NCBI GenBank assembly: GCA_027310825.1
Contig: DAIDAC010000006.1
Coordinates: 1-64,000, forward strand
Length of the DNA: 64,000 bases
From: Candidatus Micrarchaeaceae archaeon
Lineage (GTDB): Archaea; Micrarchaeota; Micrarchaeia; Micrarchaeales; Micrarchaeaceae
Reading direction: 5' to 3'
The notes beneath the pieces were generated by a model. It saw only the letters and a list, made by a program, of their open reading frames with translations, did not search any database and was not told the DNA's origin. Below are positions 1 through 64,000 of the stretch, one piece after another (position 1 is the stretch's first letter; each line of letters begins with the position of its first letter). A program made the position numbers and the translations under genes.

Positions 1-78
1 TGCAACATATACTTTGTAGATAGTTGCCTTTGGGTGTTGAGTGACTATCTTCTGACTGGTTTTCCCCACCTTATCCAT
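1..78 (-). CDS. 5' end of an unidentified gene (runs off left edge)
   Basis: An open frame on the minus strand begins with ATG at position 78 and stays open for 26 codons to the left edge (first residues MDKVGKTSQKIV). The start is supported by an AGGTGG Shine-Dalgarno at 85-90, six bases upstream, and by a TTTAAATA box near 114-121. Too little is visible to name the product. It lies just downstream of, and in the same direction as, the Lrp-type regulator, with its own promoter. Confidence 0.5.
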   Translation of the reverse strand, partial: MDKVGKTSQKIVTQHPKATIYKVYVA

Positions 79-187
79 CCAATTCCACCTGTATAGATTT
101 GTGAATTAAGTGGTATTTAAACACATCGAGAATGTTAATATTCTTAGCAAAACTTTGACATTTTGTATACACGCTTCGACAGAACTT

Positions 188-1201
188 CTATCTCAGATCA
201 TCTTCACTCCATCTGAATCTTGTGTAGTTATTAATCATGTCGAGACTTCTAAACGGATAAGAACCTTTTATTATGCCAGTAATTCTGGCATGTTTGATAT
301 CCACATGCTCTTGGTAGAAAATGCTCTTGTGCGCCTCTATTGCCCCGGTTATTGCAGATGGCCTGTCGTCAAATAAACAGATGCCAAGAAACCTGAAACT
401 ACCGCTCATCGGTGCTAGCAGCTGAAATGTGTTAAGTATCGGCGCCTGTTCATCGAAGGCTTTATAATACTCCATCATTTTTATCGATCTCGACGATGAT
501 GTTTTGTTGAATCTATAGTTGACCGCATAAGCCATTATGTAGCCAAACGGCGGTTTATTGACTGACACCGTAAACCGTTTTATTACCCCTCGCTTTTCCA
601 AAGTAAAAAGTCTGTAGTAAACGGTAGCCCTGTTAATTTTAAGCTCTTTTGAAATTGCACTTATGCTTTTTCCAGAGTCTTCAGCCAAAGAAGTTATCAA
701 CCGCTTGTCAACGTCATCAAGATTTGTTGCAAACCTGGATATTATCCTACCAGAAACTGGGAAATTGCCAAAGTTGGCGCGCATGAGTTCGCTCGGATAT
801 ATGTTCGCTCCATACGCACCTAACTTTCCTGCCAGAAGACTTTCCCATACTATATATTTCATAGGGTCGCTTGTTACTGCATGTATTATAAGATTGAAAT
901 CTCCTTCACATAAATAAACATTGTCGACGTATGGATCATCTTTGAATATCTTCTCAAGATCAGATTGTTTTGGCCGTTTCTGCAGTTTTACAATTATGAG
1001 GTGCCTCTGGAAAAGCCCCACTGCATCTTCATCAACTTCTATTCCGAAACGTATTCCATAGTCGTTTACTAGCTTTTTCAAGGTTTTTGTTGCTGTTATT
1101 CTTGAGCATTTTGCGGTTTTAGCAAGATCACTAACTGAGCATCTTGCGTTCTCACTCAACGCTCTAAGAATTGCTTTTACTTTGAAATCGTAAGTTTTCA
1201 C
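188..1201 (-). CDS. Lrp/AsnC-like transcriptional regulator with two winged HTH domains
   Basis: A 337-residue protein with a winged helix-turn-helix at about residues 5-55 (SVSDLAKTAKCSRITATKTL), a middle segment resembling an Lrp ligand-binding half, and a second wHTH at about 165-210 (SISAISKELKINRATVYYRL). It ends in another alpha/beta segment. Archaeal Lrp/AsnC proteins control amino-acid and energy metabolism, but most have one HTH in about 150 residues, so this is a doubled version. It is divergent from the DMT transporter at 1312, so it may regulate that gene; this is inference from position. The ATG at 1201 is followed directly by the first HTH. The effector is unknown. Confidence 0.75.
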   Translation of the reverse strand: MKTYDFKVKAILRALSENARCSVSDLAKTAKCSRITATKTLKKLVNDYGIRFGIEVDEDAVGLFQRHLIIVKLQKRPKQSDLEKIFKDDPYVDNVYLCEGDFNLIIHAVTSDPMKYIVWESLLAGKLGAYGANIYPSELMRANFGNFPVSGRIISRFATNLDDVDKRLITSLAEDSGKSISAISKELKINRATVYYRLFTLEKRGVIKRFTVSVNKPPFGYIMAYAVNYRFNKTSSSRSIKMMEYYKAFDEQAPILNTFQLLAPMSGSFRFLGICLFDDRPSAITGAIEAHKSIFYQEHVDIKHARITGIIKGSYPFRSLDMINNYTRFRWSEDDLR

Positions 1202-1311
1202 TATAGTGCATCTACGAGAAGGTTAATATACATTTTGTCAATTCTATGCAAAGATTCTGCTATATTTGTATAGGCTATATAAACACAGCAAAACAATCGT
1301 TTCTGATAACG

Positions 1312-2541
1312 ATGAAGCTTTCCATAAAGCACAAGGGATACTTGTTCATAGCGATAGCGATGACAGAACTGTCGTTAGTTGCCGTGTTCTCACAAATAGG
1401 TGCACAAAACATTGGAACTCTCCAGCTGCTATTCTTTGTATTTCTTGTTGCGGCAGTGACTTCACTGGTGCTCGTAATATACATGAAAAGAACACCACAG
1501 CTAAAAGCACTGCTTTCAGATCGAAGGAGTCTGGCCATCCTTGCGTTTGCCGGTATACTGAATTACTCCGGAGCGCAACTTTTCATAACACTGGGTGTAC
1601 TGGGGACAAATCCTGTAGTTGTTAGTGTCGTAACAAAAATTTGGCCTATTATGCTAGCAGTATTGTTACCATTTACGATAAAGACAAAAGTAAAGCCAAT
1701 CCAGATTGGAGGAATGCTGATGGCATTTGCAGGAGTCTACATAATGTTAACAAACGGGTCACTGATAACAATCAGCCAGCAAAGTCTTCCGTATATAGGA
1801 TTTCTTCTAATCTCTGCAGCATGCACAGCAGTGTCCAACATCATGATAAAAGGTCAGAACCACGACATTTTCAGCGAAGTATTTCTATTCAATGCTGCCT
1901 CTTTGGCTGTGATCACCCTCATTACACTTTCAACTGGCACACACCTGACTCTGAGCATGAATGCACAATCCCTGCTCTCGATTCTTTTCATAGGCATTAT
2001 AACTTATAGCACTGGAGCCATTCTCTACTTTTACACATTAAAATCACTCGGTCCCATAATAGCATCGAGTGCGAGCTATTCAACACCGTTCCTAACGATA
2101 GCGTTTTCGTATATTATACTTGGCACGCAGCTTAGAGCGTATTATTTGTATGCTCTAGCTCTAATACTCGGAGCTCTTGTCCTACAGAATAAGTATTCAA
2201 GCAAAGCACCGAAATACCTAAGCTCAAAAACAAAACACGGAATCCAATACTACGACATTACAGGCGCATTCGTTGACAACACACATCCAAGCATGTACCG
2301 GCAGATAAGAGGGAATGGAAGGGTGCTGGCAGCAAAACTGAAAGCTGATGACTACTCCGGGATAGACGGCAAAGATACTCATGGGTGTTTTGTATTCACA
2401 GACAAAGCACCACACGAAAGCGTGAGGCTTGAAGAATTGAAGTTTATTAATGAGATTCTGGCTCCAGATAATGATGAGGTAGTTGTTATGGCAGCTGGAG
2501 ACGCCGACTCAGCAACACTAGCACTCAACGAACACGTCTAA
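1312..2541 (+). CDS. DMT-superfamily (EamA) transporter with soluble C-terminal extension
   Basis: About ten hydrophobic segments in two repeats identify an EamA-type drug/metabolite transporter; the second repeat includes the typical YFYTLKSLGPIIAS stretch. The start is placed at ATG 1312 (MKLSIKHKG): the frame is open 22 codons further upstream, but a TATA box (CTATATAAA) at 1276-1284 makes transcription begin too late for the upstream ATG. After the last membrane helix (about residue 300) comes an unusual soluble tail of about 100 residues with no membrane segment, which I cannot assign. Substrate unknown; amino acids or metabolites are typical for the family. Confidence 0.8.
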   Translation: MKLSIKHKGYLFIAIAMTELSLVAVFSQIGAQNIGTLQLLFFVFLVAAVTSLVLVIYMKRTPQLKALLSDRRSLAILAFAGILNYSGAQLFITLGVLGTNPVVVSVVTKIWPIMLAVLLPFTIKTKVKPIQIGGMLMAFAGVYIMLTNGSLITISQQSLPYIGFLLISAACTAVSNIMIKGQNHDIFSEVFLFNAASLAVITLITLSTGTHLTLSMNAQSLLSILFIGIITYSTGAILYFYTLKSLGPIIASSASYSTPFLTIAFSYIILGTQLRAYYLYALALILGALVLQNKYSSKAPKYLSSKTKHGIQYYDITGAFVDNTHPSMYRQIRGNGRVLAAKLKADDYSGIDGKDTHGCFVFTDKAPHESVRLEELKFINEILAPDNDEVVVMAAGDADSATLALNEHV

Positions 2542-2549
2542 TAGCTATC

Positions 2550-2558
2550 TTTTTATAT
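2550..2558 (+). promoter_or_regulatory. TATA box of the Cys-rich peptide gene
   Basis: TTTTTATAT lies about 35 bases before the ATG at 2591, immediately after the transporter stop codon. It gives the small gene its own promoter with a short leader that contains GGTGG (2581-2585) as a possible ribosome binding site. Confidence 0.5.
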
Positions 2559-2590
2559 CTGATATGTTGCGTATTTAGTAGGTGGAACTA

Positions 2591-2713
2591 ATGTCAAACG
2601 GGGTACATAAGAACAAGTGTGTGTGCGGTTGCGATAAGAGCTGCGCCTGCGGATGTGGAAAGATAGATGCCAAAACATGTACTTGCGGCGAAAGTTGCAA
2701 GTGTGAATGCTGA
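2591..2713 (+). CDS. Metallothionein-like Cys-rich peptide (40 aa, 11 Cys)
   Basis: A 40-residue open frame that reads as a run of CxC and CxCxC clusters: cysteines at 10, 12, 14, 18, 20, 22, 30, 32, 36, 38 and 40. There are no aromatic residues, one His, and several Lys. This composition is that of metallothioneins, which bind Zn, Cu or Cd in thiolate clusters; homology to a named family is not claimed. It has its own TATA box (2550-2558) and a GGTGG site five bases before ATG. It follows the transporter gene by 49 bases. A metal-buffering role would suit metal-rich acidic habitats, which is inference. Confidence 0.7.
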   Translation: MSNGVHKNKCVCGCDKSCACGCGKIDAKTCTCGESCKCEC

Positions 2714-2777
2714 AGGTTCATTCAGGCACAGCCGATATTTATGTAGACTGCTAAAATCGCGGTCTATACTTTCTATA

Positions 2778-3500
2778 TTATCTAATCGGCTCGTATTCTT
2801 CCTTCGCAGTCCTGAAAAGGTGGTACTTCACCACGTTCGATGCATTGAAAAGTATGTACTTTGGAATTCCCCATGCCTTTATCCTTCTTGTGCTCGTGTA
2901 GACAAGCGCGCTCTTGTTGTACTTTATGTCGCCGTGGTGCTTTAGCCTGTTCGATAGGTCTAGGTCTTCGTATGTCTTGAAAGCCTCATCGAAGCCGCCC
3001 ACTTTCATGAACGCTTCTCTCCTTACTACGAAGTTCGATCCGCTTATCGATGGAATGCCAACGGCCAGCGCGAACTGTGCCAATCCGACCGACACGAACT
3101 GATAGCAAAACCTCATTATCGCATCGCTGCTTTCTAGCGGCCCCAATGGGCCTGTTGCCGCGACTATTTCCTTGTTCTTGAAAACGCTCAGATATGTCTC
3201 CAATGTCCTTGGTGTTGGTCTTGTGTCTGCGTTTGTAAAGAATAGAACTTCTCCCTTTGCTTCTCTTGCCCCCCTGTTCCTCGCCTCGCCGATCCAGCTT
3301 CCCTTGTCAACTATGACACGGGCTCCATAGCTCTTCGCTATCTTAACCGTGTTGTCAATGCTGCCTCCGTCGACGATAATGGCCTCGAAGTTCTTGAACG
3401 TCTGCTCCTTCAAGCCCTCCAGAACCTCCTTTATGTAGCGCTCCTCGTTCAATGCAGGTATGATTACGCTAACTGTTGGATTGCCCTTGTTGTTCGCCAT
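2778..3500 (-). CDS. Family 2 glycosyltransferase
   Basis: A 240-residue GT-A fold enzyme. It opens with the GT2 signature VSVIIPALNEERYI (residues 10-23), then VDGGSIDNT (about 44-52) and the metal-binding-type segment FFTNADTRPTP near residue 90. A hydrophobic stretch around 125-150 suggests membrane association. Such enzymes transfer sugars from nucleotide-sugars to lipid carriers or proteins, consistent with glycosylated surface proteins elsewhere in the window. Acceptor and donor cannot be told. ATG 3500 is followed directly by the conserved fold. It is a single gene, not in a sugar cluster. Confidence 0.85.
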   Translation of the reverse strand: MANNKGNPTVSVIIPALNEERYIKEVLEGLKEQTFKNFEAIIVDGGSIDNTVKIAKSYGARVIVDKGSWIGEARNRGAREAKGEVLFFTNADTRPTPRTLETYLSVFKNKEIVAATGPLGPLESSDAIMRFCYQFVSVGLAQFALAVGIPSISGSNFVVRREAFMKVGGFDEAFKTYEDLDLSNRLKHHGDIKYNKSALVYTSTRRIKAWGIPKYILFNASNVVKYHLFRTAKEEYEPIR

Positions 3501-3540
3501 GGGATTACTATATCTGGTTGTTATTAAATAGGTTTAGAAA

Positions 3541-3559
3541 AAGGAAAAATAAAATCAAA
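3541..3559 (-). terminator. T-rich terminator after ssb
   Basis: Read on the minus strand, the bases after the ssb stop codon are a run of T with few interruptions (GATTTTATTTTTCC). Archaeal transcription ends at such oligo-T stretches without a hairpin. Confidence 0.4.
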
Positions 3560-3919
3560 TCAAGCATCTTCGTCCATAGGCACGTCGTCGCCCAGGTCGT
3601 CAGCTGCGCCTGCTGCGCTTCCGTCGCCCTTCTTGACAACCTTGATCTTGCCGAACTTGCCTGTCGAGAGCTGAGGGTTTCCTCTGAACTCGTTGACATA
3701 TCCGTTGCTTATCTCGATCGTGTCTCCTTGGTCGACTGTTGCTATGTCCTTGCCCCAAAGTGACATTGGTATCTGACCACTCTCATCTTTCAAGATTATG
3801 TTCGCTACCTGGAGCCTCTTTCCATACTTCGTTACCACTTCTCGTGGCTCGTCCTTCTGCACCACTGTACCTTGAACTGTTACATTGTTGGTGCCTGCCT
3901 TTAGTTCGCTTATTTTCAT
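3560..3919 (-). CDS. ssb: Single-stranded DNA-binding protein (one OB fold, acidic tail)
   Basis: A 119-residue protein with one OB fold (residues 1-92; the stretch IILKDESGQIPMSLWGKD is the OB strand 3 region) followed by a flexible Gly/Ala/Asp tail ending DDVPMDEDA. This is the Sulfolobus-type SSB layout, with one OB fold and an acidic C-terminus that recruits partner proteins. It binds ssDNA during replication and repair. The minus-strand downstream region (3541-3559) is T-rich and could terminate transcription. ATG at 3919. Confidence 0.85.
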   Translation of the reverse strand: MKISELKAGTNNVTVQGTVVQKDEPREVVTKYGKRLQVANIILKDESGQIPMSLWGKDIATVDQGDTIEISNGYVNEFRGNPQLSTGKFGKIKVVKKGDGSAAGAADDLGDDVPMDEDA

Positions 3920-4001
3920 TTATACACCGATATTCCAATTCTGTCTTTAGAAGCAGATCTGGATTTGTGTGAGAATATTATAAACATACATATATTTGAA
4001 G

Positions 4002-4349
4002 CTATGCCAGGCTTTTTGAGCGTTTCTCGGTTTGTGGAACTAAAGGAGTTCCGCCATCGGGCTCCTTCCTCATCGCATGCATGATAAAGTCGCCTTCTGC
4101 AGTCACTGTGTACCACAAATCCTTTGTGTTTCTGCGTTCAGCTTCGTTTTCGGCCTCTTTTCTCTCCATTACTGTAAGCGCCCTGAACGTCAGTATTTTC
4201 CAGTCGTGGGTTACAACATGCCTAAATCCATGAACTGCCTCGTCAAGTATCCTCTGGACTTCATCCTGCTCTTTCAGAGTTAGACGGTTCTTTTGGGCAA
4301 GGGTTCTAAGCAAAGGATAAGCTTCAAGCATCTTCTTTTCGAATTCCAC
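4002..4349 (-). CDS. Conserved hypothetical protein (115 aa)
   Basis: A mostly helical, charged 115-residue protein that I do not recognise. It starts at GTG 4349, supported by GAGGG about seven bases upstream; no ATG precedes the fold. The first 60 residues predict as amphipathic helices, followed by a beta-like segment (DLWYTVTAEGDFIMHAMRKE). No membrane segment or Cys motif is present. It shares a bidirectional TATA region (4379-4390) with the Mrp ATPase gene and may be co-regulated with it. Confidence 0.6.
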   Translation of the reverse strand: MEFEKKMLEAYPLLRTLAQKNRLTLKEQDEVQRILDEAVHGFRHVVTHDWKILTFRALTVMERKEAENEAERRNTKDLWYTVTAEGDFIMHAMRKEPDGGTPLVPQTEKRSKSLA

Positions 4350-4378
4350 TGTACCCTCTAGCGATTAAGCCCATGTGG

Positions 4379-4390
4379 TATTTATAAGTA
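4379..4390. promoter_or_regulatory. Bidirectional TATA element between divergent genes
   Basis: TATTTATAAGTA is nearly self-complementary. Its centre is 27 bases from the ATG at 4412 (plus strand, leaderless) and about 36 from the GTG at 4349 (minus strand, with SD). One element may therefore serve both genes. Confidence 0.5.
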
Positions 4391-4411
4391 TTTGCGCACG
4401 AAATTGGTATC

Positions 4412-5251
4412 ATGGATTCCGATTCGCATCAAGGCCATCAACACCAGCACGAGCACAAGGAACAGGGAGCTACCGCACAGCCAGGGATGCATCCTTCGTT
4501 CATGAGGGTGATCCAGCAAAAGCAGAGGCTGAAGGACAAGCTCAAGAACATAAAGCACAAAATCGGGGTTTACAGCGCAAAGGGCGGAGTGGGAAAGACG
4601 ACTGTCGCGATAAACCTGGCGTACGCTCTGCACCAGAAGGGATTCAAGGTTGGGCTTCTCGACGCTGACATAGACTGCCCGAACGTGACTATGTTTTTGG
4701 GCATGGAAGACGCAAAGATGGACAACCACGCGCCGCTGAAGCCGGTGGAAAAGGATGGAATCAAGATTGCATCTACTGCAATGCTTGTCGATGAGCTGAA
4801 GAGGCCGATAATGTGGAGAGGGCCGCTTGTCACAAAGATGATCGGAGACTTTTTCGAGTACACAGACTGGGGAGAACTGGACTATCTTGTTCTTGACCTC
4901 AGTCCCGGGACTTCGGACACTCCTCTTACAATAATGCAGATATTAGATCTCGACGGTTTTGTTATAGTGACCACACCGCAACGCATTGCAGGTGTAAATT
5001 CAATGAGGTCCGGTCTGATGGCAAAGCGCATGAACGTTCAGGTTCTTGGAGTAGTGGAGAACATGTCTGATGGGAAACCAAGCAAGAGCACCGACGAAGT
5101 GGTCTCAAGCCTAGGGACAGAGTTTTTGGGTTCTGTGAAGCAAAGAGCGAAGATATCAGAGCTTTCCGACAAGGGAAAAGTCCATGTTCTTGAGGACAAA
5201 GAGGCAGCGCAGGAATTCGAGGAAATAGTCGACAAACTAACCAAAAACTAA
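4412..5251 (+). CDS. Mrp/ApbC/NBP35-type P-loop ATPase
   Basis: A 279-residue SIMIBI ATPase with the deviant Walker A SAKGGVGKTT (residues about 54-63), LLDADIDCPN, and the Mrp signature LDLSPGTSDTPLT. Mrp/NBP35 proteins carry and deliver Fe-S clusters and would serve the Fe-S proteins here (NuoB, NuoI, Dph2). The usual CxxC pair after VVENMS is missing (the text reads VVENMSDGKPS), so cluster binding as in typical members is doubtful. The N-terminus is His/Gln-rich (HQGHQHQHEH) and could bind metal. ATG 4412 is 27 bases from a TATA element, so the mRNA is probably leaderless. Confidence 0.85.
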   Translation: MDSDSHQGHQHQHEHKEQGATAQPGMHPSFMRVIQQKQRLKDKLKNIKHKIGVYSAKGGVGKTTVAINLAYALHQKGFKVGLLDADIDCPNVTMFLGMEDAKMDNHAPLKPVEKDGIKIASTAMLVDELKRPIMWRGPLVTKMIGDFFEYTDWGELDYLVLDLSPGTSDTPLTIMQILDLDGFVIVTTPQRIAGVNSMRSGLMAKRMNVQVLGVVENMSDGKPSKSTDEVVSSLGTEFLGSVKQRAKISELSDKGKVHVLEDKEAAQEFEEIVDKLTKN

Positions 5252-5267
5252 AGGTATTTATACCTTT
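5250..5267. promoter_or_regulatory. Perfect inverted repeat after mrp
   Basis: AAAGGTAT-TT-ATACCTTT has 8-base arms and a 2-base centre and overlaps the mrp stop codon. It could be a protein-binding site or end-of-gene structure; the spacer before the thermosome gene also holds two palindromic 10-mers (5304-5313, 5321-5330). Confidence 0.35.
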
Positions 5268-5303
5268 ACCGACATAGAACTAGTGAATCAGCTTCTTGTA
5301 TTC

Positions 5304-5338
5304 ATACATGTATATGTTAGATGCATGTATCTATTTTA
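5304..5338 (+). promoter_or_regulatory. Thermosome promoter with paired palindromic 10-mers
   Basis: ATACATGTAT (5304-5313, a perfect palindrome) and ATGCATGTAT (5321-5330) are spaced 17 bases apart, just upstream of TATTTTA (5332-5338), which is about 25 bases from the ATG at 5360. The position immediately upstream of a TATA-like box suits an activator or heat-shock regulator; this is inference. Confidence 0.35.
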
Positions 5339-5359
5339 CGATAAATATTGGTGAATTAA

Positions 5360-7027
5360 ATGGCAGACTCTCAGATTGGAGGAGGACAGCAGGTACTATT
5401 GCTTCCGGAAGGATCGTCAAGACTTCTTGGAAGAGACGCACAGCGAACGAACATAGCTGTAGCAAACGCAGTTGCACACGCGATAAAGAGCACGCTTGGC
5501 CCTAAGGGCATGGACAAGATGCTAGTCAGCGAAATGGGCGACATAGTCATAACGAACGACGGAGCTACGATTCTAGAAGAGATGAATGTAGAGCACCCGG
5601 TCGCAAAGATCATGGTAGACATAGCCAAGACACAGGACAAAGAAGTGGGCGACGGCACAACAAGCGTAGTAATAATGGCAGGCGAACTGCTCAAAGGAGC
5701 AGGAGACCTGATCGAACAGGGCATACACCCAACAACAATAATCCGCGGCTACAAGATGGCCGCAGAGAAGGCCCAGGGAATAATTGCAGAAAGGGCAAGA
5801 GAGGTAGACGTCAACGACGATGCAACTCTGCAGAAGATCGCAATGGTATCAATGGGTTCGAAGAACGTTGGAGACGACAATACAAAGGCTCATCTTTGCA
5901 AGCTTGTGATAAGAGCAGTCAAGCAGGTCATGGAAAAGCAGTCAGGCAAATTGGTAATCGACCACGACTTCATAAAGCTAGAGAAAAAGCCAGGAAAGTC
6001 GATCGCAGACACAGAATTCATCAACGGAGTGCTGATAGACAAAGAAGTGGCGCATCCTGGAATGCCAAAGACAGTCAACAACGCAAAGATAGCGCTGATC
6101 GACGTGGCTCTTGAAATCGAGAAGACAGAGGTCGACGCGAAAATAGAGATAACATCGCCAGACCAGATGCAGGCATTCCTGCAACAGGAGGAACGCATGC
6201 TCAAGGACATGGTAGAGAAGATCAAGAAGAGCAAGGCAACCGTCCTCGTTACCCAGAAAGGAATCGACGACGTCGCGCAGCACTTCCTCGCAAAGGCGGG
6301 AATAATGGCGATAAGGCGTGTCAAGAAGAGCGACATGGAAAAGCTGGGCCGCGCAACAGGAGGCAAGATAGTAACAAGCCTCGACGACCTTGACGACAAG
6401 GATCTCGGCTACGCAGGAATAGTAGAAGAGCGAAAGATCGGAGGAGAACAGATGATCTTCGTAGAAAAGTGCAAGGATCCGAAGAGCGTGACGATATTCA
6501 CCCGCGGAGGAACGCAGCAGGTTGTCGACGAAGCTGAGCGATCAATAACAGACGTTATCGGTGCAGTATCTAGCGCAATCGAGACAGGAAAGTATGTCTT
6601 CGGCGGAGGTGCAATCGAAATCGACATCGCAAACGGCCTAAGGGCTTACTCAAGCGACGTCGGTGGAAGAGAGCAGCTAGCGATACAGAAATTCGCAGAT
6701 GCTGTAGAAGTAGTTCCAAAAACGCTTGCAGAAAGCGCAGGAATGGATTCAATCGACACCCTCGTTCAGATGAGAAGCAAGCATAAGACGAAAGAGGGAA
6801 GCCAGGCAGGCGTCGACATCTTCAAGAACACGATCGGTGATATGCTGAAGAACGGAGTCTTCGAGCCGCTGAAGGTAAAGCAGCAGGCAATCGCAAGCGC
6901 TAGCGAGGCAGCCGAAATAATCTTGAGAATCGACGACATGATAAGCTCGAGAGGAAGGCCAGGCGCAGGAGGAGGAGGCGGTGGCGGCATGCCAGGAATG
7001 GGCGGCCACGGCCACGAGATGGAATAA
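5360..7027 (+). CDS. thsA: Thermosome subunit (group II chaperonin)
   Basis: A 555-residue group II chaperonin that folds proteins in a double-ring ATP-driven chamber in the cytoplasm. Visible motifs include [10 protein letters not shown] (about 38-47), GDGTTSVV (about 95), and [10 protein letters not shown] near 415, with the Gly/Met-rich C-terminal tail [10 protein letters not shown] that projects into the cavity. Length matches the family. ATG 5360 is preceded by GGTGA (5350-5354). Its codon use is biased to A-ending and C-ending codons, like a highly expressed gene. Only one chaperonin gene is seen in the window. Confidence 0.97.
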
Positions 7028-7061
7028 TCGCAATTTTATTTTTTATTTTCTTTTTCTTTCT
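7028..7061 (+). terminator. T-rich intergenic terminator
   Basis: The gap after the thermosome stop is an almost pure pyrimidine run (TTTTATTTTTTATTTTC...), a typical archaeal oligo-T terminator. The gene on the other side is convergent. Confidence 0.45.
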
Positions 7062-7409
7062 TTACATTTTGCTTTTCAGCAGGCCTATCCTTGTCCTCTC
7101 TGATCTCAGCGATTCGATTATCGCCGGCGGAGGAACCAAGCGGCGTTCTGTAAAGAATCCTTCTATGAGGTCAGCGCGCTTTTCTGCAAGCCCTGTCATA
7201 TGCTCCACAATCTCGCGCTCCTTCTTCGACTCGAACGCAATCTCCGCTTCTGTAATCTGCCTTCGCAAAAGGACTATCATTTTGCTTGCGCCGTCAGGCT
7301 CTGTCAGCATTCTGAAATCCCGCATTACCGGGTCGTCTTTAGATGCGCCGATTTGAATCGGCCTGTCGCCCATCGTTATTGTAAGCTCTTCGTCTCTTAG
7401 CTCTGCCAT
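7062..7409 (-). CDS. Conserved hypothetical protein (115 aa)
   Basis: A small soluble protein with a beta-like N-terminal third (ELTITMGDRPIQIG), then a long charged helical stretch (about residues 40-85) rich in Glu and Arg, ending in LLKSKM. I do not recognise the family. ATG at 7409. It is convergent with the thermosome gene and divergent from adkA; nothing in its context fixes a function. Confidence 0.55.
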   Translation of the reverse strand: MAELRDEELTITMGDRPIQIGASKDDPVMRDFRMLTEPDGASKMIVLLRRQITEAEIAFESKKEREIVEHMTGLAEKRADLIEGFFTERRLVPPPAIIESLRSERTRIGLLKSKM

Positions 7410-7475
7410 TGAATCAAATAGATTTGTTCGAATGGCTTTTAAACCTTGAGCCTACAAAGTATCTAACGTGTTCTT

Positions 7476-8048
7476 ATGGGAAAAGTTGTTTTCGCAGTGG
7501 GTATACGCGGCGTTGGAAAGTCTTCTATCATACAGGGAGTGCTGAAAAAGAATCCAAACATCAAGGTTCTCAACTTCGGGGACGAGATGCTAAGGATATG
7601 TATAGAGAAAGGAGTTGCAAAGGACCGCGACGACCTCCGAAAGATTCCCAATGATGTGTATCTGAAGGTAAAGGAAGAAACATGGAACCATCTCGCAAGC
7701 CAAAAGACCGATCTTATAATAGACACGCATGTGTTTGTAGAGCACACCGGAAGATACATACCTGGGCTTCCGCTAGAGTCTGTGAAGAAATTCAAGGATT
7801 TAAGGGGCCTTTTCTACATAGATGTCGACAACGACACCCTCAGGGCCAGGTCGCAGAAGGACAAGCGAAGAATACGCGAAGGAATGAACGACCTCCAGAT
7901 AAACAATTATAGATATGCAAACATTTCGGCTTTGGCGTACTATTCGACAAGCTTAAATATTCCCTTCTACATAGTATTTAACGAGGACGGGAAGCTGGAT
8001 CAGGCAGTCAAGATTTTCAACGACCACCTCAAAGACGCATTTGCGTGA
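7476..8048 (+). CDS. adkA: Adenylate kinase, archaeal type
   Basis: A 190-residue P-loop kinase of the archaeal AdkA family, which interconverts ATP + AMP and 2 ADP. Evidence: Walker A GIRGVGKSS (9-17), VLNFGDEML (about 32-40), DRDDLRKIP, and IDTHVFVEHTGRYIPGLP, the conserved nucleotide-binding and lid segment. Family members are usually about 190 residues. It heads the cluster adkA-EMC3/DUF106-eL34-cmk-eL14, an order seen in many archaea near secY. The stop overlaps or nearly abuts the next gene. Confidence 0.92.
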   Translation: MGKVVFAVGIRGVGKSSIIQGVLKKNPNIKVLNFGDEMLRICIEKGVAKDRDDLRKIPNDVYLKVKEETWNHLASQKTDLIIDTHVFVEHTGRYIPGLPLESVKKFKDLRGLFYIDVDNDTLRARSQKDKRRIREGMNDLQINNYRYANISALAYYSTSLNIPFYIVFNEDGKLDQAVKIFNDHLKDAFA

Positions 8049-8052
8049 ACAC

Positions 8053-8523
8053 ATGACAATAATACTTGCACCGTTGCCTTTCAATGTCCTGCTTGGGCTT
8101 GTTCTTTTGGGAATAGCATATGCGCTGTTCTCTGTAAAACTGCAGAGAAAGGTGGCGCATCCGCAGAAGCAGAGAGAAATTCAGCAGAAAATCAACCTTC
8201 TTACAAAGGAGATGAGGGGTCCATCTGCGAAGGATCCGAAGACTGCACAAGCAGAGATGATGGCGCTTGTCAGGCAGAGCATGGGCATGCAGCTCAAGAC
8301 GATGGTTGTAATGCTTCCAATGCTGATAGCGGTGTATTATGTAATCCTGCCAAACCTTTTCGGCTCGTACATAGGAGAGGGGATCAACTTCATAATTCCA
8401 TTAACATACTCAAACATATTCATAGCAAGCGTATTCATAAGCGGCCTTGTTGTAGGGATATTCATGATGAGGCGCGACAAGAGGCTTGCCCAGCTAAACG
8501 CCGTGTTCCAGCAGCAGACGTAG
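8053..8523 (+). CDS. EMC3/TMCO1/DUF106-family membrane insertase (YidC-like)
   Basis: A protein of about 156 residues with three hydrophobic segments (about 5-25, 75-100, 110-138) and a cytoplasmic, charged coiled-coil loop after the first helix (QRKVAHPQKQREIQQKINLL). This is the layout of archaeal Ylp1/DUF106, a relative of YidC and eukaryotic EMC3, which helps insert membrane proteins. ATG 8053, four bases after the adkA stop, is chosen over TTG 8041, which would overlap adkA. The ribosomal-gene context supports a co-translational role. Confidence 0.85.
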   Translation: MTIILAPLPFNVLLGLVLLGIAYALFSVKLQRKVAHPQKQREIQQKINLLTKEMRGPSAKDPKTAQAEMMALVRQSMGMQLKTMVVMLPMLIAVYYVILPNLFGSYIGEGINFIIPLTYSNIFIASVFISGLVVGIFMMRRDKRLAQLNAVFQQQT

Positions 8524-8595
8524 GGCATAAATAGGTTTCCGTAAGAATATTTATTCACTTCAAGTCAGTAAATTCTGATTTTCAGGGTGCATATT

Positions 8596-8919
8596 GTGCC
8601 AAAACCAATGCATAGATCGAGAAGCTTCAAACGACACCACAAGGTCACAGAGACCGGCAGGAAGGTCATCCACTACAGAAGAGCAAAGAACAGCATGCCG
8701 CACTGTGCAATATGCGGAAACGAGCTCAACGGAATAAGCCTTTCAAAGGAAGGAGGGCGCTCAAGAAGGACAAACAACCGCCTGTTCGGAGGAGTCCTCT
8801 GTGCGAACTGCACCGCCGACGTTGTGAAACTGGGCAGCAGAGTAGAGCAGGGAGACATGAAGCTTGACGATATAGGAATTAAGCAGAGGGCATACGTGCT
8901 CCAGCTGGTAGCGCACTAG
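8596..8919 (+). CDS. rpl34e: Large ribosomal subunit protein eL34
   Basis: A basic 107-residue protein with two CxxC zinc-binding pairs (CAICGNEL and CANC) and the RRTNNRLFGG core of eL34. GTG 8596 (MPKPMHRSRS) is the best start: AGGGTG at 8584-8589 lies six bases before it and the residues match the family N-terminus (MPRPALRSRS type). The frame is open slightly further to GTG 8587, but that codon overlaps the SD itself. Confidence 0.93.
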   Translation: MPKPMHRSRSFKRHHKVTETGRKVIHYRRAKNSMPHCAICGNELNGISLSKEGGRSRRTNNRLFGGVLCANCTADVVKLGSRVEQGDMKLDDIGIKQRAYVLQLVAH

Positions 8920-8927
8920 GTGCGTCC

Positions 8928-9488
8928 ATGAAGGCCATAATAATCTGCGGCCTTCCAGCATCAGGAAAAACAACAGTTGCAGAGATACTCTCGAAGAAGC
9001 TAATGGTTCCGTGCATGGGGGGAAGCGATTTCCTCCGCGAAATCGCAATGGAATACGGCTACCACCCGAAAGGAATAGACTGGTGGGACACAAAAGAGGG
9101 CATAGAATTCCTAAGAGTAAGAGACAAAAACCAAGAGATTGACAAAAGGGCAGATGAAAAGGTAAAGGAAAAGGTAAAGGCAGGAAATGTAATAATTACA
9201 AGCACTACAGCTCCTTGGATCGCACAAGACGGTCTGAAGGTCTGGCTGGGATCAAGCCCAAAGGTCCGCGCGCAACGAATGTCGAAGCGCGACAAGACAG
9301 ACATAAAAGAGGCGGCGCGTGTCGTCGAACTAAGAGTAAAGGAGAACTACGATCTTTACAACAAGCTTTACGGAATAAGACTGGGAGAAGATCTGAGCCC
9401 TTTCAACATGATCGTTGAAACAGACGACAGGACCCCGGAACAAGTAGCGGAAATCATAATAAAAAAGGTAAAAGAAAAGAGTGAATAA
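8928..9488 (+). CDS. cmk: Cytidylate kinase-like P-loop NMP kinase, archaeal type
   Basis: A 186-residue P-loop kinase with Walker A CGLPASGKTT (7-16). The position between eL34 and eL14 is the usual place of archaeal cmk, which phosphorylates (d)CMP. The substrate is inferred from position and size, since P-loop NMP kinases look alike. The downstream part holds a charged Lys/Glu helix (EKVKEKVKAG) and the R-rich lid region. Its end overlaps the GTG-led extension of eL14, but the true eL14 start follows by one base. Confidence 0.75.
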   Translation: MKAIIICGLPASGKTTVAEILSKKLMVPCMGGSDFLREIAMEYGYHPKGIDWWDTKEGIEFLRVRDKNQEIDKRADEKVKEKVKAGNVIITSTTAPWIAQDGLKVWLGSSPKVRAQRMSKRDKTDIKEAARVVELRVKENYDLYNKLYGIRLGEDLSPFNMIVETDDRTPEQVAEIIIKKVKEKSE

Positions 9489-9489
9489 C

Positions 9490-9768
9490 ATGGCTTTGAT
9501 AGAAGTTGGAAGAGTTTGCATAAAGAAGTACGGGCGAGACGCAGGCAGCAGAGCAGTCGTGATGGCTGTAGAAAAGGACGGATTCGTCAAGATAGTCAGC
9601 GCAGAGCGCCAGAAGGAAAGAAAGTGCAATCCAATACACCTCGAATTCCTAAACGAGGTCGTAGACACGAAGAGCAAGGAAATAATAATGAAGACTTTGG
9701 GCGTGAAGGAAAAGACTCCGCACGCACAGTCAGCAGCGGCACCAGCAAAGGCGAAGAAGCAGAAGTAA
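9490..9768 (+). CDS. rpl14e: Large ribosomal subunit protein eL14
   Basis: A 92-residue KOW-type ribosomal protein (ALIEVGRVCIKKYGRDAG, with NPIHLEFL near 48-55). ATG 9490 gives the family N-terminus; a GTG three codons earlier is ignored. The C-terminal tail is Ala/Lys-rich (APAKAKKQK), suited to RNA contact. Its stop codon abuts, with no spacer, the convergent mre11 stop at 9769. Confidence 0.92.
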   Translation: MALIEVGRVCIKKYGRDAGSRAVVMAVEKDGFVKIVSAERQKERKCNPIHLEFLNEVVDTKSKEIIMKTLGVKEKTPHAQSAAAPAKAKKQK

Positions 9769-10983
9769 TCAGTTCTCGTTTGAAAGGAGCTCGTTGGCTT
9801 CTTTCAACACCTTTTCCTTTGATAGCTCCTTGCTAAGTATTTCAAAGAGCTTGCCGGCATCTATGTCGTCATCGAATTTCTGTTCCTTTAGCTTTGCGAG
9901 AAAGGTGCTGAAGCCGAGCTCTTTTATTGATACTCCGCTGATCGCACCTTCGCGGAGCTCTTCGATCTCTTTCTCAACGCCAGGATTTTTCAGCTTTGAT
10001 GAATCTATCTCAACAATCGCCTTTCCCGAATATCTGGACACGACGCTCCTTATCGGCATGTCGACTCCACTGAAGCCGTTTGCGATCGAGCCCTCGAGCA
10101 CAAGTTTTATAATCGGTTTTCCGTCGTCGTGAACCTTCAATATCCTTTCGATCTCTTTTTCGCATCGTTCGGAAAGGTCTTTCGGAGTAGCGTCGTTGAA
10201 AGGAATTCTCACAAAAAGGAATGGCCGCGAGTTTATAGGTATGAACTGATGGTTGGAAGTCGACGTGTCGAACAATATGAAGCCCTTCTTCTCCTGCTCT
10301 CCCTCCTTTAGCTGTGTAAGAACTGTGCTTCCAGGAATCAGGAACTTTTTGCCGTGGACTGTCATCTCCACTTTGCTGTGGATGTGGCCGTTGACATAAA
10401 GGTCGAACCCCTCCGGAAGTTCGTTGTTCCTTATCACGTCATTGCTGAACGGCAGCAGTTCATATGTCGATTGGTGCATCATGAATACGTTGAACGCATT
10501 TTCAATAGGCTTTGGATCAAGCCTCTGAAGTGCTTCTCTCACTCTTTCTTCTGAAACTCCGCCTAGCCCGAAGACGGCGACACGTTCATCCTTCAGGGCG
10601 ACCACTGCTCTTGATTCGCTAACGTCAACAAGAAGGCCGGCCAGCGAAAGCAGGCTCAGCACGTTCTCCTTTCCTTCTGCAGTCCGCTCGTGGGTTCCGG
10701 GAATTGCAATTATCGGCACGGTTGTATGGAGCCGCTTTCCGTTTTTGCTCTCGAAATCGATTACTTGGGCAGCCCATTCCTTGTGCAACAGGTTTCTGAA
10801 TATCCTTATTGCCTGGGCGATAACCTCTGGCTTCGGGGCGCGTTTGTCGAACACGTCTCCTGGAATGAGTATAAGATCCGCTACTTTGCTCGCCTCTTCA
10901 AGCGCCTCGCTTGCCTGCCGGAATGCATCCTCTTCGAATCGCTCATAGCCGATGTGGAGGTCTGAGACTATCGCAATCTTCAT
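9769..10983 (-). CDS. mre11: DNA double-strand break repair nuclease Mre11
   Basis: A 404-residue calcineurin-like phosphoesterase with the Mre11 motifs in order: SDLHIGY, GDVFDKRAP, PGTHE, MMHQS, and NGHIHSK, all of which supply Mn ligands. It works with Rad50 to process DNA ends. ATG 10983 (MKIAIVSDLH) is preferred to the upstream ATG, which would add five non-family residues. Its partner rad50 is 14 kb away on the other strand (25254), although many archaea place them side by side. It is convergent with eL14. Confidence 0.95.
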   Translation of the reverse strand: MKIAIVSDLHIGYERFEEDAFRQASEALEEASKVADLILIPGDVFDKRAPKPEVIAQAIRIFRNLLHKEWAAQVIDFESKNGKRLHTTVPIIAIPGTHERTAEGKENVLSLLSLAGLLVDVSESRAVVALKDERVAVFGLGGVSEERVREALQRLDPKPIENAFNVFMMHQSTYELLPFSNDVIRNNELPEGFDLYVNGHIHSKVEMTVHGKKFLIPGSTVLTQLKEGEQEKKGFILFDTSTSNHQFIPINSRPFLFVRIPFNDATPKDLSERCEKEIERILKVHDDGKPIIKLVLEGSIANGFSGVDMPIRSVVSRYSGKAIVEIDSSKLKNPGVEKEIEELREGAISGVSIKELGFSTFLAKLKEQKFDDDIDAGKLFEILSKELSKEKVLKEANELLSNEN

Positions 10984-11007
10984 GATAATCAAACGCAATG
11001 AAAGAAA

Positions 11008-12018
11008 TTATACCTTTGCACTGTTCGCTCTTCCTTTTACTCTTCTCAATATCTCTTCAATGAATCTATCTGTGACATTTCCTGCTGTTGCCCCTGACGG
11101 CCCGTATGCGCCTGCAGCGCATGGGTGCCCTCCGCCGCTCCCCCTTATCATCGGAGCAAGCATTTTCATTATCTGGCCCAAATGTATCCCGTATTTTTTG
11201 TCGAGCGGGCTCCTCAGTCGCGCAGAAACAGAAAATTCCTTTCCGTTGTCTGTATCAAACAATGCAACATCTGCTCCCATCTTTATTGCGGCATCGGCAG
11301 CAAGGTTGGCGTGTGCGTGAGCGCTTCCATAAACGAAAAGCATGTTATCACGTATGTCCATCGTTGCCCTCCTAACATCTTCCATCGTTTTTGCGCGTGC
11401 CTCTGCCTCGGCGACATGCGCAATTTCTTCAAGGAACTGCGTGTACTCTGTTTTTGCAGTCTTCAACAGCTCGCCGATCTGTATGAACGTAAGTGCAGTG
11501 GTGTTCTTCAGCTCTGCAGAATCGGATATTATTCCTGCAAGGAGCATTTTTGCGGTAACCGGATCAATGTCTGCTCCAAGTGAGCCGAGAAGTTTGTAGA
11601 CTATGCTAGCCGCAGAATTGTATCCTTCATCGTTCATCACATGGACATTGTCGTTAGGTATCTCCTTTGGCGAATGATGGTCGATAATTACGATTGGCTT
11701 CTTCGACTCCTCCAATTTGTATCTGAACGAGCCGCAGTCTTCGAAGTTGTTTACATCGAGCATGAAGATGATGTCGGCTTTGTCGTCAAATGTGCTCTTT
11801 ATCCTAGAAGGATCAAGCCCCAACCTTTTCATTATCCTTCCGCAGTTCGCCGTGATGATGTCCGGAGTCGCGACTATCGAGTTGCCGAAATACTTCGAAA
11901 GCGCAACTGCAGAAGAAACAGAATCTGTATCTCCGAACGAGTGGAATGTGAGAAGGACCCGCTTATCGCGGTTAGTCTGAGCTATCAACTTCAGAGCATC
12001 AAGAGTAAGCCGTTCCAT
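11008..12018 (-). CDS. DHH/DHHA1-family phosphoesterase (RecJ/NrnA-like)
   Basis: A 336-residue DHH enzyme. Motif II is VNNFEDCG, the DHH motif is IDHHSP (about 115-120), and the DHHA1 end is GSGGGHPCAAGA (about 300-311). Such enzymes cleave short RNA or ssDNA from the 5' end, or pApA/cyclic dinucleotide products. Motif I reads HSFGDTDS rather than the usual HxxPDGDA, a variation that may change metal binding. It follows prefoldin beta in one transcription unit (6-base gap), a pairing seen in archaeal RNA-processing clusters. The exact substrate is open. Confidence 0.85.
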   Translation of the reverse strand: MERLTLDALKLIAQTNRDKRVLLTFHSFGDTDSVSSAVALSKYFGNSIVATPDIITANCGRIMKRLGLDPSRIKSTFDDKADIIFMLDVNNFEDCGSFRYKLEESKKPIVIIDHHSPKEIPNDNVHVMNDEGYNSAASIVYKLLGSLGADIDPVTAKMLLAGIISDSAELKNTTALTFIQIGELLKTAKTEYTQFLEEIAHVAEAEARAKTMEDVRRATMDIRDNMLFVYGSAHAHANLAADAAIKMGADVALFDTDNGKEFSVSARLRSPLDKKYGIHLGQIMKMLAPMIRGSGGGHPCAAGAYGPSGATAGNVTDRFIEEILRRVKGRANSAKV

Positions 12019-12024
12019 GAGAAG

Positions 12025-12363
12025 CTATTGCTTCACATCCTTTAAAGCGTTTGTTATGGTTTCTCTGAGCGTTTTCTCCTTCTTCGATACTTCGTCGTAC
12101 TGCTTGTTGACGATCGAAAGCCTCATCTCTACGGATTCGTGCTTTTCCTTGAGCTTCTTTATCGCATCCTCTTTAGGAGTTTCAACGATTGCTCCTCCAA
12201 CTGCGTAGTACACCTTGCCGGTTGCCTTCTCGAGCTCAGCGAGCGCCTCCTTCTGCTCGTCTTTCTGCGCCATGAACTGCTCTTTCTGCATGGCTAATCC
12301 CTGCATCTGCTCTTGCAGCATCTGATAATCTCTAGTAAGCTTCTCCAATTCCTGTCGTTCCAT
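12025..12363 (-). CDS. pfdB: Prefoldin beta subunit
   Basis: A 112-residue coiled-coil/beta-hairpin/coiled-coil protein: helix 1 about residues 1-40, the hairpin TGKVYYAVGGAIVETP (about 48-63), helix 2 to the end. This is the beta prefoldin layout (four beta chains with two alpha form the jellyfish hexamer that hands unfolded proteins to the thermosome). The frame runs open far upstream, but ATG 12363 gives the family length and sits downstream of a TATA (GTATAAATA, 12405-12413). Confidence 0.92.
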   Translation of the reverse strand: MERQELEKLTRDYQMLQEQMQGLAMQKEQFMAQKDEQKEALAELEKATGKVYYAVGGAIVETPKEDAIKKLKEKHESVEMRLSIVNKQYDEVSKKEKTLRETITNALKDVKQ

Positions 12364-12404
12364 AGAATCACGCTGTATGTGTATGATGTATTCATTGACT
12401 AAGG

Positions 12405-12437
12405 TATTTATACTGTTTGGGAGCACCTTTTTATATC
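12405..12437. promoter_or_regulatory. Back-to-back TATA boxes of pfdB and the divergent gene
   Basis: GTATAAATA on the minus strand (12405-12413) serves pfdB. TTTTTATATC on the plus strand (12428-12437) is centred 25 bases before ATG 12458, typical of a leaderless mRNA. Confidence 0.5.
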
Positions 12438-12457
12438 TGGAAAACCTGAGCCCTTTC

Positions 12458-13177
12458 ATGGACACAACAGTACCGCAGCCACCACAAGTTACATCACCAG
12501 GCCCATCAGCACCGGTTCCAGCTGCTGCACTGGCAAGGACAAGCCCGGCGACTGCAGCATTTCCTACGAGAAGGATCACAGACCTGCTAAAGTTTGTCGA
12601 CAACACAACAGTTCGATACAGACGATTTGTCGATTCATACTTTACACTAAAGATAGCAAATGCACAGATGCTGACTGGCGCAGACCCTGATTCCGACACC
12701 GAGTCGTTCAGAAACTTCCTTGAATCACAGGATAGAACAGGGGCGCTCGACACTTTGAAGAGAGCTGGGCACTTCGGCCACTCAGGGCCGCTTTCAGACG
12801 CAATACACAAAGCGAACACGAACTTTCAACGTTCGCTAGGTTCATTGACCACAGAGCAGATTGCAGAAGCCTTCAAAACGGTCGAAAAATACAGACATAC
12901 CTCAAAGGACGACATAGTGGAAAACCTTTTAAAACTCGAAAGGACTGCAGAGACCATGCACAAATTCATCGACAGCCTTCGTGATGTCGGTTGGGTTCCA
13001 ACTTCAAATCGGCTTTTGCTGTTCTTGAAAACTGACAGCGTGGTTAATCCGACGACTACAAAAGGATTCATCAACACTGTCGAAAGTGGCGCAAACCCGG
13101 AAAATGTGACGATTGCGATGATTGACGCCTATTTCGGGTACATAACAAAGAAGTTCGCAAAAATAATAATGGGATAG
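12458..13177 (+). CDS. Unrecognised helical protein (239 aa)
   Basis: The first 40 residues are Pro/Ala-rich and probably disordered (PQPPQVTSPGPSAPVPAAA). The rest predicts as a bundle of helices with many Asp/Glu/Lys/Arg pairs and no membrane segment, Cys motif or known catalytic motif. The ATG 12458 start is set by a TATA box 25 bases upstream; codons further up in the same frame lie before the transcription start. It is divergent from prefoldin beta and convergent with nuoD. I cannot assign a family or role. Confidence 0.65.
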   Translation: MDTTVPQPPQVTSPGPSAPVPAAALARTSPATAAFPTRRITDLLKFVDNTTVRYRRFVDSYFTLKIANAQMLTGADPDSDTESFRNFLESQDRTGALDTLKRAGHFGHSGPLSDAIHKANTNFQRSLGSLTTEQIAEAFKTVEKYRHTSKDDIVENLLKLERTAETMHKFIDSLRDVGWVPTSNRLLLFLKTDSVVNPTTTKGFINTVESGANPENVTIAMIDAYFGYITKKFAKIIMG

Positions 13178-13227
13178 GCTGTATGGACAAAGAGCAGCTG
13201 CGCCTTTTCCTCATGAGGCTTGAATAA

Positions 13228-14322
13228 TCATCTGTCCGTTTCTCCAAAGATTATATCAAGGCTGCCGAATATCGCGAACAGGTCTGCGAACTTCGCTCCT
13301 TCGCAAAGCTTTGGAAGCACTGACAGATTTACGAAGCCAGGAGCCCTTATCGAAACCCTGTATGGCTTCTGCTTGTCAGGCACCATGTAGATTATTCCTT
13401 CGCCTTTGGGCAGCTCGCGCCTTGTCACAACGATGTCAGGCTTTGCAGGCGGTCCAATAAGTTTTATCGGCATGCCCACCATGTCAGTGTCTGGCATAAG
13501 GTCGAGAGCCTGCCGTATTATTCTGATGCTCTGGAATATCTCTTCGTAACGGACACGATATCTTGAATAGCAGTCGCCGCGAGTCTTGAACGGCACGCTG
13601 AAGCCAAGTTTGTCATAGACGTAGTAGGGCTTTGACTTTCTGCAGTCCTCATCTACGCCGGAAGCCCTGAGGACAGGCCCGGTCACTCCATAGTTTATCG
13701 CATCTTCTCGAGAAAGGACGCCGACGCCCTCAAGCCTTTCCTTGAATATTCCGTTCAGGTCCATCACTTTCTCGTATTCACCGACATTTTTCTCCAAATA
13801 TTGCGTAAGGGCATACGCACGCTCCTTGAAATCGGCTGAGAGCGGTCTATGAAGTCCGCCAAGCCTCATGTTGACGTAGAACATGTGTCCTCCAGTTTCG
13901 TCTTCGAGAAGCTTTAGCACCTGTGCACGGTCACGGAAACACCACATGAATGTAGTGAAGAGCTGTCCGATGTCGTTGCAAAGGGTTCCTATCCAAAGAA
14001 GATGGTTTGCGATTCTCTGGAATTCGAGCATGATTACACGAGCGTACTGCGCAGCCTCCTTCACAGGTATGCCGAGCGCCTCTTCAACAGCAGCGACATA
14101 AAGCTCATCCCAGCTAAGTGGGCTTATGTAGTCGAGTTTCTCGAAATAAGAAGGATTCTGCATGTACATTCGCGTTTCGCAGAGCTTCTCCACTCCTCTA
14201 TGGAGAAAGCCGATGTGCGGCTGTGCATTGACAATCGTGTCGCCGTCAACATCGACCACCATTCTCAGCACTCCGTGTGTGCTTGGGTGGATCGGTCCTA
14301 CATTTATTCGCATTACTGTCAT
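13228..14322 (-). CDS. nuoD: Complex I subunit NuoD (49 kDa)
   Basis: A protein of about 364 residues that forms the quinone-binding chamber of the respiratory complex I peripheral arm. It matches NuoD in GPIHPSTHGVLRM (near the N-terminus), GFLHRGVEKL, LWIGTLCNDIG and GVTGPVLRASG. The C-terminus FGSLDIIFGETDR contains the family end motif (D-IFGE-DR). ATG 14322 lies four bases after the stop of the pilin-like gene that separates it from nuoC. Another ATG three codons on is possible. Part of the minus-strand nuoABC-pilin-nuoD run. Confidence 0.93.
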   Translation of the reverse strand: MTVMRINVGPIHPSTHGVLRMVVDVDGDTIVNAQPHIGFLHRGVEKLCETRMYMQNPSYFEKLDYISPLSWDELYVAAVEEALGIPVKEAAQYARVIMLEFQRIANHLLWIGTLCNDIGQLFTTFMWCFRDRAQVLKLLEDETGGHMFYVNMRLGGLHRPLSADFKERAYALTQYLEKNVGEYEKVMDLNGIFKERLEGVGVLSREDAINYGVTGPVLRASGVDEDCRKSKPYYVYDKLGFSVPFKTRGDCYSRYRVRYEEIFQSIRIIRQALDLMPDTDMVGMPIKLIGPPAKPDIVVTRRELPKGEGIIYMVPDKQKPYRVSIRAPGFVNLSVLPKLCEGAKFADLFAIFGSLDIIFGETDR

Positions 14323-14326
14323 AATA

Positions 14327-15226
14327 TCACGGTGCTGTATAGCTGTTCTCCCATGTGCTGCTGAATATAACATTAGTTATGGAGCCGTCGTTGTTGTTTC
14401 CAGAATAGTCATTCACGTCCCCATTGAGCGGCCACCATCCAACAAGGTTCTGCGGCCTTATTGGGGCACCTCCAATACCTTCGAGATAAATAGCATTTAC
14501 TTCTGCAGGGGAAAGCGTGGTATTGTATACTTGAACATTTGACATCTCACCATTGAAATCATACCCATAACAGCCTATCACACCTATTGCTGACAAGGGA
14601 CCTGATCCTGCAAATGGCGTTGCTGTGTTTACAGGCTCCTCCCCGGCACTTGTGGATACCAGCTGCTGACCAACGTAAAAATCTAAAGTATTGGCACCAT
14701 TATTGTAATTAAAGCTAGCGGCTACGAAATGCCAACTGTTATCATAGATATTTTGAGTAAAGCCACCAGCACCGGTGTCACCAGAATCACACTGGTGCAG
14801 GCATAATGTACCACAATAACCGTCCTGTAGTCCAGCACGACCAATCCCTATTATTCCAGCACCAACAGTCGAAGACGTTTTTATCCATGCAGTAAAGGTA
14901 AATGCACTAATCGCTCCCAAAGGAAAAACCGTATTTGGTAATGTCACGTAGGAGGTAACGCTGTTAGCTGAGAAGTAGTCACTGCCTCCTGTTCCGCTAA
15001 AACTCGCAACAAACTGCGGCAGCATTCCGTTGCACTGCCCTTCTAAGGAGATGCCTGCTGCAGTCTTCTGCACCTGGCAACTTCCAGCCTGTGCCTTTGG
15101 AGAAAAGTTCCCTCCGGAAAACACTCCCAACTGGAACAATGCTGCAAGAACTACTGCGATAATCAGGATCGCCCATCCGTATGTCATCAGATATTCCATA
15201 GCGCTCTGCGCTTTCGTAATTATCAT
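14327..15226 (-). CDS. Pilin-LamG protein embedded in the nuo operon
   Basis: A 299-residue protein with leader MIITKA, a class III signal motif QSAMEYLMTYGW (prepilin-peptidase cleavage expected before Gln), one hydrophobic helix (to about 35), then a Cys pair region (GSCQ...GQC) and a concanavalin A/LamG-like jelly roll ending in the family tail LVGWWPLNGDVNDYSG. ATG 15226 overlaps the nuoC stop in ATGA, and nuoD starts four bases after its stop, so it is translated as part of the nuo message. The upstream open frame into nuoC is ignored. Function is presumably cell-surface binding or pilus subunit, unrelated to complex I as far as sequence shows. Confidence 0.85.
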   Translation of the reverse strand: MIITKAQSAMEYLMTYGWAILIIAVVLAALFQLGVFSGGNFSPKAQAGSCQVQKTAAGISLEGQCNGMLPQFVASFSGTGGSDYFSANSVTSYVTLPNTVFPLGAISAFTFTAWIKTSSTVGAGIIGIGRAGLQDGYCGTLCLHQCDSGDTGAGGFTQNIYDNSWHFVAASFNYNNGANTLDFYVGQQLVSTSAGEEPVNTATPFAGSGPLSAIGVIGCYGYDFNGEMSNVQVYNTTLSPAEVNAIYLEGIGGAPIRPQNLVGWWPLNGDVNDYSGNNNDGSITNVIFSSTWENSYTAP

Positions 15227-15609
15227 GGCATCTTCCTGTAATCCTTGCCCCACATGAAGCTCTTCCTCAACGGGTAGTCTATTCCGTTCCATTCTTCAAG
15301 AAGAAGCCGCGGCGCGTCTCTCCCCTTTATCTTTATTCCAAACATCTCAGACATCTCGCGCTCGTACCAGTTCGCGCCATTCCATAGGTGAACGACAGTG
15401 TCAACCCAAAGATTCTTCACATCATCAAGCCTCGCAGTCACTATCTCTTCCTCCTTTGTCTTTGTATTGTAGATAATGTACACTACCACGAGATGGTCCA
15501 CGTAGTCGACTGCTGTTATCTTCTTAAGATAGTCAAACCCTTTGGTCTTCATCTCGTCTAGTTGTTTCACTAAGGCTTCTTTCGGTATTTCCTTCAATTT
15601 TTCCACCAA
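15223..15609 (-). CDS. nuoC: Complex I subunit NuoC (30 kDa)
   Basis: A 128-residue NuoC with the signature LWNGANWYEREMSEMFGI and HPLRK-type ending (DYPLRKSFMWGKDY). It is shorter than bacterial NuoC, stopping soon after this motif. The start is TTG 15609 or GTG 15606: the segment PKEALVKQLDEMKTKGFDYL is needed for the family fold, and no ATG precedes it. That makes an out-of-frame overlap of 74-77 bases with the 3' end of nuoB. Its stop overlaps the pilin start (ATGA). Confidence 0.88.
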   Translation of the reverse strand: MVEKLKEIPKEALVKQLDEMKTKGFDYLKKITAVDYVDHLVVVYIIYNTKTKEEEIVTARLDDVKNLWVDTVVHLWNGANWYEREMSEMFGIKIKGRDAPRLLLEEWNGIDYPLRKSFMWGKDYRKMP

Positions 15610-16189
15610 CTTTTTCTTGGAGTTTCATCAGTGCAGCGAAAAGGTTCTCTGGCCTCGGCGGGCATCCGGCAACGTACACATCGACAGGAAGCACCTGATC
15701 TATTCCTTTGATTATGTTGTAGCTTTCCCACCACGGCCCTCCGCACGTGGCGCATTCTCCATAAGCAATAACGTAACGAGGCTCTGCCATCTGCTCGTAG
15801 AGCCTCTTGATTCTTGGAACAACCGACTTTGTAACCCATCCTGCCACTAGCATGACGTCGCACTGCCTCGGAGTCGCGCGGAACAAAAGGAATCCCTTTC
15901 TTTCTGCGTCGATTCTTGAAGCGCCGAAGTCCATGAGCTCGATTGCGCAGCATGCAAGACCGAACTGCAGCGGCCAGAGCGAGTTTGTCCTGCTCCAGTT
16001 CAGCATTCCCTTCGAAAGCACCTTGGATATATCGCTCATTTTCGCGAACATCGCGTTTGTAGGCTGTTTCGTCGTCTCCATAGACTCCGCAAGAAGCTGA
16101 TCCATCTGCTTCTCTGCATTCATGAACTGCTCCGCGGTGTAAGGCGCGTTTGTAATTTCGTTTTGAGCAGCTTCAGGCACGTTTATCAC
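15533..16189 (-). CDS. nuoB: Complex I subunit NuoB (PSST), Fe-S cluster N2
   Basis: A 218-residue protein. It carries the cluster-N2 cysteines in GLACCAIE (two adjacent), GECATCGGPWW and VAGCPPRPE. It passes electrons to quinone at the NuoD interface. The first 45 residues and the last 30 (KIEGNTERSLSETTRRDEDQRV) are extra and polar; the latter is coded in the stretch overlapping nuoC. nuoB begins inside nuoA (17-base overlap). ATG at 16189. Confidence 0.95.
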   Translation of the reverse strand: MINVPEAAQNEITNAPYTAEQFMNAEKQMDQLLAESMETTKQPTNAMFAKMSDISKVLSKGMLNWSRTNSLWPLQFGLACCAIELMDFGASRIDAERKGFLLFRATPRQCDVMLVAGWVTKSVVPRIKRLYEQMAEPRYVIAYGECATCGGPWWESYNIIKGIDQVLPVDVYVAGCPPRPENLFAALMKLQEKVGGKIEGNTERSLSETTRRDEDQRV

Positions 16190-16535
16190 TATTCAATATA
16201 TATCCGATTCCTGCAAGGAACATGGCTGTAATTGCAAGTCCAAGCACAAGAAGGTTTGTGCCGAGGTCTGTAAGCCTTGCAGTTATGGCCCACAGCAGCA
16301 GAAGTATTCCGACAATCTCAAAAGGGAGAAAGAGTGCGAAGAAGCCAAGGTATTCGTTGTCTATGTCTCTGCTGTTTCCGATTGTGCGCTCTGCGCTTTC
16401 GTATGGTGCGTTTTTGACTTTGTTTCCCCTGAACTTTGTTCGCAGTAATTTGGAAGTAAGCAGGAACGACGCTGGCATGAATATTGCAAAGATTGCGAAG
16501 AAAGCAACGGCGATTGCAGTGTAGGTGTCGACCAT
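16173..16535 (-). CDS. nuoA: Complex I subunit NuoA
   Basis: A protein of 120 residues with three membrane helices (about 8-30, 65-88, 92-112) and the NuoA loop NAPYESAERTIGNSRDI between the first two. First gene of the minus-strand nuo run. ATG 16535 is preferred to a TTG five codons upstream. It is divergent from dtdA with an 82-base spacer that contains no obvious gene. Confidence 0.92.
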   Translation of the reverse strand: MVDTYTAIAVAFFAIFAIFMPASFLLTSKLLRTKFRGNKVKNAPYESAERTIGNSRDIDNEYLGFFALFLPFEIVGILLLLWAITARLTDLGTNLLVLGLAITAMFLAGIGYILNSDKRA

Positions 16536-16617
16536 GGTTACCGTTAGCAATTGAAAGTCTATATTTTTAGTCGTTTACCCACAATACTATAATGTCAACT
16601 GCTTCTTTTGTGAGCAA

Positions 16618-17403
16618 ATGGTCGCCATAATATATTCGCTGAAGGACACGGTATCGATGAGCGCAGCGAAGGCACTGATAGAAATGGCAGGGCTAAAAGA
16701 GTCGAAGCCGATAAACGGGTTGAAGCATTTTTCGAACGAAAAGGTAAAGCTGTTGGAGATACAGGAGCACCATCTGCATGCAGACTTCCTTGACCAACTG
16801 AACGAAGACTGCCTAATAATTTTGAGCAGGCACACAAGCGCAAAGGAAGTGCCAAGCTTTACGGTGCATTCGGAAGGAAACTGGTCTGACGAAGCGAAGC
16901 TGGGTGGAAAGCCAAAAGAGCTGGCAGTAGCTGCGCCGGACATGATGCTCAGGATAATGAAAAGAATGAAACTGCATTCTGGAGACATAGGAGTCACATA
17001 CGAAGCGACTCACCATGGTCCATTTCTAAAGACGCCATCGCTATACGCGGAGATCGGAGGCAACGACCACGCAAAATCCAGCCAGAAGCTTGCAGAGGTT
17101 CTTGCAAGATCGGTTTTGGAGGCGTTGGACACAGAAGCGGAGTACGACAAAGTCGCGTTTGGCATCGGGGGTCTTCACTACGCAGACAGATTCGCAAAGC
17201 GTGCAATGGAAGGCAAGTTCGCGTTCGGCCACATAATGTCGAAGCACAACGTGAAACATTTCGACATGATACAACAGGGCATAGAAAGGTGCGCACCAAC
17301 TGCAGAAATAGCAGTAATCGATTGGGACACGATGAGCGGAGCAGACAGGCAGCCGATTCTGAAGAAGCTGGAAGAACTCGGCATTGATTATGTCAAGATA
17401 TGA
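16618..17403 (+). CDS. dtdA: D-aminoacyl-tRNA deacylase (DtdA)
   Basis: A 261-residue archaeal DtdA (GEK1 family), which removes D-amino acids wrongly attached to tRNA. Evidence: IYSLKDTVSMSAAKAL at the N-terminus, YEATHHGPFLKTPSLYAEIGG (about 125-145) and GIGGLHYADRF (about 183-193), the His/Asp-rich zinc and catalytic regions of the family. Its TGA overlaps the lhr ATG (ATGA at 17400-17403), so the two are probably translated together. Confidence 0.92.
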   Translation: MVAIIYSLKDTVSMSAAKALIEMAGLKESKPINGLKHFSNEKVKLLEIQEHHLHADFLDQLNEDCLIILSRHTSAKEVPSFTVHSEGNWSDEAKLGGKPKELAVAAPDMMLRIMKRMKLHSGDIGVTYEATHHGPFLKTPSLYAEIGGNDHAKSSQKLAEVLARSVLEALDTEAEYDKVAFGIGGLHYADRFAKRAMEGKFAFGHIMSKHNVKHFDMIQQGIERCAPTAEIAVIDWDTMSGADRQPILKKLEELGIDYVKI

Positions 17404-20171
17404 GTGTACTTATGCAAAGCATATACGAGCAATTCCTGAACAAGTACAAATCGTACACAGAAATACAGGAAAAAGCCCTACCGATAACAAAAAACAGGGA
17501 AAACTGCCTGATAATCGCACCGACAGGATCGGGAAAGACAGAGGCAGCAACGCTTGCAGAAATCGACAAGATTTCAAGGCAGGAAGACAAGTCAGGAATA
17601 AAACTTATCTACATAACTCCGCTCAGGGCGCTCAACAGGGACATGATAAATAGGCTAGAAGGACTTTGCAAAGAAGTCGGCGTGACCGTTTCTGTGCGGC
17701 ACGGTGACACGTCACAGAGCGAAAGGGGGAAACAAGGAAGAAAAGCGCCAATGGTCCTGATAACTACCCCGGAAACTCTGCAAAGCATACTTCCAACAAA
17801 GACGATCGGGCTTGCGCTGAAGAATGTAGAAGCCGTTGTTGTCGACGAAATTCACGAACTTTACAGCAACAAGAGGGGAGCACAACTCTCAATCGCGCTT
17901 GAAAGGCTTGAAGAGCTCGCACCAAACTTCCAAAGGATAGGGATCAGCGCAACAGTTGGCGACCCGCAGCTTCTCAGCACATTTTTGTGCAACAAAAGGC
18001 CATGCAAAATAGCACAGGTCGACAAAAGAAAGCAGATTAAGATAAGTGTAGAGCTTCCAAGGAAGCACGGAGAGAGAACTGCGAAGATATCAGACAAATT
18101 CGGACTTGACGACGATGCGCTAGCAAGGCTAGACACAATCGCTAGGCACATCTCTGAGTCGAAGTCAACAATAATATTCGCAAACACTCGTCAAGTTGTA
18201 GAAGCAGTCGGAAGCAGATTGGTTTATCTTAACAGCGTGGAAAGTTTCGGAGGAATAGCCGTTCACCACAGCTCTCTTGACAGAGATGAAAGAATAAAAG
18301 TCGAAAATAGTTTCAAGAGCGGAGAAATAAAGGCGATTATCGCGACAAGCTCGCTTGAACTTGGAATCGACATTGGAAACATCGACCTTGTCATGCAATA
18401 CGGATCGCCAAGACAGGCATTGAGGATGGTCCAAAGGATTGGAAGAAGCGGCCACTCCGAAAAGGGTGTGGCAAAGGGCGCAATAATAACCGCAAACACG
18501 GTCGATGCGCTTGAAGCGGTCTCGATAGCAAAACTTTCACAGGCAGGAGCGCTAGAACGATTCAACATCCACAAGAACGCGCTCGACGTCCTTGCAAATC
18601 AGATATGCGGAATCGCTCTCGACAAAGGGATCATTGAATTGGAACAGCTTCACAAAATAATAACACGTTCGTTTGTTTACAACGATTTTCCAAAAGAGAA
18701 GCTGGTAACTCTTCTCGCATTCACGAATATGCAGAAGATGGTAGGCTTTGACGGCCAGAAAATTTCATCCGGAGCAAGAACACGCATGTATTATTATGAC
18801 CACCTCAGCGTAATCCCGGATTCAAAGCGATATTTGGTCAAGAGTGCGGTCGACAGGCGAATAATATCCACGCTCGACGAAGGTTTTGTTGCAACAAATG
18901 TAGACGAAGGATCGATTTTCATAACAAAAGGCCTTCCGTGGAAGGTTCTTAGCATAGATGAAGACGTGATAAGCGTTGAGCCGAGCTCTGACCTTGAGGC
19001 TGCTGTGCCAGATTGGTCAGGGGAAGACATTCCTGTAAGCTATGCAGTTGCACAATCAGTCTTTTCCACGATTCACGATACAAAAAGGATTGGCGATGAC
19101 TTCACGAGCAAGGAAGTGAGCGAAGAAATATCTGCAATGGCGCATTCGCAAAACAATATTGCACCAGTTGCGCCAGACAAGTTAATGATTGAAAGGAGCG
19201 ATGAGTACACGATTATCCACACAGGACTCGGCACGCTCGCCAACGAGGCTCTGTCAAGGGTTCTTGCGCACGCACTCTCTGCGAAATTGGGAAAGAGCGT
19301 AGAGATGAAATCGTCACCGTATCTAATATTCATAGAAGTGCCGATGAGTTTCAACATCGAACAGGCGATAAAGGATCTTGGAAGAAGCGGAGTAAGAAAA
19401 GCTCTCGAGCTTGTGATCAAAGACACCGAAATATTCAGATACAGGTTCATCACTACTGCAAAACTGTTCGGGATGATAGAACGAGATGCAACTGTGTCAA
19501 AGTCGATTGCACGGAGGCTCATCAAAGTTATGCAGGGCACGCCACTTGAGGATGAAACGCTCCGAACATTGATGGAAAACTACTTTGATGTCGAAACGCT
19601 CGACGAATTCTTCAGAAAAATTTCAGTGGGAGAGATATTGGTGAAGAGCATCTACTCAAAGACTCTTTCTCCGTTCGCAAAAACCGTTCTCGACTCCGCA
19701 TATTATACCAAGGAATTAATCATGCCGCTTCTTCCGAGCGATCAAGTCATCGATTCATTCGCGAAGTTTATGCTCGGCAAAAGCATGAAACTTCTGTGCA
19801 CGTATTGCGGCTTCAACTTTTCCAGAAAGCTTTCAGAGCTAAAGGGCATGAACGAAATAAAATGCCCCAACTGCGAGAGCCCGATGATCGCTCCTTACGA
19901 CGACGAGTCCCTTGCTCTCGTAGAAAAAAGGAAATCAGGAAAACGCCTCACAACATCGGAGCATAAGGCTTACAAAGAGATCCTCAAGCAAGCAGATCTG
20001 ATGAGTTCATACGGGGGAAAAGCCGCAATCGCTCTTTCCACATACGGAGTAGGCCCTACTAGCGCAGCGCGAATACTTATGATGTTCAGGCGTCAGGAAA
20101 GACTTTTCTACATGGATCTCATCGAGGCGCAGAAGAACTTCATAAAAAACAAAAAGTACTGGGCGATTTAG
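17400..20171 (+). CDS. lhr: Large helicase-related protein Lhr (superfamily 2)
   Basis: A 923-residue ATP-dependent 3'-5' helicase of DNA/RNA repair. Motifs in order: Walker A APTGSGKTEA (about 40), ITPLRALNRD, VVDEIHEL (DEAH-like box), GISATVGDPQ, SSLELGIDIG and VQRIGRSGHS (motif VI). After the helicase core come the Lhr winged-helix and middle domains, and a zinc-binding pair of CxxC motifs near 800-830 (CTYCGF, CPNCES). Starts inside the dtdA stop. The last 60 residues (HhH-like GVGPTSAARIL) are typical of the family. It is convergent with the downstream pilin. Confidence 0.93.
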   Translation: MSVLMQSIYEQFLNKYKSYTEIQEKALPITKNRENCLIIAPTGSGKTEAATLAEIDKISRQEDKSGIKLIYITPLRALNRDMINRLEGLCKEVGVTVSVRHGDTSQSERGKQGRKAPMVLITTPETLQSILPTKTIGLALKNVEAVVVDEIHELYSNKRGAQLSIALERLEELAPNFQRIGISATVGDPQLLSTFLCNKRPCKIAQVDKRKQIKISVELPRKHGERTAKISDKFGLDDDALARLDTIARHISESKSTIIFANTRQVVEAVGSRLVYLNSVESFGGIAVHHSSLDRDERIKVENSFKSGEIKAIIATSSLELGIDIGNIDLVMQYGSPRQALRMVQRIGRSGHSEKGVAKGAIITANTVDALEAVSIAKLSQAGALERFNIHKNALDVLANQICGIALDKGIIELEQLHKIITRSFVYNDFPKEKLVTLLAFTNMQKMVGFDGQKISSGARTRMYYYDHLSVIPDSKRYLVKSAVDRRIISTLDEGFVATNVDEGSIFITKGLPWKVLSIDEDVISVEPSSDLEAAVPDWSGEDIPVSYAVAQSVFSTIHDTKRIGDDFTSKEVSEEISAMAHSQNNIAPVAPDKLMIERSDEYTIIHTGLGTLANEALSRVLAHALSAKLGKSVEMKSSPYLIFIEVPMSFNIEQAIKDLGRSGVRKALELVIKDTEIFRYRFITTAKLFGMIERDATVSKSIARRLIKVMQGTPLEDETLRTLMENYFDVETLDEFFRKISVGEILVKSIYSKTLSPFAKTVLDSAYYTKELIMPLLPSDQVIDSFAKFMLGKSMKLLCTYCGFNFSRKLSELKGMNEIKCPNCESPMIAPYDDESLALVEKRKSGKRLTTSEHKAYKEILKQADLMSSYGGKAAIALSTYGVGPTSAARILMMFRRQERLFYMDLIEAQKNFIKNKKYWAI

Positions 20172-20178
20172 TTTCGTG

Positions 20179-21057
20179 TCAAGGCGCAGTGTAGTTGCTC
20201 TGCCATGAGCTTGTGAAAGTCGTATTGGCGTATATCTGGCCGTTATGGTTGTTCCCGGAGTAGTCGTTGGCGTTGCCATTGAGCGGCCACCATCCGGTGA
20301 TGTTTTCAGGTCTGACTGGTGCTCCTCCTATGCCCTCCAAGTAGATTGCATTTACCTCTGCTGGCGAAAGTGTTGTATTATATATTTGCAGATTCGCGAC
20401 CATTCCGTTGTACGCCTGCGGCGAGTATTGGTAGCTATCGCCTATCGCTATGCTGATTGCAACTATATTGGGTGCATTTGCAAGCGTACCTTGGTTTGCA
20501 ATCTGTCCGTTCAAATACAATGTCACTGTTTTTCCACTTATTGTTACTGCACCAAAGTTCCAAGAATTAAAGTTCACTTTTGGTCCAGAGCCAGGAATAT
20601 AGTCGTTGCCGCATGTCGCCATGTCCAAATAACCGTTGGTCTGAAAGCTCAAGCCAAGTTCATTCGCGCTGCATGCAACTCCTCCGTAAAAGAAAAGGAA
20701 ATGATAGTTTGGGTTGCTGGCTTGTATTGGCGAAGGATTGAACCATACTGTAGCCGACACGCTGTTTCCAGGAGCAAGATTGTTTGCAGGAGCCACGATC
20801 GCTTGATAGCCTGCCTGTACCCGTGCTGCGAACTCCGGAAGCTGCCCTTGGCACTCTCCCACAACGGAAGAGCCCGATGCAGTCTTCTGGACTTGACATG
20901 CACCTGCCTGTGCCTTCGGTGTGAAATTTCCCCCTGAGAATACTCCTAACTGAAACAGCACAGCAAGTGCCACAGCAATGATCAGGATTGCCCACCCGTA
21001 AGTCATTAGGTATTCCATAGCGCTCTGAGATTTTTCAGCACGCTCCACGCTTTTCAT
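20179..21057 (-). CDS. Pilin-LamG protein
   Basis: A 292-residue member of the pilin-LamG family: basic leader MKSVERAEKS, cleavage motif QSAMEYLMTYGWA, hydrophobic helix, GACQ/GEC cysteines near 50 and 65, a beta-rich LamG-like body and the tail ITGWWPLNGNANDYSG. ATG 21057 is chosen: the leader is typical and residues upstream of it are not. Its stop codon sits seven bases from the convergent lhr stop. Expected to be processed by a prepilin peptidase and exposed on the surface; ligand unknown. Confidence 0.85.
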   Translation of the reverse strand: MKSVERAEKSQSAMEYLMTYGWAILIIAVALAVLFQLGVFSGGNFTPKAQAGACQVQKTASGSSVVGECQGQLPEFAARVQAGYQAIVAPANNLAPGNSVSATVWFNPSPIQASNPNYHFLFFYGGVACSANELGLSFQTNGYLDMATCGNDYIPGSGPKVNFNSWNFGAVTISGKTVTLYLNGQIANQGTLANAPNIVAISIAIGDSYQYSPQAYNGMVANLQIYNTTLSPAEVNAIYLEGIGGAPVRPENITGWWPLNGNANDYSGNNHNGQIYANTTFTSSWQSNYTAP

Positions 21058-21172
21058 GATAGCCTTATCAACACCGCAATCAAAGGATATAAACTTTTGC
21101 AACGAAGCAAAAGCGACACTCTAAATAAACCAACTAAATTATGTATTGTGTGATATCTTGGATATAACTGCA

Positions 21173-22156
21173 ATGGAAATGCGTCAGGAACTGAAGATCC
21201 TGTCGATGTTCATGATTGTGCAGTTTCTTGGGCTTCTTCTTGCAGTACAGGTCTACAGCGGAGCCAGCTTTGTAGAGCTTCCGGCAACTTCTGGAGTGGA
21301 AGCATCCGGAATCTCCGCGCTCCAATTCATAATTGCAATACTCGCATTCACTGCAATACTGCTTCTTCTTTTCAAGTTCGCAAAAGGCCCCCGAGTCTTC
21401 ATTGTTATAGAAGCGCTTGCAGTGATCGGCGCATCGTTCGCAGTTTTCCTGGTGGTCATAGGCACTTTTACAGGAACGCTTAACCAAATCCTCTTCGGCA
21501 GCGGAGCAGAGCCATATCAATACGCGATCGCACTGATCATGGCTGTTGCGCTGATAGTGGCGAAGAACAAAGTCCCCCGCCTTAGAAACACGGTATCGAT
21601 AATAGCGAGCGTAGGAATAGGAATGATAATAGGCATCAGCCTCAGCTTCATGACTATGATGGTTTTCATGGCTTTGCTTGCAGTTTACGACTACATCGCA
21701 GTTTTCATAACAAAGCACATGGTTGTCATGGGCCAAGCAGCTGCCAACATGAATCTGGCTCTTATGGTCGGCGCAGGAGAAGCAGAAGCGATCCCGAAGA
21801 AAGAGCTGTCGGCCAGTCTCCGCAAGATTGCAGAGAGGAACAAAGCCGCGCTGCTCCGCAACTACGGAGAACTGAAGCGGCTAAGCAAATTCGGGCTTGT
21901 GCCGATTTTCACAAGAAGAGAGCTAGGCAACGGAGACCTTGCAGTCCCGCTAGCCGTCTCTGTGTCTGCTTACACTGTATACCAAAGCTTCACGCTGTGC
22001 TTTGTCATAATACTTGGCGCGATACTCGGACTTATCCTCGTATTCTATATATTAAGGAAATATCAGAGGGCGCTTCCAGCGATTCCACCCCTTTTGTTCG
22101 GCATACTGGTCGCATTGGCCTTCAATTATGTTGTGACAGGAGGTGCCATGATATAA
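21173..22156 (+). CDS. Presenilin/signal-peptide-peptidase-like intramembrane protease
   Basis: A 327-residue, nine-helix membrane protein with the two catalytic Asp motifs of A22 proteases: VYDYIAVF (YD, about residue 186) and LGNGDLAVPL (GxGD, about 260), and a PAL-like motif LPAIPPLL near the end (PAI rather than PAL). It cleaves helices within the membrane. ATG 21173 is preferred to codons nine further up. It lies beside a pilin gene (divergent), but prepilin peptidases lack the PAL motif, so a role in pilin processing is only a possibility. Confidence 0.85.
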   Translation: MEMRQELKILSMFMIVQFLGLLLAVQVYSGASFVELPATSGVEASGISALQFIIAILAFTAILLLLFKFAKGPRVFIVIEALAVIGASFAVFLVVIGTFTGTLNQILFGSGAEPYQYAIALIMAVALIVAKNKVPRLRNTVSIIASVGIGMIIGISLSFMTMMVFMALLAVYDYIAVFITKHMVVMGQAAANMNLALMVGAGEAEAIPKKELSASLRKIAERNKAALLRNYGELKRLSKFGLVPIFTRRELGNGDLAVPLAVSVSAYTVYQSFTLCFVIILGAILGLILVFYILRKYQRALPAIPPLLFGILVALAFNYVVTGGAMI

Positions 22157-22214
22157 CTGCAATTTCTGCAAAGCTTTTAAGTCTTTATTGAGCATCTACT
22201 CAAAGGGTGAAACT

Positions 22215-22784
22215 ATGAAGATGGCATACCTATTGACGGCAATGATGACGCTCCTTCTTGCGAGCGCACAGATGTCCTTTGGACAAACGTTCACGCTCTA
22301 CGGAAACGTGATAAACGGAGCAACATGTCAGGCACTTCCTGGCGTTACACTTCATGGCTCATGGAACAACGCAACAAACGTGACAAACGCGCAAGGAACT
22401 TACAACCTTGTTCTTGGATTTGGAAACTGGTCAGTGTCGGCAGTGAAGACCGGATACACAAGCGTATCTTTCTATACAGGATACCACGCATCTGGAGCAT
22501 TCCTGAATGACTTCTATCTTCTGCAGCCAGGCACAAGCGCAGCAAACTGCACAGCCGGATTGCACGCGCCTAACTCGACTGCACCAACGACAATACCCTA
22601 CACTGCTCCAACAACTGTTGCCGGAACAACAACAGCAAGCGGCACATCTGCAGGCTCGTCATCCAACAACACATTGTTGATCGGCGGGGCAGTAGTTGTT
22701 GTGATAATAATAGTAGTGGCTTACATGCTCATGAAGGGAAAGGGCAAGAAACCAGAGCAGCATCACACGGAGCACAAAAGCTAA
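22215..22784 (+). CDS. Secreted, membrane-anchored protein with a carboxypeptidase-regulatory-like domain
   Basis: A 189-residue surface protein: signal peptide (about 1-24), one beta-sandwich domain resembling CarboxypepD_reg (VINGATCQALPGVTLHGSWNNAT, then GFGNWSVSAVKTGY), a Ser/Thr-rich linker (TTIPYTAPTTVAGTTT), a membrane helix near 160-178 and a charged tail with His. ATG 22215 has GGGTGA seven bases upstream. It is followed by the Lon-fold protease gene with a 12-base gap, so the pair is probably one transcript. Ligand unknown. Confidence 0.7.
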   Translation: MKMAYLLTAMMTLLLASAQMSFGQTFTLYGNVINGATCQALPGVTLHGSWNNATNVTNAQGTYNLVLGFGNWSVSAVKTGYTSVSFYTGYHASGAFLNDFYLLQPGTSAANCTAGLHAPNSTAPTTIPYTAPTTVAGTTTASGTSAGSSSNNTLLIGGAVVVVIIIVVAYMLMKGKGKKPEQHHTEHKS

Positions 22785-22796
22785 ACAAGTGCAACA

Positions 22797-24725
22797 ATGA
22801 AAGGATATGAAGCAAGGACTTGGTTCCTAGCAATCGCAGTCTTCGGCGCCTTCCTGCTGGCAACAGCAGTGGCAGCCCCTGCAACTGTCGTGGGAACCGC
22901 TTCACTTCCAGTACCTGCAGTGATATTGTCGAACAACACAGGCAGCCTGACAAATTTCACCCTTGTCGTCACCCAAGGAACAGGCAATGTCATGATAGTA
23001 GGGCCAAGCATAGTCGGATCTTCTACGCTGCAGTCAGCACAGGCAGCAGCGCAGTACGCAGCGAAATACCTTAACCTGAAGTTCGGCAACTACAACTTCA
23101 CATACAACATAACCGGAGGAACAGAAAATGTTTCCGGACCTAGCGGCGGGGCAGCAATGACAATCCTCGCGATATCGGCGCTGTCAGGGAAGCAGCTCCT
23201 GGACAACTTCACCATGACAGGAACGATATCCCAGAACGGAACTATTGGACCGATCGGTGGAGTGTACGACAAATCTTCTGCAGCTAAGGCAGGAGGGCTT
23301 TCTTTCATAATGGTGCCGAAGTTCGACAACCAGTCTGTGTACGATGAACTGTATCTGCTTGTCCAAAGCACATTCAACATACCGTTGATACAAGTCGCAA
23401 ACATCTCTCAGGCATACAAGTTTGCATTCACAAAGGCTAACATCACAGCAAACGCAACAACATATCCGTTCTACACAAAGATAAACCTCTACAACCTGCA
23501 GCCTGCGCCGATCGCGTGCAGCAACAGCTGTAACGAATCGCTTTTCAACCAAGTCGCGCAGGGAACATTCTCTCTTGTCAATGCATCCATCAACAACATG
23601 TCGCTCAATCCGAACTTCGTTGGCGAGGCAAGCCAGCTGCATGCTGCGCTGGCGCAGAGCGAAGCAGTAGCAGGCAAGGGCTACATCTACGGAGGGGCAA
23701 ACCTCGCATTCCTAAACTATGCAGATTCATACATGTTTAACAGCTACGTATTCAACGAGAGCGATGGCTACGCGGCGCTTTCCGGAATATCTGATTCATG
23801 TGGAATGCTGCAACCGCAGCAGCTAACGACAACCAACTACGAATACGTCATCGGCGGCCAGCTGCGACAGGCGTGGGGCACTTACACAGTAGCTTCAGAC
23901 CTATCGCAATACAACAGCTCAGTCGAAACCACTGATGACGTTCTATTATTCATGAGAAGCGCAGCCAACTCTAACGGCTGGTGCTACGCAGCATCGCAGA
24001 TGTTCAACGCTTCTGGCACAACCGGCGGGACAGACGTGCTTCCAAACGGAAACCTGAGCGACATTGCAGCTGCAAGGCTAGGGAGAGCGACAGAATACGG
24101 CAGCAGCATGTATCTCAACACTGCAAAACTCGCCTACAAAGCACACAATTATCCACTGGCAATAATAGACGCTGATTATGCATATGCGATCCCGAATGCG
24201 ACAGAGACCGGAGCAAGCTTGGGCACTGGTGCTCTAATAAATGCATCGGCAGCGCTCGCGCAAAACTCCACATTCGGAGTATGGGCTACACAATTTGCTA
24301 ACGAGGCAGAGCTATACATCTACGAATCTAGGGCATCTAGCAACGCCACTACTGCATTGGCGTACGCGCAGTCCGCTTACTCTGCAGCGCTTCTTGCATC
24401 GCAGATGAGCATGGACATGAAACTCATATCGCAGAACCTGTCTCCAGGCGTAGGGACCATCAGCATAAGCAACGTAACTGTATCGCAGAACCAGACGACA
24501 AACCCAACAGGCTCGCAATCGAATTCACAACTTACACGGTCCATAAATTCGCTTTCGTCTTCCCTCCAAAACCTTTATGCTATCGTAGTGATAATGCTTG
24601 CAATAATAGTTTCGCTCACAATAGTAGTTCTGTACCTTCTCACAAAGATACAGTTCTACACAAGCTCGCTGCACAGGCAGAGCAAAGGAACGGCAGGAAA
24701 ACCGCAGCAGAGGCCTCGCCGATAA
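22797..24725 (+). CDS. Membrane-anchored Lon-fold serine protease (archaeal secreted type)
   Basis: A 642-residue protein with a signal peptide (about 10-28), then a Lon (S16) proteolytic fold outside the cell: Ser116 in SGPSGGAAMT and Lys159 in GGVYDKSSAAKAGG, 43 residues apart as in Lon, form the catalytic dyad. There is no AAA+ domain. Residues 200-560 are helical and Asn/Ser-rich with many N-glycosylation sequons. A membrane helix near 600-622 and a basic tail anchor the C-terminus. The family is known from COG1750-type archaeal proteins, whose substrates are not established. Confidence 0.8.
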   Translation: MKGYEARTWFLAIAVFGAFLLATAVAAPATVVGTASLPVPAVILSNNTGSLTNFTLVVTQGTGNVMIVGPSIVGSSTLQSAQAAAQYAAKYLNLKFGNYNFTYNITGGTENVSGPSGGAAMTILAISALSGKQLLDNFTMTGTISQNGTIGPIGGVYDKSSAAKAGGLSFIMVPKFDNQSVYDELYLLVQSTFNIPLIQVANISQAYKFAFTKANITANATTYPFYTKINLYNLQPAPIACSNSCNESLFNQVAQGTFSLVNASINNMSLNPNFVGEASQLHAALAQSEAVAGKGYIYGGANLAFLNYADSYMFNSYVFNESDGYAALSGISDSCGMLQPQQLTTTNYEYVIGGQLRQAWGTYTVASDLSQYNSSVETTDDVLLFMRSAANSNGWCYAASQMFNASGTTGGTDVLPNGNLSDIAAARLGRATEYGSSMYLNTAKLAYKAHNYPLAIIDADYAYAIPNATETGASLGTGALINASAALAQNSTFGVWATQFANEAELYIYESRASSNATTALAYAQSAYSAALLASQMSMDMKLISQNLSPGVGTISISNVTVSQNQTTNPTGSQSNSQLTRSINSLSSSLQNLYAIVVIMLAIIVSLTIVVLYLLTKIQFYTSSLHRQSKGTAGKPQQRPRR

Positions 24726-24788
24726 CAAAGCAATATAAAACCATCGCTTCTAAATAGAATCCTAATCAACAGCAAAGCAGATGATACA

Positions 24789-24956
24789 ATGGCAGAAGTT
24801 CCAGGAAAGGTTTGCGTCTCATGCGGACGCCTCACGCACGAGTACACAGAATTCAAGTGCCCGAAGTGCGGAAGCTCCACGATAATAAGGTGCAAGCACT
24901 GCAGAGAGATAACAAACTCGTACAGATGCAGCGAATGCAAGTTCGAAGGTCCTTGA
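24789..24956 (+). CDS. Zn-ribbon protein (predicted RNA-binding)
   Basis: A 55-residue protein with four CxxC pairs (CVSC, CPKC, CKHC, CSEC), two zinc ribbons in tandem. Small archaeal proteins of this kind (COG2888) sit next to aEF1-beta, as here, with a one-base gap to the next gene. A role in translation is inferred from that pairing. ATG 24789 follows a TATA-like CAATATAAAA about 50 bases earlier. It was too short for routine gene calling but clearly real. Confidence 0.85.
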   Translation: MAEVPGKVCVSCGRLTHEYTEFKCPKCGSSTIIRCKHCREITNSYRCSECKFEGP

Positions 24957-24957
24957 C

Positions 24958-25203
24958 ATGGCACAGGTAATCGTAATTTTCAAGATATATCCGAAGGACG
25001 GAGAGTTCGACAAGGCAATGCAGAGCGTAAAGGACACGAATCCGAAGGGCATGCAGAGCGAGGACATAGGCTTCGGGATAAAGCTTATCAAGGCGATGTT
25101 CACTTTCGACGACGCACAGAACTCTTCTTCTAAGATAGAGGAGCAGTTGAAGAAGTTGGACGGAGTTGGAGAAGTGGAAGTCGGAGAAGAGACATTAATG
25201 TAA
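24958..25203 (+). CDS. ef1b: Elongation factor 1-beta (aEF1B)
   Basis: An 81-residue protein of the archaeal GDP-exchange factor family for aEF1A. It has the alternating beta/alpha pattern VIVIFKIYPKDGEFD, IGFGIKLIKAMFTFDD and the C-terminal GVGEVEVGEETLM. Length is as usual (about 85-90). Follows the Zn-ribbon gene by one base. Confidence 0.92.
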   Translation: MAQVIVIFKIYPKDGEFDKAMQSVKDTNPKGMQSEDIGFGIKLIKAMFTFDDAQNSSSKIEEQLKKLDGVGEVEVGEETLM

Positions 25204-25253
25204 TCTTTTTATAAAATCTCTGTCATAAAGATATCACTAGTTTAGCTGATTCT

Positions 25254-27554
25254 ATGATAGAGTCGATCCGCATCAGGAATTGGAAGACGCACGGAGACAC
25301 ATCTCTCAGCTTCAACAACGGATCGAATGTTCTAATTGGCGTGATGGGGGCAGGAAAGAGCTCGGTCCTCGACGCAATCTCTTATGCCTTGTTCGGGACA
25401 TTCCCAGCGCTGATGAGCAAACGCATAACTTTGGCAGAGCTGGTCAAGAACAGGCCGCGGCAGGAGCAAGAGGCAGAAGTGAAGATGCATTTCACAGTCG
25501 GCGACGACAAGTACGTAGTGACAAGGAAGATAGGGCAGAGCGGAAACACGGCAAAGCTCGAGAGGAACGGCGCACACCTGCAGACCCAGCCGACAAAAGT
25601 GACAGAGGAGATAGAAGGAATACTCAAGGTCGACTACGATACATTTTCAAGGGTTGTTTACTCGGAGCAGAACAGGCTCGACTACTTCTTGGAGCTTCGA
25701 GCAGGCCAAAGGAAAAAAGAAATCGACCACATGCTCGGCCTTGACACGTTCGCCACCGCAGAAGAGAATGCGACGTCGCTTCTCAACAACATAAAATCAA
25801 CAATAGAGTTCGAGCAGCAATCGCTTGACAGGACAGACATAAAGTTGCTACAGACCCAGTCAGAAAAGTTCTCAAAGGAGCTTGAGCAGCTTCAGAAGCA
25901 GCAGGAATCGCTGAAAGAAGAAGAGAAAAAGCTGAAAGCAGAGATGACTGCGAAAGAAAAAGAGCTCGACTCGATGAAGAAGGCACTTACAAAGAAGCAT
26001 CAGGTAGAAAAGGAGAACGCAGAGCTGGCCAGCAAAGTGAAAACGCTGAAAGACGAGATGAAAAAGATCGACTCGCTCGGAATAGACACGAGGGATTTGC
26101 AGTCGAAGAAAAAGGAACTCGAGTCGCAAACGAAGAAACTCGCCAACGATCTCGCAGAACTCCGCGACGCAGACCGGCAACACGAAAAAAGGATTGCAGC
26201 CTGCGAAGCAAACATAAAAACGAACGAGAAAAAGTTACAGGAGCGGCAGAAAATACTCGCAGAGATAAAGGAGCACAAGGGAAAAGACATCAAGCACATG
26301 CTCGACGAAGCCATAGAAACGTCGCAGAAGACCAGCACGGAGATGGCGACAAAACAAGGAAGAGTAGTCGAATTGAGGGAATGGGTAAAGGAATTGTCGA
26401 AGCACATAAGCTCATGCCCGATCTGCGAAAGGGAACTCGACGAGGAACTAAGGAAAAAGCTGCTAAACCAGAAGAGCAAGAACCTCGAAACTTTCAACGA
26501 AGAAATAGAAAATCATGGAAAGAAACTGAAGTCGCTCGCAGACGAGCAGAAAAAACTGAAAGAGCTGCACGAAAAGCTGATTGCAGCGGAAGGACGACTG
26601 CAGGATTCGGAAGGAGTAGAAAAAATTATAGAAAACGAGGAAAAAATCCGCGAAGCCGCGCAAAAAGCCCACAAAGAGGCAGCAGCAAAGATAACGGAAA
26701 TAGAAAAGGAGCACGAAAAGGCGAAAGAGTCACTGAATAAAGCCCTTGAAGACGAAAGAACGCTAAAAAGAAAGGAAGGATACGACACCGACATGAAACT
26801 GGCTTCAAAAAAGATAGAAGCAAACGAGTCGCTGCTAAAGGAAATCGACATCGACGAGAAAACGATAGACGCAGAGCAGGGCAAATACCTCAAGTGCAGC
26901 AACTCGCACAGCGAAATCGCTTCAAAGGTGCAGGGCAACACAAAACTGATCGCCGAACTAGACCGCCAGATGTCTGACAAGCAGACGCAGATCAAAGAAT
27001 ATCAGAGCACCGAGAAGAGGATTGAGAAAAAGAGGAAGCAGCTCGCGAACTTGAACAAATTCAAGGCGGCGCTCATCGACACCGAAGCGCTTCTCAGAAA
27101 TAGGTTGGTATCCTCGATAAACGGACTTATGCAAGAGCTATGGCCGCAGCTCTACCCATACGGCGACTATCTTGGAATAAGGCTAGCCACAAAGAAAGAC
27201 GATTACCTTTTGGAAGTCAACGCAAACGTCGGTGTCGGAGAGGCGTGGCTGCAAGTAGATGGAATCGCAAGCGGAGGGGAGCGAAGCATAGCATGCCTTG
27301 CGATGAGGATTGCCCTTGCCATGGTGGTCGTGCCAAACCTCAGATGGCTGATACTGGACGAACCGACCCACAACATAGACAGCAGCGGAATATCAAAGCT
27401 TATCGAAGTTCTTGGTGGAACGCTTCCAAGGCTCGTCGACCAGATTTTCATAATTACCCACGACGAAGAGCTCAAGCAGATCAACCCGGCAAAAGTCTAC
27501 CTTCTAAACAGAGACAAGGCGGCGAACGCGCCCACAGAAAGCGCAGAGCTTTAG
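25254..27554 (+). CDS. rad50: DNA double-strand break repair ATPase Rad50
   Basis: A 766-residue SMC-like ATPase. Walker A GVMGAGKSS (about 29-37) follows an N-terminal strand typical of the family; the Q-loop segment is YSEQNRLDYFLE; two long coiled-coil arms flank the zinc hook CPIC (Cys388 and Cys391); the signature ASGGERSI and Walker B LILDEPTHNID are near the C-terminus. It is shorter than most archaeal Rad50 (about 880), with shorter arms. ATG 25254 has an AT-rich TTTTTATAAA box at 25205-25214. Its partner mre11 is 14 kb away. Confidence 0.95.
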   Translation: MIESIRIRNWKTHGDTSLSFNNGSNVLIGVMGAGKSSVLDAISYALFGTFPALMSKRITLAELVKNRPRQEQEAEVKMHFTVGDDKYVVTRKIGQSGNTAKLERNGAHLQTQPTKVTEEIEGILKVDYDTFSRVVYSEQNRLDYFLELRAGQRKKEIDHMLGLDTFATAEENATSLLNNIKSTIEFEQQSLDRTDIKLLQTQSEKFSKELEQLQKQQESLKEEEKKLKAEMTAKEKELDSMKKALTKKHQVEKENAELASKVKTLKDEMKKIDSLGIDTRDLQSKKKELESQTKKLANDLAELRDADRQHEKRIAACEANIKTNEKKLQERQKILAEIKEHKGKDIKHMLDEAIETSQKTSTEMATKQGRVVELREWVKELSKHISSCPICERELDEELRKKLLNQKSKNLETFNEEIENHGKKLKSLADEQKKLKELHEKLIAAEGRLQDSEGVEKIIENEEKIREAAQKAHKEAAAKITEIEKEHEKAKESLNKALEDERTLKRKEGYDTDMKLASKKIEANESLLKEIDIDEKTIDAEQGKYLKCSNSHSEIASKVQGNTKLIAELDRQMSDKQTQIKEYQSTEKRIEKKRKQLANLNKFKAALIDTEALLRNRLVSSINGLMQELWPQLYPYGDYLGIRLATKKDDYLLEVNANVGVGEAWLQVDGIASGGERSIACLAMRIALAMVVVPNLRWLILDEPTHNIDSSGISKLIEVLGGTLPRLVDQIFIITHDEELKQINPAKVYLLNRDKAANAPTESAEL

Positions 27555-27673
27555 GATAACAGCGTTATAACCGCGCAAAACTGCGCTCTATTTTTTTCCA
27601 AATCCACGCCAGCAAAGCTATTTAATAAAGCCTTTTTTATACTATACTGCTCGCAACGGGCAAAGGCACAAAA

Positions 27674-29743
27674 ATGGGCTACGAGCGGAATAGCGAAGCT
27701 ACGACCTTCCACTTAGCAAAACTACTATTTGTAGTCGGTATTCTCACCGCTGTCGCAGTCGCAGGATTCGCATACACGAACAGCGGCCAAGCAATAGTCA
27801 GCGCAAATGTGGTCGTGCACTGCCCGTTCACAGTCGCACTTACCTCTTCGTCGTCTGTTTATATAGTGCCTACAAACATAATGCTCACATACACTGTCAA
27901 CTCATTATACAACTGCGTAACCCAGAGTGCAAGCGGGCCGCTAACATTGTCCAATTCTGTAACTAACACAGTCATCTACACGAACACAGTGACAATGACT
28001 GGAATAACTAATACTGCAGCAAGCAACACCTTCACGCAAACATCGAACAAGCTAGAAGTCGGCAGCGACACCGCATTCATAACGCTGACCTCTTCTACGG
28101 ATTCAAACAGCGCCTCGGTCAGCTTTACTGTTCTCAGCGCAGCTAACGTTCTTCTCCAGAGCTTCGCAGCCTCGCCTAACCCGGCTACTCCAGGTTCTGT
28201 GATAACATTCACGTCAAACGAAATAAACGACGGGGCGCTAGCGACTACAAACTCGGTGGCAAACCTAGAAGTCGTAGCTCCCGGAGGTTCGCTATACCTT
28301 GCTAACTCCCCGATAGCCGATCTTTCGCCAGGGCAATCCCAGATAATCAGCCTATCTGTAAGCGGAGTAAGCTCGCAGACCGGCACATACACTGCATACG
28401 AAAACGTATCGTATTTCACTGACGGAAGCAATGCAGTATCTTCAAATGCAATGACCCAATACTCGGTGCAAACTCCATCGCCATCGCCGTCTCACGGCGG
28501 AGGCCCTTCACCGAACCAGACCACGCCTATAGTATCGACAATACAGAACACGCTTCTCATAACAACGCTTCCGATATATGTAAGCCAGCTTGACGGAGAA
28601 CAATCAATACAGTATCTAGGCGTCAAGAACACTGCAAACTACAGCATATGGGCAAACTTCTCTGTTCCGCAGCAGGGTTTCGGGAAGCTCCTTCTGTCCT
28701 CGAAGTCCATTTACCTTATGCCGAACAGCACTGGAGTGCTCCAATATGTCATAAGCGTAAGCAAGAACGCGACCCCGGCCACATATCTGTCAACGCTTAA
28801 TGCAACGCTCTCGGCAGCAAACCACAGGTCTATCAACCAGTCAATATACTCCAAGGTAAACATTGTGAAGCCTGACGACACGCCGTATCTTCTGTCAAGC
28901 ATAATCCTTCTCAACGGCTCCAATTCTGCAGAGATGGAATTCACGATAGCAAACCCGACCAATAAGACATATTACAACCTGCAGCTCTCTGCACAGCTGC
29001 CTGCAATTGCGATTGCATGCGAATGCGGAGTGTCGCAGACCGGGGGAGTGCACAACATAACCAACTATGGGGCAAGCTATCTGTTAAACTGGAAGATCCA
29101 GGCACTACAGCCAAAGACCTCGCTTCTTTACATAAGTACAATAAACAAGACTATACAGCCGCAGCTGCTAACAACACCCAGAGTAAGCCTGACTGCGCCG
29201 ACAGTTCCGCAGGCAAGCGGATTATTCAGAATCCTCTACATAAACGTGCTGCCGGTGTATGTCAACTCCACTGGCCACATCCAGATAGGAGCGATATACA
29301 CGGGAACAAACACAACAAACGTCACGTTCAGCATGGTGCCGCCTCCAGGATACAGCGTGCAGAACCCGCTCAGAGCAATCAAGGTTTCGCCCAACCAGGT
29401 GCTAATGGTAAACTACACTACAGGAATCCTGTCGCAGCAGGGGACCACATACTTCACGTTCGACACTACAGGCTACTTCGGAAGGCAGAACTACCCGGTT
29501 CCAGTCCTTGTGTCACCGATACCGACGACAAGCATCATAGTAGTTGGAGGCCCTTCGCCTGCTCTAGCAACTACACTTGACGCGTTCGCTGGCGTAGGAC
29601 TTATATTATTAATAATACTTCTTGTATATCTAATGTCAAAAATGAGGCGTTCTTCGCAGTCGGCAAGGTACGACGCAGGAAGAGCCGAGAAGCTCAAGGA
29701 CATAGGCAAAAGAATTAGAGAAAGAAAAGGCAAGGCGCGTTGA
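27674..29743 (+). CDS. Large surface protein with C-terminal membrane anchor
   Basis: A 689-residue protein with an N-terminal hydrophobic helix (about 14-34, signal anchor), then a long beta-rich exterior with many Asn-X-Ser/Thr sequons and a Pro-rich hinge (PSPSPSHGGGPSPN) near 270. A membrane helix (LILLIILLVYLM, about 646) is followed by a 36-residue basic cytoplasmic tail (RIRERKGKAR). The repeated Ser/Thr beta segments resemble S-layer or CARDB-like domains, without a firm match. The MinD-like ATPase gene starts two bases after its stop, so an ATPase could sense or position it. Confidence 0.6.
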   Translation: MGYERNSEATTFHLAKLLFVVGILTAVAVAGFAYTNSGQAIVSANVVVHCPFTVALTSSSSVYIVPTNIMLTYTVNSLYNCVTQSASGPLTLSNSVTNTVIYTNTVTMTGITNTAASNTFTQTSNKLEVGSDTAFITLTSSTDSNSASVSFTVLSAANVLLQSFAASPNPATPGSVITFTSNEINDGALATTNSVANLEVVAPGGSLYLANSPIADLSPGQSQIISLSVSGVSSQTGTYTAYENVSYFTDGSNAVSSNAMTQYSVQTPSPSPSHGGGPSPNQTTPIVSTIQNTLLITTLPIYVSQLDGEQSIQYLGVKNTANYSIWANFSVPQQGFGKLLLSSKSIYLMPNSTGVLQYVISVSKNATPATYLSTLNATLSAANHRSINQSIYSKVNIVKPDDTPYLLSSIILLNGSNSAEMEFTIANPTNKTYYNLQLSAQLPAIAIACECGVSQTGGVHNITNYGASYLLNWKIQALQPKTSLLYISTINKTIQPQLLTTPRVSLTAPTVPQASGLFRILYINVLPVYVNSTGHIQIGAIYTGTNTTNVTFSMVPPPGYSVQNPLRAIKVSPNQVLMVNYTTGILSQQGTTYFTFDTTGYFGRQNYPVPVLVSPIPTTSIIVVGGPSPALATTLDAFAGVGLILLIILLVYLMSKMRRSSQSARYDAGRAEKLKDIGKRIRERKGKAR

Positions 29744-29745
29744 CA

Positions 29746-30543
29746 ATGACAAAGAAACCATACGTTGTAAGGGTATCGTCGCAGAAAGGCGGAGTTGGCA
29801 AGACTACGGTAGCGGTCAATCTGGCATGTGCGTTGAGCGAACTGGGCTACAGCACGCTTCTTGTAGATGCTGACACCGCAAATCCGAGCGTAGGGTTCCA
29901 GCTGGGGCTTGAAGACGTCAATATAGGATTCATGGAAGTGGTGAGCAAGAAGGTGAAGCCAGAGAAGGCAATAGTCAAATACACGCCGACAAACCTGTAT
30001 GTTCTCCCCGGAGCTGTTCACAAGGCAAACGTTTTCCTGACAAACGCGCAGGCAAGGTTCAAGGGCAGGCTTCTGAAAAAGCTGAACTACGATTTCATAG
30101 TTGTAGACACATCGCCAGGGTTTTTCCAAAAGGAAGCTACGCCAGGATTCGACGAAGGGCTCATTCTAAGCACTCCTGACATGTCGTCGACGACAAGCGC
30201 GATTAGGCTTGCGGAGATATACGGAAGGGCGTACGTAAAACACAACCTCATCATAAACAGAGTGCGCAACAAAAGCTTCGAGATTTCTGTCAGGGAGATA
30301 GAGGAGGCATACGGAAACAAAGCCTATGGGGTAATACCTGAGGACGACTGCGTTCCAGAAAGCATAGCGCTCCACATACCTGCTTACATACACAAAGGGC
30401 ACTCCAAGTTCTCGAACAACATAAGGGACATGGCACTGTTCATTTCATCAGAAGGAGATCGGCGCCCAGGATACCAGAGCGTAAAGAGGAACAGCGGAGG
30501 CATAATCGCATTCCTGAAAAGGCTGTTCAGGCTCGGCGGTTGA
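29746..30543 (+). CDS. MinD/ParA-family ATPase with intact P-loop
   Basis: A 265-residue SIMIBI ATPase: deviant Walker A SSQKGGVGKTT with Lys19, LLVDADTANPS (switch I and Asp), VVDTSPGF (switch II region) and a basic, amphipathic C-terminus (FLKRLFRLGG) like the MinD membrane-targeting helix. Members position cell-division or surface machinery at the membrane. It lies between two large surface-protein genes. ATG 29746, two bases after the upstream stop, is preferred to TTG 29740. Compare its P-loop-defective relative at 38546. Confidence 0.85.
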   Translation: MTKKPYVVRVSSQKGGVGKTTVAVNLACALSELGYSTLLVDADTANPSVGFQLGLEDVNIGFMEVVSKKVKPEKAIVKYTPTNLYVLPGAVHKANVFLTNAQARFKGRLLKKLNYDFIVVDTSPGFFQKEATPGFDEGLILSTPDMSSTTSAIRLAEIYGRAYVKHNLIINRVRNKSFEISVREIEEAYGNKAYGVIPEDDCVPESIALHIPAYIHKGHSKFSNNIRDMALFISSEGDRRPGYQSVKRNSGGIIAFLKRLFRLGG

Positions 30544-30557
30544 TGCCTTTCCACCAA

Positions 30558-30568
30558 GCTTTATAATC
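30558..30568 (+). promoter_or_regulatory. TATA box for the giant adhesin gene
   Basis: GCTTTATAATC is centred about 26 bases before ATG 30589, predicting a leaderless message that starts with the gene. Confidence 0.45.
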
Positions 30569-30588
30569 TTGTTATCCCTAATCCAACC

Positions 30589-33500
30589 ATGCAATTTCCT
30601 CAGAGCAGCGTCCCAAAAGAGGTGCTGCTGCTTGCAACAGCAGTTGTAGGGCTTCTCGCCATTCTGCTTTTCGGCATGGTATACAGCACAATGAGCATGG
30701 CGCATGCGCAGCCTTATCAAACAAACCAGGGCCAGCATCATGCAACCGAGGCTTTTTCATCGCCGTCAAATGACCTGCAGGGCAGCACGTCGACGGCAGC
30801 TTCGACCGCAACTTCAACATCAACAACTGCGTCAACAACTACAACAGCCCCATCAACAACATCGCCGACTACGACTATTGCATCTACTACTACAACCGCC
30901 TCTACTACATCAACTGCGTCAACTACGACAATACCTACCTCCAATAACCTCATCACCAACTTCACTGAGTCAGGATTGCCGATAGGGGTACAGTGGTATG
31001 TAACCATCGGAGGATTTGCAACAAACGCGACAGCGCCTAATGTGATAGCCATACAGTCCACAAACGGGATATTGCAGTTCAGCATACCGCAGATTCTGTC
31101 GTCTGGTTCCACATACGATCCATCTCCTTCGTCAGGAAACACGCAGACCGGGAACAACGTAGCCATAGCATTTTCACTACAGTCGCAGAGCACTACAACC
31201 ACTGCCGCGACAACCACCTCAACAGCACCTGCGACTACCACCGCAACATCGACAGTTTCTACTGTCAACACCACGTCAACAACCTCCGCTGCAACTACAA
31301 TATCAACGACAACTTCTGTATCGAGCACCACTACGATAATGCCCAACAATGCAGCGTTGAACAAGGGGAACAAAATTGCCGATGTAAACGCCACTTACTC
31401 CAACGGCGCAAACAAGGCGTCAATCAAACTTACCGCGCCGACGCTGCACATGTCTCTGAAGGGCTCAACACTCAGGTCGATAACCGCCGATTTCAACACA
31501 AATGCGCTTTCATTCAACATAACCGTGGTGAACCAGACCTCACTTCCGCAATACATAAAGAGCGCGAAGTCCAGCACCTTCACAGTGCTAAGCCCTCTCA
31601 CAAACCCCCCAGTCTACCAATACATACAGATAAACGAAACAGGCGGCGGGAACGTCGACAGCTATGTCAATAACGTCACGTATAATTTCTCGGTCCCTGT
31701 ATCGTGGCTTGCCGACAACCACGTCTCGCCCGGCTCTGTGAAGTTCCTGAAGTACTCGTCTGGTTTATGGACGTCTGTGCAGACAACCTATCTCGGAGGA
31801 AACTCGACTTACGACAGATTCTCTGCGCTTTCCGATTCTCTCTCTTCGTATGCAGTTTCTTACACATCAGAGAATGTAAGCCTCGGAGAGCTTGCCGGAG
31901 TCACAACCGCCAATTTGCTGCTTAACATGCCTATTGGATTCCAGACCTACCTCTGGACAGCTGTGCCAGAAATCAACGTGCAGAACCAGAACTTCACCCT
32001 TCTTGCAGAGCCGACATCAGGATACTCGATCAACGGCGGAGGCCAGGGGGGCAAGGCAAACGCCACATATATCGGATACAGCACCGCAGCGACCGGAAAC
32101 GTCTTTTCCGGAGTTGACCCAAGCGCCACCGGGCTCACTGCGCTGACGTTTGAAGGAGTGGGTGCCAACGTGATATACGGGAACGGCAATGTGGTCGTAG
32201 ACCAGATCGACGCAATCAAATCATCACCGCAGACGCTATCCTATACTGTGCCTAACTCAAACAGTTTTGTTATACTTAGCCTGGGAATGAACGACGCAGG
32301 AAACAGCGCAGGCGCTACGCCGACTGCGGCGTGGCCTGCAGGATGCACCCCGATTCAGAACATAACCGGGACTTATGGACGGCTCGCATCATCTGTGATC
32401 TGCCCGTCACAGGCATCCGGGTCGCAGTCGGTGTCAGTCACGTTCAGTAGCACACAGGGTGATGGAATAGGATTGGTCGCATACATCTTCCCGCAATATG
32501 CGCTCACGCTCGACGATGCAAACCCGACCACTGGTCACATTACCACCGATGGATTCACCGCGCTTCCGACAGGCAGCGTAGTGAATGTCATAGGCTATGG
32601 CGAGATAACCGCTAACGCTCCCTCCGGCTACATACTCAACAACTGGGCGCTTTCGAACTCCATCAATGCCACAATAGACAATCCCACACAGACGACCACA
32701 AACATAACTGTCATGGGCAACGACATACTCACTGCCAACTACGTAGCGGCTACAGTCCACACCAGCTTCGTGGAGTCAGGCCTTCCGACAGGGGCTACAT
32801 GGTATGTCAACTACAGAGGCATATATGAGCAGGCTACCACGCTCTCCACTTCAAACACAATACCATTCCTAACAAACCCTGGAAACTTCGCATACTCGAT
32901 AGACCCTTCGATAACCTACAGCGGCAACACCTACACTGCAAACCTGATAACCGGCAACCTCATAGCAGGAAACACAATCGACATAAAATATGCCGCGACT
33001 CCGAAGATGTCGATGCAGTTCAATCCAACGTTCAGCGGCGTCAACGACAACATAACGGCGAACTCCGTGCCGAATACCGACGGCATAGAGATACTCGCCG
33101 ACGGCGTGTCAGAGAAGACCGGAAGCTCTGGAACCATCACGTGGAACGCGCTCGGCCTCGCTCATGGCACATACACAATCAACGCGCTTGACACGACAAG
33201 CGGAGGCGTCCTGTCCGAGACTCTTGTCGTGGGATCCGACCCGTCGAGCATAACAAATGCGATTCCGATAACTCTGTCGTTCCCGAACATTACGGTATCA
33301 TCAAGCGAGGTCCTCTCATCTGACCAGTTCGCCTGGAACTTCAAGATCAATTCCGGCGTAACCCTCACGACAAACGGGTTCAGCATAATGGCGATAAACA
33401 ACTTCACCAACAGCGGCACAATATTGACCGGCAACACGCCTAACGGCGGTGCAGGGAGCCCTGACGCGGCAGGCAACCCTGGCTCCGGCTCTGCAAGCTC

Positions 33501-35379
33501 GTTCGCTGGCTCTGGGGCAGGAGGTGGCGGAAACGACGGCAGAACCACACTCAACGGCGGCAATGGCGGAAGCACCATCGCAGCCGGCGGTGCTGGCGGG
33601 GGCTTTGATATCGCTGGAGGTGCAGGGGCAACCCCGTCTGCTCCTGCGATATCTGGATCCAATGTGGTGACGTGGTATAACTCCGGTGTGCAATCCTTCT
33701 TCGAAGGCGCTGGCGGAGGAGGGGGTGGAGGAACGAAATCGAAGGGCACAAGCTACTCCGGAGGAAACGGAGGAGGAGGCGCGTTTGGCTTGTTCATCGA
33801 GGCAAAGAACATCACTGCCGGCACGATAATCGCAAACGGAGTTGTCGGAGGCGCAGGCGACGCGACAGGCAAGACTGGAGGAGGCGGAGGAGGGGGTGGA
33901 GGGGCAGTGCTGCTGGTATACCGCGACAAGCTGAGTGATGGAGGTGTCATATTCTCTGGCGGCGCCGGCGGCGCTGCAGGGGGCGCTTCAGACCCGGGAG
34001 GCCAAGGCGGCAACGGACAGCTCCTGACATACCAATACATTTCAACACCTCCGATCCCTGTCATACCATCGCCGTTCCAGCAGCTGATCGGATTCAACAG
34101 CCTGAAATACCAGAGCATAGAAGAGGCCAATATGCTCAACACAGAGTTCTTCTACGCCAACAGCACGATAATCCCGAGCTGGCTGGAGGCGAACGATGTC
34201 AACAACACGGTCAACAGCTTATTCTGGGTCAACCTAAAGCACGGATTCCGGGGCAACGGCACCATTACTATATATATGGGAATGGCTGCGCACACCACAA
34301 ACCTGCAGAACCTTGTAACAGGCCAAGCCCCAGAGCTCAACAAGACCTACGGCCTGTACGACAGCGGGGCTAATGTGTTCGTAGTTTATGCAAACGGCAC
34401 GATGAACGGGATATTGACAACAAGCCCTGACGCTTCTATCGGTCAAGTCACACAAACATTGACGAGCGGCCTTTCCGGGCCAGTGCTTGGCATATCTACT
34501 ACCGCATCAACAAACGCGATAGCATGGGGCGGCAGCCTGATTCGCCTCACACGCTACATAATTAACGGATTCATCCAGGCAACGCAATCTACTGCCATGA
34601 CCGGCCTTGGCGGAGAGATGGAAACCGTGCCGCAAGGCTACATATTCGGTGCAGGAACGGCAGCCGGAGACACTGCAGTTTCGATAGCAAACGCGGTCAC
34701 CAGTTCGATAACCACTCTTGCAAGTACAGGAACTGGAACCCAGAACTCATGGGTTTACCTTCAGTCGACATACAACGATGGCGTAATGAGCGCAAACGAG
34801 GGTACATCGGTGCTCTCAAGCGCGCAATCCGTAGCTGCATCTGACAGCACACTGACCGGCAACTACGCAGGTATTGCAGTGTCAGACACAAGCACAGGCG
34901 CAAACCTCGCATATTACCAATACTTCTACGTCCACACCTATCCCATGGGGGGAAGCATGCCGTACGTCTCATTCGGCGCACGCATGGGCATCCCTCCTCC
35001 GCCTGCCGGAGCATGCGGCATCAGCCTTTCCAACAGCGTCATAAACTTCGGTTCAATCAATCCTAGCAGCAGCGTAAACACCGCCAACCTTGTTGTCGAC
35101 ACAAACCAGGGCGGCACGTCCTCGGCAAACATACTTGTCGACGGCACGAACATGGTCAGCGGGAGCAACAACTTCTACATATCGAATACCTTGTGGAATC
35201 CGACTTCTCTAAGCTCTTATGCCGGCAACGCCCTGAAACTCGAGCCTGGCGGGTTAACAGACACAAAAATAGCAATCACGGGGGGAGGTGCACAGAATAT
35301 CTTCTTCGGCATCGGGGTGCCGGCTGCTCAGCCATCGGGCTCATACACCCAGAACATAGTGCTGGAGAACCAGTGTTGA
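30589..35379 (+). CDS. Giant modular surface protein / adhesin (1596 aa)
   Basis: Order seen: membrane signal helix (about 10-32); Thr/Ser-rich stalk (about 65-120); an NFTESGLPIG domain; second Thr/Ser stalk (about 200-250); a PGF-pre-PGF-like domain (YQYIQINETGG, VPVSWLADNHVSPGSVKFLK); another ESGLPTGATWYV domain near 725; a very Gly-rich stretch of about 195 residues; a DUF2341-like domain (FWVNLKHGF); and a C-terminal repeat (SINFGSIN-type) shared with the next gene. No C-terminal anchor is seen, so only the N-terminal helix holds it. The last domain ends QNIVLENQC. Start: TATA 26 bases before ATG. Confidence 0.75.
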   Translation: MQFPQSSVPKEVLLLATAVVGLLAILLFGMVYSTMSMAHAQPYQTNQGQHHATEAFSSPSNDLQGSTSTAASTATSTSTTASTTTTAPSTTSPTTTIASTTTTASTTSTASTTTIPTSNNLITNFTESGLPIGVQWYVTIGGFATNATAPNVIAIQSTNGILQFSIPQILSSGSTYDPSPSSGNTQTGNNVAIAFSLQSQSTTTTAATTTSTAPATTTATSTVSTVNTTSTTSAATTISTTTSVSSTTTIMPNNAALNKGNKIADVNATYSNGANKASIKLTAPTLHMSLKGSTLRSITADFNTNALSFNITVVNQTSLPQYIKSAKSSTFTVLSPLTNPPVYQYIQINETGGGNVDSYVNNVTYNFSVPVSWLADNHVSPGSVKFLKYSSGLWTSVQTTYLGGNSTYDRFSALSDSLSSYAVSYTSENVSLGELAGVTTANLLLNMPIGFQTYLWTAVPEINVQNQNFTLLAEPTSGYSINGGGQGGKANATYIGYSTAATGNVFSGVDPSATGLTALTFEGVGANVIYGNGNVVVDQIDAIKSSPQTLSYTVPNSNSFVILSLGMNDAGNSAGATPTAAWPAGCTPIQNITGTYGRLASSVICPSQASGSQSVSVTFSSTQGDGIGLVAYIFPQYALTLDDANPTTGHITTDGFTALPTGSVVNVIGYGEITANAPSGYILNNWALSNSINATIDNPTQTTTNITVMGNDILTANYVAATVHTSFVESGLPTGATWYVNYRGIYEQATTLSTSNTIPFLTNPGNFAYSIDPSITYSGNTYTANLITGNLIAGNTIDIKYAATPKMSMQFNPTFSGVNDNITANSVPNTDGIEILADGVSEKTGSSGTITWNALGLAHGTYTINALDTTSGGVLSETLVVGSDPSSITNAIPITLSFPNITVSSSEVLSSDQFAWNFKINSGVTLTTNGFSIMAINNFTNSGTILTGNTPNGGAGSPDAAGNPGSGSASSFAGSGAGGGGNDGRTTLNGGNGGSTIAAGGAGGGFDIAGGAGATPSAPAISGSNVVTWYNSGVQSFFEGAGGGGGGGTKSKGTSYSGGNGGGGAFGLFIEAKNITAGTIIANGVVGGAGDATGKTGGGGGGGGGAVLLVYRDKLSDGGVIFSGGAGGAAGGASDPGGQGGNGQLLTYQYISTPPIPVIPSPFQQLIGFNSLKYQSIEEANMLNTEFFYANSTIIPSWLEANDVNNTVNSLFWVNLKHGFRGNGTITIYMGMAAHTTNLQNLVTGQAPELNKTYGLYDSGANVFVVYANGTMNGILTTSPDASIGQVTQTLTSGLSGPVLGISTTASTNAIAWGGSLIRLTRYIINGFIQATQSTAMTGLGGEMETVPQGYIFGAGTAAGDTAVSIANAVTSSITTLASTGTGTQNSWVYLQSTYNDGVMSANEGTSVLSSAQSVAASDSTLTGNYAGIAVSDTSTGANLAYYQYFYVHTYPMGGSMPYVSFGARMGIPPPPAGACGISLSNSVINFGSINPSSSVNTANLVVDTNQGGTSSANILVDGTNMVSGSNNFYISNTLWNPTSLSSYAGNALKLEPGGLTDTKIAITGGGAQNIFFGIGVPAAQPSGSYTQNIVLENQC

Positions 35380-35478
35380 TGCCCGTGTTGTCGTCATCGT
35401 ATAATGCCGTTTTGGCCAGAACCTCATATACTTCCGCAAAACGCAAAGCTTTAAATACAAATCTTCCGCTTTAATACC

Positions 35479-36489
35479 GTGATCAGTGTGTACAATAACA
35501 GGCGACCAAAGATTGTGCTCACGGCAGTGCTCATCGCAGCAGCGATGATAAGCCTGCTCGTGCTGTTTAATGGAAATGTAAAGCTTACTGGGGCAAGCTC
35601 CGGCATAAGCAACGTAGTTGCTACCGCAACTGTCAAAAGCAGCTGCTACTTCAGCATCAGCAACACCGCGATAAACTATGGAAACGTCAACCCGGGCAGC
35701 TCGACGACAACAAGCAACCTTGTGCTTGCAACTGATTCCGGCGGCAATGCGGCTGAAAACGTGCTGGTTGCAGGCGGAAACTGGGTATATGGCGCAAACA
35801 CATTCTATGTATCCAACAACCTCTGGAACCCGACCAGCGCGGCAGCAGGAATCGGCAACACGGTATTCCTGTGGCAGGGAGGCTCTCCGCCAGGAAACCT
35901 TGTGGATACTAATATCCTCATACCGGCACCTACAAGACAGATTTCAACGCAGTCGAACAGCATATTCTTCGGAATGAGCGTGGTTTCAGGAACGCCAAGC
36001 GGGATATACAGCTCTAACATAGTCATGGATTACAGCTGCGGCGGCACTGATGGCGCAAGCCTTTCATACAACGTTGTACTGACTGCAAATGTCCAGAACT
36101 TCTGCTACATCAGCCTGTCAAACACCGCAATAGCATTCGGTTCAATAAACCCTGGAGCAAACGTGCCGACGAATAACGACATCACTGTGAGCGACCCAGG
36201 CGGCAACATAGCTGCGAACATAATGGTTGACGGAACAAACTGGATATTATCACCTGACACGGCAAACTTCCTTGCTGGTAACACATTATGGGATGCCACC
36301 TCTGACAGCACCTACACCGGCAACGCGCTTCAGCTAGAGCCAGGCCTGGTGGACACAAATATAAGGATTGCAGCTCCGACACAGGCAAACCCGACCACAA
36401 GCAACAACATCTACTTCGGTCTTGGCATACCCGCAGGACAGACAGCAGGCGCATATTCCCAGAACATAGTACTGGAAAATACTTGCTAA
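35479..36489 (+). CDS. Surface protein made of two repeats shared with the giant adhesin
   Basis: A 336-residue protein: an N-terminal membrane helix (about 10-30), then two copies of a domain of about 115-130 residues beginning at SCYFSISNTAINYG (about residue 54) and FCYISLSNTAIAFG (about 205), each ending near QNIVLENTC or a related SSNIVMDYSC. A third copy closes the giant adhesin upstream. The Cys at both ends of each copy could form a disulphide. GTG 35479 is 26 bases from a TTTAAATAC box (leaderless). The domain is not one I can name. Confidence 0.7.
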   Translation: MISVYNNRRPKIVLTAVLIAAAMISLLVLFNGNVKLTGASSGISNVVATATVKSSCYFSISNTAINYGNVNPGSSTTTSNLVLATDSGGNAAENVLVAGGNWVYGANTFYVSNNLWNPTSAAAGIGNTVFLWQGGSPPGNLVDTNILIPAPTRQISTQSNSIFFGMSVVSGTPSGIYSSNIVMDYSCGGTDGASLSYNVVLTANVQNFCYISLSNTAIAFGSINPGANVPTNNDITVSDPGGNIAANIMVDGTNWILSPDTANFLAGNTLWDATSDSTYTGNALQLEPGLVDTNIRIAAPTQANPTTSNNIYFGLGIPAGQTAGAYSQNIVLENTC

Positions 36490-36505
36490 AGCAATGGTAT
36501 AAAAC

Positions 36506-37276
36506 ATGGCGACGAACCTTCCGAGGAGGGAAGTGTTAAGCAAAGCATTAGCTGTGCTTCTCCTCTTCACAATTGTAGTCGGCACCACATCTGCACAGCT
36601 CGGCGAGCGGGCAGGAGTGCTTGGCTTTGACGTTCCAGTCAACGGAAGCCAAACCCTCCAATGGTACCTATTCAACAGCGGCAATGCATCCATAGGGTTT
36701 TACACATACACGCCGACGTTGAAACAGTATGACAATCAGACTACGCCAACTGTAGTCCTAAGCCCATCCAACGGCGTAATACCTGCAAGCAGCGAGCAGA
36801 TAATCAACGTAACCGTTTTCATGCCTAAGGGCAACCAACCGAATTACGGCAGCTGGTCTGGAATACTTCAAGTAATAGAGACGTCTGGAAACAGTTCGCA
36901 GCAAGGAGGCAGTGCAGTGATACAGGCAGGGCTTGCAAAGATCATGGACGTTAACGCGGCTCCTTCGACCACTACAACAAGCACAACCACAACTGTGCAG
37001 CCGACCATATCGCAATCCGGCTCGTCCGGCGGTCAGGCAAACATCCCTCTATCGCAGACTGACATGATAATAATCGGAATCGTCATTGTAGTGATAATCG
37101 TAGCCGTTTTCGCAAACGGCAAGAAGAAGGCAAAGCCAAAGAGGAAGCAGGCGAAGTCCTCGAGAAGAGGCGCAAGAAGGGCGAGAGCCCGCGGAAGGTC
37201 ACGCGCTGCAAGCACTACAAGAAGGACATCTGCAAGGCGCGCTTCAAAACCAAAGAAGCGCAGAAGGCGCCGATAG
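36506..37276 (+). CDS. Membrane protein with a histone-like basic cytoplasmic tail
   Basis: A 256-residue protein: N-terminal hydrophobic helix (about 14-32), an exterior domain of about 100 residues (VPVNGSQTLQWYLFNSGNAS; similar to Ig-like or CARDB folds), a Thr/Ser linker (STTTTVQPTI), a membrane helix near 186-202, and a last 53-residue tail with 28 Lys/Arg and no Asp/Glu (ending SKPKKRRRRR). By the positive-inside rule the tail lies in the cytoplasm, where it could bind DNA, RNA or the anionic membrane. It follows the surface gene by 16 bases and is convergent with ftsZ. Confidence 0.65.
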   Translation: MATNLPRREVLSKALAVLLLFTIVVGTTSAQLGERAGVLGFDVPVNGSQTLQWYLFNSGNASIGFYTYTPTLKQYDNQTTPTVVLSPSNGVIPASSEQIINVTVFMPKGNQPNYGSWSGILQVIETSGNSSQQGGSAVIQAGLAKIMDVNAAPSTTTTSTTTTVQPTISQSGSSGGQANIPLSQTDMIIIGIVIVVIIVAVFANGKKKAKPKRKQAKSSRRGARRARARGRSRAASTTRRTSARRASKPKKRRRRR

Positions 37277-37325
37277 TTTCCACTATCAATCTTTTTTATT
37301 CCTTTTTAATCACAAAAACTAGTCG

Positions 37326-38369
37326 TCAGACTTGTCCAAGTCCGAACTCTCCGGAATTTGCAGTCTGCGCGCTTCCGCCAAGGATCGACGCACTAGTTAT
37401 TCCAGTGAACACTGCGATGACAGACACCTTTCCGTTGAATGAAGGATCTATCCTTGCGCCCCAGATTACGTTCGCCTCTGGAGCAGTCCTCTCTGTTATC
37501 CGTCGCCCTATCTCGTTTGCCTCGCCGAGCGTCAGGTCGTCGCCGCCGGTTATGTGCAGCAGCACCGACTTCGCCCCTTCGTAGTCGACGTCTAACAGCT
37601 TGTTCCTGAATGTATCGTTGACAACGTCTTCAACCTTGTTTGTACCCTTTCCTTCTCCTATGCTTATGAACGCAAGCCCTCCAGTGTTCATGATCGTTTT
37701 GACGTCTGCGAAGTCAAGGTTGATCAGGCTTGGGGTGTTGATTGCTTCTGTTATTCCGCGGACTGCCCTTCCGGCTACTTCGTCAGCCACCTTGAACGCC
37801 TGCTCTACAGCAAGGTTCGGATAAAGATCGACCAGCCTCTGGTTGTCGATAACAATAAGCGTGTCTACGTTCTTTCGAAGCTCTTCTATTCCGGTCTGCG
37901 CTTTCTCAAGTCGCACCCTCTCCAGCTTGAATGGGAATGTAACAACTGCAATGGTTATTGCTCCCTGGGCCTTTGCTACGTTCGCAACAATAGGCGCAGA
38001 ACCTGTTCCTGTGCCTCCTCCCATTCCCGCTGTTATGAAAACCATGTTGTAGTCGCGGATTGCGTCCTCGATGTCAGTCTTTGAATACATCGCAGCCTTG
38101 GCTCCTATCTCTGGAAACCCTCCCGCTCCGAGCCCTCTTGTCAGCGCCCCTCCGATTAGAATGCGCCTTATGCTCGAGTCCATCATCTTCAGATGGTTTG
38201 CGTCGGTGTTGACTGCCACAAGCGTAGCTCCACGGACATTCATCCTTGCAAGCCTCTGTATTGTGTTGCTGCCTCCGCCTCCGCAGCCGACAACAGCTAT
38301 CTTTGTCTGAAACAAATCGTAGTCTATCTGCTGCTGGTTTAATGCTGTTGTAAGAATGTCATTGTCCAT
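37326..38369 (-). CDS. ftsZ: Cell-division GTPase FtsZ
   Basis: A 347-residue tubulin homologue that polymerises into the division ring. Motifs: GGGGSNT (about 30), [10 protein letters not shown] (tubulin signature, about 115-124), and the T7-loop segment [11 protein letters not shown] (about 215). The C-terminus is short (SGEFGLGQV) and lacks an obvious tail motif for a membrane anchor. ATG 38369 lies downstream of an ATTTAAAG box (38402-38410). The MinD-like gene at 38546 is divergent from it, suggesting a division or positioning link. Confidence 0.95.
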
Positions 38370-38545
38370 CCGACCGCCGTAGCTTATATTCGATAAACGC
38401 CTTTAAATGCTTTGCCTCTATTTTATCAGAACTGTACATTCCTGCTGTTCTGCCGGACAAGGACGCGCCATTCGCAAAAGCGATATTCTGGCTCTCTCAA
38501 TACGCACCTCTTTAAATTCCTATGTCTACTATTTTAACTGAAGCA

Positions 38546-39283
38546 ATGCCAAAGAACACCGGAATAACGTATGGGATAAGGGTTTCTGCTCAAAAAGGCG
38601 GGGTAGGGACAACAACAATCGCAATAAACCTAGCGGCTGCGCTCGGCCTTATGGGCAAGAAAGTCCTACTTTTGGATTTAAACCCTTTCAAACCAAGCGT
38701 AGCGTCATATATGGGGCTTCCGAACTCAAAAGTCGGCTTTTTCGACGTCTTGTTCGACGGCGCTGAGCTTAAAGATGCAGTAGTGGAGCATTCGCCAACA
38801 GGTATTGATGTTGTCGCGTCATCAAAGCCACTGGAATGGACAAGGGTCCTCGGCGGATTGGTCGGAAAGAAGACAGACTTTGAGCGAATAGTCCCAGAAA
38901 TAACTGCCCTGGGCCACGATTTTGTAATTACTGACGCTCCCATAGGCTATATCAACGAAGACATGGTCAAGAACTTCAACGAGGGATTGGTTGTTCTATC
39001 GCCAGAGCTCTCCGCCTTCGACGTCACCCCAAAGCTCGTCGCACAGTATGCAAAGCTTGGCGTGAGCTATCATGTAGTCGTCAATGACATAGGCAGCGAA
39101 AAAGCCAGCGTAGACGTAAAAAAGATAGAAGAAGAATTCGGCAACAAGGTGGTTGCAGAGCTTCCTCATGACAATGTTGTCAAGAAAAGCATAGATCTCC
39201 ACATACCGGCAGTGCTGGTCGACAACAAATCAAACTTCTCAAAGAAGATCACAGAGCTTGCAGAATACTACGCTGACAAATAG
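38546..39283 (+). CDS. MinD-like protein with altered P-loop (Lys replaced by Thr)
   Basis: A 245-residue protein in the MinD/ParA fold, but the deviant Walker A reads AQKGGVGTTT: the P-loop Lys is Thr22. Switch I (LLLDLNPFKPS) lacks the usual second Asp, and switch II reads TDAPIGY. It shares the end segment SIDLHIPAVLVDNKSNFSK with the intact MinD-like protein at 29746 (SIALHIPAYIHKGHSKFSN), so they are paralogues. ATP hydrolysis is unlikely, so a regulatory or structural partner role is possible. The TATA (TTTAAAT at 38512-38518) sets ATG 38546; ATG 38522 lies before the expected transcript start. Confidence 0.8.
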   Translation: MPKNTGITYGIRVSAQKGGVGTTTIAINLAAALGLMGKKVLLLDLNPFKPSVASYMGLPNSKVGFFDVLFDGAELKDAVVEHSPTGIDVVASSKPLEWTRVLGGLVGKKTDFERIVPEITALGHDFVITDAPIGYINEDMVKNFNEGLVVLSPELSAFDVTPKLVAQYAKLGVSYHVVVNDIGSEKASVDVKKIEEEFGNKVVAELPHDNVVKKSIDLHIPAVLVDNKSNFSKKITELAEYYADK

Positions 39284-39290
39284 TGGTAAC

Positions 39291-39827
39291 GTGAAGATAC
39301 TTTGCATGGGCGCAAGCCTAAGAAAGGAATCATACAGCATGGCGCTGGCAAAGGCCGCGTCGAAGCTGGTTCCGAAGGGCGTCGAGTTCGAGATCGCAGA
39401 CCTTTCTGAGATACCTATTCTTAATACCGACAAGGCGAATCCCCTTCCAAAGCCTGTGGCGCTCCTGAAAAAGCAGATAGCCAGCGCAGACGCGATACTT
39501 TTTTCCACACCAGAATACAACTACTCCGTTCCAGGTTTCCTGAAGAACGCGATAGACTGGGCAAGCCTAGCTCCGAACAATGCTTTCGACGACAAGCCGG
39601 CAGCGATAATGAGCTCATCCGACGGGCCATGGGGAGGCAGCAGAGCAGCGTACCATCTTCGTCAGGTTCTGGTCTCAGTCAACACGCACACGATAAAGCT
39701 CCAGGCTATGGTCGCGAAGACTCCGGAAAAGATAAAGAACGGAATTCTTGTTGATGAGGAGACGAAAAAGCAGATAAAGAACGTTCTTGAGCAGCTTGTC
39801 GACTGGGCTGAGCGAATAAACCGCTAA
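39291..39827 (+). CDS. NADPH-dependent FMN reductase
   Basis: A 178-residue flavodoxin-like fold with GASLRKESYSM (phosphate-binding loop), STPEYNYSVPGFLKNAIDW (about residues 73-91) and SSDGPWGGSR. Members reduce free FMN or quinones/azo compounds with NAD(P)H. GTG 39291 (MKILCMG) gives the fold start; the upstream open codons overlap the MinD-like gene. It follows that gene closely, perhaps on one transcript. Confidence 0.85.
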   Translation: MKILCMGASLRKESYSMALAKAASKLVPKGVEFEIADLSEIPILNTDKANPLPKPVALLKKQIASADAILFSTPEYNYSVPGFLKNAIDWASLAPNNAFDDKPAAIMSSSDGPWGGSRAAYHLRQVLVSVNTHTIKLQAMVAKTPEKIKNGILVDEETKKQIKNVLEQLVDWAERINR

Positions 39828-39853
39828 TCCGCAACCCTTTTATAGCCTTTTGT

Positions 39854-39891
39854 ATAAAGATATTTTACATTCTGCTTCTACAGAACAGAAT
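39854..39891 (+). promoter_or_regulatory. uL16 promoter and possible leader hairpin
   Basis: TATAAAG (39854-39860) lies about 50 bases before ATG 39908. The bases around the predicted start hold the inverted pair ATTCTG (39869-39874) and CAGAAT (39886-39891). A ribosomal-protein leader with a hairpin is a common feedback site, but this is weak evidence. Confidence 0.3.
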
Positions 39892-39907
39892 AACCAACGG
39901 TCAGATT

Positions 39908-40444
39908 ATGGCAAGATTGCGTCCAGGAAGAACGTGCAGGACACCAAACTCACAGGCGTGGGCCAGGTATTCGCTCAGAAAGCCTAGGAAGAACTACATA
40001 AGAGCTCTTCCCCACACGAGCATACAGGTGTTCAACAGCGGCAAGGACAGCGACGCATTCGATGCAAAGATAACGCTCAATCCAGAACAGAGGGTTCAGT
40101 TGAGGTCTAACGCTCTCGAAGCTGCAAGACTGGTAGCAGTGAAGCATCTCGAGAACAACATACCTGGATTCTACTACGTAAAGCTTCTTGTGTTCCCACA
40201 CAATGTGATAAGAGAGCACAAGATGGCAGCAGGCGCAGGAGCAGACAGAGTATCCAGAGGAATGAGCCTTGCTTTCGGGCGTCCTGTTTCAGTCGCGGCA
40301 AGAATCAACATGGACCAGCCTATCTTCATGATAAAGGTGGCAAAGGCAAACAAGCCGCTTGCGGTCGAAGCCCTCGAGAGGGCATCTGCAAAGCTGTCCG
40401 GAACATACAAGGTAAGGGTTACCATAGCAGAAAAGGTTGCTTAA
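39908..40444 (+). CDS. rpl10e: Large ribosomal subunit protein uL16 (L10e)
   Basis: A 178-residue uL16 family protein (MARLRPGRTCRTPNSQAWARY, NIPGFYYVKLLVFPHNVIREH, AGADRVSRGMSLAFGRPV). It sits near the peptidyl-transferase centre and binds tRNA. Length and N-terminus are normal. TATA-like sequence lies at 39854-39860. It is followed by dph2, a modification enzyme for EF2; both are translation genes. Confidence 0.95.
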   Translation: MARLRPGRTCRTPNSQAWARYSLRKPRKNYIRALPHTSIQVFNSGKDSDAFDAKITLNPEQRVQLRSNALEAARLVAVKHLENNIPGFYYVKLLVFPHNVIREHKMAAGAGADRVSRGMSLAFGRPVSVAARINMDQPIFMIKVAKANKPLAVEALERASAKLSGTYKVRVTIAEKVA

Positions 40445-40487
40445 CTTACTTACTCACTCATTTTCGTTCAAGTTTCAAAGTGTAATC

Positions 40488-41411
40488 ATGCGAATACTTC
40501 TGCAGTTTCCAGAGGGGCTGAAGCAAAAGGCGCTGGAACACGCCAAGAACCTAGAGAAAGAGGGCCACGAGGTCTTCATATCAGCTTCGCCTACATTCGG
40601 AGCATGCGATCTTGCCATCGACGAGGCGAAGAACATAAAGGCCGACAAGCTTATCCACTATGGCCACGCAGAGTTCCACAAAGTCGACTTCAACGTAGAA
40701 TACGTTCCTTATTTCATAGACGCTCCGACCACTCTTCTTCCAGAGGCGCTCGAAACGCTAAAGGAGTACAAAACAATATCGATTGTCACCACTATACAGC
40801 ACATCCACCAGCTTGACCATGTAAGAAAGTTCTTCGAGAGCAATGGCAAAAAGGTTGTGATAGGGAAGCCGTATGGTTTTGCAAAGCAGCCAGGGCAGAT
40901 TCTGGGCTGCGACATAGGAAGCGCAGCAAACATAGACAACATTGTCGATGCGCATGTCTACTTCGGCGGCGGGATGTTCCACCCGCTCGGCGCTCTTCTC
41001 AACACAAAGAAGCCCTTCTTCGTTATCGAGCCGTTTGAGAACAAGGTCGCGAGGATTGACGGCTTCAGAGAGACTTACAGAAAGAGGAGCAAAGGCAAAA
41101 TCCTGGGCGCGCTCAAGGCGAAGAACATAGGCATACTCGTCAGCACAAAGAACGGCCAGCACAACATGAACCTCGCCAAGATAATCAAGCAAAAGGCGGA
41201 AGGATCTGGGCTGAATGCCGAGATACTGGTCGCAAACACATTCGATTTCATGGCGCTGAACAACATGATGGAGTTCGACGCGTTCGTCAACACAGCATGC
41301 CCTAGAATAGGAGTTGATGACACAGACAGGACAAGGGTTCCTCTCCTCAGCGCAAACGAGCTCATGGAAGTCCTGAAGATGAAGGCTGAGCTGCTGGCAA
41401 TGCAGAAGTAA
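40488..41411 (+). CDS. dph2: Diphthamide synthase Dph2 (4Fe-4S radical enzyme)
   Basis: A 307-residue archaeal Dph2 that transfers the 3-amino-3-carboxypropyl group from S-adenosylmethionine to a His of EF2. The three cluster Cys are in FGACDLA (about 39), ILGCDIG (about 143) and NTACPRIG (about 271), one from each domain repeat. ATG 40488 gives the conserved opening MRILLQFPEG. Follows uL16 on the same strand. Confidence 0.93.
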   Translation: MRILLQFPEGLKQKALEHAKNLEKEGHEVFISASPTFGACDLAIDEAKNIKADKLIHYGHAEFHKVDFNVEYVPYFIDAPTTLLPEALETLKEYKTISIVTTIQHIHQLDHVRKFFESNGKKVVIGKPYGFAKQPGQILGCDIGSAANIDNIVDAHVYFGGGMFHPLGALLNTKKPFFVIEPFENKVARIDGFRETYRKRSKGKILGALKAKNIGILVSTKNGQHNMNLAKIIKQKAEGSGLNAEILVANTFDFMALNNMMEFDAFVNTACPRIGVDDTDRTRVPLLSANELMEVLKMKAELLAMQK

Positions 41412-41474
41412 AGCAGCTTCTGTTTTCAAAATCCTCGCCACAAGTCTTATAAACGCCCTTACCTTAGGTAAAGT

Positions 41475-42368
41475 ATGTTTGGCGACAGGCTACACGCACA
41501 GTCCGCAATGGAATATCTCATGACCTATGGCTGGGCCATACTAATCATAGCAGTCGTCCTTGCGTTACTGTTCCAACTCGGCATCTTTTCTGGAGGGAAC
41601 TTCGCACCAAGAGCACAGGCAGGAGCATGTCAGGTGCAGCAGACTTCTGCCGGAGCATCGTTGGTAGGAGAGTGCCAAGGCCAGCTTCCTAAATTCGTAC
41701 TCACATTTACGACAAATAGGGGCACAAACAACCTGATCGCTTTCACAAAATCTTACAACCTCCAATCAGGTTTTACTGTAACTACATGGTACTACTCGAT
41801 TCCAGATGCGAACTGCGGGAACCCTGTCGGCACAATATTTGCAGGAACTACGCAATATGGTACTGGCACAGCACCACAATTCGGTTTGGGGACAACGACA
41901 AGCGGTTACATGTACTCCGTTGTTTATAACGGGGTAGCCGCTGCAGACCCTGGAGTCAGTGCAGCCACTTTGCAAAACACGTGGGACTTCGCAGCAATGA
42001 CATACAACGACAACACGGTCACAACATATTTCGATGGCTCAAGTGCAAGCTCGTCGTTCAATTATAACTACCAGCTTCCTACAATAACATACGCAGGAAT
42101 AGGGTACCGCCCGGGCCAGGTGTACTGCGACTACTACGGCAGCGTGTCAAATGTGCAGCTGTATAACACCAGCCTGACAGCAGCAGAGGTCAACGCGCTG
42201 TACCTGGAGGGCATAGGCGGCGCGCCTGTCCGTCCTCAGAACCTCGTCGGCTGGTGGCCTCTCAACGGAGATCTTAACGACTACTCCGGAAACAACAACG
42301 CCGGCAGTCTTGTATCCGGAACCTTTACCTACACCAGCGCATGGAGCACGAACTATACGGCTCCGTGA
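41475..42368 (+). CDS. Pilin-LamG protein
   Basis: A 297-residue member of the family: leader MFGDRLHA, class III motif QSAMEYLMTYGWA, hydrophobic helix to about 40, GACQ and GEC cysteines, a LamG-like body (residues about 75-235) and tail LVGWWPLNGDLNDYSG. A TATA-like CTTATAAACG lies about 26 bases before ATG, so this copy looks leaderless. It is the only plus-strand LamG copy in the window. It is convergent with the pilin at 42488-43105, with an A/T-rich spacer between. Confidence 0.85.
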   Translation: MFGDRLHAQSAMEYLMTYGWAILIIAVVLALLFQLGIFSGGNFAPRAQAGACQVQQTSAGASLVGECQGQLPKFVLTFTTNRGTNNLIAFTKSYNLQSGFTVTTWYYSIPDANCGNPVGTIFAGTTQYGTGTAPQFGLGTTTSGYMYSVVYNGVAAADPGVSAATLQNTWDFAAMTYNDNTVTTYFDGSSASSSFNYNYQLPTITYAGIGYRPGQVYCDYYGSVSNVQLYNTSLTAAEVNALYLEGIGGAPVRPQNLVGWWPLNGDLNDYSGNNNAGSLVSGTFTYTSAWSTNYTAP

Positions 42369-42429
42369 GAATAATGGCATCACTTAGTCCAGATCCTAAC
42401 TAGTTCAGACTGCAGTCAAGGCTACGCTA

Positions 42430-42475
42430 AGCATCAGAAAATAAAAAAAAGAAGAAAAATAAAAATAAAAGAAAG
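42430..42475 (-). terminator. T-rich terminator region between convergent pilins
   Basis: Mostly A on the plus strand, so mostly T on the minus strand, directly after the 42488-43105 gene. It is an oligo-T type archaeal terminator for that gene. Confidence 0.4.
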
Positions 42476-42487
42476 GTAGTACTTTAC

Positions 42488-43105
42488 TTATACTACCTTC
42501 GTTGTTATTGTTGCTATCTTTATGGTCAGGTATGGGTTTGTGCCAGATGGTGCTCCGCTTCCTGTTGTGTAGTTGAGCCATAGGTATCCAGAGAACGATG
42601 TTCCGACTGGTGACGCAGCCGCTGTAAGCGCTGTTGCAGTCGATGTCCAGCATGGAAGCCCTAGCGCATTTGTAGGTATCGTTATCGTCTGCCCGCTTAC
42701 TAGTTGCGTTGCAGAATTTGCGCCGATGGCAATTACACCTGTAGACAATACATTACCGAATCCATTGCCGTTCACGTTAGCAGTAGCAGTGCCGGATGTC
42801 GACGGAAGTCCACCGGACGTTGTCGTCGCAGCGCATGCCATCTGTATGTTATATACAGTCGAACCTGTGTTCTGTCCAAGCGTGAGACCAAGTGTATCGT
42901 ATGTACCTTGTGGCGATAGCGTAGCTGTCTGGCATGAATAACCAGGCGAAGCAACACAAGAGTTGCCAAGCAGGTTGCCGCCGCTGAAGACTCCAAGGGA
43001 GAACAGTGCTGCTAGCACTACGGCTATTATCAGGATAGCCCATCCATAAGTCATCAGGTATTCCATAGCGCTCTGCGCTTTGAAGCCCGTGTTTTTTCCG
43101 AACAT
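42488..43105 (-). CDS. Type IV pilin-like protein without LamG
   Basis: A 205-residue protein with leader MFGKNTGFKA, the class III motif QSAMEYLMTYGWA, the shared first helix and then a Ser/Thr/Gly-rich beta domain (SCVASPGYSC, SGTATANVNGNGFGN, PYLTIKIATITTKVV). It lacks the family's WWPLNG tail. This may be the structural pilin or an alternative tip. ATG 43105. Reading the minus strand, the spacer after its stop (42430-42475) is very T-rich and probably terminates transcription. Confidence 0.8.
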   Translation of the reverse strand: MFGKNTGFKAQSAMEYLMTYGWAILIIAVVLAALFSLGVFSGGNLLGNSCVASPGYSCQTATLSPQGTYDTLGLTLGQNTGSTVYNIQMACAATTTSGGLPSTSGTATANVNGNGFGNVLSTGVIAIGANSATQLVSGQTITIPTNALGLPCWTSTATALTAAASPVGTSFSGYLWLNYTTGSGAPSGTNPYLTIKIATITTKVV

Positions 43106-43285
43106 ATTTTCACCTAAATGTTGATAGAGATACAAAAGTTAACTATATAAATGTATCATCGTGGCGCTTAGAGCACATGGTTCCAAATACGGCACGCTTC
43201 GTAGCAAATTCTACGTGCGATACTATCACGCTTAAATACTTATCCAGTTTAGCGATTAGAGAATCAATCTGATTATGGTGAAAGC

Positions 43286-44557
43286 ATGGCAGAAGAACTC
43301 AATCCTTTCAAGATAGCACAGGAGCAGCTGGACAAAGCAGCTTCGATCATGAAGCTGGACAGGCAGGCCCTGGCTATACTGAGAGAGCCAAGGAGAACGC
43401 TGATAGTGAACCTTCCAGTGCGGATGGACAACGGAACAGTTCGAACATTCACGGGCTTCCGTGTCCAGTACAACGACGCAAGGGGGCCGGCGAAAGGCGG
43501 CATTCGATTCCATCCAGAGGAAACGCTCGACACAGTGAAGGCGCTGTCTGCATGGATGACGTGGAAGTGCTCGCTCGCAGACATTCCATTCGGAGGGGGA
43601 AAGGGCGGAATCATCTGCGATCCCAAGAAGCTCAGCCAATCCGAGACGGAACGGCTTTCGAGGGCCTACATAAGGGCGATAGCGGAGTTCATAGGGCCAG
43701 ACAAAGACATTCCTGCTCCTGACGTCTACACGACTCCTCAGATCATGGCATGGATGATGGACGAATACAGCACAATCAAGGGCTCGAACCAGTTCGCAAC
43801 CATAACGGGAAAGCCTGTCGAAGTATGGGGATCGAAGGGAAGGATGGATTCAACTGCGAAGGGAGGCATGTTCGTAATGAGGGAGGCTGCGAAGGCGATG
43901 AAGATAAACCTAAAGACTGCCCATATCGCAGTCCAGGGTTTCGGAAACGCAGGAATGTACGCGTACACGCTTTCGAAGAGCATGTTCGGGTCAAAGGTAG
44001 TTGCAATAAGCGACTCGCAGGGTGGAATTTACGATCCAGATGGGCTTGACCTCGAAAAGCTCGAGGACGCGAAGAAGAGAACAGGCTCTGTACAGGGATA
44101 CAGGAGCAAGAATGCAAAGAAGGTCACAAATGACGAACTTCTCGAGCTGAATGTCGACATACTTATACCAGCGGCAATCGAGAACCAGATCAGGAAGGAC
44201 AACGCAGACAGGATAAAGGCGAAACTGGTCCTTGAGCTTGCCAACGGCCCTGTCACTCCAGATGCAACAAGCGTGCTTTTCGAGAAGGGAATAGTGGATC
44301 TTCCTGACTTCCTTGTCAACTCCGGCGGAGTCATCGGAAGCTACTTCGAATGGGTGCAGAACATCAACCAGTACTACTGGCCGACAGACAGGTTCTACGC
44401 AGAGCTGGACAAGATAATATCAAAGTCATTCTCGGACACAATGGCTATGCAGAAGTCCTACAAGGACAAGGGCGTGAAGATAAGCCCAAGGAACGCGGCC
44501 TATATAATAGCTGTCGACAGAGTTGCAAAGGCGATGAAGGCGCGCGGCTGGTACTGA
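43286..44557 (+). CDS. gdhA: Glutamate dehydrogenase
   Basis: A 423-residue hexameric-type GDH that interconverts glutamate and 2-oxoglutarate plus ammonia with NAD(P). Motifs: [11 protein letters not shown] (substrate site), [12 protein letters not shown] (catalytic Lys, about 110), and the Rossmann turn GFGNAGMYA (about 220). The length and the active-site residues are normal. GGTGA seven bases before ATG 43286 is the SD; GCTTAAATAC at 43231-43241 is the promoter box. Cofactor specificity cannot be read with confidence. Confidence 0.96.
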
Positions 44558-44579
44558 AACTGAAAAGTTTTTCCAAACA

Positions 44580-45491
44580 TCATGGCTGGGTGTAGCCACT
44601 GGTCCAGCCGTTTGTGTATGTGACGCTAACGGCATTTCCGGTAGCCCCGTTACCGGAATAATCGTTGGCATTTCCATTGAGCGGCCACCATCCGACAAGG
44701 TTGTTTAGGTCTATCGGAGCTCCGCCTATACCTGATATGTACATTGCATTGAGCGTGCTTGACGAGAGCGCAGTATTGTAGAGCTGCACGTTTGAAATGT
44801 AGCCAATGTAAGCCCCTCCATCACAGTCGTTGTATTGGCCGCCTATCACGATCTGATCGCCAGTCGAGTAAGTGTTGACGTTTGTCATAGTGTTCGAGTT
44901 GCCATCGAGATAAAAGGCATAATTGGGCGCCCTGACGGTATAAGCGACAAAATACCAGGTATTGGCAGCCACCAACGGAAGAGTGGATTCAAAAGTGTCT
45001 GCCGAGGTGCATCTATGCAGTCCGAACTCCTCCGACGTTGAAAATGACCCGCCTCTAAATATCTCATATGCAGAATATGCATTAGTGCCGTGTAATGCAA
45101 AGAATGGAATATTGCCTCCCTCATTTGGAGGTACATTTATCCACATGGACACAGTCATCGGCATATTTGTGCCAGCCATGTCGAGCACGGTCGCCGTTAT
45201 ATAAGAATCGGAACTGAAGCCCGAGGGATTGCCACCGCCTGCAAAGTACGCAACGAACTCCGGAAGCTGCCCATTGCATACTCCTGAAAGGCCGATGCCT
45301 TGAACAGACCCGGCCCCATTAGGCCTGAGCACCTGGCATGCTCCCGGCTGTCCTGTCGGGGCCCTGTTGGAGAAAATTCCAAGACTGAACATCACGCCCA
45401 TTACGACTGCTATGATTAGGATTACCCAACCGTAAGTCATCAGATACTCCATCGCAGACTGCGACGACTTACTCCTTATTCTCCGGTCCAT
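44580..45491 (-). CDS. Pilin-LamG protein
   Basis: A 303-residue family member with leader MDRRIRSKSS, QSAMEYLMTYGWV, a helix somewhat altered (VVMGVMFSLGIF), GACQ and GVC cysteines, a LamG-like body that includes a carbohydrate-binding-type segment (GGQYNDCDGGAYIG) and the tail LVGWWPLNGNANDYSG. ATG 45491. It is convergent with gdhA (22-base spacer). It is the most divergent copy in its first helix. Confidence 0.83.
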   Translation of the reverse strand: MDRRIRSKSSQSAMEYLMTYGWVILIIAVVMGVMFSLGIFSNRAPTGQPGACQVLRPNGAGSVQGIGLSGVCNGQLPEFVAYFAGGGNPSGFSSDSYITATVLDMAGTNMPMTVSMWINVPPNEGGNIPFFALHGTNAYSAYEIFRGGSFSTSEEFGLHRCTSADTFESTLPLVAANTWYFVAYTVRAPNYAFYLDGNSNTMTNVNTYSTGDQIVIGGQYNDCDGGAYIGYISNVQLYNTALSSSTLNAMYISGIGGAPIDLNNLVGWWPLNGNANDYSGNGATGNAVSVTYTNGWTSGYTQP

Positions 45492-45521
45492 GAATCAGTA
45501 AAGGAATGGAAGTTATAAAAA

Positions 45522-45944
45522 TCAACCTTTCCTCAGAACATTCTGGAGATTGGTTATCTCTTTCTTCATCTTCGCCAGTTCGGCTATCTCGTCTTTCTCA
45601 GCGCCCCCGATATTTTTCTCAATGTGCGCCTTCATCGCTTCGAGGAATTCAAGCCATTCGTCAAGGTCGATCTTGACGAGCTCGATAGCGTTCTTGTCCT
45701 CTTTGAACAGCTCGACAATCTTGAGCAGCTTCTCGTTTTCAAGCGTGTCCTCTTTTGCCTCGAGCCTTTTCTTTATGTGGTTTCTTAGTTCGATTACGTC
45801 GACAAGGCTCATCTCGCGGTTCTTCTTCGAAAGCTCGCCGATCCCCTTTGAAAGATTGGATATCGCATTGTGGAGCCTTGTGAAAAGTTCGTTGAGCGAA
45901 AGGTTTCGGAGTCCTTCGATTGCAACCATGAAATCATCATTCAT
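45522..45944 (-). CDS. Predicted coiled-coil protein (140 aa), unknown
   Basis: Mostly helical, with Leu/Lys/Glu heptads (LRNHIKKRLEAKEDTLENEKLL, then KDEIAELAKMKKEITNLQNVL), no Cys or membrane segment. I do not recognise the family; structural or regulatory scaffolding is possible. Starts at ATG 45944 or at the in-frame ATG 45929. A TATA (TTATAAAT, near 45957-45964) lies in the 3' end of the upstream CYTH gene. Confidence 0.5.
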   Translation of the reverse strand: MNDDFMVAIEGLRNLSLNELFTRLHNAISNLSKGIGELSKKNREMSLVDVIELRNHIKKRLEAKEDTLENEKLLKIVELFKEDKNAIELVKIDLDEWLEFLEAMKAHIEKNIGGAEKDEIAELAKMKKEITNLQNVLRKG

Positions 45945-45967
45945 TCAAAATGAAGTTATAAATAATG

Positions 45968-46522
45968 TTACGCACGCCTCGAACGCCTGAAGCTCAGGTT
46001 CCCGGAGTCTCTGCCCTTTAATCCGTATCGATTGTAAACCTTCACCATGCTGACGTTTCCAAACTCTTCTCCCTCTACTCCGAGAGAGTCGATCGTGCTC
46101 CTCACTTTTTTCTCTGTGGGCGCCTCTATCTCTACAAATTGCGGAATCAGCGGCCACGTGCAGATGTCTACCTGCGCGTCCTTGTAGCTCCATTTCTCTA
46201 CGTAGTTTTCCTGGAACCAGTGCGGCCCGCCTTCGTTTACCTTCGAGAAAATCTCCACAGCTTTGTCGTAATCATAAATCTCGGTTTCTATTTCCTCTGT
46301 GTTGCTGAGCCCCTTCCCCTTCCTGTATTTGTAGGTTATGGTCGACCTTTTTCCATCTGTTCTTATTCTTATGAATTCATCGATGTAGTTCGGCCTCATG
46401 TCGAGGGGGACAACAAGCCTTCTGTAATGGACCTTTTCTATGAACTTCGCTCCCTTCGCTCTCAGCGATTTCCTGAACTTCTTTATGCCGACATCCATTA
46501 TCTTTGTCTCTATTTCCTTCAA
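45968..46522 (-). CDS. CYTH-domain protein (CyaB/ThiTPase-like)
   Basis: A protein of about 184 residues with the CYTH opening EIETKI (residues 3-8), the acidic/basic tunnel strands (EFIRIRTDGKRSTITYKYRKGKG, then EEIETEI) and a C-terminal KVYNRYG. CYTH enzymes bind triphosphates with a metal and act as adenylate cyclase or triphosphatase; which one applies here is unclear. The start is TTG 46522, with GGGGA six bases upstream; the open frame above it runs into the tRNA gene and is not used. Confidence 0.7.
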   Translation of the reverse strand: MKEIETKIMDVGIKKFRKSLRAKGAKFIEKVHYRRLVVPLDMRPNYIDEFIRIRTDGKRSTITYKYRKGKGLSNTEEIETEIYDYDKAVEIFSKVNEGGPHWFQENYVEKWSYKDAQVDICTWPLIPQFVEIEAPTEKKVRSTIDSLGVEGEEFGNVSMVKVYNRYGLKGRDSGNLSFRRSRRA

Positions 46523-46542
46523 ACTATCCCCATTAAAAGAAA

Positions 46543-46625
46543 CGCCGGAGACGAGAATCGAACTCGTAGGATGCTTTCGCATCGCAGGTTAGCAACCTGC
46601 TGCCATACCATTAGGCGACTCCGGC
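46543..46625 (-). tRNA. tRNA-Ser (GCT anticodon)
   Basis: Minus-strand cloverleaf: acceptor GCCGGAG/CTCCGGC, D arm, anticodon stem GCAGG/CCTGC around loop TTGCTAA (anticodon GCT), a long variable arm ATGC-GAAA-GCAT (class II tRNA), and a T arm ACGAG/CTCGT with loop TTCGATT. The discriminator base is G, as usual for Ser. CCA is not encoded. No intron. It reads AGC and AGT codons. A TATA-like TTTTATAAG lies upstream (near 46652-46660). Confidence 0.93.
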
Positions 46626-46672
46626 ACAAGTGCACTCATTCGCATGTTCTTCTTATAAAACTTCTTGAAGTC

Positions 46673-46930
46673 ATGGCAGAAGCCGCCTTGCACTGCAAGC
46701 ACACTGAAGGTTATCCGCACTTCGACTCGGTCCTGTATCCTAAAAGCATAGCTGATATATGCTTAAGGTTGCTCCTTCCGGCCTGGCCTGGTTCGCATAT
46801 AGGGCTACCACTTAGGGCAAAACGTCTACGCCTCCGTGCGGGCCTGCAATATGCATACAGCACTCGGACGGCATTGGCCCACCTAAAGGGATTTGTGGAT
46901 GGGAAACCCTTAGCTTCCCGCCTATCTGCC
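46673..46930 (-). ncRNA. ffs: Archaeal 7S SRP RNA
   Basis: On the minus strand (46768-46793) the sequence CCAGGCCAGGCCGGAAGGAG is the SRP54-binding helix 8 with its GGAA tetraloop and the asymmetric AGCAA side. The 5' GGCAGA (46925-46930) can pair with 3' TCTGCC (46675-46680) as the terminal helix. A TATTTAATT box (46952-46960) is about 26 bases before the likely start. Ends are approximate; about 255 nt is somewhat short for archaea (about 300). SRP RNA directs membrane and secreted proteins to the translocon. Confidence 0.85.
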
Positions 46931-47037
46931 GGTAGTCAATTGATTATACTCAATTAAATAGTTTTGCAATTAGCGGCGCAAAACCTCTCACAAGTTATTT
47001 ATATCAAAAAGATTCATGTTAGTCAAGGGGTGGCAGC

Positions 47038-47540
47038 ATGTACACAAAGCACTACACGGTCGGCTTTGTCCGCAACGGCGACAGCGTTCTTCTAAAGCAA
47101 GCACTGCGTGGCATCAGTGAAGGAAAACTTTTGGGCATAGGGGGAAAATAGAAAGGGGAGAAACCCCGACGCAGTGTTTCTTAAGAGAAACGAAAGAAGA
47201 GACCGGACTTACGCTTCTTGAAAAAGACGTCTTCCACCATGGCGAGATAATATCGAAAATGCTTGGCATAAATCAAGAATGGCGCGTACACGTGTTCTCG
47301 GCATTCGGCTATGGGGGCGTAGTCAGTTCTCCGACTCCAGAAGGAAGCCTACAATGGTATCCGATCCATGCTGTTCCAGTAGAGCGGATGTGGGCAGATG
47401 CAAAGTACTGGTTCCCGCACATGCTGACGAATGGAAGAAAGTTCAATGTCCTTGCAGTGTATCCGAACCATGAGAATGCGGTAGCATCGTGTCATGTAGT
47501 GCCAAGGCATGTCCTTGACGGCGCAAGCATACCCATTTAA
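47038..47540 (+). pseudogene. Nudix hydrolase (MutT/MTH1-like), interrupted by a -1 frame change at a slippery heptamer
   Basis: The first frame (47038-47151) codes 37 residues, MYTKHYTVGFVRNGDSVLLK... and ends LGIGGK then TAG. From 47148 the -1 frame continues without a break as IERGETPTQCFLRETKEETGLTL, completing the Nudix box GX5EX7REUXEEXGU. The junction is G_GGA_AAA_TAG, a fit to the X_XXY_YYZ slippery pattern. Combined length (about 167 aa) suits MTH1-like 8-oxo-dGTP hydrolases. Either a single-A loss (A5 to A4) or programmed frameshifting. ATG has GGGGTGG upstream and a TATTTATAT box. Confidence 0.75.
47142..47148 (+). other. Slippery heptamer GGGAAAA followed by TAG
   Basis: In the zero frame the heptamer reads G GGA AAA, and the next codon is the stop TAG (47149-47151). 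A -1 slip of both tRNAs re-pairs GGA on GGG and AAA on AAA and leads into the rest of the Nudix domain. Confidence 0.5.
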
Positions 47541-47584
47541 ATATCTTGGATAAAGATATTCTTCATCAATTCCTGAGTGCAAAC

Positions 47585-48001
47585 ATGACTAGCGAAGAGT
47601 ATGACAAGCTTTTGAACAGGGCGTTCGAGAAGATGCCCAAGCTTAGCGCAGAGTCTTCAGACTTCAAGGTTCCGCCAGTCGACATAATCATACAGGGAAC
47701 AAAGACGATAATAAGGAATCTCTCCATGCTCGCCGACAGATCGAGAAGGAGCGAAGCCGACATAACGAGATATCTAAGCAAAGAGCTTGCAGTTCCGGCA
47801 AGCGCAGAAGAGCACAGATTAATAATAAACGGAAAGTTCAACGCAGACGACCTGAACAAAAGGATTCAGAGATATTTCGAGACATACGTAATCTGCAAGG
47901 AATGCCACAAGCCAGACTCTCATCTAGAGGCATCTGGCCGCGGAATGTTCCAATTCGTATGCGAAGCATGCGGTGCGCGCTACGGGATAAAAAGCTATTA
48001 A
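47585..48001 (+). CDS. aif2b: Translation initiation factor aIF2 subunit beta
   Basis: A 138-residue aIF2-beta: helix-rich N-terminus (EEYDKLLNRAF), central fold (PPVDIIIQGTKTIIRNL), HTH-like middle, and C-terminal zinc ribbon with CKEC and CEAC. ATG 47585 matches the family start; an earlier TTG lies before the likely transcript start set by TTTAAATATC (47537-47546). Followed after a short gap by aIF1A, another initiation factor. Confidence 0.93.
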   Translation: MTSEEYDKLLNRAFEKMPKLSAESSDFKVPPVDIIIQGTKTIIRNLSMLADRSRRSEADITRYLSKELAVPASAEEHRLIINGKFNADDLNKRIQRYFETYVICKECHKPDSHLEASGRGMFQFVCEACGARYGIKSY

Positions 48002-48024
48002 TAAACAACTCACAAGGTTAAACG

Positions 48025-48345
48025 ATGCCGAGACCAAACCGGGAACACGATGAAAGAAGGGGGGCGCCAGTAGAGTATCGTCTCAAGCTTCCAGAGCAGG
48101 GTCAAGTCATAGGATTGGTAATCAAGCTAGAGGGTGCGACACGCTTCAGGGTCAAGTGCGGCGACGGGAAGGAACGCCTTTGCATAATTCCAGGAAGGCT
48201 GAAGCGAAGGTTTTGGATAAAGGAGAACGACGTTGTGATCGTCAAGCCGTGGGTCGTCCAGTCGGACGAAAGAGGCGACATAGTCTGGCGCTACAGCATT
48301 TTGGACATATCAAAGCTAAGGGATCGCGGAATGGTTCCGGAATGA
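48025..48345 (+). CDS. aif1a: Translation initiation factor aIF1A
   Basis: A 106-residue OB-fold protein with QVIGLVIKLEGATRFRVKCGDGKERL and IPGRLKRRFWIKENDVVIV, the S1-like RNA-binding barrel of aIF1A. It binds the ribosomal A site during initiation. Its TGA overlaps the acylphosphatase ATG (ATGA at 48342-48345). Confidence 0.94.
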   Translation: MPRPNREHDERRGAPVEYRLKLPEQGQVIGLVIKLEGATRFRVKCGDGKERLCIIPGRLKRRFWIKENDVVIVKPWVVQSDERGDIVWRYSILDISKLRDRGMVPE

Positions 48346-48629
48346 TCATGAGGAAATTTCTTATTGTTCACGGTTTTGTGCAGGGCGTCGGCTACAGATA
48401 TTTTGTCAAGCAGCTGGCAAAGAAGCATAAAATAAACGGATTCGTAAGAAACGCAGGCGACGGCAGCGTCGAAGTGCTCGCCGACGGAGACGAACCCTCT
48501 ATTTTTGAGTTTGTGAAAGAGCTGAAGGTCGACGTGAAAGGAGGGGCGCAGGTATTCAGCATAGAAGAGGATAGCGAGCGTGCCAAAGCAGAAACCGAAC
48601 GCTCAAACGGATTCCAAATAATAAAATAA
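48342..48629 (+). CDS. acyP: Acylphosphatase
   Basis: A 95-residue acylphosphatase that hydrolyses acyl phosphates. The catalytic Arg lies in VQGVGYRYFVKQL and the Asn in GFVRNAGDGSV. ATG 48342 overlaps the aIF1A stop; ATG 48348 is an alternative two codons later. It may be co-translated with aIF1A. Confidence 0.92.
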   Translation: MIMRKFLIVHGFVQGVGYRYFVKQLAKKHKINGFVRNAGDGSVEVLADGDEPSIFEFVKELKVDVKGGAQVFSIEEDSERAKAETERSNGFQIIK

Positions 48630-48657
48630 TGAAAAACCGGCAGCGCGATGCGCCTAG

Positions 48658-48730
48658 TATTTAAAGATTTTGATTCAATATCTATAGGTTTTTCCACACG
48701 TTGTGGACTCGCGTTTTGGCGGTTTGCCAA
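48658..48730 (+). promoter_or_regulatory. Pyrophosphatase gene promoter and two leader hairpins
   Basis: TATTTAAAG (48658-48666) predicts a start near 48688. The leader then holds TCCACA-CGT-TGTGGA (48693-48707) and TTGGC-GGTTT-GCCAA (48716-48730), two hairpins in tandem before the start codon. They could control translation or bind a protein. Confidence 0.4.
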
Positions 48731-48761
48731 TTAAAGCAAAAACAATAACTTAGTGGATTTC

Positions 48762-50777
48762 ATGGATTTGATTTTGGTGCCGATAGTTGCGTCGATAATT
48801 GCGCTGCTCTATGCAGCGTGGTGCGCATACTACGTGTTGGAACAGCCGAAGGGCAATGAAAAGATGCAGAAGGTAGCAGCAGCTATACAGAAAGGAGCCC
48901 ACGCCTTCCTAAGGCGACAATACCAGACGGTAGCGATCTTCGGAATAATCCTATTTGCAATCTTCGGGCTCGCATCGTACTATGCACCGAGCCTGATACC
49001 GTGGCAGACTCCTTACGTGTTCGCGTTCGGAGCAATACTCTCTGCACTAGCCGGCTTTGTCGGCATGGAAATATCGATAAGAGCGAACATCAGAACCGCA
49101 AAGGCGGCAGAATCTGGCCTAAAGCACGCGCTCAAGGTCGCGTTCCGCGGAGGAACAGTGACTGGAATGAGCGTCGCAGGGCTTGCTCTCCTCGGCTTCA
49201 CTATAGTATATTACTTCTCTCCTGACCCGGCCAACCTGATCGGCTTCGGCTTTGGAGCAAGCCTCGTCAGCCTGTTCGCAAGAGTAGGTGGCGGAATCTA
49301 CACAAAGGCTGCTGACGTCGGTGCAGACCTTGTCGGAAAGGCAGAGATCGGAATCCCTGAAGACGACCCAAGAAACCCTGCTGTCATCGCTGACAACGTC
49401 GGGGACAATGTCGGAGACTGCGCTGGAATGGCCGCAGACCTTTTCGAATCTTATATTATAACGGTGCTTGCAACTATGCTGCTAGCATTCTACGCAGGCT
49501 TCAACTCTACAATTATGATGATGCCGCTCATAATCGGCGCAGTTGCGATCATAGCATCGATAATCGGAAGCCTTGTAGTCGGAACAGACAACAAGAACAA
49601 GATATGGTCATCGCTGAACGCGTCGATAAGGGTGTCATCGGCTGTCGCACTCCTCGGATTCCTCGTAACGCTGTATCTACTAAAATTCCTGGTTTACTTC
49701 TGGCCGCTGCTTGCTGGAATAGCAGTCGCAGTTCTGCTCGCCGAGATAACCGGACACTACACAAACAAAAACACAACAGCTGTCCGTGAAATAGCGATCG
49801 CGTCAAAGTCCGGCGCTGCCACAAACATAATATACGGCACTGCAAACGGAATGCGTGCCACAATGTTTCCAGTACTGGTGATAGTTGCAGCGATCCTCGT
49901 GTCTTATGCCGCTGCTGGCGTGTTCGGAATCGCCCTAGCATCGATGTCAATGCTCTCGCTCACAGGAATAATCGTATCTGTTGACAGCTACGGGCCGATC
50001 ACAGACAACGCAGGAGGAATCGCAGAGATGTCAGGAATGTCGCACAAGGTCCGCGAGATAACGGATCCGCTCGACGCGGTCGGCAACACTACAAAGGCGA
50101 TAACAAAAGGCTTCGCAATCGGAGCAGCGGCTCTTGCGGCGCTTTCGCTTTTCGCAGCATTTGCCAGCGCAACGATGCTCACAGAGATCAACATACTAAA
50201 TCCATTGGTCATAGCAGGACTGTTCATAGGAGCCATGGTTCCGTATGTATTCTCTGCAATAACAATGCGCGCAGTCGGATCCGCAGCATCGAAGATTGTC
50301 GATGAAGTGCGCCACCAATTCGCAACAATCAAAGGACTAATGAAGGGCACAGCAGAGCCTGACTACGCAAAAGCAGTCGACATAACGACAAAGGCAGCGC
50401 TCAATTCGCTTGCAGCTCCTGCTCTCCTTGGAATCGGCTCTCCGATATTGGTAGGATTCATACTTGGCTCAGAGGCACTCGCAGGATTCCTCGCAGGTGT
50501 AATAATTTCCGGGCTTGTGCTTGCACTGTTCCTCACAACTGGAGGAGCTGCATGGGACAATGCAAAGAAATACATCGAAGAAGGAAAGTTCGGCGGCAAA
50601 GGTTCCGACACGCACAAAGCTGCTGTTGTCGGCGACACAGTCGGCGACCCTTTCAAGGACACAGCAGGACCGGGAATCAACCCGCTCATAAAGGTAATCA
50701 ACATGGTATCGCTGCTTATAGCTCCGACCATAATTGTTTACGCTCTGCCTGTGGTATTCCACCTGAGCATGCTGTGA
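48762..50777 (+). CDS. hppA: Membrane-bound proton-pumping pyrophosphatase, K+-independent type
   Basis: A protein of about 671 residues and about 16 membrane helices that couples PPi hydrolysis to proton export. Substrate loop DVGADLVGKAEIGIPEDDP and DNVGDNVGDCAGMAADLFES hold the Mg-PPi Asp residues; a second is DTVGDPFKDTAGPG. GNTTKAITKG has Lys where K+-dependent forms have Ala, so this form should not need K+. ATG 48762 is preferred over GTG 48753. The last 60 bases, around the stop, are repeated after the MNT gene (see 52471). Confidence 0.93.
   Translation: MDLILVPIVASIIALLYAAWCAYYVLEQPKGNEKMQKVAAAIQKGAHAFLRRQYQTVAIFGIILFAIFGLASYYAPSLIPWQTPYVFAFGAILSALAGFVGMEISIRANIRTAKAAESGLKHALKVAFRGGTVTGMSVAGLALLGFTIVYYFSPDPANLIGFGFGASLVSLFARVGGGIYTKAADVGADLVGKAEIGIPEDDPRNPAVIADNVGDNVGDCAGMAADLFESYIITVLATMLLAFYAGFNSTIMMMPLIIGAVAIIASIIGSLVVGTDNKNKIWSSLNASIRVSSAVALLGFLVTLYLLKFLVYFWPLLAGIAVAVLLAEITGHYTNKNTTAVREIAIASKSGAATNIIYGTANGMRATMFPVLVIVAAILVSYAAAGVFGIALASMSMLSLTGIIVSVDSYGPITDNAGGIAEMSGMSHKVREITDPLDAVGNTTKAITKGFAIGAAALAALSLFAAFASATMLTEINILNPLVIAGLFIGAMVPYVFSAITMRAVGSAASKIVDEVRHQFATIKGLMKGTAEPDYAKAVDITTKAALNSLAAPALLGIGSPILVGFILGSEALAGFLAGVIISGLVLALFLTTGGAAWDNAKKYIEEGKFGGKGSDTHKAAVVGDTVGDPFKDTAGPGINPLIKVINMVSLLIAPTIIVYALPVVFHLSML
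50717..50776 (+). repeat. Direct repeat, copy 1 (3' end of hppA)
   Basis: About 60 bases from TATAGCTCCG to the hppA stop recur at 52471-52530 with one difference in the core, and the match continues into the following pilin genes. It marks one end of a segmental duplication. Confidence 0.75.
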
Positions 50778-50787
50778 TCCTTTCGGA

Positions 50788-51711
50788 TTACGGGGCGGTG
50801 TAACCGCTCTGCCACGAGCTGCTGTATGTCACGCTTACTGCATTGCCGTTGTATCCGTTTCCCGAGTAGTCCTGCGCGTTCCCGTTCAGAGGCCACCAGC
50901 CAACTATGTTCTGCGGCCGGATCGGGGCGCCGCCGATACCCTCCTGGTACAGTGCCAGGACTTCCGGAGCAGAAAGCGATGTATTGTATAGTTGCACGTT
51001 GGCGATGGAACCGTTGAAGGTGGTTGTGCAGCTCGTCTCAGAGCCGATGCATGTAGCTACGGCATAGCTGCCGCTGCTGCTGTTCACGAGGTTGAAGGGA
51101 CTGGTGGAAGCTCCTGTATTGTCCTGCACCCCGTCCAGGAAGATAGTTTTTGAGTTTGCGGCTAGGTTGTATTCGAATGTGGCAAAGTACCATGTATTGT
51201 CTCCCAAGAGGTCGGGACTGCCAAGATCATCACTATAGAAACCCATGTACAGAGTATCGCTCCTGACCACAAAATGTAACGCATTGTCAGTGACCGGGTT
51301 GGGGCAGGGGCCACCAGTGCACCCCTGGCCGAAAATCCCCAAGTCCAGCGTTGGCGACTCGGCAAAATCCGGGCTTTTAATCCATGCGGATATTGTAAAA
51401 CTACGGTCGTTGAGCGGTATATATTTTAGGTATATCTCGCTATTGATAGTGTTCGAGAATTTTCCCACAAACTCCGGCAGCATACCGTTGCACTCTCCAA
51501 CCAAAGAAGAACCGACTGCGGTCTTCTGCACCAGACATGAACCTGCCGTTGCATGGTTGCCTAAATTGCCTCCCGAGAATACACCGAGTTGGAAAAGTAC
51601 TGCAAGTACTACTGCAATGATTAGGATGGCCCAGCCATATGTCATCAAGTACTCCATTGCCGACTGCGACCTCAGAGTCTTGTGTGTGTGTGTTACCAGC
51701 AAAGCAACCAA
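50788..51711 (-). CDS. Pilin-LamG protein with TG repeat in its leader (tandem copy 1)
   Basis: A protein of about 307 residues: leader MVALLVTHTHKTLRS, motif QSAMEYLMTYGWA, helix to about 40, LamG-like body (NLVNSSSGSYA, TCIGSETSCTTTFNG) and tail IVGWWPLNGNAQDYSG. The start is uncertain: TTG 51711 has no SD. An upstream in-frame ATG at 51741, about 25 bases from a TATATAATC-like box, meets TAG at 51715-51717. The leader codons THTH are written by a (TG)6 run (51681-51692), so slippage would shift the frame. Sister of the gene at 52542-53473. Confidence 0.75.
   Translation of the reverse strand: MVALLVTHTHKTLRSQSAMEYLMTYGWAILIIAVVLAVLFQLGVFSGGNLGNHATAGSCLVQKTAVGSSLVGECNGMLPEFVGKFSNTINSEIYLKYIPLNDRSFTISAWIKSPDFAESPTLDLGIFGQGCTGGPCPNPVTDNALHFVVRSDTLYMGFYSDDLGSPDLLGDNTWYFATFEYNLAANSKTIFLDGVQDNTGASTSPFNLVNSSSGSYAVATCIGSETSCTTTFNGSIANVQLYNTSLSAPEVLALYQEGIGGAPIRPQNIVGWWPLNGNAQDYSGNGYNGNAVSVTYSSSWQSGYTAP
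51681..51693 (-). repeat. (TG)6 dinucleotide tract in a pilin leader
   Basis: Six TG units on the plus strand (AC on the coding strand) within the leader of the 50788-51711 pilin, followed by one extra T. Slippage by one unit would change the frame between start and pilin motif. Confidence 0.7.
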
Positions 51712-51810
51712 ACACTATGCTGAAGAAAAGGCTAAAAGCATAACTGCGGTGTCACAACATCAGATTATATCAAGTAATATAGACTTTTACGTTCATATAA
51801 CATCGGTTAT

Positions 51811-52179
51811 ATGCAATCAGAGGCTGAGGAGTGGATACTGGAGTCGGCAGACAATTTGGCTACTGCAAGGATATTATACCAAAACGAGCGATTTAAGGAT
51901 ACAGCATATTATTGCCATCAGGTAGTCGAGAAGGCGTTAAAAGCCGTCCAAATAAAGAAAGAGGGGAAGTTTGACAAGATACACGACCTTGTAAAACTTG
52001 CACAAAATGTCGGTGCTCAACGTGGTATAATACTCAACTGCGAGAAACTTACAAAGTACTATATACCGACCAAGTACCCAGTATCGAAGAGGGAAATCCC
52101 GACTGAAAAAGATGTAGAAGCATGTCTTTCAGAAGCGGAAGAGGTATTAGAATGGGCAAAGTCAATCCTGAAATTATAA
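51811..52179 (+). CDS. HEPN-domain protein (partner of a minimal nucleotidyltransferase)
   Basis: A 122-residue helical HEPN protein (ESADNLATARILYQNERFKD, then HQVVEKALKAVQIKKEG). The typical toxin motif RX4-6H is not seen: the only candidate is R-X8-H (RFKDTAYYCH), so RNase activity is doubtful. It overlaps the MNT gene by 28 bases, the usual HEPN-MNT order. ATG 51811 follows a TATA-like TAATATAG. Found between two duplicated pilins. Confidence 0.8.
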   Translation: MQSEAEEWILESADNLATARILYQNERFKDTAYYCHQVVEKALKAVQIKKEGKFDKIHDLVKLAQNVGAQRGIILNCEKLTKYYIPTKYPVSKREIPTEKDVEACLSEAEEVLEWAKSILKL

Positions 52180-52475
52180 AAACGCTGAAGTTGTTCAAAA
52201 GCAGAACTTCACGCAAGTATAATGTAGAGAAGATGATACTTTTTGGCTCTCAGGCCGATGGCACTGCAAGAGCAGACAGCGATATTGACCTGATAGTTGT
52301 AACCCGCAGAAAGAGCAAAAATCTAGTGGCAAAGCTAATCGACGAGTGGCATGTCAAACAGAGAATCGAATATCCTGTTGATTTCATAAATTACACAAAG
52401 GCCGACTTCGAAAGAGAATCGAAGCGGATTACGCTGGCAAAAGTTGCACTGCAAGAAGGAATTGAAATAGTATAG
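52152..52475 (+). CDS. Minimal nucleotidyltransferase (MNT) of a HEPN-MNT pair
   Basis: A 107-residue nucleotidyltransferase with GSQADGTARADSDIDL (residues about 31-46; GSx-DxD active site). In HEPN-MNT toxin-antitoxin pairs it AMPylates the HEPN partner and silences it. ATG 52152 has GAGGT seven bases upstream. The final codons GTA TAG use bases of the duplicated hppA segment, so its stop was made at the junction. The HEPN partner ends 28 bases into it. Confidence 0.83.
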   Translation: MGKVNPEIIKTLKLFKSRTSRKYNVEKMILFGSQADGTARADSDIDLIVVTRRKSKNLVAKLIDEWHVKQRIEYPVDFINYTKADFERESKRITLAKVALQEGIEIV

Positions 52476-52530
52476 CTCCGGCCATAATTGTTTACGCTCT
52501 GCCTGTGGTATTCCACCTGAGCATGCTGTG
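52471..52530 (+). repeat. Direct repeat, copy 2 (fragment of hppA 3' end)
   Basis: Nearly identical to 50717-50776: 3' part of hppA with its last codons and stop, but here without the gene in front. It runs into the second pilin in the same arrangement as the first. The MNT stop TAG lies within it (52473-52475). Confidence 0.75.
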
Positions 52531-52541
52531 ATTCTTTAGGA

Positions 52542-53473
52542 TCACGGCGCCGTATATCCGCTCTGCCACGAGCTGCTGTATGTTACACCACTAGCGGCGC
52601 CATTATTGTTATTACCCGAGTAATCGTTGGCGTTCCCGTTGAGGGGCCACCACCCCACAAGGTTCTGCGGGCGTATCGGCGCTCCCCCAATCCCCTCAAG
52701 GTACAACGCCTGCAGCTCCGCTTGCGAAAGCGAAGTATTGTACAACTGAACGTTAGCCATATCTCCGGTGAAGTACCAGTGGTCGCACATGTCCTGGCCC
52801 ATCAGAATCGACTGCCCGCCGATGTTCGGGGCGGCTGCCCAAGCGGCTGACTGGTAATTGCTGTCCATCTGGAACGATATCGTGCTGGTAGCCGCAGAGT
52901 AACCTACGGCTATGAAGTGCCATTTGCCGTCATTGCGCGTCCAGCCGTTCGCGGGGCTCGACTGGTAATCGTTGCAGCAACCGTGGTAATCTATGGTGGT
53001 GCTGCTATCGTGGGAGTCGAGTCCGGCATAAAAAAGATGCGAAGTGCAGCCATAGGTGCTGGAGCCGGCAGCCAATGCAGCGATCGCGCTATTCGTTGGA
53101 TCGTACACCCACGCCGTCTCGGTCACGGAGGTTACCGAGTTTATCGGGAAGCTGGTGCCGCCGAAGCTGCCTGTGATGCTTGCGGCGCCGTTGAACACCG
53201 CGACGAACTGCGGCAGGAGGCCGTTGCACTGCCCCTCAAGAGACGCTCCAGCCACGCTCCTCTGCACCTGGCAAGATCCGGCCTGTGCATGAGGCTGGAA
53301 GTTGCCGCCTGAGAAGACACCCAGTTGGAACAGTATACCGAGTACCACGGCGATGATCAGTATCGCCCAGCCGTAGGTCATGAGGTATTCCATTGCGCTC
53401 TGCGACTTTACTCTCCGCTTACTGCAAAAATAGTACTCTCTCTCTCTCTCTCTCTCTTTGGAGCACTATCCAT
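52542..53473 (-). CDS. Pilin-LamG protein, start out of frame across an (AG)11 tract (phase-variable?)
   Basis: ATG 53473 has an SD GGAGGT six bases upstream (53480-53485) and begins MDSAPK then Arg/Glu alternating over the AG tract. As sequenced, this frame ends at TAA 53408. The pilin frame, MEYLMTYGWA (from 53393) preceded in frame by VKSQSA without any start codon, is off by one. Loss of one AG unit would join them into MDSAPKRERERE...KSQSAMEYL. The rest is a LamG-type pilin ending LVGWWPLNGNANDYSG. Annotated here over the intended span. A start at 53393 would lack the processing motif. Confidence 0.7.
53436..53457 (-). repeat. (AG)11 dinucleotide tract between SD/ATG and pilin frame
   Basis: Eleven CT units on the plus strand (AG on the coding strand). 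One unit fewer, or two more, places the SD-supported ATG at 53473 in frame with the pilin. Confidence 0.85.
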
Positions 53474-53479
53474 TACCTT

Positions 53480-53485
53480 ACCTCC
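53480..53485 (-). promoter_or_regulatory. Shine-Dalgarno deciding the pilin start
   Basis: GGAGGT on the minus strand, six bases before ATG 53473. A strong SD here, absent before any in-frame codon of the pilin, is the main reason for taking 53473 as the true start. Confidence 0.75.
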
Positions 53486-53654
53486 GACCGCCTTTGGCAT
53501 ACTTTAGAATGGGTAGATACGCTTTTAATGCTTTCCGACCTCTTATTCCAGCCTTATAGAATACTTGGTATCCCACCTCCCAGTCCCCGTCCTCACCACC
53601 GTGAAGATTCTCTCGCCCCTTATAGGATTGTGGGGTTAAACAAATAGCTACCAT

Positions 53655-54542
53655 CTACGGCGCGGCATACCCACTCTCCCACGAGCTGCTGTAGCCGACG
53701 CTTGTGGGCGCACCATTATTATTGTTTCCTGAATAATCATTCGGGTTTCCGTTAAGCGGCCACCATCCCACAATAGTATCTGTCCTTATCGGCGCGCCTC
53801 CGATGCCTTCCTGATAAAGAGCTAAGACCTCGTTTGCGTTGAGGCTGTTATTGTATATCTGTATGTTGGCCATCATTCCATTGAATGGGACCTGTACGTT
53901 AGGGCCTATCTTCAATGTTGCAACGCTGTTGTAAACTAATGCCTGCCCCGTCGGGGCTCCTCCTCCGATTGTTTCTTTGATGCCATCGTAATACTGGGTG
54001 ATGGCGCCGGATGTTTGGTTGTACGTTGCCACATAATTTACCCATTCGCCGGTTTGCCAACCGGCCGTCGGTCCATCAAATGAAATCGAATACCTTGTCG
54101 GCACGTCGAAAAGAAAATACACAGAAGTGCCGTATGTCTCAAAATCCCAGCCGACGCCCAGTGAATCCTCTTCATTTATAAAATCCATTTCGTTGTTAGT
54201 CGGCGGGTAAGAATTGAGGTTTAGCCACGCAGAAATCGTGATGCTGGAAGGCTGGAGCTTTGAACTAAGGGGCATCGCTATCTTGCTTGAGCTGCCACCG
54301 TTCCAGGCCCCGACAAACTCCGGAAGCTGCCCCTGGCATTCTCCGACCAACGATGAACCGACAGCAGTTTTCTGCACCTGACATGCACCTGCTTGCGCTC
54401 TTGGTGCAAAGTTCCCTCCAGAGAAAACCCCGAGCTGGAACAGCACCGCCAGAACAACAGCAATAATCAGTATTGCCCAGCCGTATGTCATCAAGTATTC
54501 CATCGCAGACTGCGCAGAACCCTTTCGCTGGCTTTTTGACAT
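53655..54542 (-). CDS. Pilin-LamG protein
   Basis: A 295-residue copy: leader MSKSQRKGSA, QSAMEYLMTYGWA, hydrophobic helix, GACQ and GEC cysteines, LamG-like body and tail IVGWWPLNGNPNDYSG. ATG 54542 is about 24 bases from the TTTTTATATC box (54562-54571), so this is a leaderless gene; the upstream frame is not used. No dinucleotide tract is present in this leader. Third member of a three-gene run on the minus strand. Confidence 0.85.
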   Translation of the reverse strand: MSKSQRKGSAQSAMEYLMTYGWAILIIAVVLAVLFQLGVFSGGNFAPRAQAGACQVQKTAVGSSLVGECQGQLPEFVGAWNGGSSSKIAMPLSSKLQPSSITISAWLNLNSYPPTNNEMDFINEEDSLGVGWDFETYGTSVYFLFDVPTRYSISFDGPTAGWQTGEWVNYVATYNQTSGAITQYYDGIKETIGGGAPTGQALVYNSVATLKIGPNVQVPFNGMMANIQIYNNSLNANEVLALYQEGIGGAPIRTDTIVGWWPLNGNPNDYSGNNNNGAPTSVGYSSSWESGYAAP

Positions 54543-54584
54543 GCTAAAGCTAGCAAAAAAAGATATAAAAACATGCACAAGCCG

Positions 54585-54998
54585 TTATTTCTGTATGTCC
54601 TTTGCCACGTCCCTGACTGCATCTCCGGAAGGCTTCGCTTCGGCGACACATTCAACTATGACTTTCTTCTCTACACGTTCTGCAATCGCGCCATCCTGGT
54701 CGTAAAGATAAGCTATCAGCGTTATCGGGTATTCATCTTCGTAGTTGTTCGGCCGCGTATAGAGCTTTACCTGCTTTGTCATGCTGCTGAAAGGCTTCAG
54801 TATCCCCACTCTTGTCCTCGCTTTTGTCATCTCGGCATCGATCGCCAAAGAGAGCAGAGGGCTTAAGACCATCTCGCACTCGCTCCAGTACATTCCGCTC
54901 CCCAGATTCTTCAGCGTGACGCCCATCTGCGCCTCATTCCTGTTGAAAGCCCTCAGTTTTTCCGGAGAAAACACAACTTCTATCTCTATATCTGCCAC
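54585..54998 (-). CDS. Hypothetical beta-rich protein (137 aa)
   Basis: A protein with a beta-sandwich-like pattern (VVFSPEKLRAFNRNEAQMGVTLKNLGSGMYW, then ITLIAYLYDQDGAIAER), no membrane segment or signal peptide, and a charged helical tail (GDAVRDVAKDIQK). Its opening resembles Ig-like NEAT/CARDB folds only in pattern; I do not recognise the family. GTG 54998 has AGGTGA about eight bases upstream. Confidence 0.55.
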   Translation of the reverse strand: MADIEIEVVFSPEKLRAFNRNEAQMGVTLKNLGSGMYWSECEMVLSPLLSLAIDAEMTKARTRVGILKPFSSMTKQVKLYTRPNNYEDEYPITLIAYLYDQDGAIAERVEKKVIVECVAEAKPSGDAVRDVAKDIQK

Positions 54999-55047
54999 AC
55001 CATCACCTAGAAAGATATTTATTTACAAAGAGGATAAAGAAATAACA

Positions 55048-55077
55048 TTATTAAATGCTACCAAGCTGTCTTGGTAG
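55048..55077 (+). promoter_or_regulatory. TATA box with an inverted repeat between it and the start site
   Basis: TTATTAAATGC (55048-55057) is followed by CTACCAAG-CTGT-CTTGGTAG (55058-55065, 55070-55077; eight-base arms). The inverted repeat fills the space from the TATA box to the expected start near 55078, a position where a bound repressor would block transcription. Confidence 0.45.
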
Positions 55078-55095
55078 TTCTTCACCCGTGTTGCA

Positions 55096-55554
55096 ATGGA
55101 ACTCAACGAATCGCAGCTTATTGAAAGAGAGATAACGCTCCGAAACCTCAGGCTTACTCCAGAGGTAATCGAAACACGCCGATCAATCATACGATGGCTT
55201 GCTTTGTCGTTGGGGATAATCAATCCTGGAGAGTCTCGCCAAGGAGCAATCGCGGTTTTCGACTCGCTCATGTATTTCCAATTTAGCCAAAAGCGTGACC
55301 CGGAGGTGCCTGAGCTGATGGAATACATAGCAAAGGCATGGGAGCCTATAAACGAAAAGACTTTAAGGTATCACCTTCTACAACTTAGCAAGACCAAGAT
55401 GGTAGACCACTCGAAGGGAAAGTACTTCCTTGTCCAACCAGACGGCGCAGCGAAATACGACGAAGGCGCATGGATTGAAAGATATTTTTCAAGCGAGGTC
55501 AACCCGATCAAGGACAAGATAATAAATGCGGTAAAGGAGCTGAAGGGAAGATAG
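55096..55554 (+). CDS. Predicted winged-helix protein (152 aa), unknown
   Basis: A soluble protein with an N-terminal charged helical half (ESQLIEREITLRNLRLTPEVIE) and a C-terminal half that looks like a winged helix (NEKTLRYHLLQLSKTKMVDHSKGKYFL; recognition helix plus a wing). Homology to a named family is not clear. A palindrome sits between its TATA box and start, so autoregulation is possible. It is 43 bases before the next gene. Confidence 0.55.
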   Translation: MELNESQLIEREITLRNLRLTPEVIETRRSIIRWLALSLGIINPGESRQGAIAVFDSLMYFQFSQKRDPEVPELMEYIAKAWEPINEKTLRYHLLQLSKTKMVDHSKGKYFLVQPDGAAKYDEGAWIERYFSSEVNPIKDKIINAVKELKGR

Positions 55555-55597
55555 GAAAGAAAACAAGAAAGAAAAAACAAAAGCTGTTTGTGATAGC

Positions 55598-57319
55598 ATG
55601 AAGATATCGACCAAAGAGATTGCGCTGTATCTGATAATAGCGGTAATAGTAGTCGCAGTAGTTGCATATTTCGTTTCAAGCAATTCAAACCAGCCAATCA
55701 GCGTGCTGGTCAAGCTATCCCAGCTCACAAAAAGCTCTGTAGTATATCCATACCAGCCTGGAGAGTTCAGCGTGACAGTCAACAACACCGGAAAAGGCCC
55801 GGTCAACAATCTATATGTCGCTCTCTACATAAACGGCAAAGTTGCAAGCAGCTCATCAAGAGATGTATCGCTTCCGCCTGGAACGTCTGCCACGTACAAC
55901 GTGCCTGTCCTCTACCAGACAAACGGAACATTCACAATACAGGCAATCGCAGACCCTAGCAGCGTAATGAACATACAGAACAGGACAACAGCGCAGAGCT
56001 CAATAACGCTTCACGTCAGCAGCCCGCAGCTTCCAGACATTTACAAAACAATCCCGAACAGCAACGCATCTACAACAGAGAGCTTTGAGCTTTTCAAGCC
56101 AGGCTTGGGAATGGCATGGTTCATATCCGCGCAATACAGCCTCGCCCCATTCAACAATATGCTGGGTGCAGAGAGCACACTTCTTCCAAAGATGTACGGC
56201 GACATGTCAAGCCCCTACATCAGCATAGGTGGAATAGACGGAGCATACTCAAAGTACAACAACGGCACAGCCGCGTATTCTGCATGGATACAGAGCACAG
56301 TCAACCAGTCCAACCTAAATTATCTAGTCAGCAGCTTCCCGGCAATAAAGTCGTCAAACTACAGCGTGCAGGGCACGACAGGCACATACGCAGTCGTCAA
56401 CAACAGGACAAGCCTTTGCTACTTCTACAGTAACGGCTGGACAAAGATGCTTGAATACTACAACGCAAGCGCATCTGCAACATGCAAGAATATAACCGCA
56501 AACACATACAACGATGTGCAGACGGTCGCTTTCGCAAACGCTTACAGATCAGACGCAAGCCTGAAGGGATTCGTCGGAAACTTCCTCTACCGAAATTCAT
56601 CAGGCATAGGCTTCGCACTAATAGGCGGCAGCAACAGCAACGCGCTCACAGCAATCAACATGTCGGAGAACAGCTATGGCTTCTTCGCAACATATGTAAA
56701 GAGAAACCAGCCGCCGCTCAGCCTAAACTCGCTCAACCTCACATGCCCTGGCCTCGTGTACGCATCGCCTAACGTCAGCGTGTGCAATGTCGGAGTTCCG
56801 CTTGCATCTGGAGCTAACGGATCAGCATCATATTTCCTTGTCAACTCGACACAGCTGACAAAGAATTACACCTTCCATGTATTCTCCCTCGTCAACAGGA
56901 GCGCGACTCTAAGCGCACAGGGCAGCGCATATCTCCTGATAACACAGCTCAACGCGAACACTGTCGTAGCAGAATGGAACAGCACGATTGGCAACCAGTG
57001 CTCTATAAACTCAACTGCTCCAATCAAGTGCAGACTGGCATCTTTCAACTACGTGACCGGAATAGCAAACATGACTCTGAAGAATCCGACTGCGCAGCCG
57101 ATATTCCTGAACAGAATCGCATGCTACGTCCCTGGCTTTGAATTGAACACGACGCTAAACCAGACGATAGCGGTCAACAGCAGCACATCGGTAAACATAA
57201 AGTGCCTTGGCTCGATACCTGGCTATCTGGGATCCATATTCCCGTATCAATTGACAATCAACTATACAAAGGGCACGTTCACAGGAGTTGCAGACGGCTA
57301 CGTAAACATAACCGTTTGA
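55598..57319 (+). CDS. Surface protein with N-terminal anchor and CARDB-like domain
   Basis: A 573-residue protein with an N-terminal signal anchor (ALYLIIAVIVVAVVAYF, about 9-25), an Ig/CARDB-like domain (FSVTVNNTGKGPVNNLYVALYINGK, about 55-80), then long Asn/Ser-rich beta regions with many glycosylation sequons (about 170-570). Two Cys pairs near 270 and 470 may form disulphides. No C-terminal anchor is visible. Exterior function unknown. Confidence 0.6.
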   Translation: MKISTKEIALYLIIAVIVVAVVAYFVSSNSNQPISVLVKLSQLTKSSVVYPYQPGEFSVTVNNTGKGPVNNLYVALYINGKVASSSSRDVSLPPGTSATYNVPVLYQTNGTFTIQAIADPSSVMNIQNRTTAQSSITLHVSSPQLPDIYKTIPNSNASTTESFELFKPGLGMAWFISAQYSLAPFNNMLGAESTLLPKMYGDMSSPYISIGGIDGAYSKYNNGTAAYSAWIQSTVNQSNLNYLVSSFPAIKSSNYSVQGTTGTYAVVNNRTSLCYFYSNGWTKMLEYYNASASATCKNITANTYNDVQTVAFANAYRSDASLKGFVGNFLYRNSSGIGFALIGGSNSNALTAINMSENSYGFFATYVKRNQPPLSLNSLNLTCPGLVYASPNVSVCNVGVPLASGANGSASYFLVNSTQLTKNYTFHVFSLVNRSATLSAQGSAYLLITQLNANTVVAEWNSTIGNQCSINSTAPIKCRLASFNYVTGIANMTLKNPTAQPIFLNRIACYVPGFELNTTLNQTIAVNSSTSVNIKCLGSIPGYLGSIFPYQLTINYTKGTFTGVADGYVNITV

Positions 57320-57336
57320 AAATCAGAATCTCAGAA

Positions 57337-57603
57337 TCAAAAGCCCACGAAGTCCTTTGCGCCCTTCCCGTTGGGGAACGCCCTTCCGTTCTCGGTCTCC
57401 ACAGGAAGCCCAAGCTCGTTTGCTAGCCTTGTTATCTCGCTCATGTCTATGACCTTGTTCAGATACAGTTCAACGAATTCTTCGCTTCCGACCTTTACCC
57501 TTTTGACAACGAATACCTGGAACTGCAGCATGCCTGCACGCTTTACCCGCGCCTGCACCCGGCCAGCTTTGATAATGCCCTTTGCGCCCTCGCTCAATTC
57601 CAT
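57337..57603 (-). CDS. Hypothetical small basic protein (88 aa)
   Basis: A compact 88-residue protein: basic beta-like N-terminus (KGIIKAGRVQARVKRAG) and an alpha/beta continuation (MSEITRLANELGLPVETENGRAFP), no Cys or membrane segment. It could bind nucleic acid by composition, but I do not recognise it. ATG 57603. Between a surface-protein gene and the nuoH operon, in the opposite direction. Confidence 0.5.
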   Translation of the reverse strand: MELSEGAKGIIKAGRVQARVKRAGMLQFQVFVVKRVKVGSEEFVELYLNKVIDMSEITRLANELGLPVETENGRAFPNGKGAKDFVGF

Positions 57604-57647
57604 AGTTATGCTTGGAAATCTGATTTATAAGGCTTGCTTTCCATTAG

Positions 57648-58700
57648 ATGTCGGTGGCCATGAACATATCTTCCCCAGACATATCCAACTTTTTCAATTA
57701 CGTACAGGCATTGTTCTCTCCATATCTGCAGGGCACAGCGCTAACTGAGATATCTGTTCTTATCGCGCTCATCATTTTCGCAATAGTTCTGTCGATAATA
57801 TTTTCGGTTTTTGCATACGTGTTCGGCTGGTTCGAGAGGAAGCTTATGGCGCGCGCACAATCGCGGCATGGTCCCACATACGTAGGGAAATGGGGGATCC
57901 TGCAGAATCTCGCCGACTTGGTCAAGCTGATTGCAAAGGAGAACATAATTCCTGACAACGCCGACAAGATTCTTTTCCAGACTGCGATACCTGCGCTTCT
58001 AGCTCTGTTCGTCTTCATGCTGGCGTTCATTCCGCTCACAGATGGATTCATCGGCATGCACACTGGAGTGTCTCTGTTAGTTGTATTCATGTTTCTCTCT
58101 CTCACTCCGCTCATTGTCTTCATAGCAGGTTGGAGCAGCGGGAACAAGTTCAGTTCGATCGCAGCACAGAGATCAGTTGTCATGATGTTAAGCTACGAGA
58201 TACCGATAGTCCTTGTCATAGCAGCAATCGCGATGATGACTAGCAGCTACAGCTTCCAGGCAATCGTCAATGCACAAAGCAGCTACTGGTACATCATGCT
58301 GATGCCCCTGGGCTTCGTCGTGTTCTTCATAGCTCTTCTCGGCGAGCTTGACAGGCCGCCGTTCGACTTGAGAGAAGCCGACAGCGAGCTCATAGCAGGC
58401 TGGCTTACCGACGTGAGCGCTCCGTATTACGGGCTTGTGCTCTTCCTCGATTATCTGAGGATGTTCGTCGGCGCACTTCTCATATCATTGCTGTTCCTGG
58501 GCGGATGGCTAGGCCCGTCTTTCCTTCCAGAGTTCGCGTGGCTGATGATAAAAGTGGTGGCCATATCGGTATTCGTGATATTCATAAGAGCGACAACGGT
58601 GCGCATGAGAATTGACAGGCTTCTGAGGCTTGGCTGGCTCTATCTCATGCCTCTGTCCGTCGTTAATTTATTAATTACTTTTGTATTATTCATCGGTTGA
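57648..58700 (+). CDS. nuoH: Complex I subunit NuoH
   Basis: A 350-residue, about eight-helix membrane protein that joins the membrane arm to the peripheral arm and forms the quinone entrance. Motifs: MARAQSRHGPTYVGKWGILQ, NLADLVKLIAKE, and GELDRPPFDLREADSEL (E-channel glutamates). First gene of nuoHIJKLMN. ATG 57648 or the ATG four codons later. Confidence 0.93.
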   Translation: MSVAMNISSPDISNFFNYVQALFSPYLQGTALTEISVLIALIIFAIVLSIIFSVFAYVFGWFERKLMARAQSRHGPTYVGKWGILQNLADLVKLIAKENIIPDNADKILFQTAIPALLALFVFMLAFIPLTDGFIGMHTGVSLLVVFMFLSLTPLIVFIAGWSSGNKFSSIAAQRSVVMMLSYEIPIVLVIAAIAMMTSSYSFQAIVNAQSSYWYIMLMPLGFVVFFIALLGELDRPPFDLREADSELIAGWLTDVSAPYYGLVLFLDYLRMFVGALLISLLFLGGWLGPSFLPEFAWLMIKVVAISVFVIFIRATTVRMRIDRLLRLGWLYLMPLSVVNLLITFVLFIG

Positions 58701-58704
58701 CCAA

Positions 58705-59085
58705 ATGATACTACAGCCAATCGCAAAGGTTGCCAAATCGGCGCTGAAGAAGCCTACGACGCTGGAATATCCAGAGCAGAAGGAAAAGCTCGCCGACACT
58801 TACAGAGGGATTCACAAGCTTGACATGAGGACATGCATAAACTGCTCGGCATGCGCGAAGATATGCCCCAATCAGACAATAGTAATGGTAGAGGCAGACT
58901 ACGAAACCGCATTCCACCAGGGCACAGCAACAAAAATATTTCCTGAAATAAACCTCGAGCGCTGCCTATTCTGCGCGCTCTGCGAAGAGGTATGCCCGAC
59001 AGAATGCTTGGTGCTTACAAAAGACACAGAGTTCGAGAGCTTTGACAGGCGCGACTTCATCAAGCGGCCAGAAGCGCTCGAATGA
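58705..59085 (+). CDS. nuoI: Complex I subunit NuoI (two 4Fe-4S clusters)
   Basis: A 126-residue ferredoxin-like protein with CINCSACAKICP and CLFCALCEEVCP, binding clusters N6a and N6b. ATG 58705 follows the nuoH stop by four bases (the open frame upstream overlaps nuoH). Short N-terminus, normal C-terminus. Confidence 0.93.
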   Translation: MILQPIAKVAKSALKKPTTLEYPEQKEKLADTYRGIHKLDMRTCINCSACAKICPNQTIVMVEADYETAFHQGTATKIFPEINLERCLFCALCEEVCPTECLVLTKDTEFESFDRRDFIKRPEALE

Positions 59086-59095
59086 TGGTGCTGAT

Positions 59096-59566
59096 ATGCT
59101 GGACATAATCGCGTTTGTTGTGATAACTGCCATTTCGGTCCTTGCCGCCGTTTTGATACTTGTGTTTAAGGACGTGCTTCACTCCGCGCTAGCCATGTCG
59201 GTTGTGTTTTTCGCAGTGTCTGCGTTCTTCATCATAATCGACGAACCGCTGCTCGCAGTGCTGCAGCTTTTCATAATGGTTGGAGGAATAACCACATTCA
59301 TGTTTGTCGGCGTGGCGTCTGCCCGCTACTCGGAGTTCAAGCATTCCAAGTTTATGCTGATGCTTGCGCTCACCGCTGTCGTGCTGGTGATTACGCTTGT
59401 CCCATTGTTGAACGTATCGATCGCAAATTCAGGGCCAAACACCTTCGGCCTTGCAAACATATACACGTCGCTCAGTTCGAGCGCATCATTATTCTATCTA
59501 ATGCTTCTGCTGATGTTTGGAGTGGCATTCGGAGCTATAATGCTGCTAAAGAGGTCTAGGCAATGA
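59096..59566 (+). CDS. nuoJ: Complex I subunit NuoJ
   Basis: A 156-residue membrane protein with five helices; FAVSAFFIIIDEPLLAVLQLFIMVGGITTFM is the segment that carries the pi-bulge helix of NuoJ. ATG 59096 follows nuoI by ten bases. Overlaps nuoK by four bases (ATGA). Confidence 0.9.
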   Translation: MLDIIAFVVITAISVLAAVLILVFKDVLHSALAMSVVFFAVSAFFIIIDEPLLAVLQLFIMVGGITTFMFVGVASARYSEFKHSKFMLMLALTAVVLVITLVPLLNVSIANSGPNTFGLANIYTSLSSSASLFYLMLLLMFGVAFGAIMLLKRSRQ

Positions 59567-59865
59567 TCGATGTGATATATTTTGTTGCAGTGAGCATCAC
59601 GCTCTTCGTGATCGGGATAGCTGGAGTAGTCATAACAAGGCATTTCCTGCTGATGCTGCTCTCCATAGAAGTGGCGATAGCAGCCGCAGCGCTTCTTGCA
59701 GTGACATTCTTCTACTCTATCGCTCCAGGAAACATCATGCTGCTGCTTTTCACAATATGGACTATAGCGGCATCGGAGGCGATAGCGCTTGTGTCGTTCT
59801 ACAGATATCTGTCAAAATACGAGGCCAGTCTCGACGTCACCAGGCTGTCCAGGTTGAAGGAGTGA
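59563..59865 (+). CDS. nuoK: Complex I subunit NuoK
   Basis: A 100-residue, three-helix protein with Glu in the first two transmembrane regions (LLSIEVAIAAAALLAV) and the family end (IAASEAIALVSFYRYL), which make the E-channel. ATGA overlap with nuoJ. Confidence 0.92.
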   Translation: MIDVIYFVAVSITLFVIGIAGVVITRHFLLMLLSIEVAIAAAALLAVTFFYSIAPGNIMLLLFTIWTIAASEAIALVSFYRYLSKYEASLDVTRLSRLKE

Positions 59866-59869
59866 AACC

Positions 59870-61654
59870 ATGCTATCGTTATTCGTAATAATTCCACTCA
59901 TCGCGGCTGCACTTGCATGTCTGATCCCGAGAACGGAGCGAGTAGCAAAATACCTTGCGCTGTCTGGCAGCATAGTCAGTCTGCTCCTGGCTTACCTTCT
60001 GCTCAGCAACCCTCCCGGAACTCAGTCTCTCCAGTGGTTCAATGTGGCTGGGCTTTCCGTGACGATAACCACCGCTACTGCACAGGCAAACCTTCTTCTC
60101 CTGATGCTTGTTGCGATTGTCACGCCTCTCGTGTTCACATATTCTATGGGATACATGGAACTTCCGAGCGAGCAGCGCCGCTTCTACTTCGAGATGTGTG
60201 TGTTCGCCGCATCGATGATGCTGTTCGCGATATCAGCAAGCTTCATAACCCTGTTCATAGCATGGGAGATTCTTGGCATAACTAGCTACCTTCTAATCGG
60301 ATTCTGGCATTACAAAGAGCGGGCGCCGACAGCAGCAAGAAAGGCGATAACCACGATACTGATCGGAGACATTTTCATGCTGATGGGGATAGTGATAATA
60401 GGGGTCACGCACGCAGGCTTCGACTATTCGCTTCTTCTGTCTAACCCGATCACATCTTCAACGCAGCTCGCGCTTGTGTTCATACTAATAGCAGCGTTCA
60501 CAAAATCTGCACAGTTTCCATTCCATGAATGGCTGTCAGACGCAATGGAAGGACCCACGCCTGTGTCGTCGTTCCTGCATTCTTCAACAATGGTGAAAGC
60601 GGGAGTGTTCCTTGTGATGGTGCTTCTTCCGGTCTATTCGGCCGCTGGTCTGCTTCCTCTGATATTGGTAATAGGAATAATCAGCGCCATCCTCGGAGCA
60701 AGCAATGCGCTGACCGAACGCCACTTCAAGAAAATACTTGCATATTCGACGATAGAAGACCTGGGTTTGATGTTCATCGCGCTCGGGCTCAACGCAGTAT
60801 TCGCAGCCATGATACTCTTTTTTGTCCAGACATTCTACAAAGCGGCATTATTCATGAGCGCAGGCTCGATAATAAGGGCCAACAATGAAGAAGAGGACAT
60901 ATATAAGCTATGCTGCAGCAGAAACAGCAAGCCTATACTCGCGACAGCGCTGATCGGCGCACTGTCCATTGCAGGAATATTTCCGCTAAGCGGATTCCTT
61001 GGCAAGTCGTTTGTCGAGAGTTCTGCGATGTCTAGCAACATTGTAGTGTACGCTGTGCTAGTTCTTGTTGGATTGGCAACGAGCATCTACGCTTTCAGAT
61101 GGCTGTTCATACCGACAAGGAATGTTTTCGACAAGAAGCTGACAGGCAAACTTGGCTATGGCTCTGTCCCGAAGACTATGGTGATTCCAGGAGTCGTACT
61201 TGCGGCATTAGTGGTCGTCGCCACATTCATTTACTATGCAGATCCTTCGTACATTGGAGGCGCGGCACAGATGCAACTGCTCGGCGCAACCGAAATCGCG
61301 ATAACAAACATAGTCGCGATCGCAGGAATCGCTGTGGCTTTCTATATCTACAAACTCGGCCATCGCATGCACCTAGCGTCGACAAACAGCATGGCGTTCG
61401 CAGCGCTCCACAACAGCACAATCGTCAACGGAGCGTATCTTATATTCGCAGCAGGCATCGCCAAGATCGGCGCGCTAGCCGGCAACCTTGACTTTGCGTT
61501 CGACAGATCGATATATGTCATGTCGCAGCTCTTCATAAAGAGCGGATACTACATGAGGCGCATGGTTGACGGCCAGACAAACAGCTATGCGCTCGCTTTT
61601 GTGCTAGGCTTTGCACTGATGCTGCTGCTGATCGCATTCAACCTAATAACATAA
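59870..61654 (+). CDS. nuoL: Complex I subunit NuoL (antiporter-like, horizontal helix)
   Basis: A 594-residue antiporter-like subunit with about 16 helices. Visible: LGITSYLLIGFWHYKERAPTAARKA, HEWLSDAMEGPTPVSSFLHSSTMVKAGVFLV (about 222-253), and the long C-terminal amphipathic helix region. One of three proton-translocating subunits. Four bases after nuoK. Confidence 0.93.
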   Translation: MLSLFVIIPLIAAALACLIPRTERVAKYLALSGSIVSLLLAYLLLSNPPGTQSLQWFNVAGLSVTITTATAQANLLLLMLVAIVTPLVFTYSMGYMELPSEQRRFYFEMCVFAASMMLFAISASFITLFIAWEILGITSYLLIGFWHYKERAPTAARKAITTILIGDIFMLMGIVIIGVTHAGFDYSLLLSNPITSSTQLALVFILIAAFTKSAQFPFHEWLSDAMEGPTPVSSFLHSSTMVKAGVFLVMVLLPVYSAAGLLPLILVIGIISAILGASNALTERHFKKILAYSTIEDLGLMFIALGLNAVFAAMILFFVQTFYKAALFMSAGSIIRANNEEEDIYKLCCSRNSKPILATALIGALSIAGIFPLSGFLGKSFVESSAMSSNIVVYAVLVLVGLATSIYAFRWLFIPTRNVFDKKLTGKLGYGSVPKTMVIPGVVLAALVVVATFIYYADPSYIGGAAQMQLLGATEIAITNIVAIAGIAVAFYIYKLGHRMHLASTNSMAFAALHNSTIVNGAYLIFAAGIAKIGALAGNLDFAFDRSIYVMSQLFIKSGYYMRRMVDGQTNSYALAFVLGFALMLLLIAFNLIT

Positions 61655-61667
61655 ACGAAATGATAAA

Positions 61668-63080
61668 ATGATACCGTTAATTGGAATATCGCTCGTCTCC
61701 CTCGTTCTGGGAATGATACTCATAGCGTTCTCTCGCGAAAACGCAAAACTTATCGGCGTTGTATTCTCCGGCATAGCTATGCTTGCGATAATATCTGCGC
61801 TGGCGATGTCCCTGCTGTCTGGGACAGCGACGTTCACCGAACAGTACTACGCATACATCACAACCCCTAACATAGTGCTATCGCTCGGATTCAACGCAAT
61901 AACATTCACGCTTGCGCTGATGGCCGTCATAGTCGCGTTCGTGACGCAGCTCTCCGGAAACACGGAGCGGGAGGGATACGCTACATCAAGCGCGCTCATA
62001 CTCCTGTTCGAGCTTGCCGCAATCGGACTTTTCGCCTCGACAAACCTGTTCGTGTTCTTCATATTCTGGGACGTGGGCGTAGTCGCCCTGTTCTTCATGC
62101 TCTACCTTCTCGGCTCGGCAAACCGCCGCCGCGCAGCAATGAAATTCCTGATGTATGAGATTCTGGCAAGCCTGCTGCTGCTGTTCGCAATAATGCTGAT
62201 ATACTTCTATACTCCTCTCAGGTCGTTCGACATCGGCTACATAACAGCGAATGCTTTTCTGATTCCGCACAGCACCGAGATTTTGATATTCACACTGCTC
62301 TTTATTGCATTCCTGATAAACATGCCGGTCTTTCCAGTGCACCTCTGGCTTCCAGACGCGCACACAGAAGCGTCGACACAAGGGTCTATGCTGCTTTCAG
62401 GCATACTTACCAAGTTCGGCGGCTACGGAATGATACTTGCATTCACCATGCTGCCCGTGTCTGGATCGTTTGCGGTGTTCACTTTGCTTCTTGGCGCGTT
62501 CTCTGCATTTTATCTTGCATTTGTGCTGTTCACTCAAACCGACATAAAGCGCATTGTCGCCTACACCACAATCATAGAGATGAGCATAGTGCTTATCGGA
62601 ATTGCGTCGCTGAGCCCGCTCGGAATAGCCGGCGCAACGTTCGCGATGCTTGCGCACGGATTCACCATATCGTTGTTGTTCCTTGCAGCCGGCTCTACCG
62701 GTCACATCTTCGGAGAGCGCGACATCAGGCTGCTCCACGGCGTTGTTCGAAATGCACACAGCACAGCATACAGCTTTTTGACCGGCGTTTTCGCGACGAC
62801 AGGAATGCCGCTCACTGCAGCTTTCATCGGCGACCTTCTGATATTTGTCAGCGCATACAGAAGTTTCTCAACTGCAGGAATAATTCCGTTAGCGGCACTG
62901 ATAATAATGGGGGCATATCTCTACTACGTAATAAACAAATCGCTGCTGTCGACGAAGGAATCGACAAAGAGCATAGACTACATAGGCGCAACCCAGAAGA
63001 TCGGCTACGCAGTGCTGCTCTTCTGCATATTCCTGTTCGGAATTGCGCCGTTCATAATACTGAAACTGTTCAACCTGTGA
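61668..63080 (+). CDS. nuoM: Complex I subunit NuoM (antiporter-like)
   Basis: A 470-residue antiporter-like membrane protein with FWDVGVVALFFMLYL, PVHLWLPDAHTEASTQGSM (about 218-236; key Glu/Lys region) and KFGGYGMI. Thirteen or fourteen helices, one channel for protons. Follows nuoL by 13 bases. Confidence 0.93.
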   Translation: MIPLIGISLVSLVLGMILIAFSRENAKLIGVVFSGIAMLAIISALAMSLLSGTATFTEQYYAYITTPNIVLSLGFNAITFTLALMAVIVAFVTQLSGNTEREGYATSSALILLFELAAIGLFASTNLFVFFIFWDVGVVALFFMLYLLGSANRRRAAMKFLMYEILASLLLLFAIMLIYFYTPLRSFDIGYITANAFLIPHSTEILIFTLLFIAFLINMPVFPVHLWLPDAHTEASTQGSMLLSGILTKFGGYGMILAFTMLPVSGSFAVFTLLLGAFSAFYLAFVLFTQTDIKRIVAYTTIIEMSIVLIGIASLSPLGIAGATFAMLAHGFTISLLFLAAGSTGHIFGERDIRLLHGVVRNAHSTAYSFLTGVFATTGMPLTAAFIGDLLIFVSAYRSFSTAGIIPLAALIIMGAYLYYVINKSLLSTKESTKSIDYIGATQKIGYAVLLFCIFLFGIAPFIILKLFNL

Positions 63081-63090
63081 TGTGATAAAA

Positions 63091-64000
63091 TGCTTGAAAC
63101 TCTGCTAATGCAAACACCTCCGCTCGCGCCGCTTCTGCCGACGTTCGGGCTTGGAGAATTTGGCAGCGCAGAACTTCTTTTCGGCGCGCTTCTGCTAATG
63201 CTAGTGTCTAGCATACTTACGATGCTGCACAAGAACTCGAAAATCCACCTTATCGTCAGCACAATAGCGCTGTTTTTGATAATCGCTTCCTGCGCATACC
63301 TTTTCACTCTAACGAATCCAGGTCCAGGAGCCCTTCCGACACCGTTGATAATCTACGGCGTGTTCATAATATCGCCATTTTCCGCATTTTTCATAGCGCT
63401 GTTCGCAGCGGCGATACTTCTGGTCAATATAATGTCGTACAGGTACTCAAGTGACTACAACAGCTTCTCGCTACTTCTCGCTTTCGCCGCAATCGGCGCC
63501 ATGTCTGTGGCGATGGCCAACTCCGTCGTCATGATCCTTCTCGGAATAGAGCTTGTGACGTTGCCGACTGCGTTCATGATAATGATGAACGGGAAGCAGT
63601 ACATCGAGCCTGCGGTGAAGCTGTTCATAATATCTGCGATAGGCGTGACTATGCTCACGTTCGCGATCGCGCTGGTATTCCCGTTCGATTCGCAGCTGAT
63701 GCTAAGCCCGCTGGTTCCAAACTCGTCGGTGTCAGGAAACTATCTGGTAGTGTTGGCCCTCGTCCTGTTCATAGCCGGACTATCCTTTGACGCGTCTCTC
63801 TTTCCGTTCAACCTCTGGGTTCCTGACGTGTATGCTGGTTCGCCTGCAAACATAACGGCATTCCTGGCCGGAGTCAACAAAAAGGTCGCGTTCGTCGCGC
63901 TCTTCCAAATCCTTTTCATACTGATGCTGCCGTATCTGCCGACCTTCGCCCTGATATTCCAGGTATTCTCAATATTGACGATGTTCTTCGGAAACATCGC
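63091..64000 (+). CDS. nuoN: Complex I subunit NuoN (antiporter-like), runs off right edge
   Basis: ATG 63091 opens a frame of 303 codons that stays open to the end. Many hydrophobic segments; ILLGIELVTLPTAFMI (residues about 150) and FPFNLWVPDVYAGSPANITAF (about 236-256) are the NuoN/NuoM signatures. Starts ten bases after nuoM. The C-terminal part is missing from this window. Confidence 0.92.

Follow-up and report, generated by a model that had tools for sequence, protein, structure and literature searches.

The window, by which we mean the whole stretch of DNA analysed (64,000 nucleotides), carries on its minus strand a pilin-LamG frame (52542-53402; Q followed by SAMEYLMTYGWAILIIAVVL, 285 codons from the S plus stop) which has no start of its own. 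This frame gave a Laminin_G_3 match and was modelled as a helix plus beta sandwich. On the 5' side it is closed by a TAG at 53466-53468, and between this stop and SAMEYL neither ATG, GTG or TTG nor any ATA, ATT, ATC or CTG codon was found in the pilin frame. An (AG)11 tract (53436-53457, minus strand), located in the prepilin leader and setting its frame, sits between the full-length pilin-LamG frame and the start codons. The minus strand reads ATG CCA AAG GCG GTC GGA GGT AAG GTA ATG GAT AGT GCT CCA A(AG)11 TACT..., with its two ATG codons at 53500 and 53473, 27 nt apart and in one frame. A GGAGGT Shine-Dalgarno-like site (53480-53485, minus strand) precedes ATG 53473 by six bases. The frame from ATG 53473 encodes MDSAPKRERERESTIFAVSGE and stops at 53408; from the leaderless-type ATG 53500 the short leader ORF of the OFF state extends over 53408-53500 (minus strand; MPKAVGGKVMDSAPKRERERESTIFAVSGE, then stop). 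Leader and pilin frames join if 1+2n is divisible by 3, n being the number of AG units, i.e. at n=10 or 13, and the window gene with n=11 is OFF as assembled. The original prediction had placed the tract, the stop and the GGAGGT site exactly here, had noted the lack of ATG, GTG and TTG before MEYL, and had stated that one AG fewer or two more would fuse the frames; the sequence agreed on each point, the fusion being confirmed by arithmetic. None of 100 dinucleotide-shuffled versions of the window contained the tract, which is the only (AG) tract of at least 8 units in the 975 kb genome.

ATG 53473 had been proposed as the start supported by the Shine-Dalgarno-like site. While this site is present, ATG 53500 may be the real start as judged by promoter position, a candidate which had been overlooked. 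It lies 29 nt 3' of an AAAGC-ATTAAAAG box, and we infer a probable box A at 53522-53529 (minus strand; ATTAAAAG within AAAGCATTAAAAGCG, about 22-29 nt 5' of the ATG), at the position seen in 12 own-genome paralogs. Most of these 12 lined-up paralogs have an A+T-rich box about 22-34 nt 5' of their ATG. The spacing equals that of leaderless-looking paralogs, and the AAAGCATTAAAAG box of the window gene stands at the paralog-type distance from ATG 53500, not from ATG 53473. The choice between both codons leaves the ON/OFF logic unchanged, as they share a frame.

By its sequence, the product was identified as a type IV pilin. The gene meets the class III signal criteria with a basic leader, Q(+1) and E(+5) and a hydrophobic helix (KS, then QSAMEYLMTYGWAILII; helix 3-26), and the start of the mature protein has the archaeal type IV pilin form, followed by a Laminin_G_3 domain (PF13385, E=5.6e-7, 30.2 bits at a cut-off of 27.6). 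A structure model based on 38 sequences (mean pLDDT 72.5) showed a single helix at the N-terminus (3-26) plus a beta sandwich, with the carbohydrate-binding protein 4dqa and pentraxins as best Foldseek matches. All invariant residues of the 38-member alignment are present in the window pilin. Compared to its closest homolog (genome G013, 71% identity), dN/dS was about 0.10 with saturated dS; by these sequence comparisons, the window pilin is under purifying selection. The tract is not a conserved feature of this orthologous gene, as the homolog in G013, the nearest species, has a plain MRSQ leader without it. Nearly all pilin relatives in a wider contig search were labelled Candidatus Micrarchaeota. 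The own genome holds about 25 full-length family members (42 partial or full matches). One pilin paralog of the own genome (L046, G000:C13:46606-47442) contains an internal TAA. An A24 prepilin peptidase was not found in the own genome (a 92%-complete assembly); since 69 of 85 family genomes possess one, we read this absence as a gap or as divergence.

The window gene is one of three pilin-LamG genes on the same strand in this part of the window. The third gene of the tandem (53655-54578, minus strand) has an in-frame ATG leader, MSKSQRKGSAQ before SAMEYL, without tract and served as an internal control. Between two of the pilin genes, at 51811-52475 on the plus strand, lies a HEPN and nucleotidyltransferase (MNT-like) pair, a toxin-antitoxin-like module. 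The other neighbour (50788-51711, minus strand), likewise missed in the original prediction as to its repeat, contains an (AC)6 tract in the leader (51682-51693, minus strand), which occurred in 0 of 100 window shuffles. Its only in-frame start is TTG (51711 or 51702). GTG 51715 (in AGCATAGTG), the codon found where the start usually lies, does not fit the frame with n=6 but would do so with n=7. As a TTG is in frame as assembled, the ON/OFF state of this gene is ambiguous. Dinucleotide tracts in own-genome pilin leaders were restricted to these two genes; the other paralogs listed have an in-frame ATG and a mostly short basic leader before the motif. In 460 kb of own-genome stretches used to measure the repeat background we counted 904 dinucleotide runs of at least 3 units, 53 of at least 4, 4 of at least 5 and 2 of at least 6. 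Both tracts of at least 6 units lie in leaders of neighbouring pilin genes. Homopolymers of at least 9 were absent from this 460 kb sample, leaving no extra homopolymer switches there. A (TC)5 run was seen at 58094 inside a long membrane-protein ORF (57648-58700), and L252 carries (CA)5.

Leader tracts recurred in related genomes. Among 85 family genomes, 12 AC or AG tracts of at least 8 units were detected, 8 of them in pilin leaders, namely four AC tracts in G068 and AG tracts in G000, G078 and G080 (two). A ninth, at a contig end of G080 (G080:C46), has the same flank as the leader tracts, and the remaining ones are found in G008, G011 and G036. By a rough area estimate, the binomial probability of this excess in pilin leaders is about 4e-21. 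When the analysis was extended to the whole order (164 genomes), 14 genomes proved to have leader tracts of type (AC)n or (AG)n, with at least 5 units, before the QSAMEYLMTYG motif (AC in 9 of 164, AG in 8 of 164), with 0 hits for a reversed-pattern control in the same genomes. The wider contig search yielded further pilins with tract leaders; no viral contigs with the same leader-plus-tract patterns were found. Three individual loci deserve mention. About 74 nt 5' of SAMEYL, the pilin leader of L099 (JASHXR010000064.1) combines an (AC)10 tract with a C10 run, and the two may act as consecutive switches. In L180 (G036:C15:12349-12364) a glycosyltransferase-like gene has an (AG)8 tract in its 5' coding region; the frames on either side of the repeat are mismatched and the gene looks switched OFF. 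In L178 (G008:C1:485-500) an acetyltransferase-like (GNAT) gene has an (AG)8 tract, read as (CT)8, close to its 5' end, and its frame is broken at the tract.

Tract length was compared between paralogs (G080, G122, G068) and across species (G039/G122); the window gene itself was not part of this comparison. In G080 the leader CGGATTCCATGGCGCGCGA(AG)nACAAAACAA is present with n=6 (ON), n=10 (OFF) and n=12 (ON). A pair of G122 genes with 98% identity over 200 nt upstream and a common downstream leader has n=7 (OFF) and n=8 (ON), and differs also by a 4-nt AAGC indel. Behind the AC tract, L227 and L229 (G122:C3, G122:C27:48k) carry an AAGC/TAGC tetranucleotide repeat, one unit apart between the copies. 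In G068 n=5 is ON, while n=12, 13 and 15 are OFF by the shared GTG/ATG frame. For a leader common to two species (G039 and G122), lengths of n=11 and n=14 were both ON, the difference being exactly two codons. Overall, 12 unambiguous tract pilins were ON and 15 OFF, which is near the expectation for a freely drifting length. An in-frame ATG was present in 17 of 36 tract pilins versus 156 of 165 tract-less pilins (p=1e-10). We are aware that tract genes of one genome have common ancestry and that the counts are not independent; because the genes are related, this p-value is only a guide.

A coding constraint became visible between tract and motif. From the tract to QSAMEY, the pilin frame of 31 tract genes contained 1 stop in 534 codons, whereas 42 in 547 and 39 in 554 were counted for the other two frames (together 81 in 1,101). 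Each of the other two frames was closed by a stop in 29 of the 31 genes. The single stop in the pilin frame belongs to L099, the leader with the additional C10 run. The open pilin frame and the closed other frames imply translation of the leader whenever the frame fits, and a quick end at OFF lengths; such a stop bias is not expected if the tract were part of an untranslated region.

Very probably, the window gene belongs to the simple-sequence contingency (phase-variable) genes and encodes a type IV pilin of the cell surface with a LamG/concanavalin-like head, switching within the population being inferred. The observations, i.e. the anatomy and frame logic of the locus, the recurrence of the tracts, the length differences between copies and the coding constraint, fulfil three of the requirements for a contingency locus: a 5' coding tract longer than expected by chance, a unit number that shifts the frame, and, in related genomes, near-identical copies that differ in length. 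The original prediction of a contingency gene gained strong comparative support from the tracts of 14 order genomes, the differing lengths on near-identical leaders and the mixed frame states. Strict phase variation, reversible and within one population, is an inference, with length differences seen only between paralogs and species. According to the proposed mechanism, translation from ATG 53500 (or 53473) would run through the AG tract, whose unit number is inferred to be altered by slipped-strand mispairing during replication. Every third length (n=10, 13 and so on) would couple the leader to the pilin frame and yield a prepilin with a long basic leader, MPKAVGGKVMDSAPK(RE)n YYFCSKRRVKS, before QSAMEYL; all other lengths would end at an early stop without pilin. 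A prepilin peptidase would then remove the leader. As the repeat is confined to this removable part, any ON length would give one and the same mature pilin. Slippage may be aided by a lack of MutS, again an inference: a MutS domain was absent from 85 of 85 family genomes (control matches in 11 of 14), and the archaeal polymerases PolB and PolD slip in vitro (PMC4134008). The rate of switching, the processing of the leader and the use of the switch, be it variable attachment to the host cell or escape from viruses, are likewise inferred.

The most serious objection is an assembly or sequencing error in the repeat, in which case the real repeat would fit the frame and the gene would be always ON. 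The tract length rests on a single assembly of this species, without read data, and the G080:C46 contig ending at its tract indicates that assemblers do break there. However, the tract of only 22 bp is far below short-read length, and in independent assemblies about half of the tract pilins are out of frame, compared to less than 6% of the tract-less pilins. Even with n=10 at this locus, the gene would remain a tract-borne contingency gene. The original prediction had regarded such an error as the main alternative. As tracts recur at the same place in 14 genomes, an error in one of them is unlikely to explain the whole pattern, although it cannot be excluded for the window locus; we consider this explanation very unlikely. 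Even less likely is a pseudogene that lost its start, with the tract as a sign of decay. The OFF state of the window gene as assembled and the simple leader of the orthologous gene in G013 would fit, yet the pilin body is intact by its invariant residues and low dN/dS, no stop closes the pilin frame of the leader up to the tract, as in 29 of 30 other tract leaders, and there are further tract pilins in the ON state. For the window copy alone, recent decay is not excluded. Neither an error in the tract nor a fresh loss of function, while not excludable for the window gene alone, explains the pattern of the whole family.

Some non-ATG start codons are in use among archaea, and repeats can slip. 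The pilin could accordingly be expressed despite its frame, if the ribosome or the RNA polymerase slips on the (AG) tract or if translation begins at an unusual start codon. Against this stand the lack of all seven codons searched for between the TAG and SAMEYL, and the variation of both tract length and unit (AG or AC) between genes, which is ill-suited to a fixed frameshift signal; we give this possibility less credence than decay. Least plausible of all is a silent donor cassette for gene conversion of the Neisseria pilS type. The pilin family does have conserved ends and a variable middle, and among tract paralogs of other species identity is mostly 80-100% over the N-terminal 105 nt and about 61-79% in the heads. 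In the own genome, by contrast, the conserved ends of the two neighbouring paralogs share only about 70% DNA identity with saturated synonymous sites, which leaves no room for recent conversion there. Near-identical blocks as in Neisseria pilE/pilS were lacking in this pair, and the silent-cassette model was rejected for the own genome.

For the preferred reading, a slippage-switched pilin gene, consequences arise at the level of the family. If some of the about 25 differing pilins switch independently of each other, the pilus coat would differ between cells, and the family probably generates mosaic coats. For ultra-small archaea of this kind, a life attached to other archaea is assumed. We predict that pilus coats vary from cell to cell, perhaps matching different hosts or escaping viruses. 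The tracts may have a further role. In a G122 gene (50k) an upstream half typical of the C10 class meets, at the tract, a downstream half typical of the C3/48k class, a G068 gene (22k) has a foreign upstream part joined at the tract, and G124:C5 and C62 have a common upstream part followed by either an (AC) or an (AG) tract. These three genomes point to recombination between paralogs in which the tracts served as joints; it is a lead, not a result. As a tentative idea, somewhat short of probable, we consider a Micrarchaeota "phasome" in which AC/AG tracts in cleaved pilin leaders act as slippage switches and as joints for recombining promoter-leader cassettes onto pilin bodies. Glycosyltransferase and acetyltransferase genes may be further targets.

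Slippage-driven phase variation has so far been treated as a bacterial trait and is hardly described in archaea. The original prediction had called archaeal systems little described. Our literature search found bacterial slippage phase variation, a halovirus phase variation system and a homopolymer survey with 18 archaea, but no paper on slippage phase variation in Micrarchaeota or other DPANN archaea, subscription papers being outside its scope, which is not proof of novelty. We conclude that a slippage-type contingency gene family in DPANN archaea is real, while switching inside one population has not been demonstrated. The halovirus phiCh1 is said to switch by recombination (inversion). That viral recombination differs from the repeat slippage in a cellular gene proposed here. 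The variants of the phiCh1 adhesion protein nevertheless represent phase variation in archaea (Klein et al. 2012, cited in PMC8371274 and PMC9319562), and the likeness lies in a switched adhesion protein within the archaeal domain. A survey of homopolymer runs at 5' gene ends in prokaryotes, with 18 archaeal genomes among them, also proposed repeat-borne on/off regulation of archaeal coding genes; in contrast to our study it was statistical, dealt with poly(A)/poly(T) mostly of up to 8 bases and does not contain the word dinucleotide (PMC2831843). A 2025 review left the archaeal distribution of slippage phase variation to future work (PMC11868660). With EppA/PibD-processed archaeal type IV pilins, the window pilin shares the Q+1/E+5 motif, the basic leader, the single N-terminal helix and the arrangement of multiple pilin genes outside the assembly operon, often in tandem (PMC4371748, PMC4858521). 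It differs by its LamG head and, in the tract class, by leaders reaching about 40 residues, compared to a median of 8.5 if one counts as far as the S of SAMEYL. As in bacterial contingency loci, a short tandem repeat in the 5' coding region switches the frame of a surface product, with several such genes per genome. Unlike in those, the evidence comes without within-population data, the host belongs to the Micrarchaeota, many paralogous targets stem from a single pilin family, and the repeat lies wholly in a removable prepilin leader, so that all ON lengths would converge on one mature protein.
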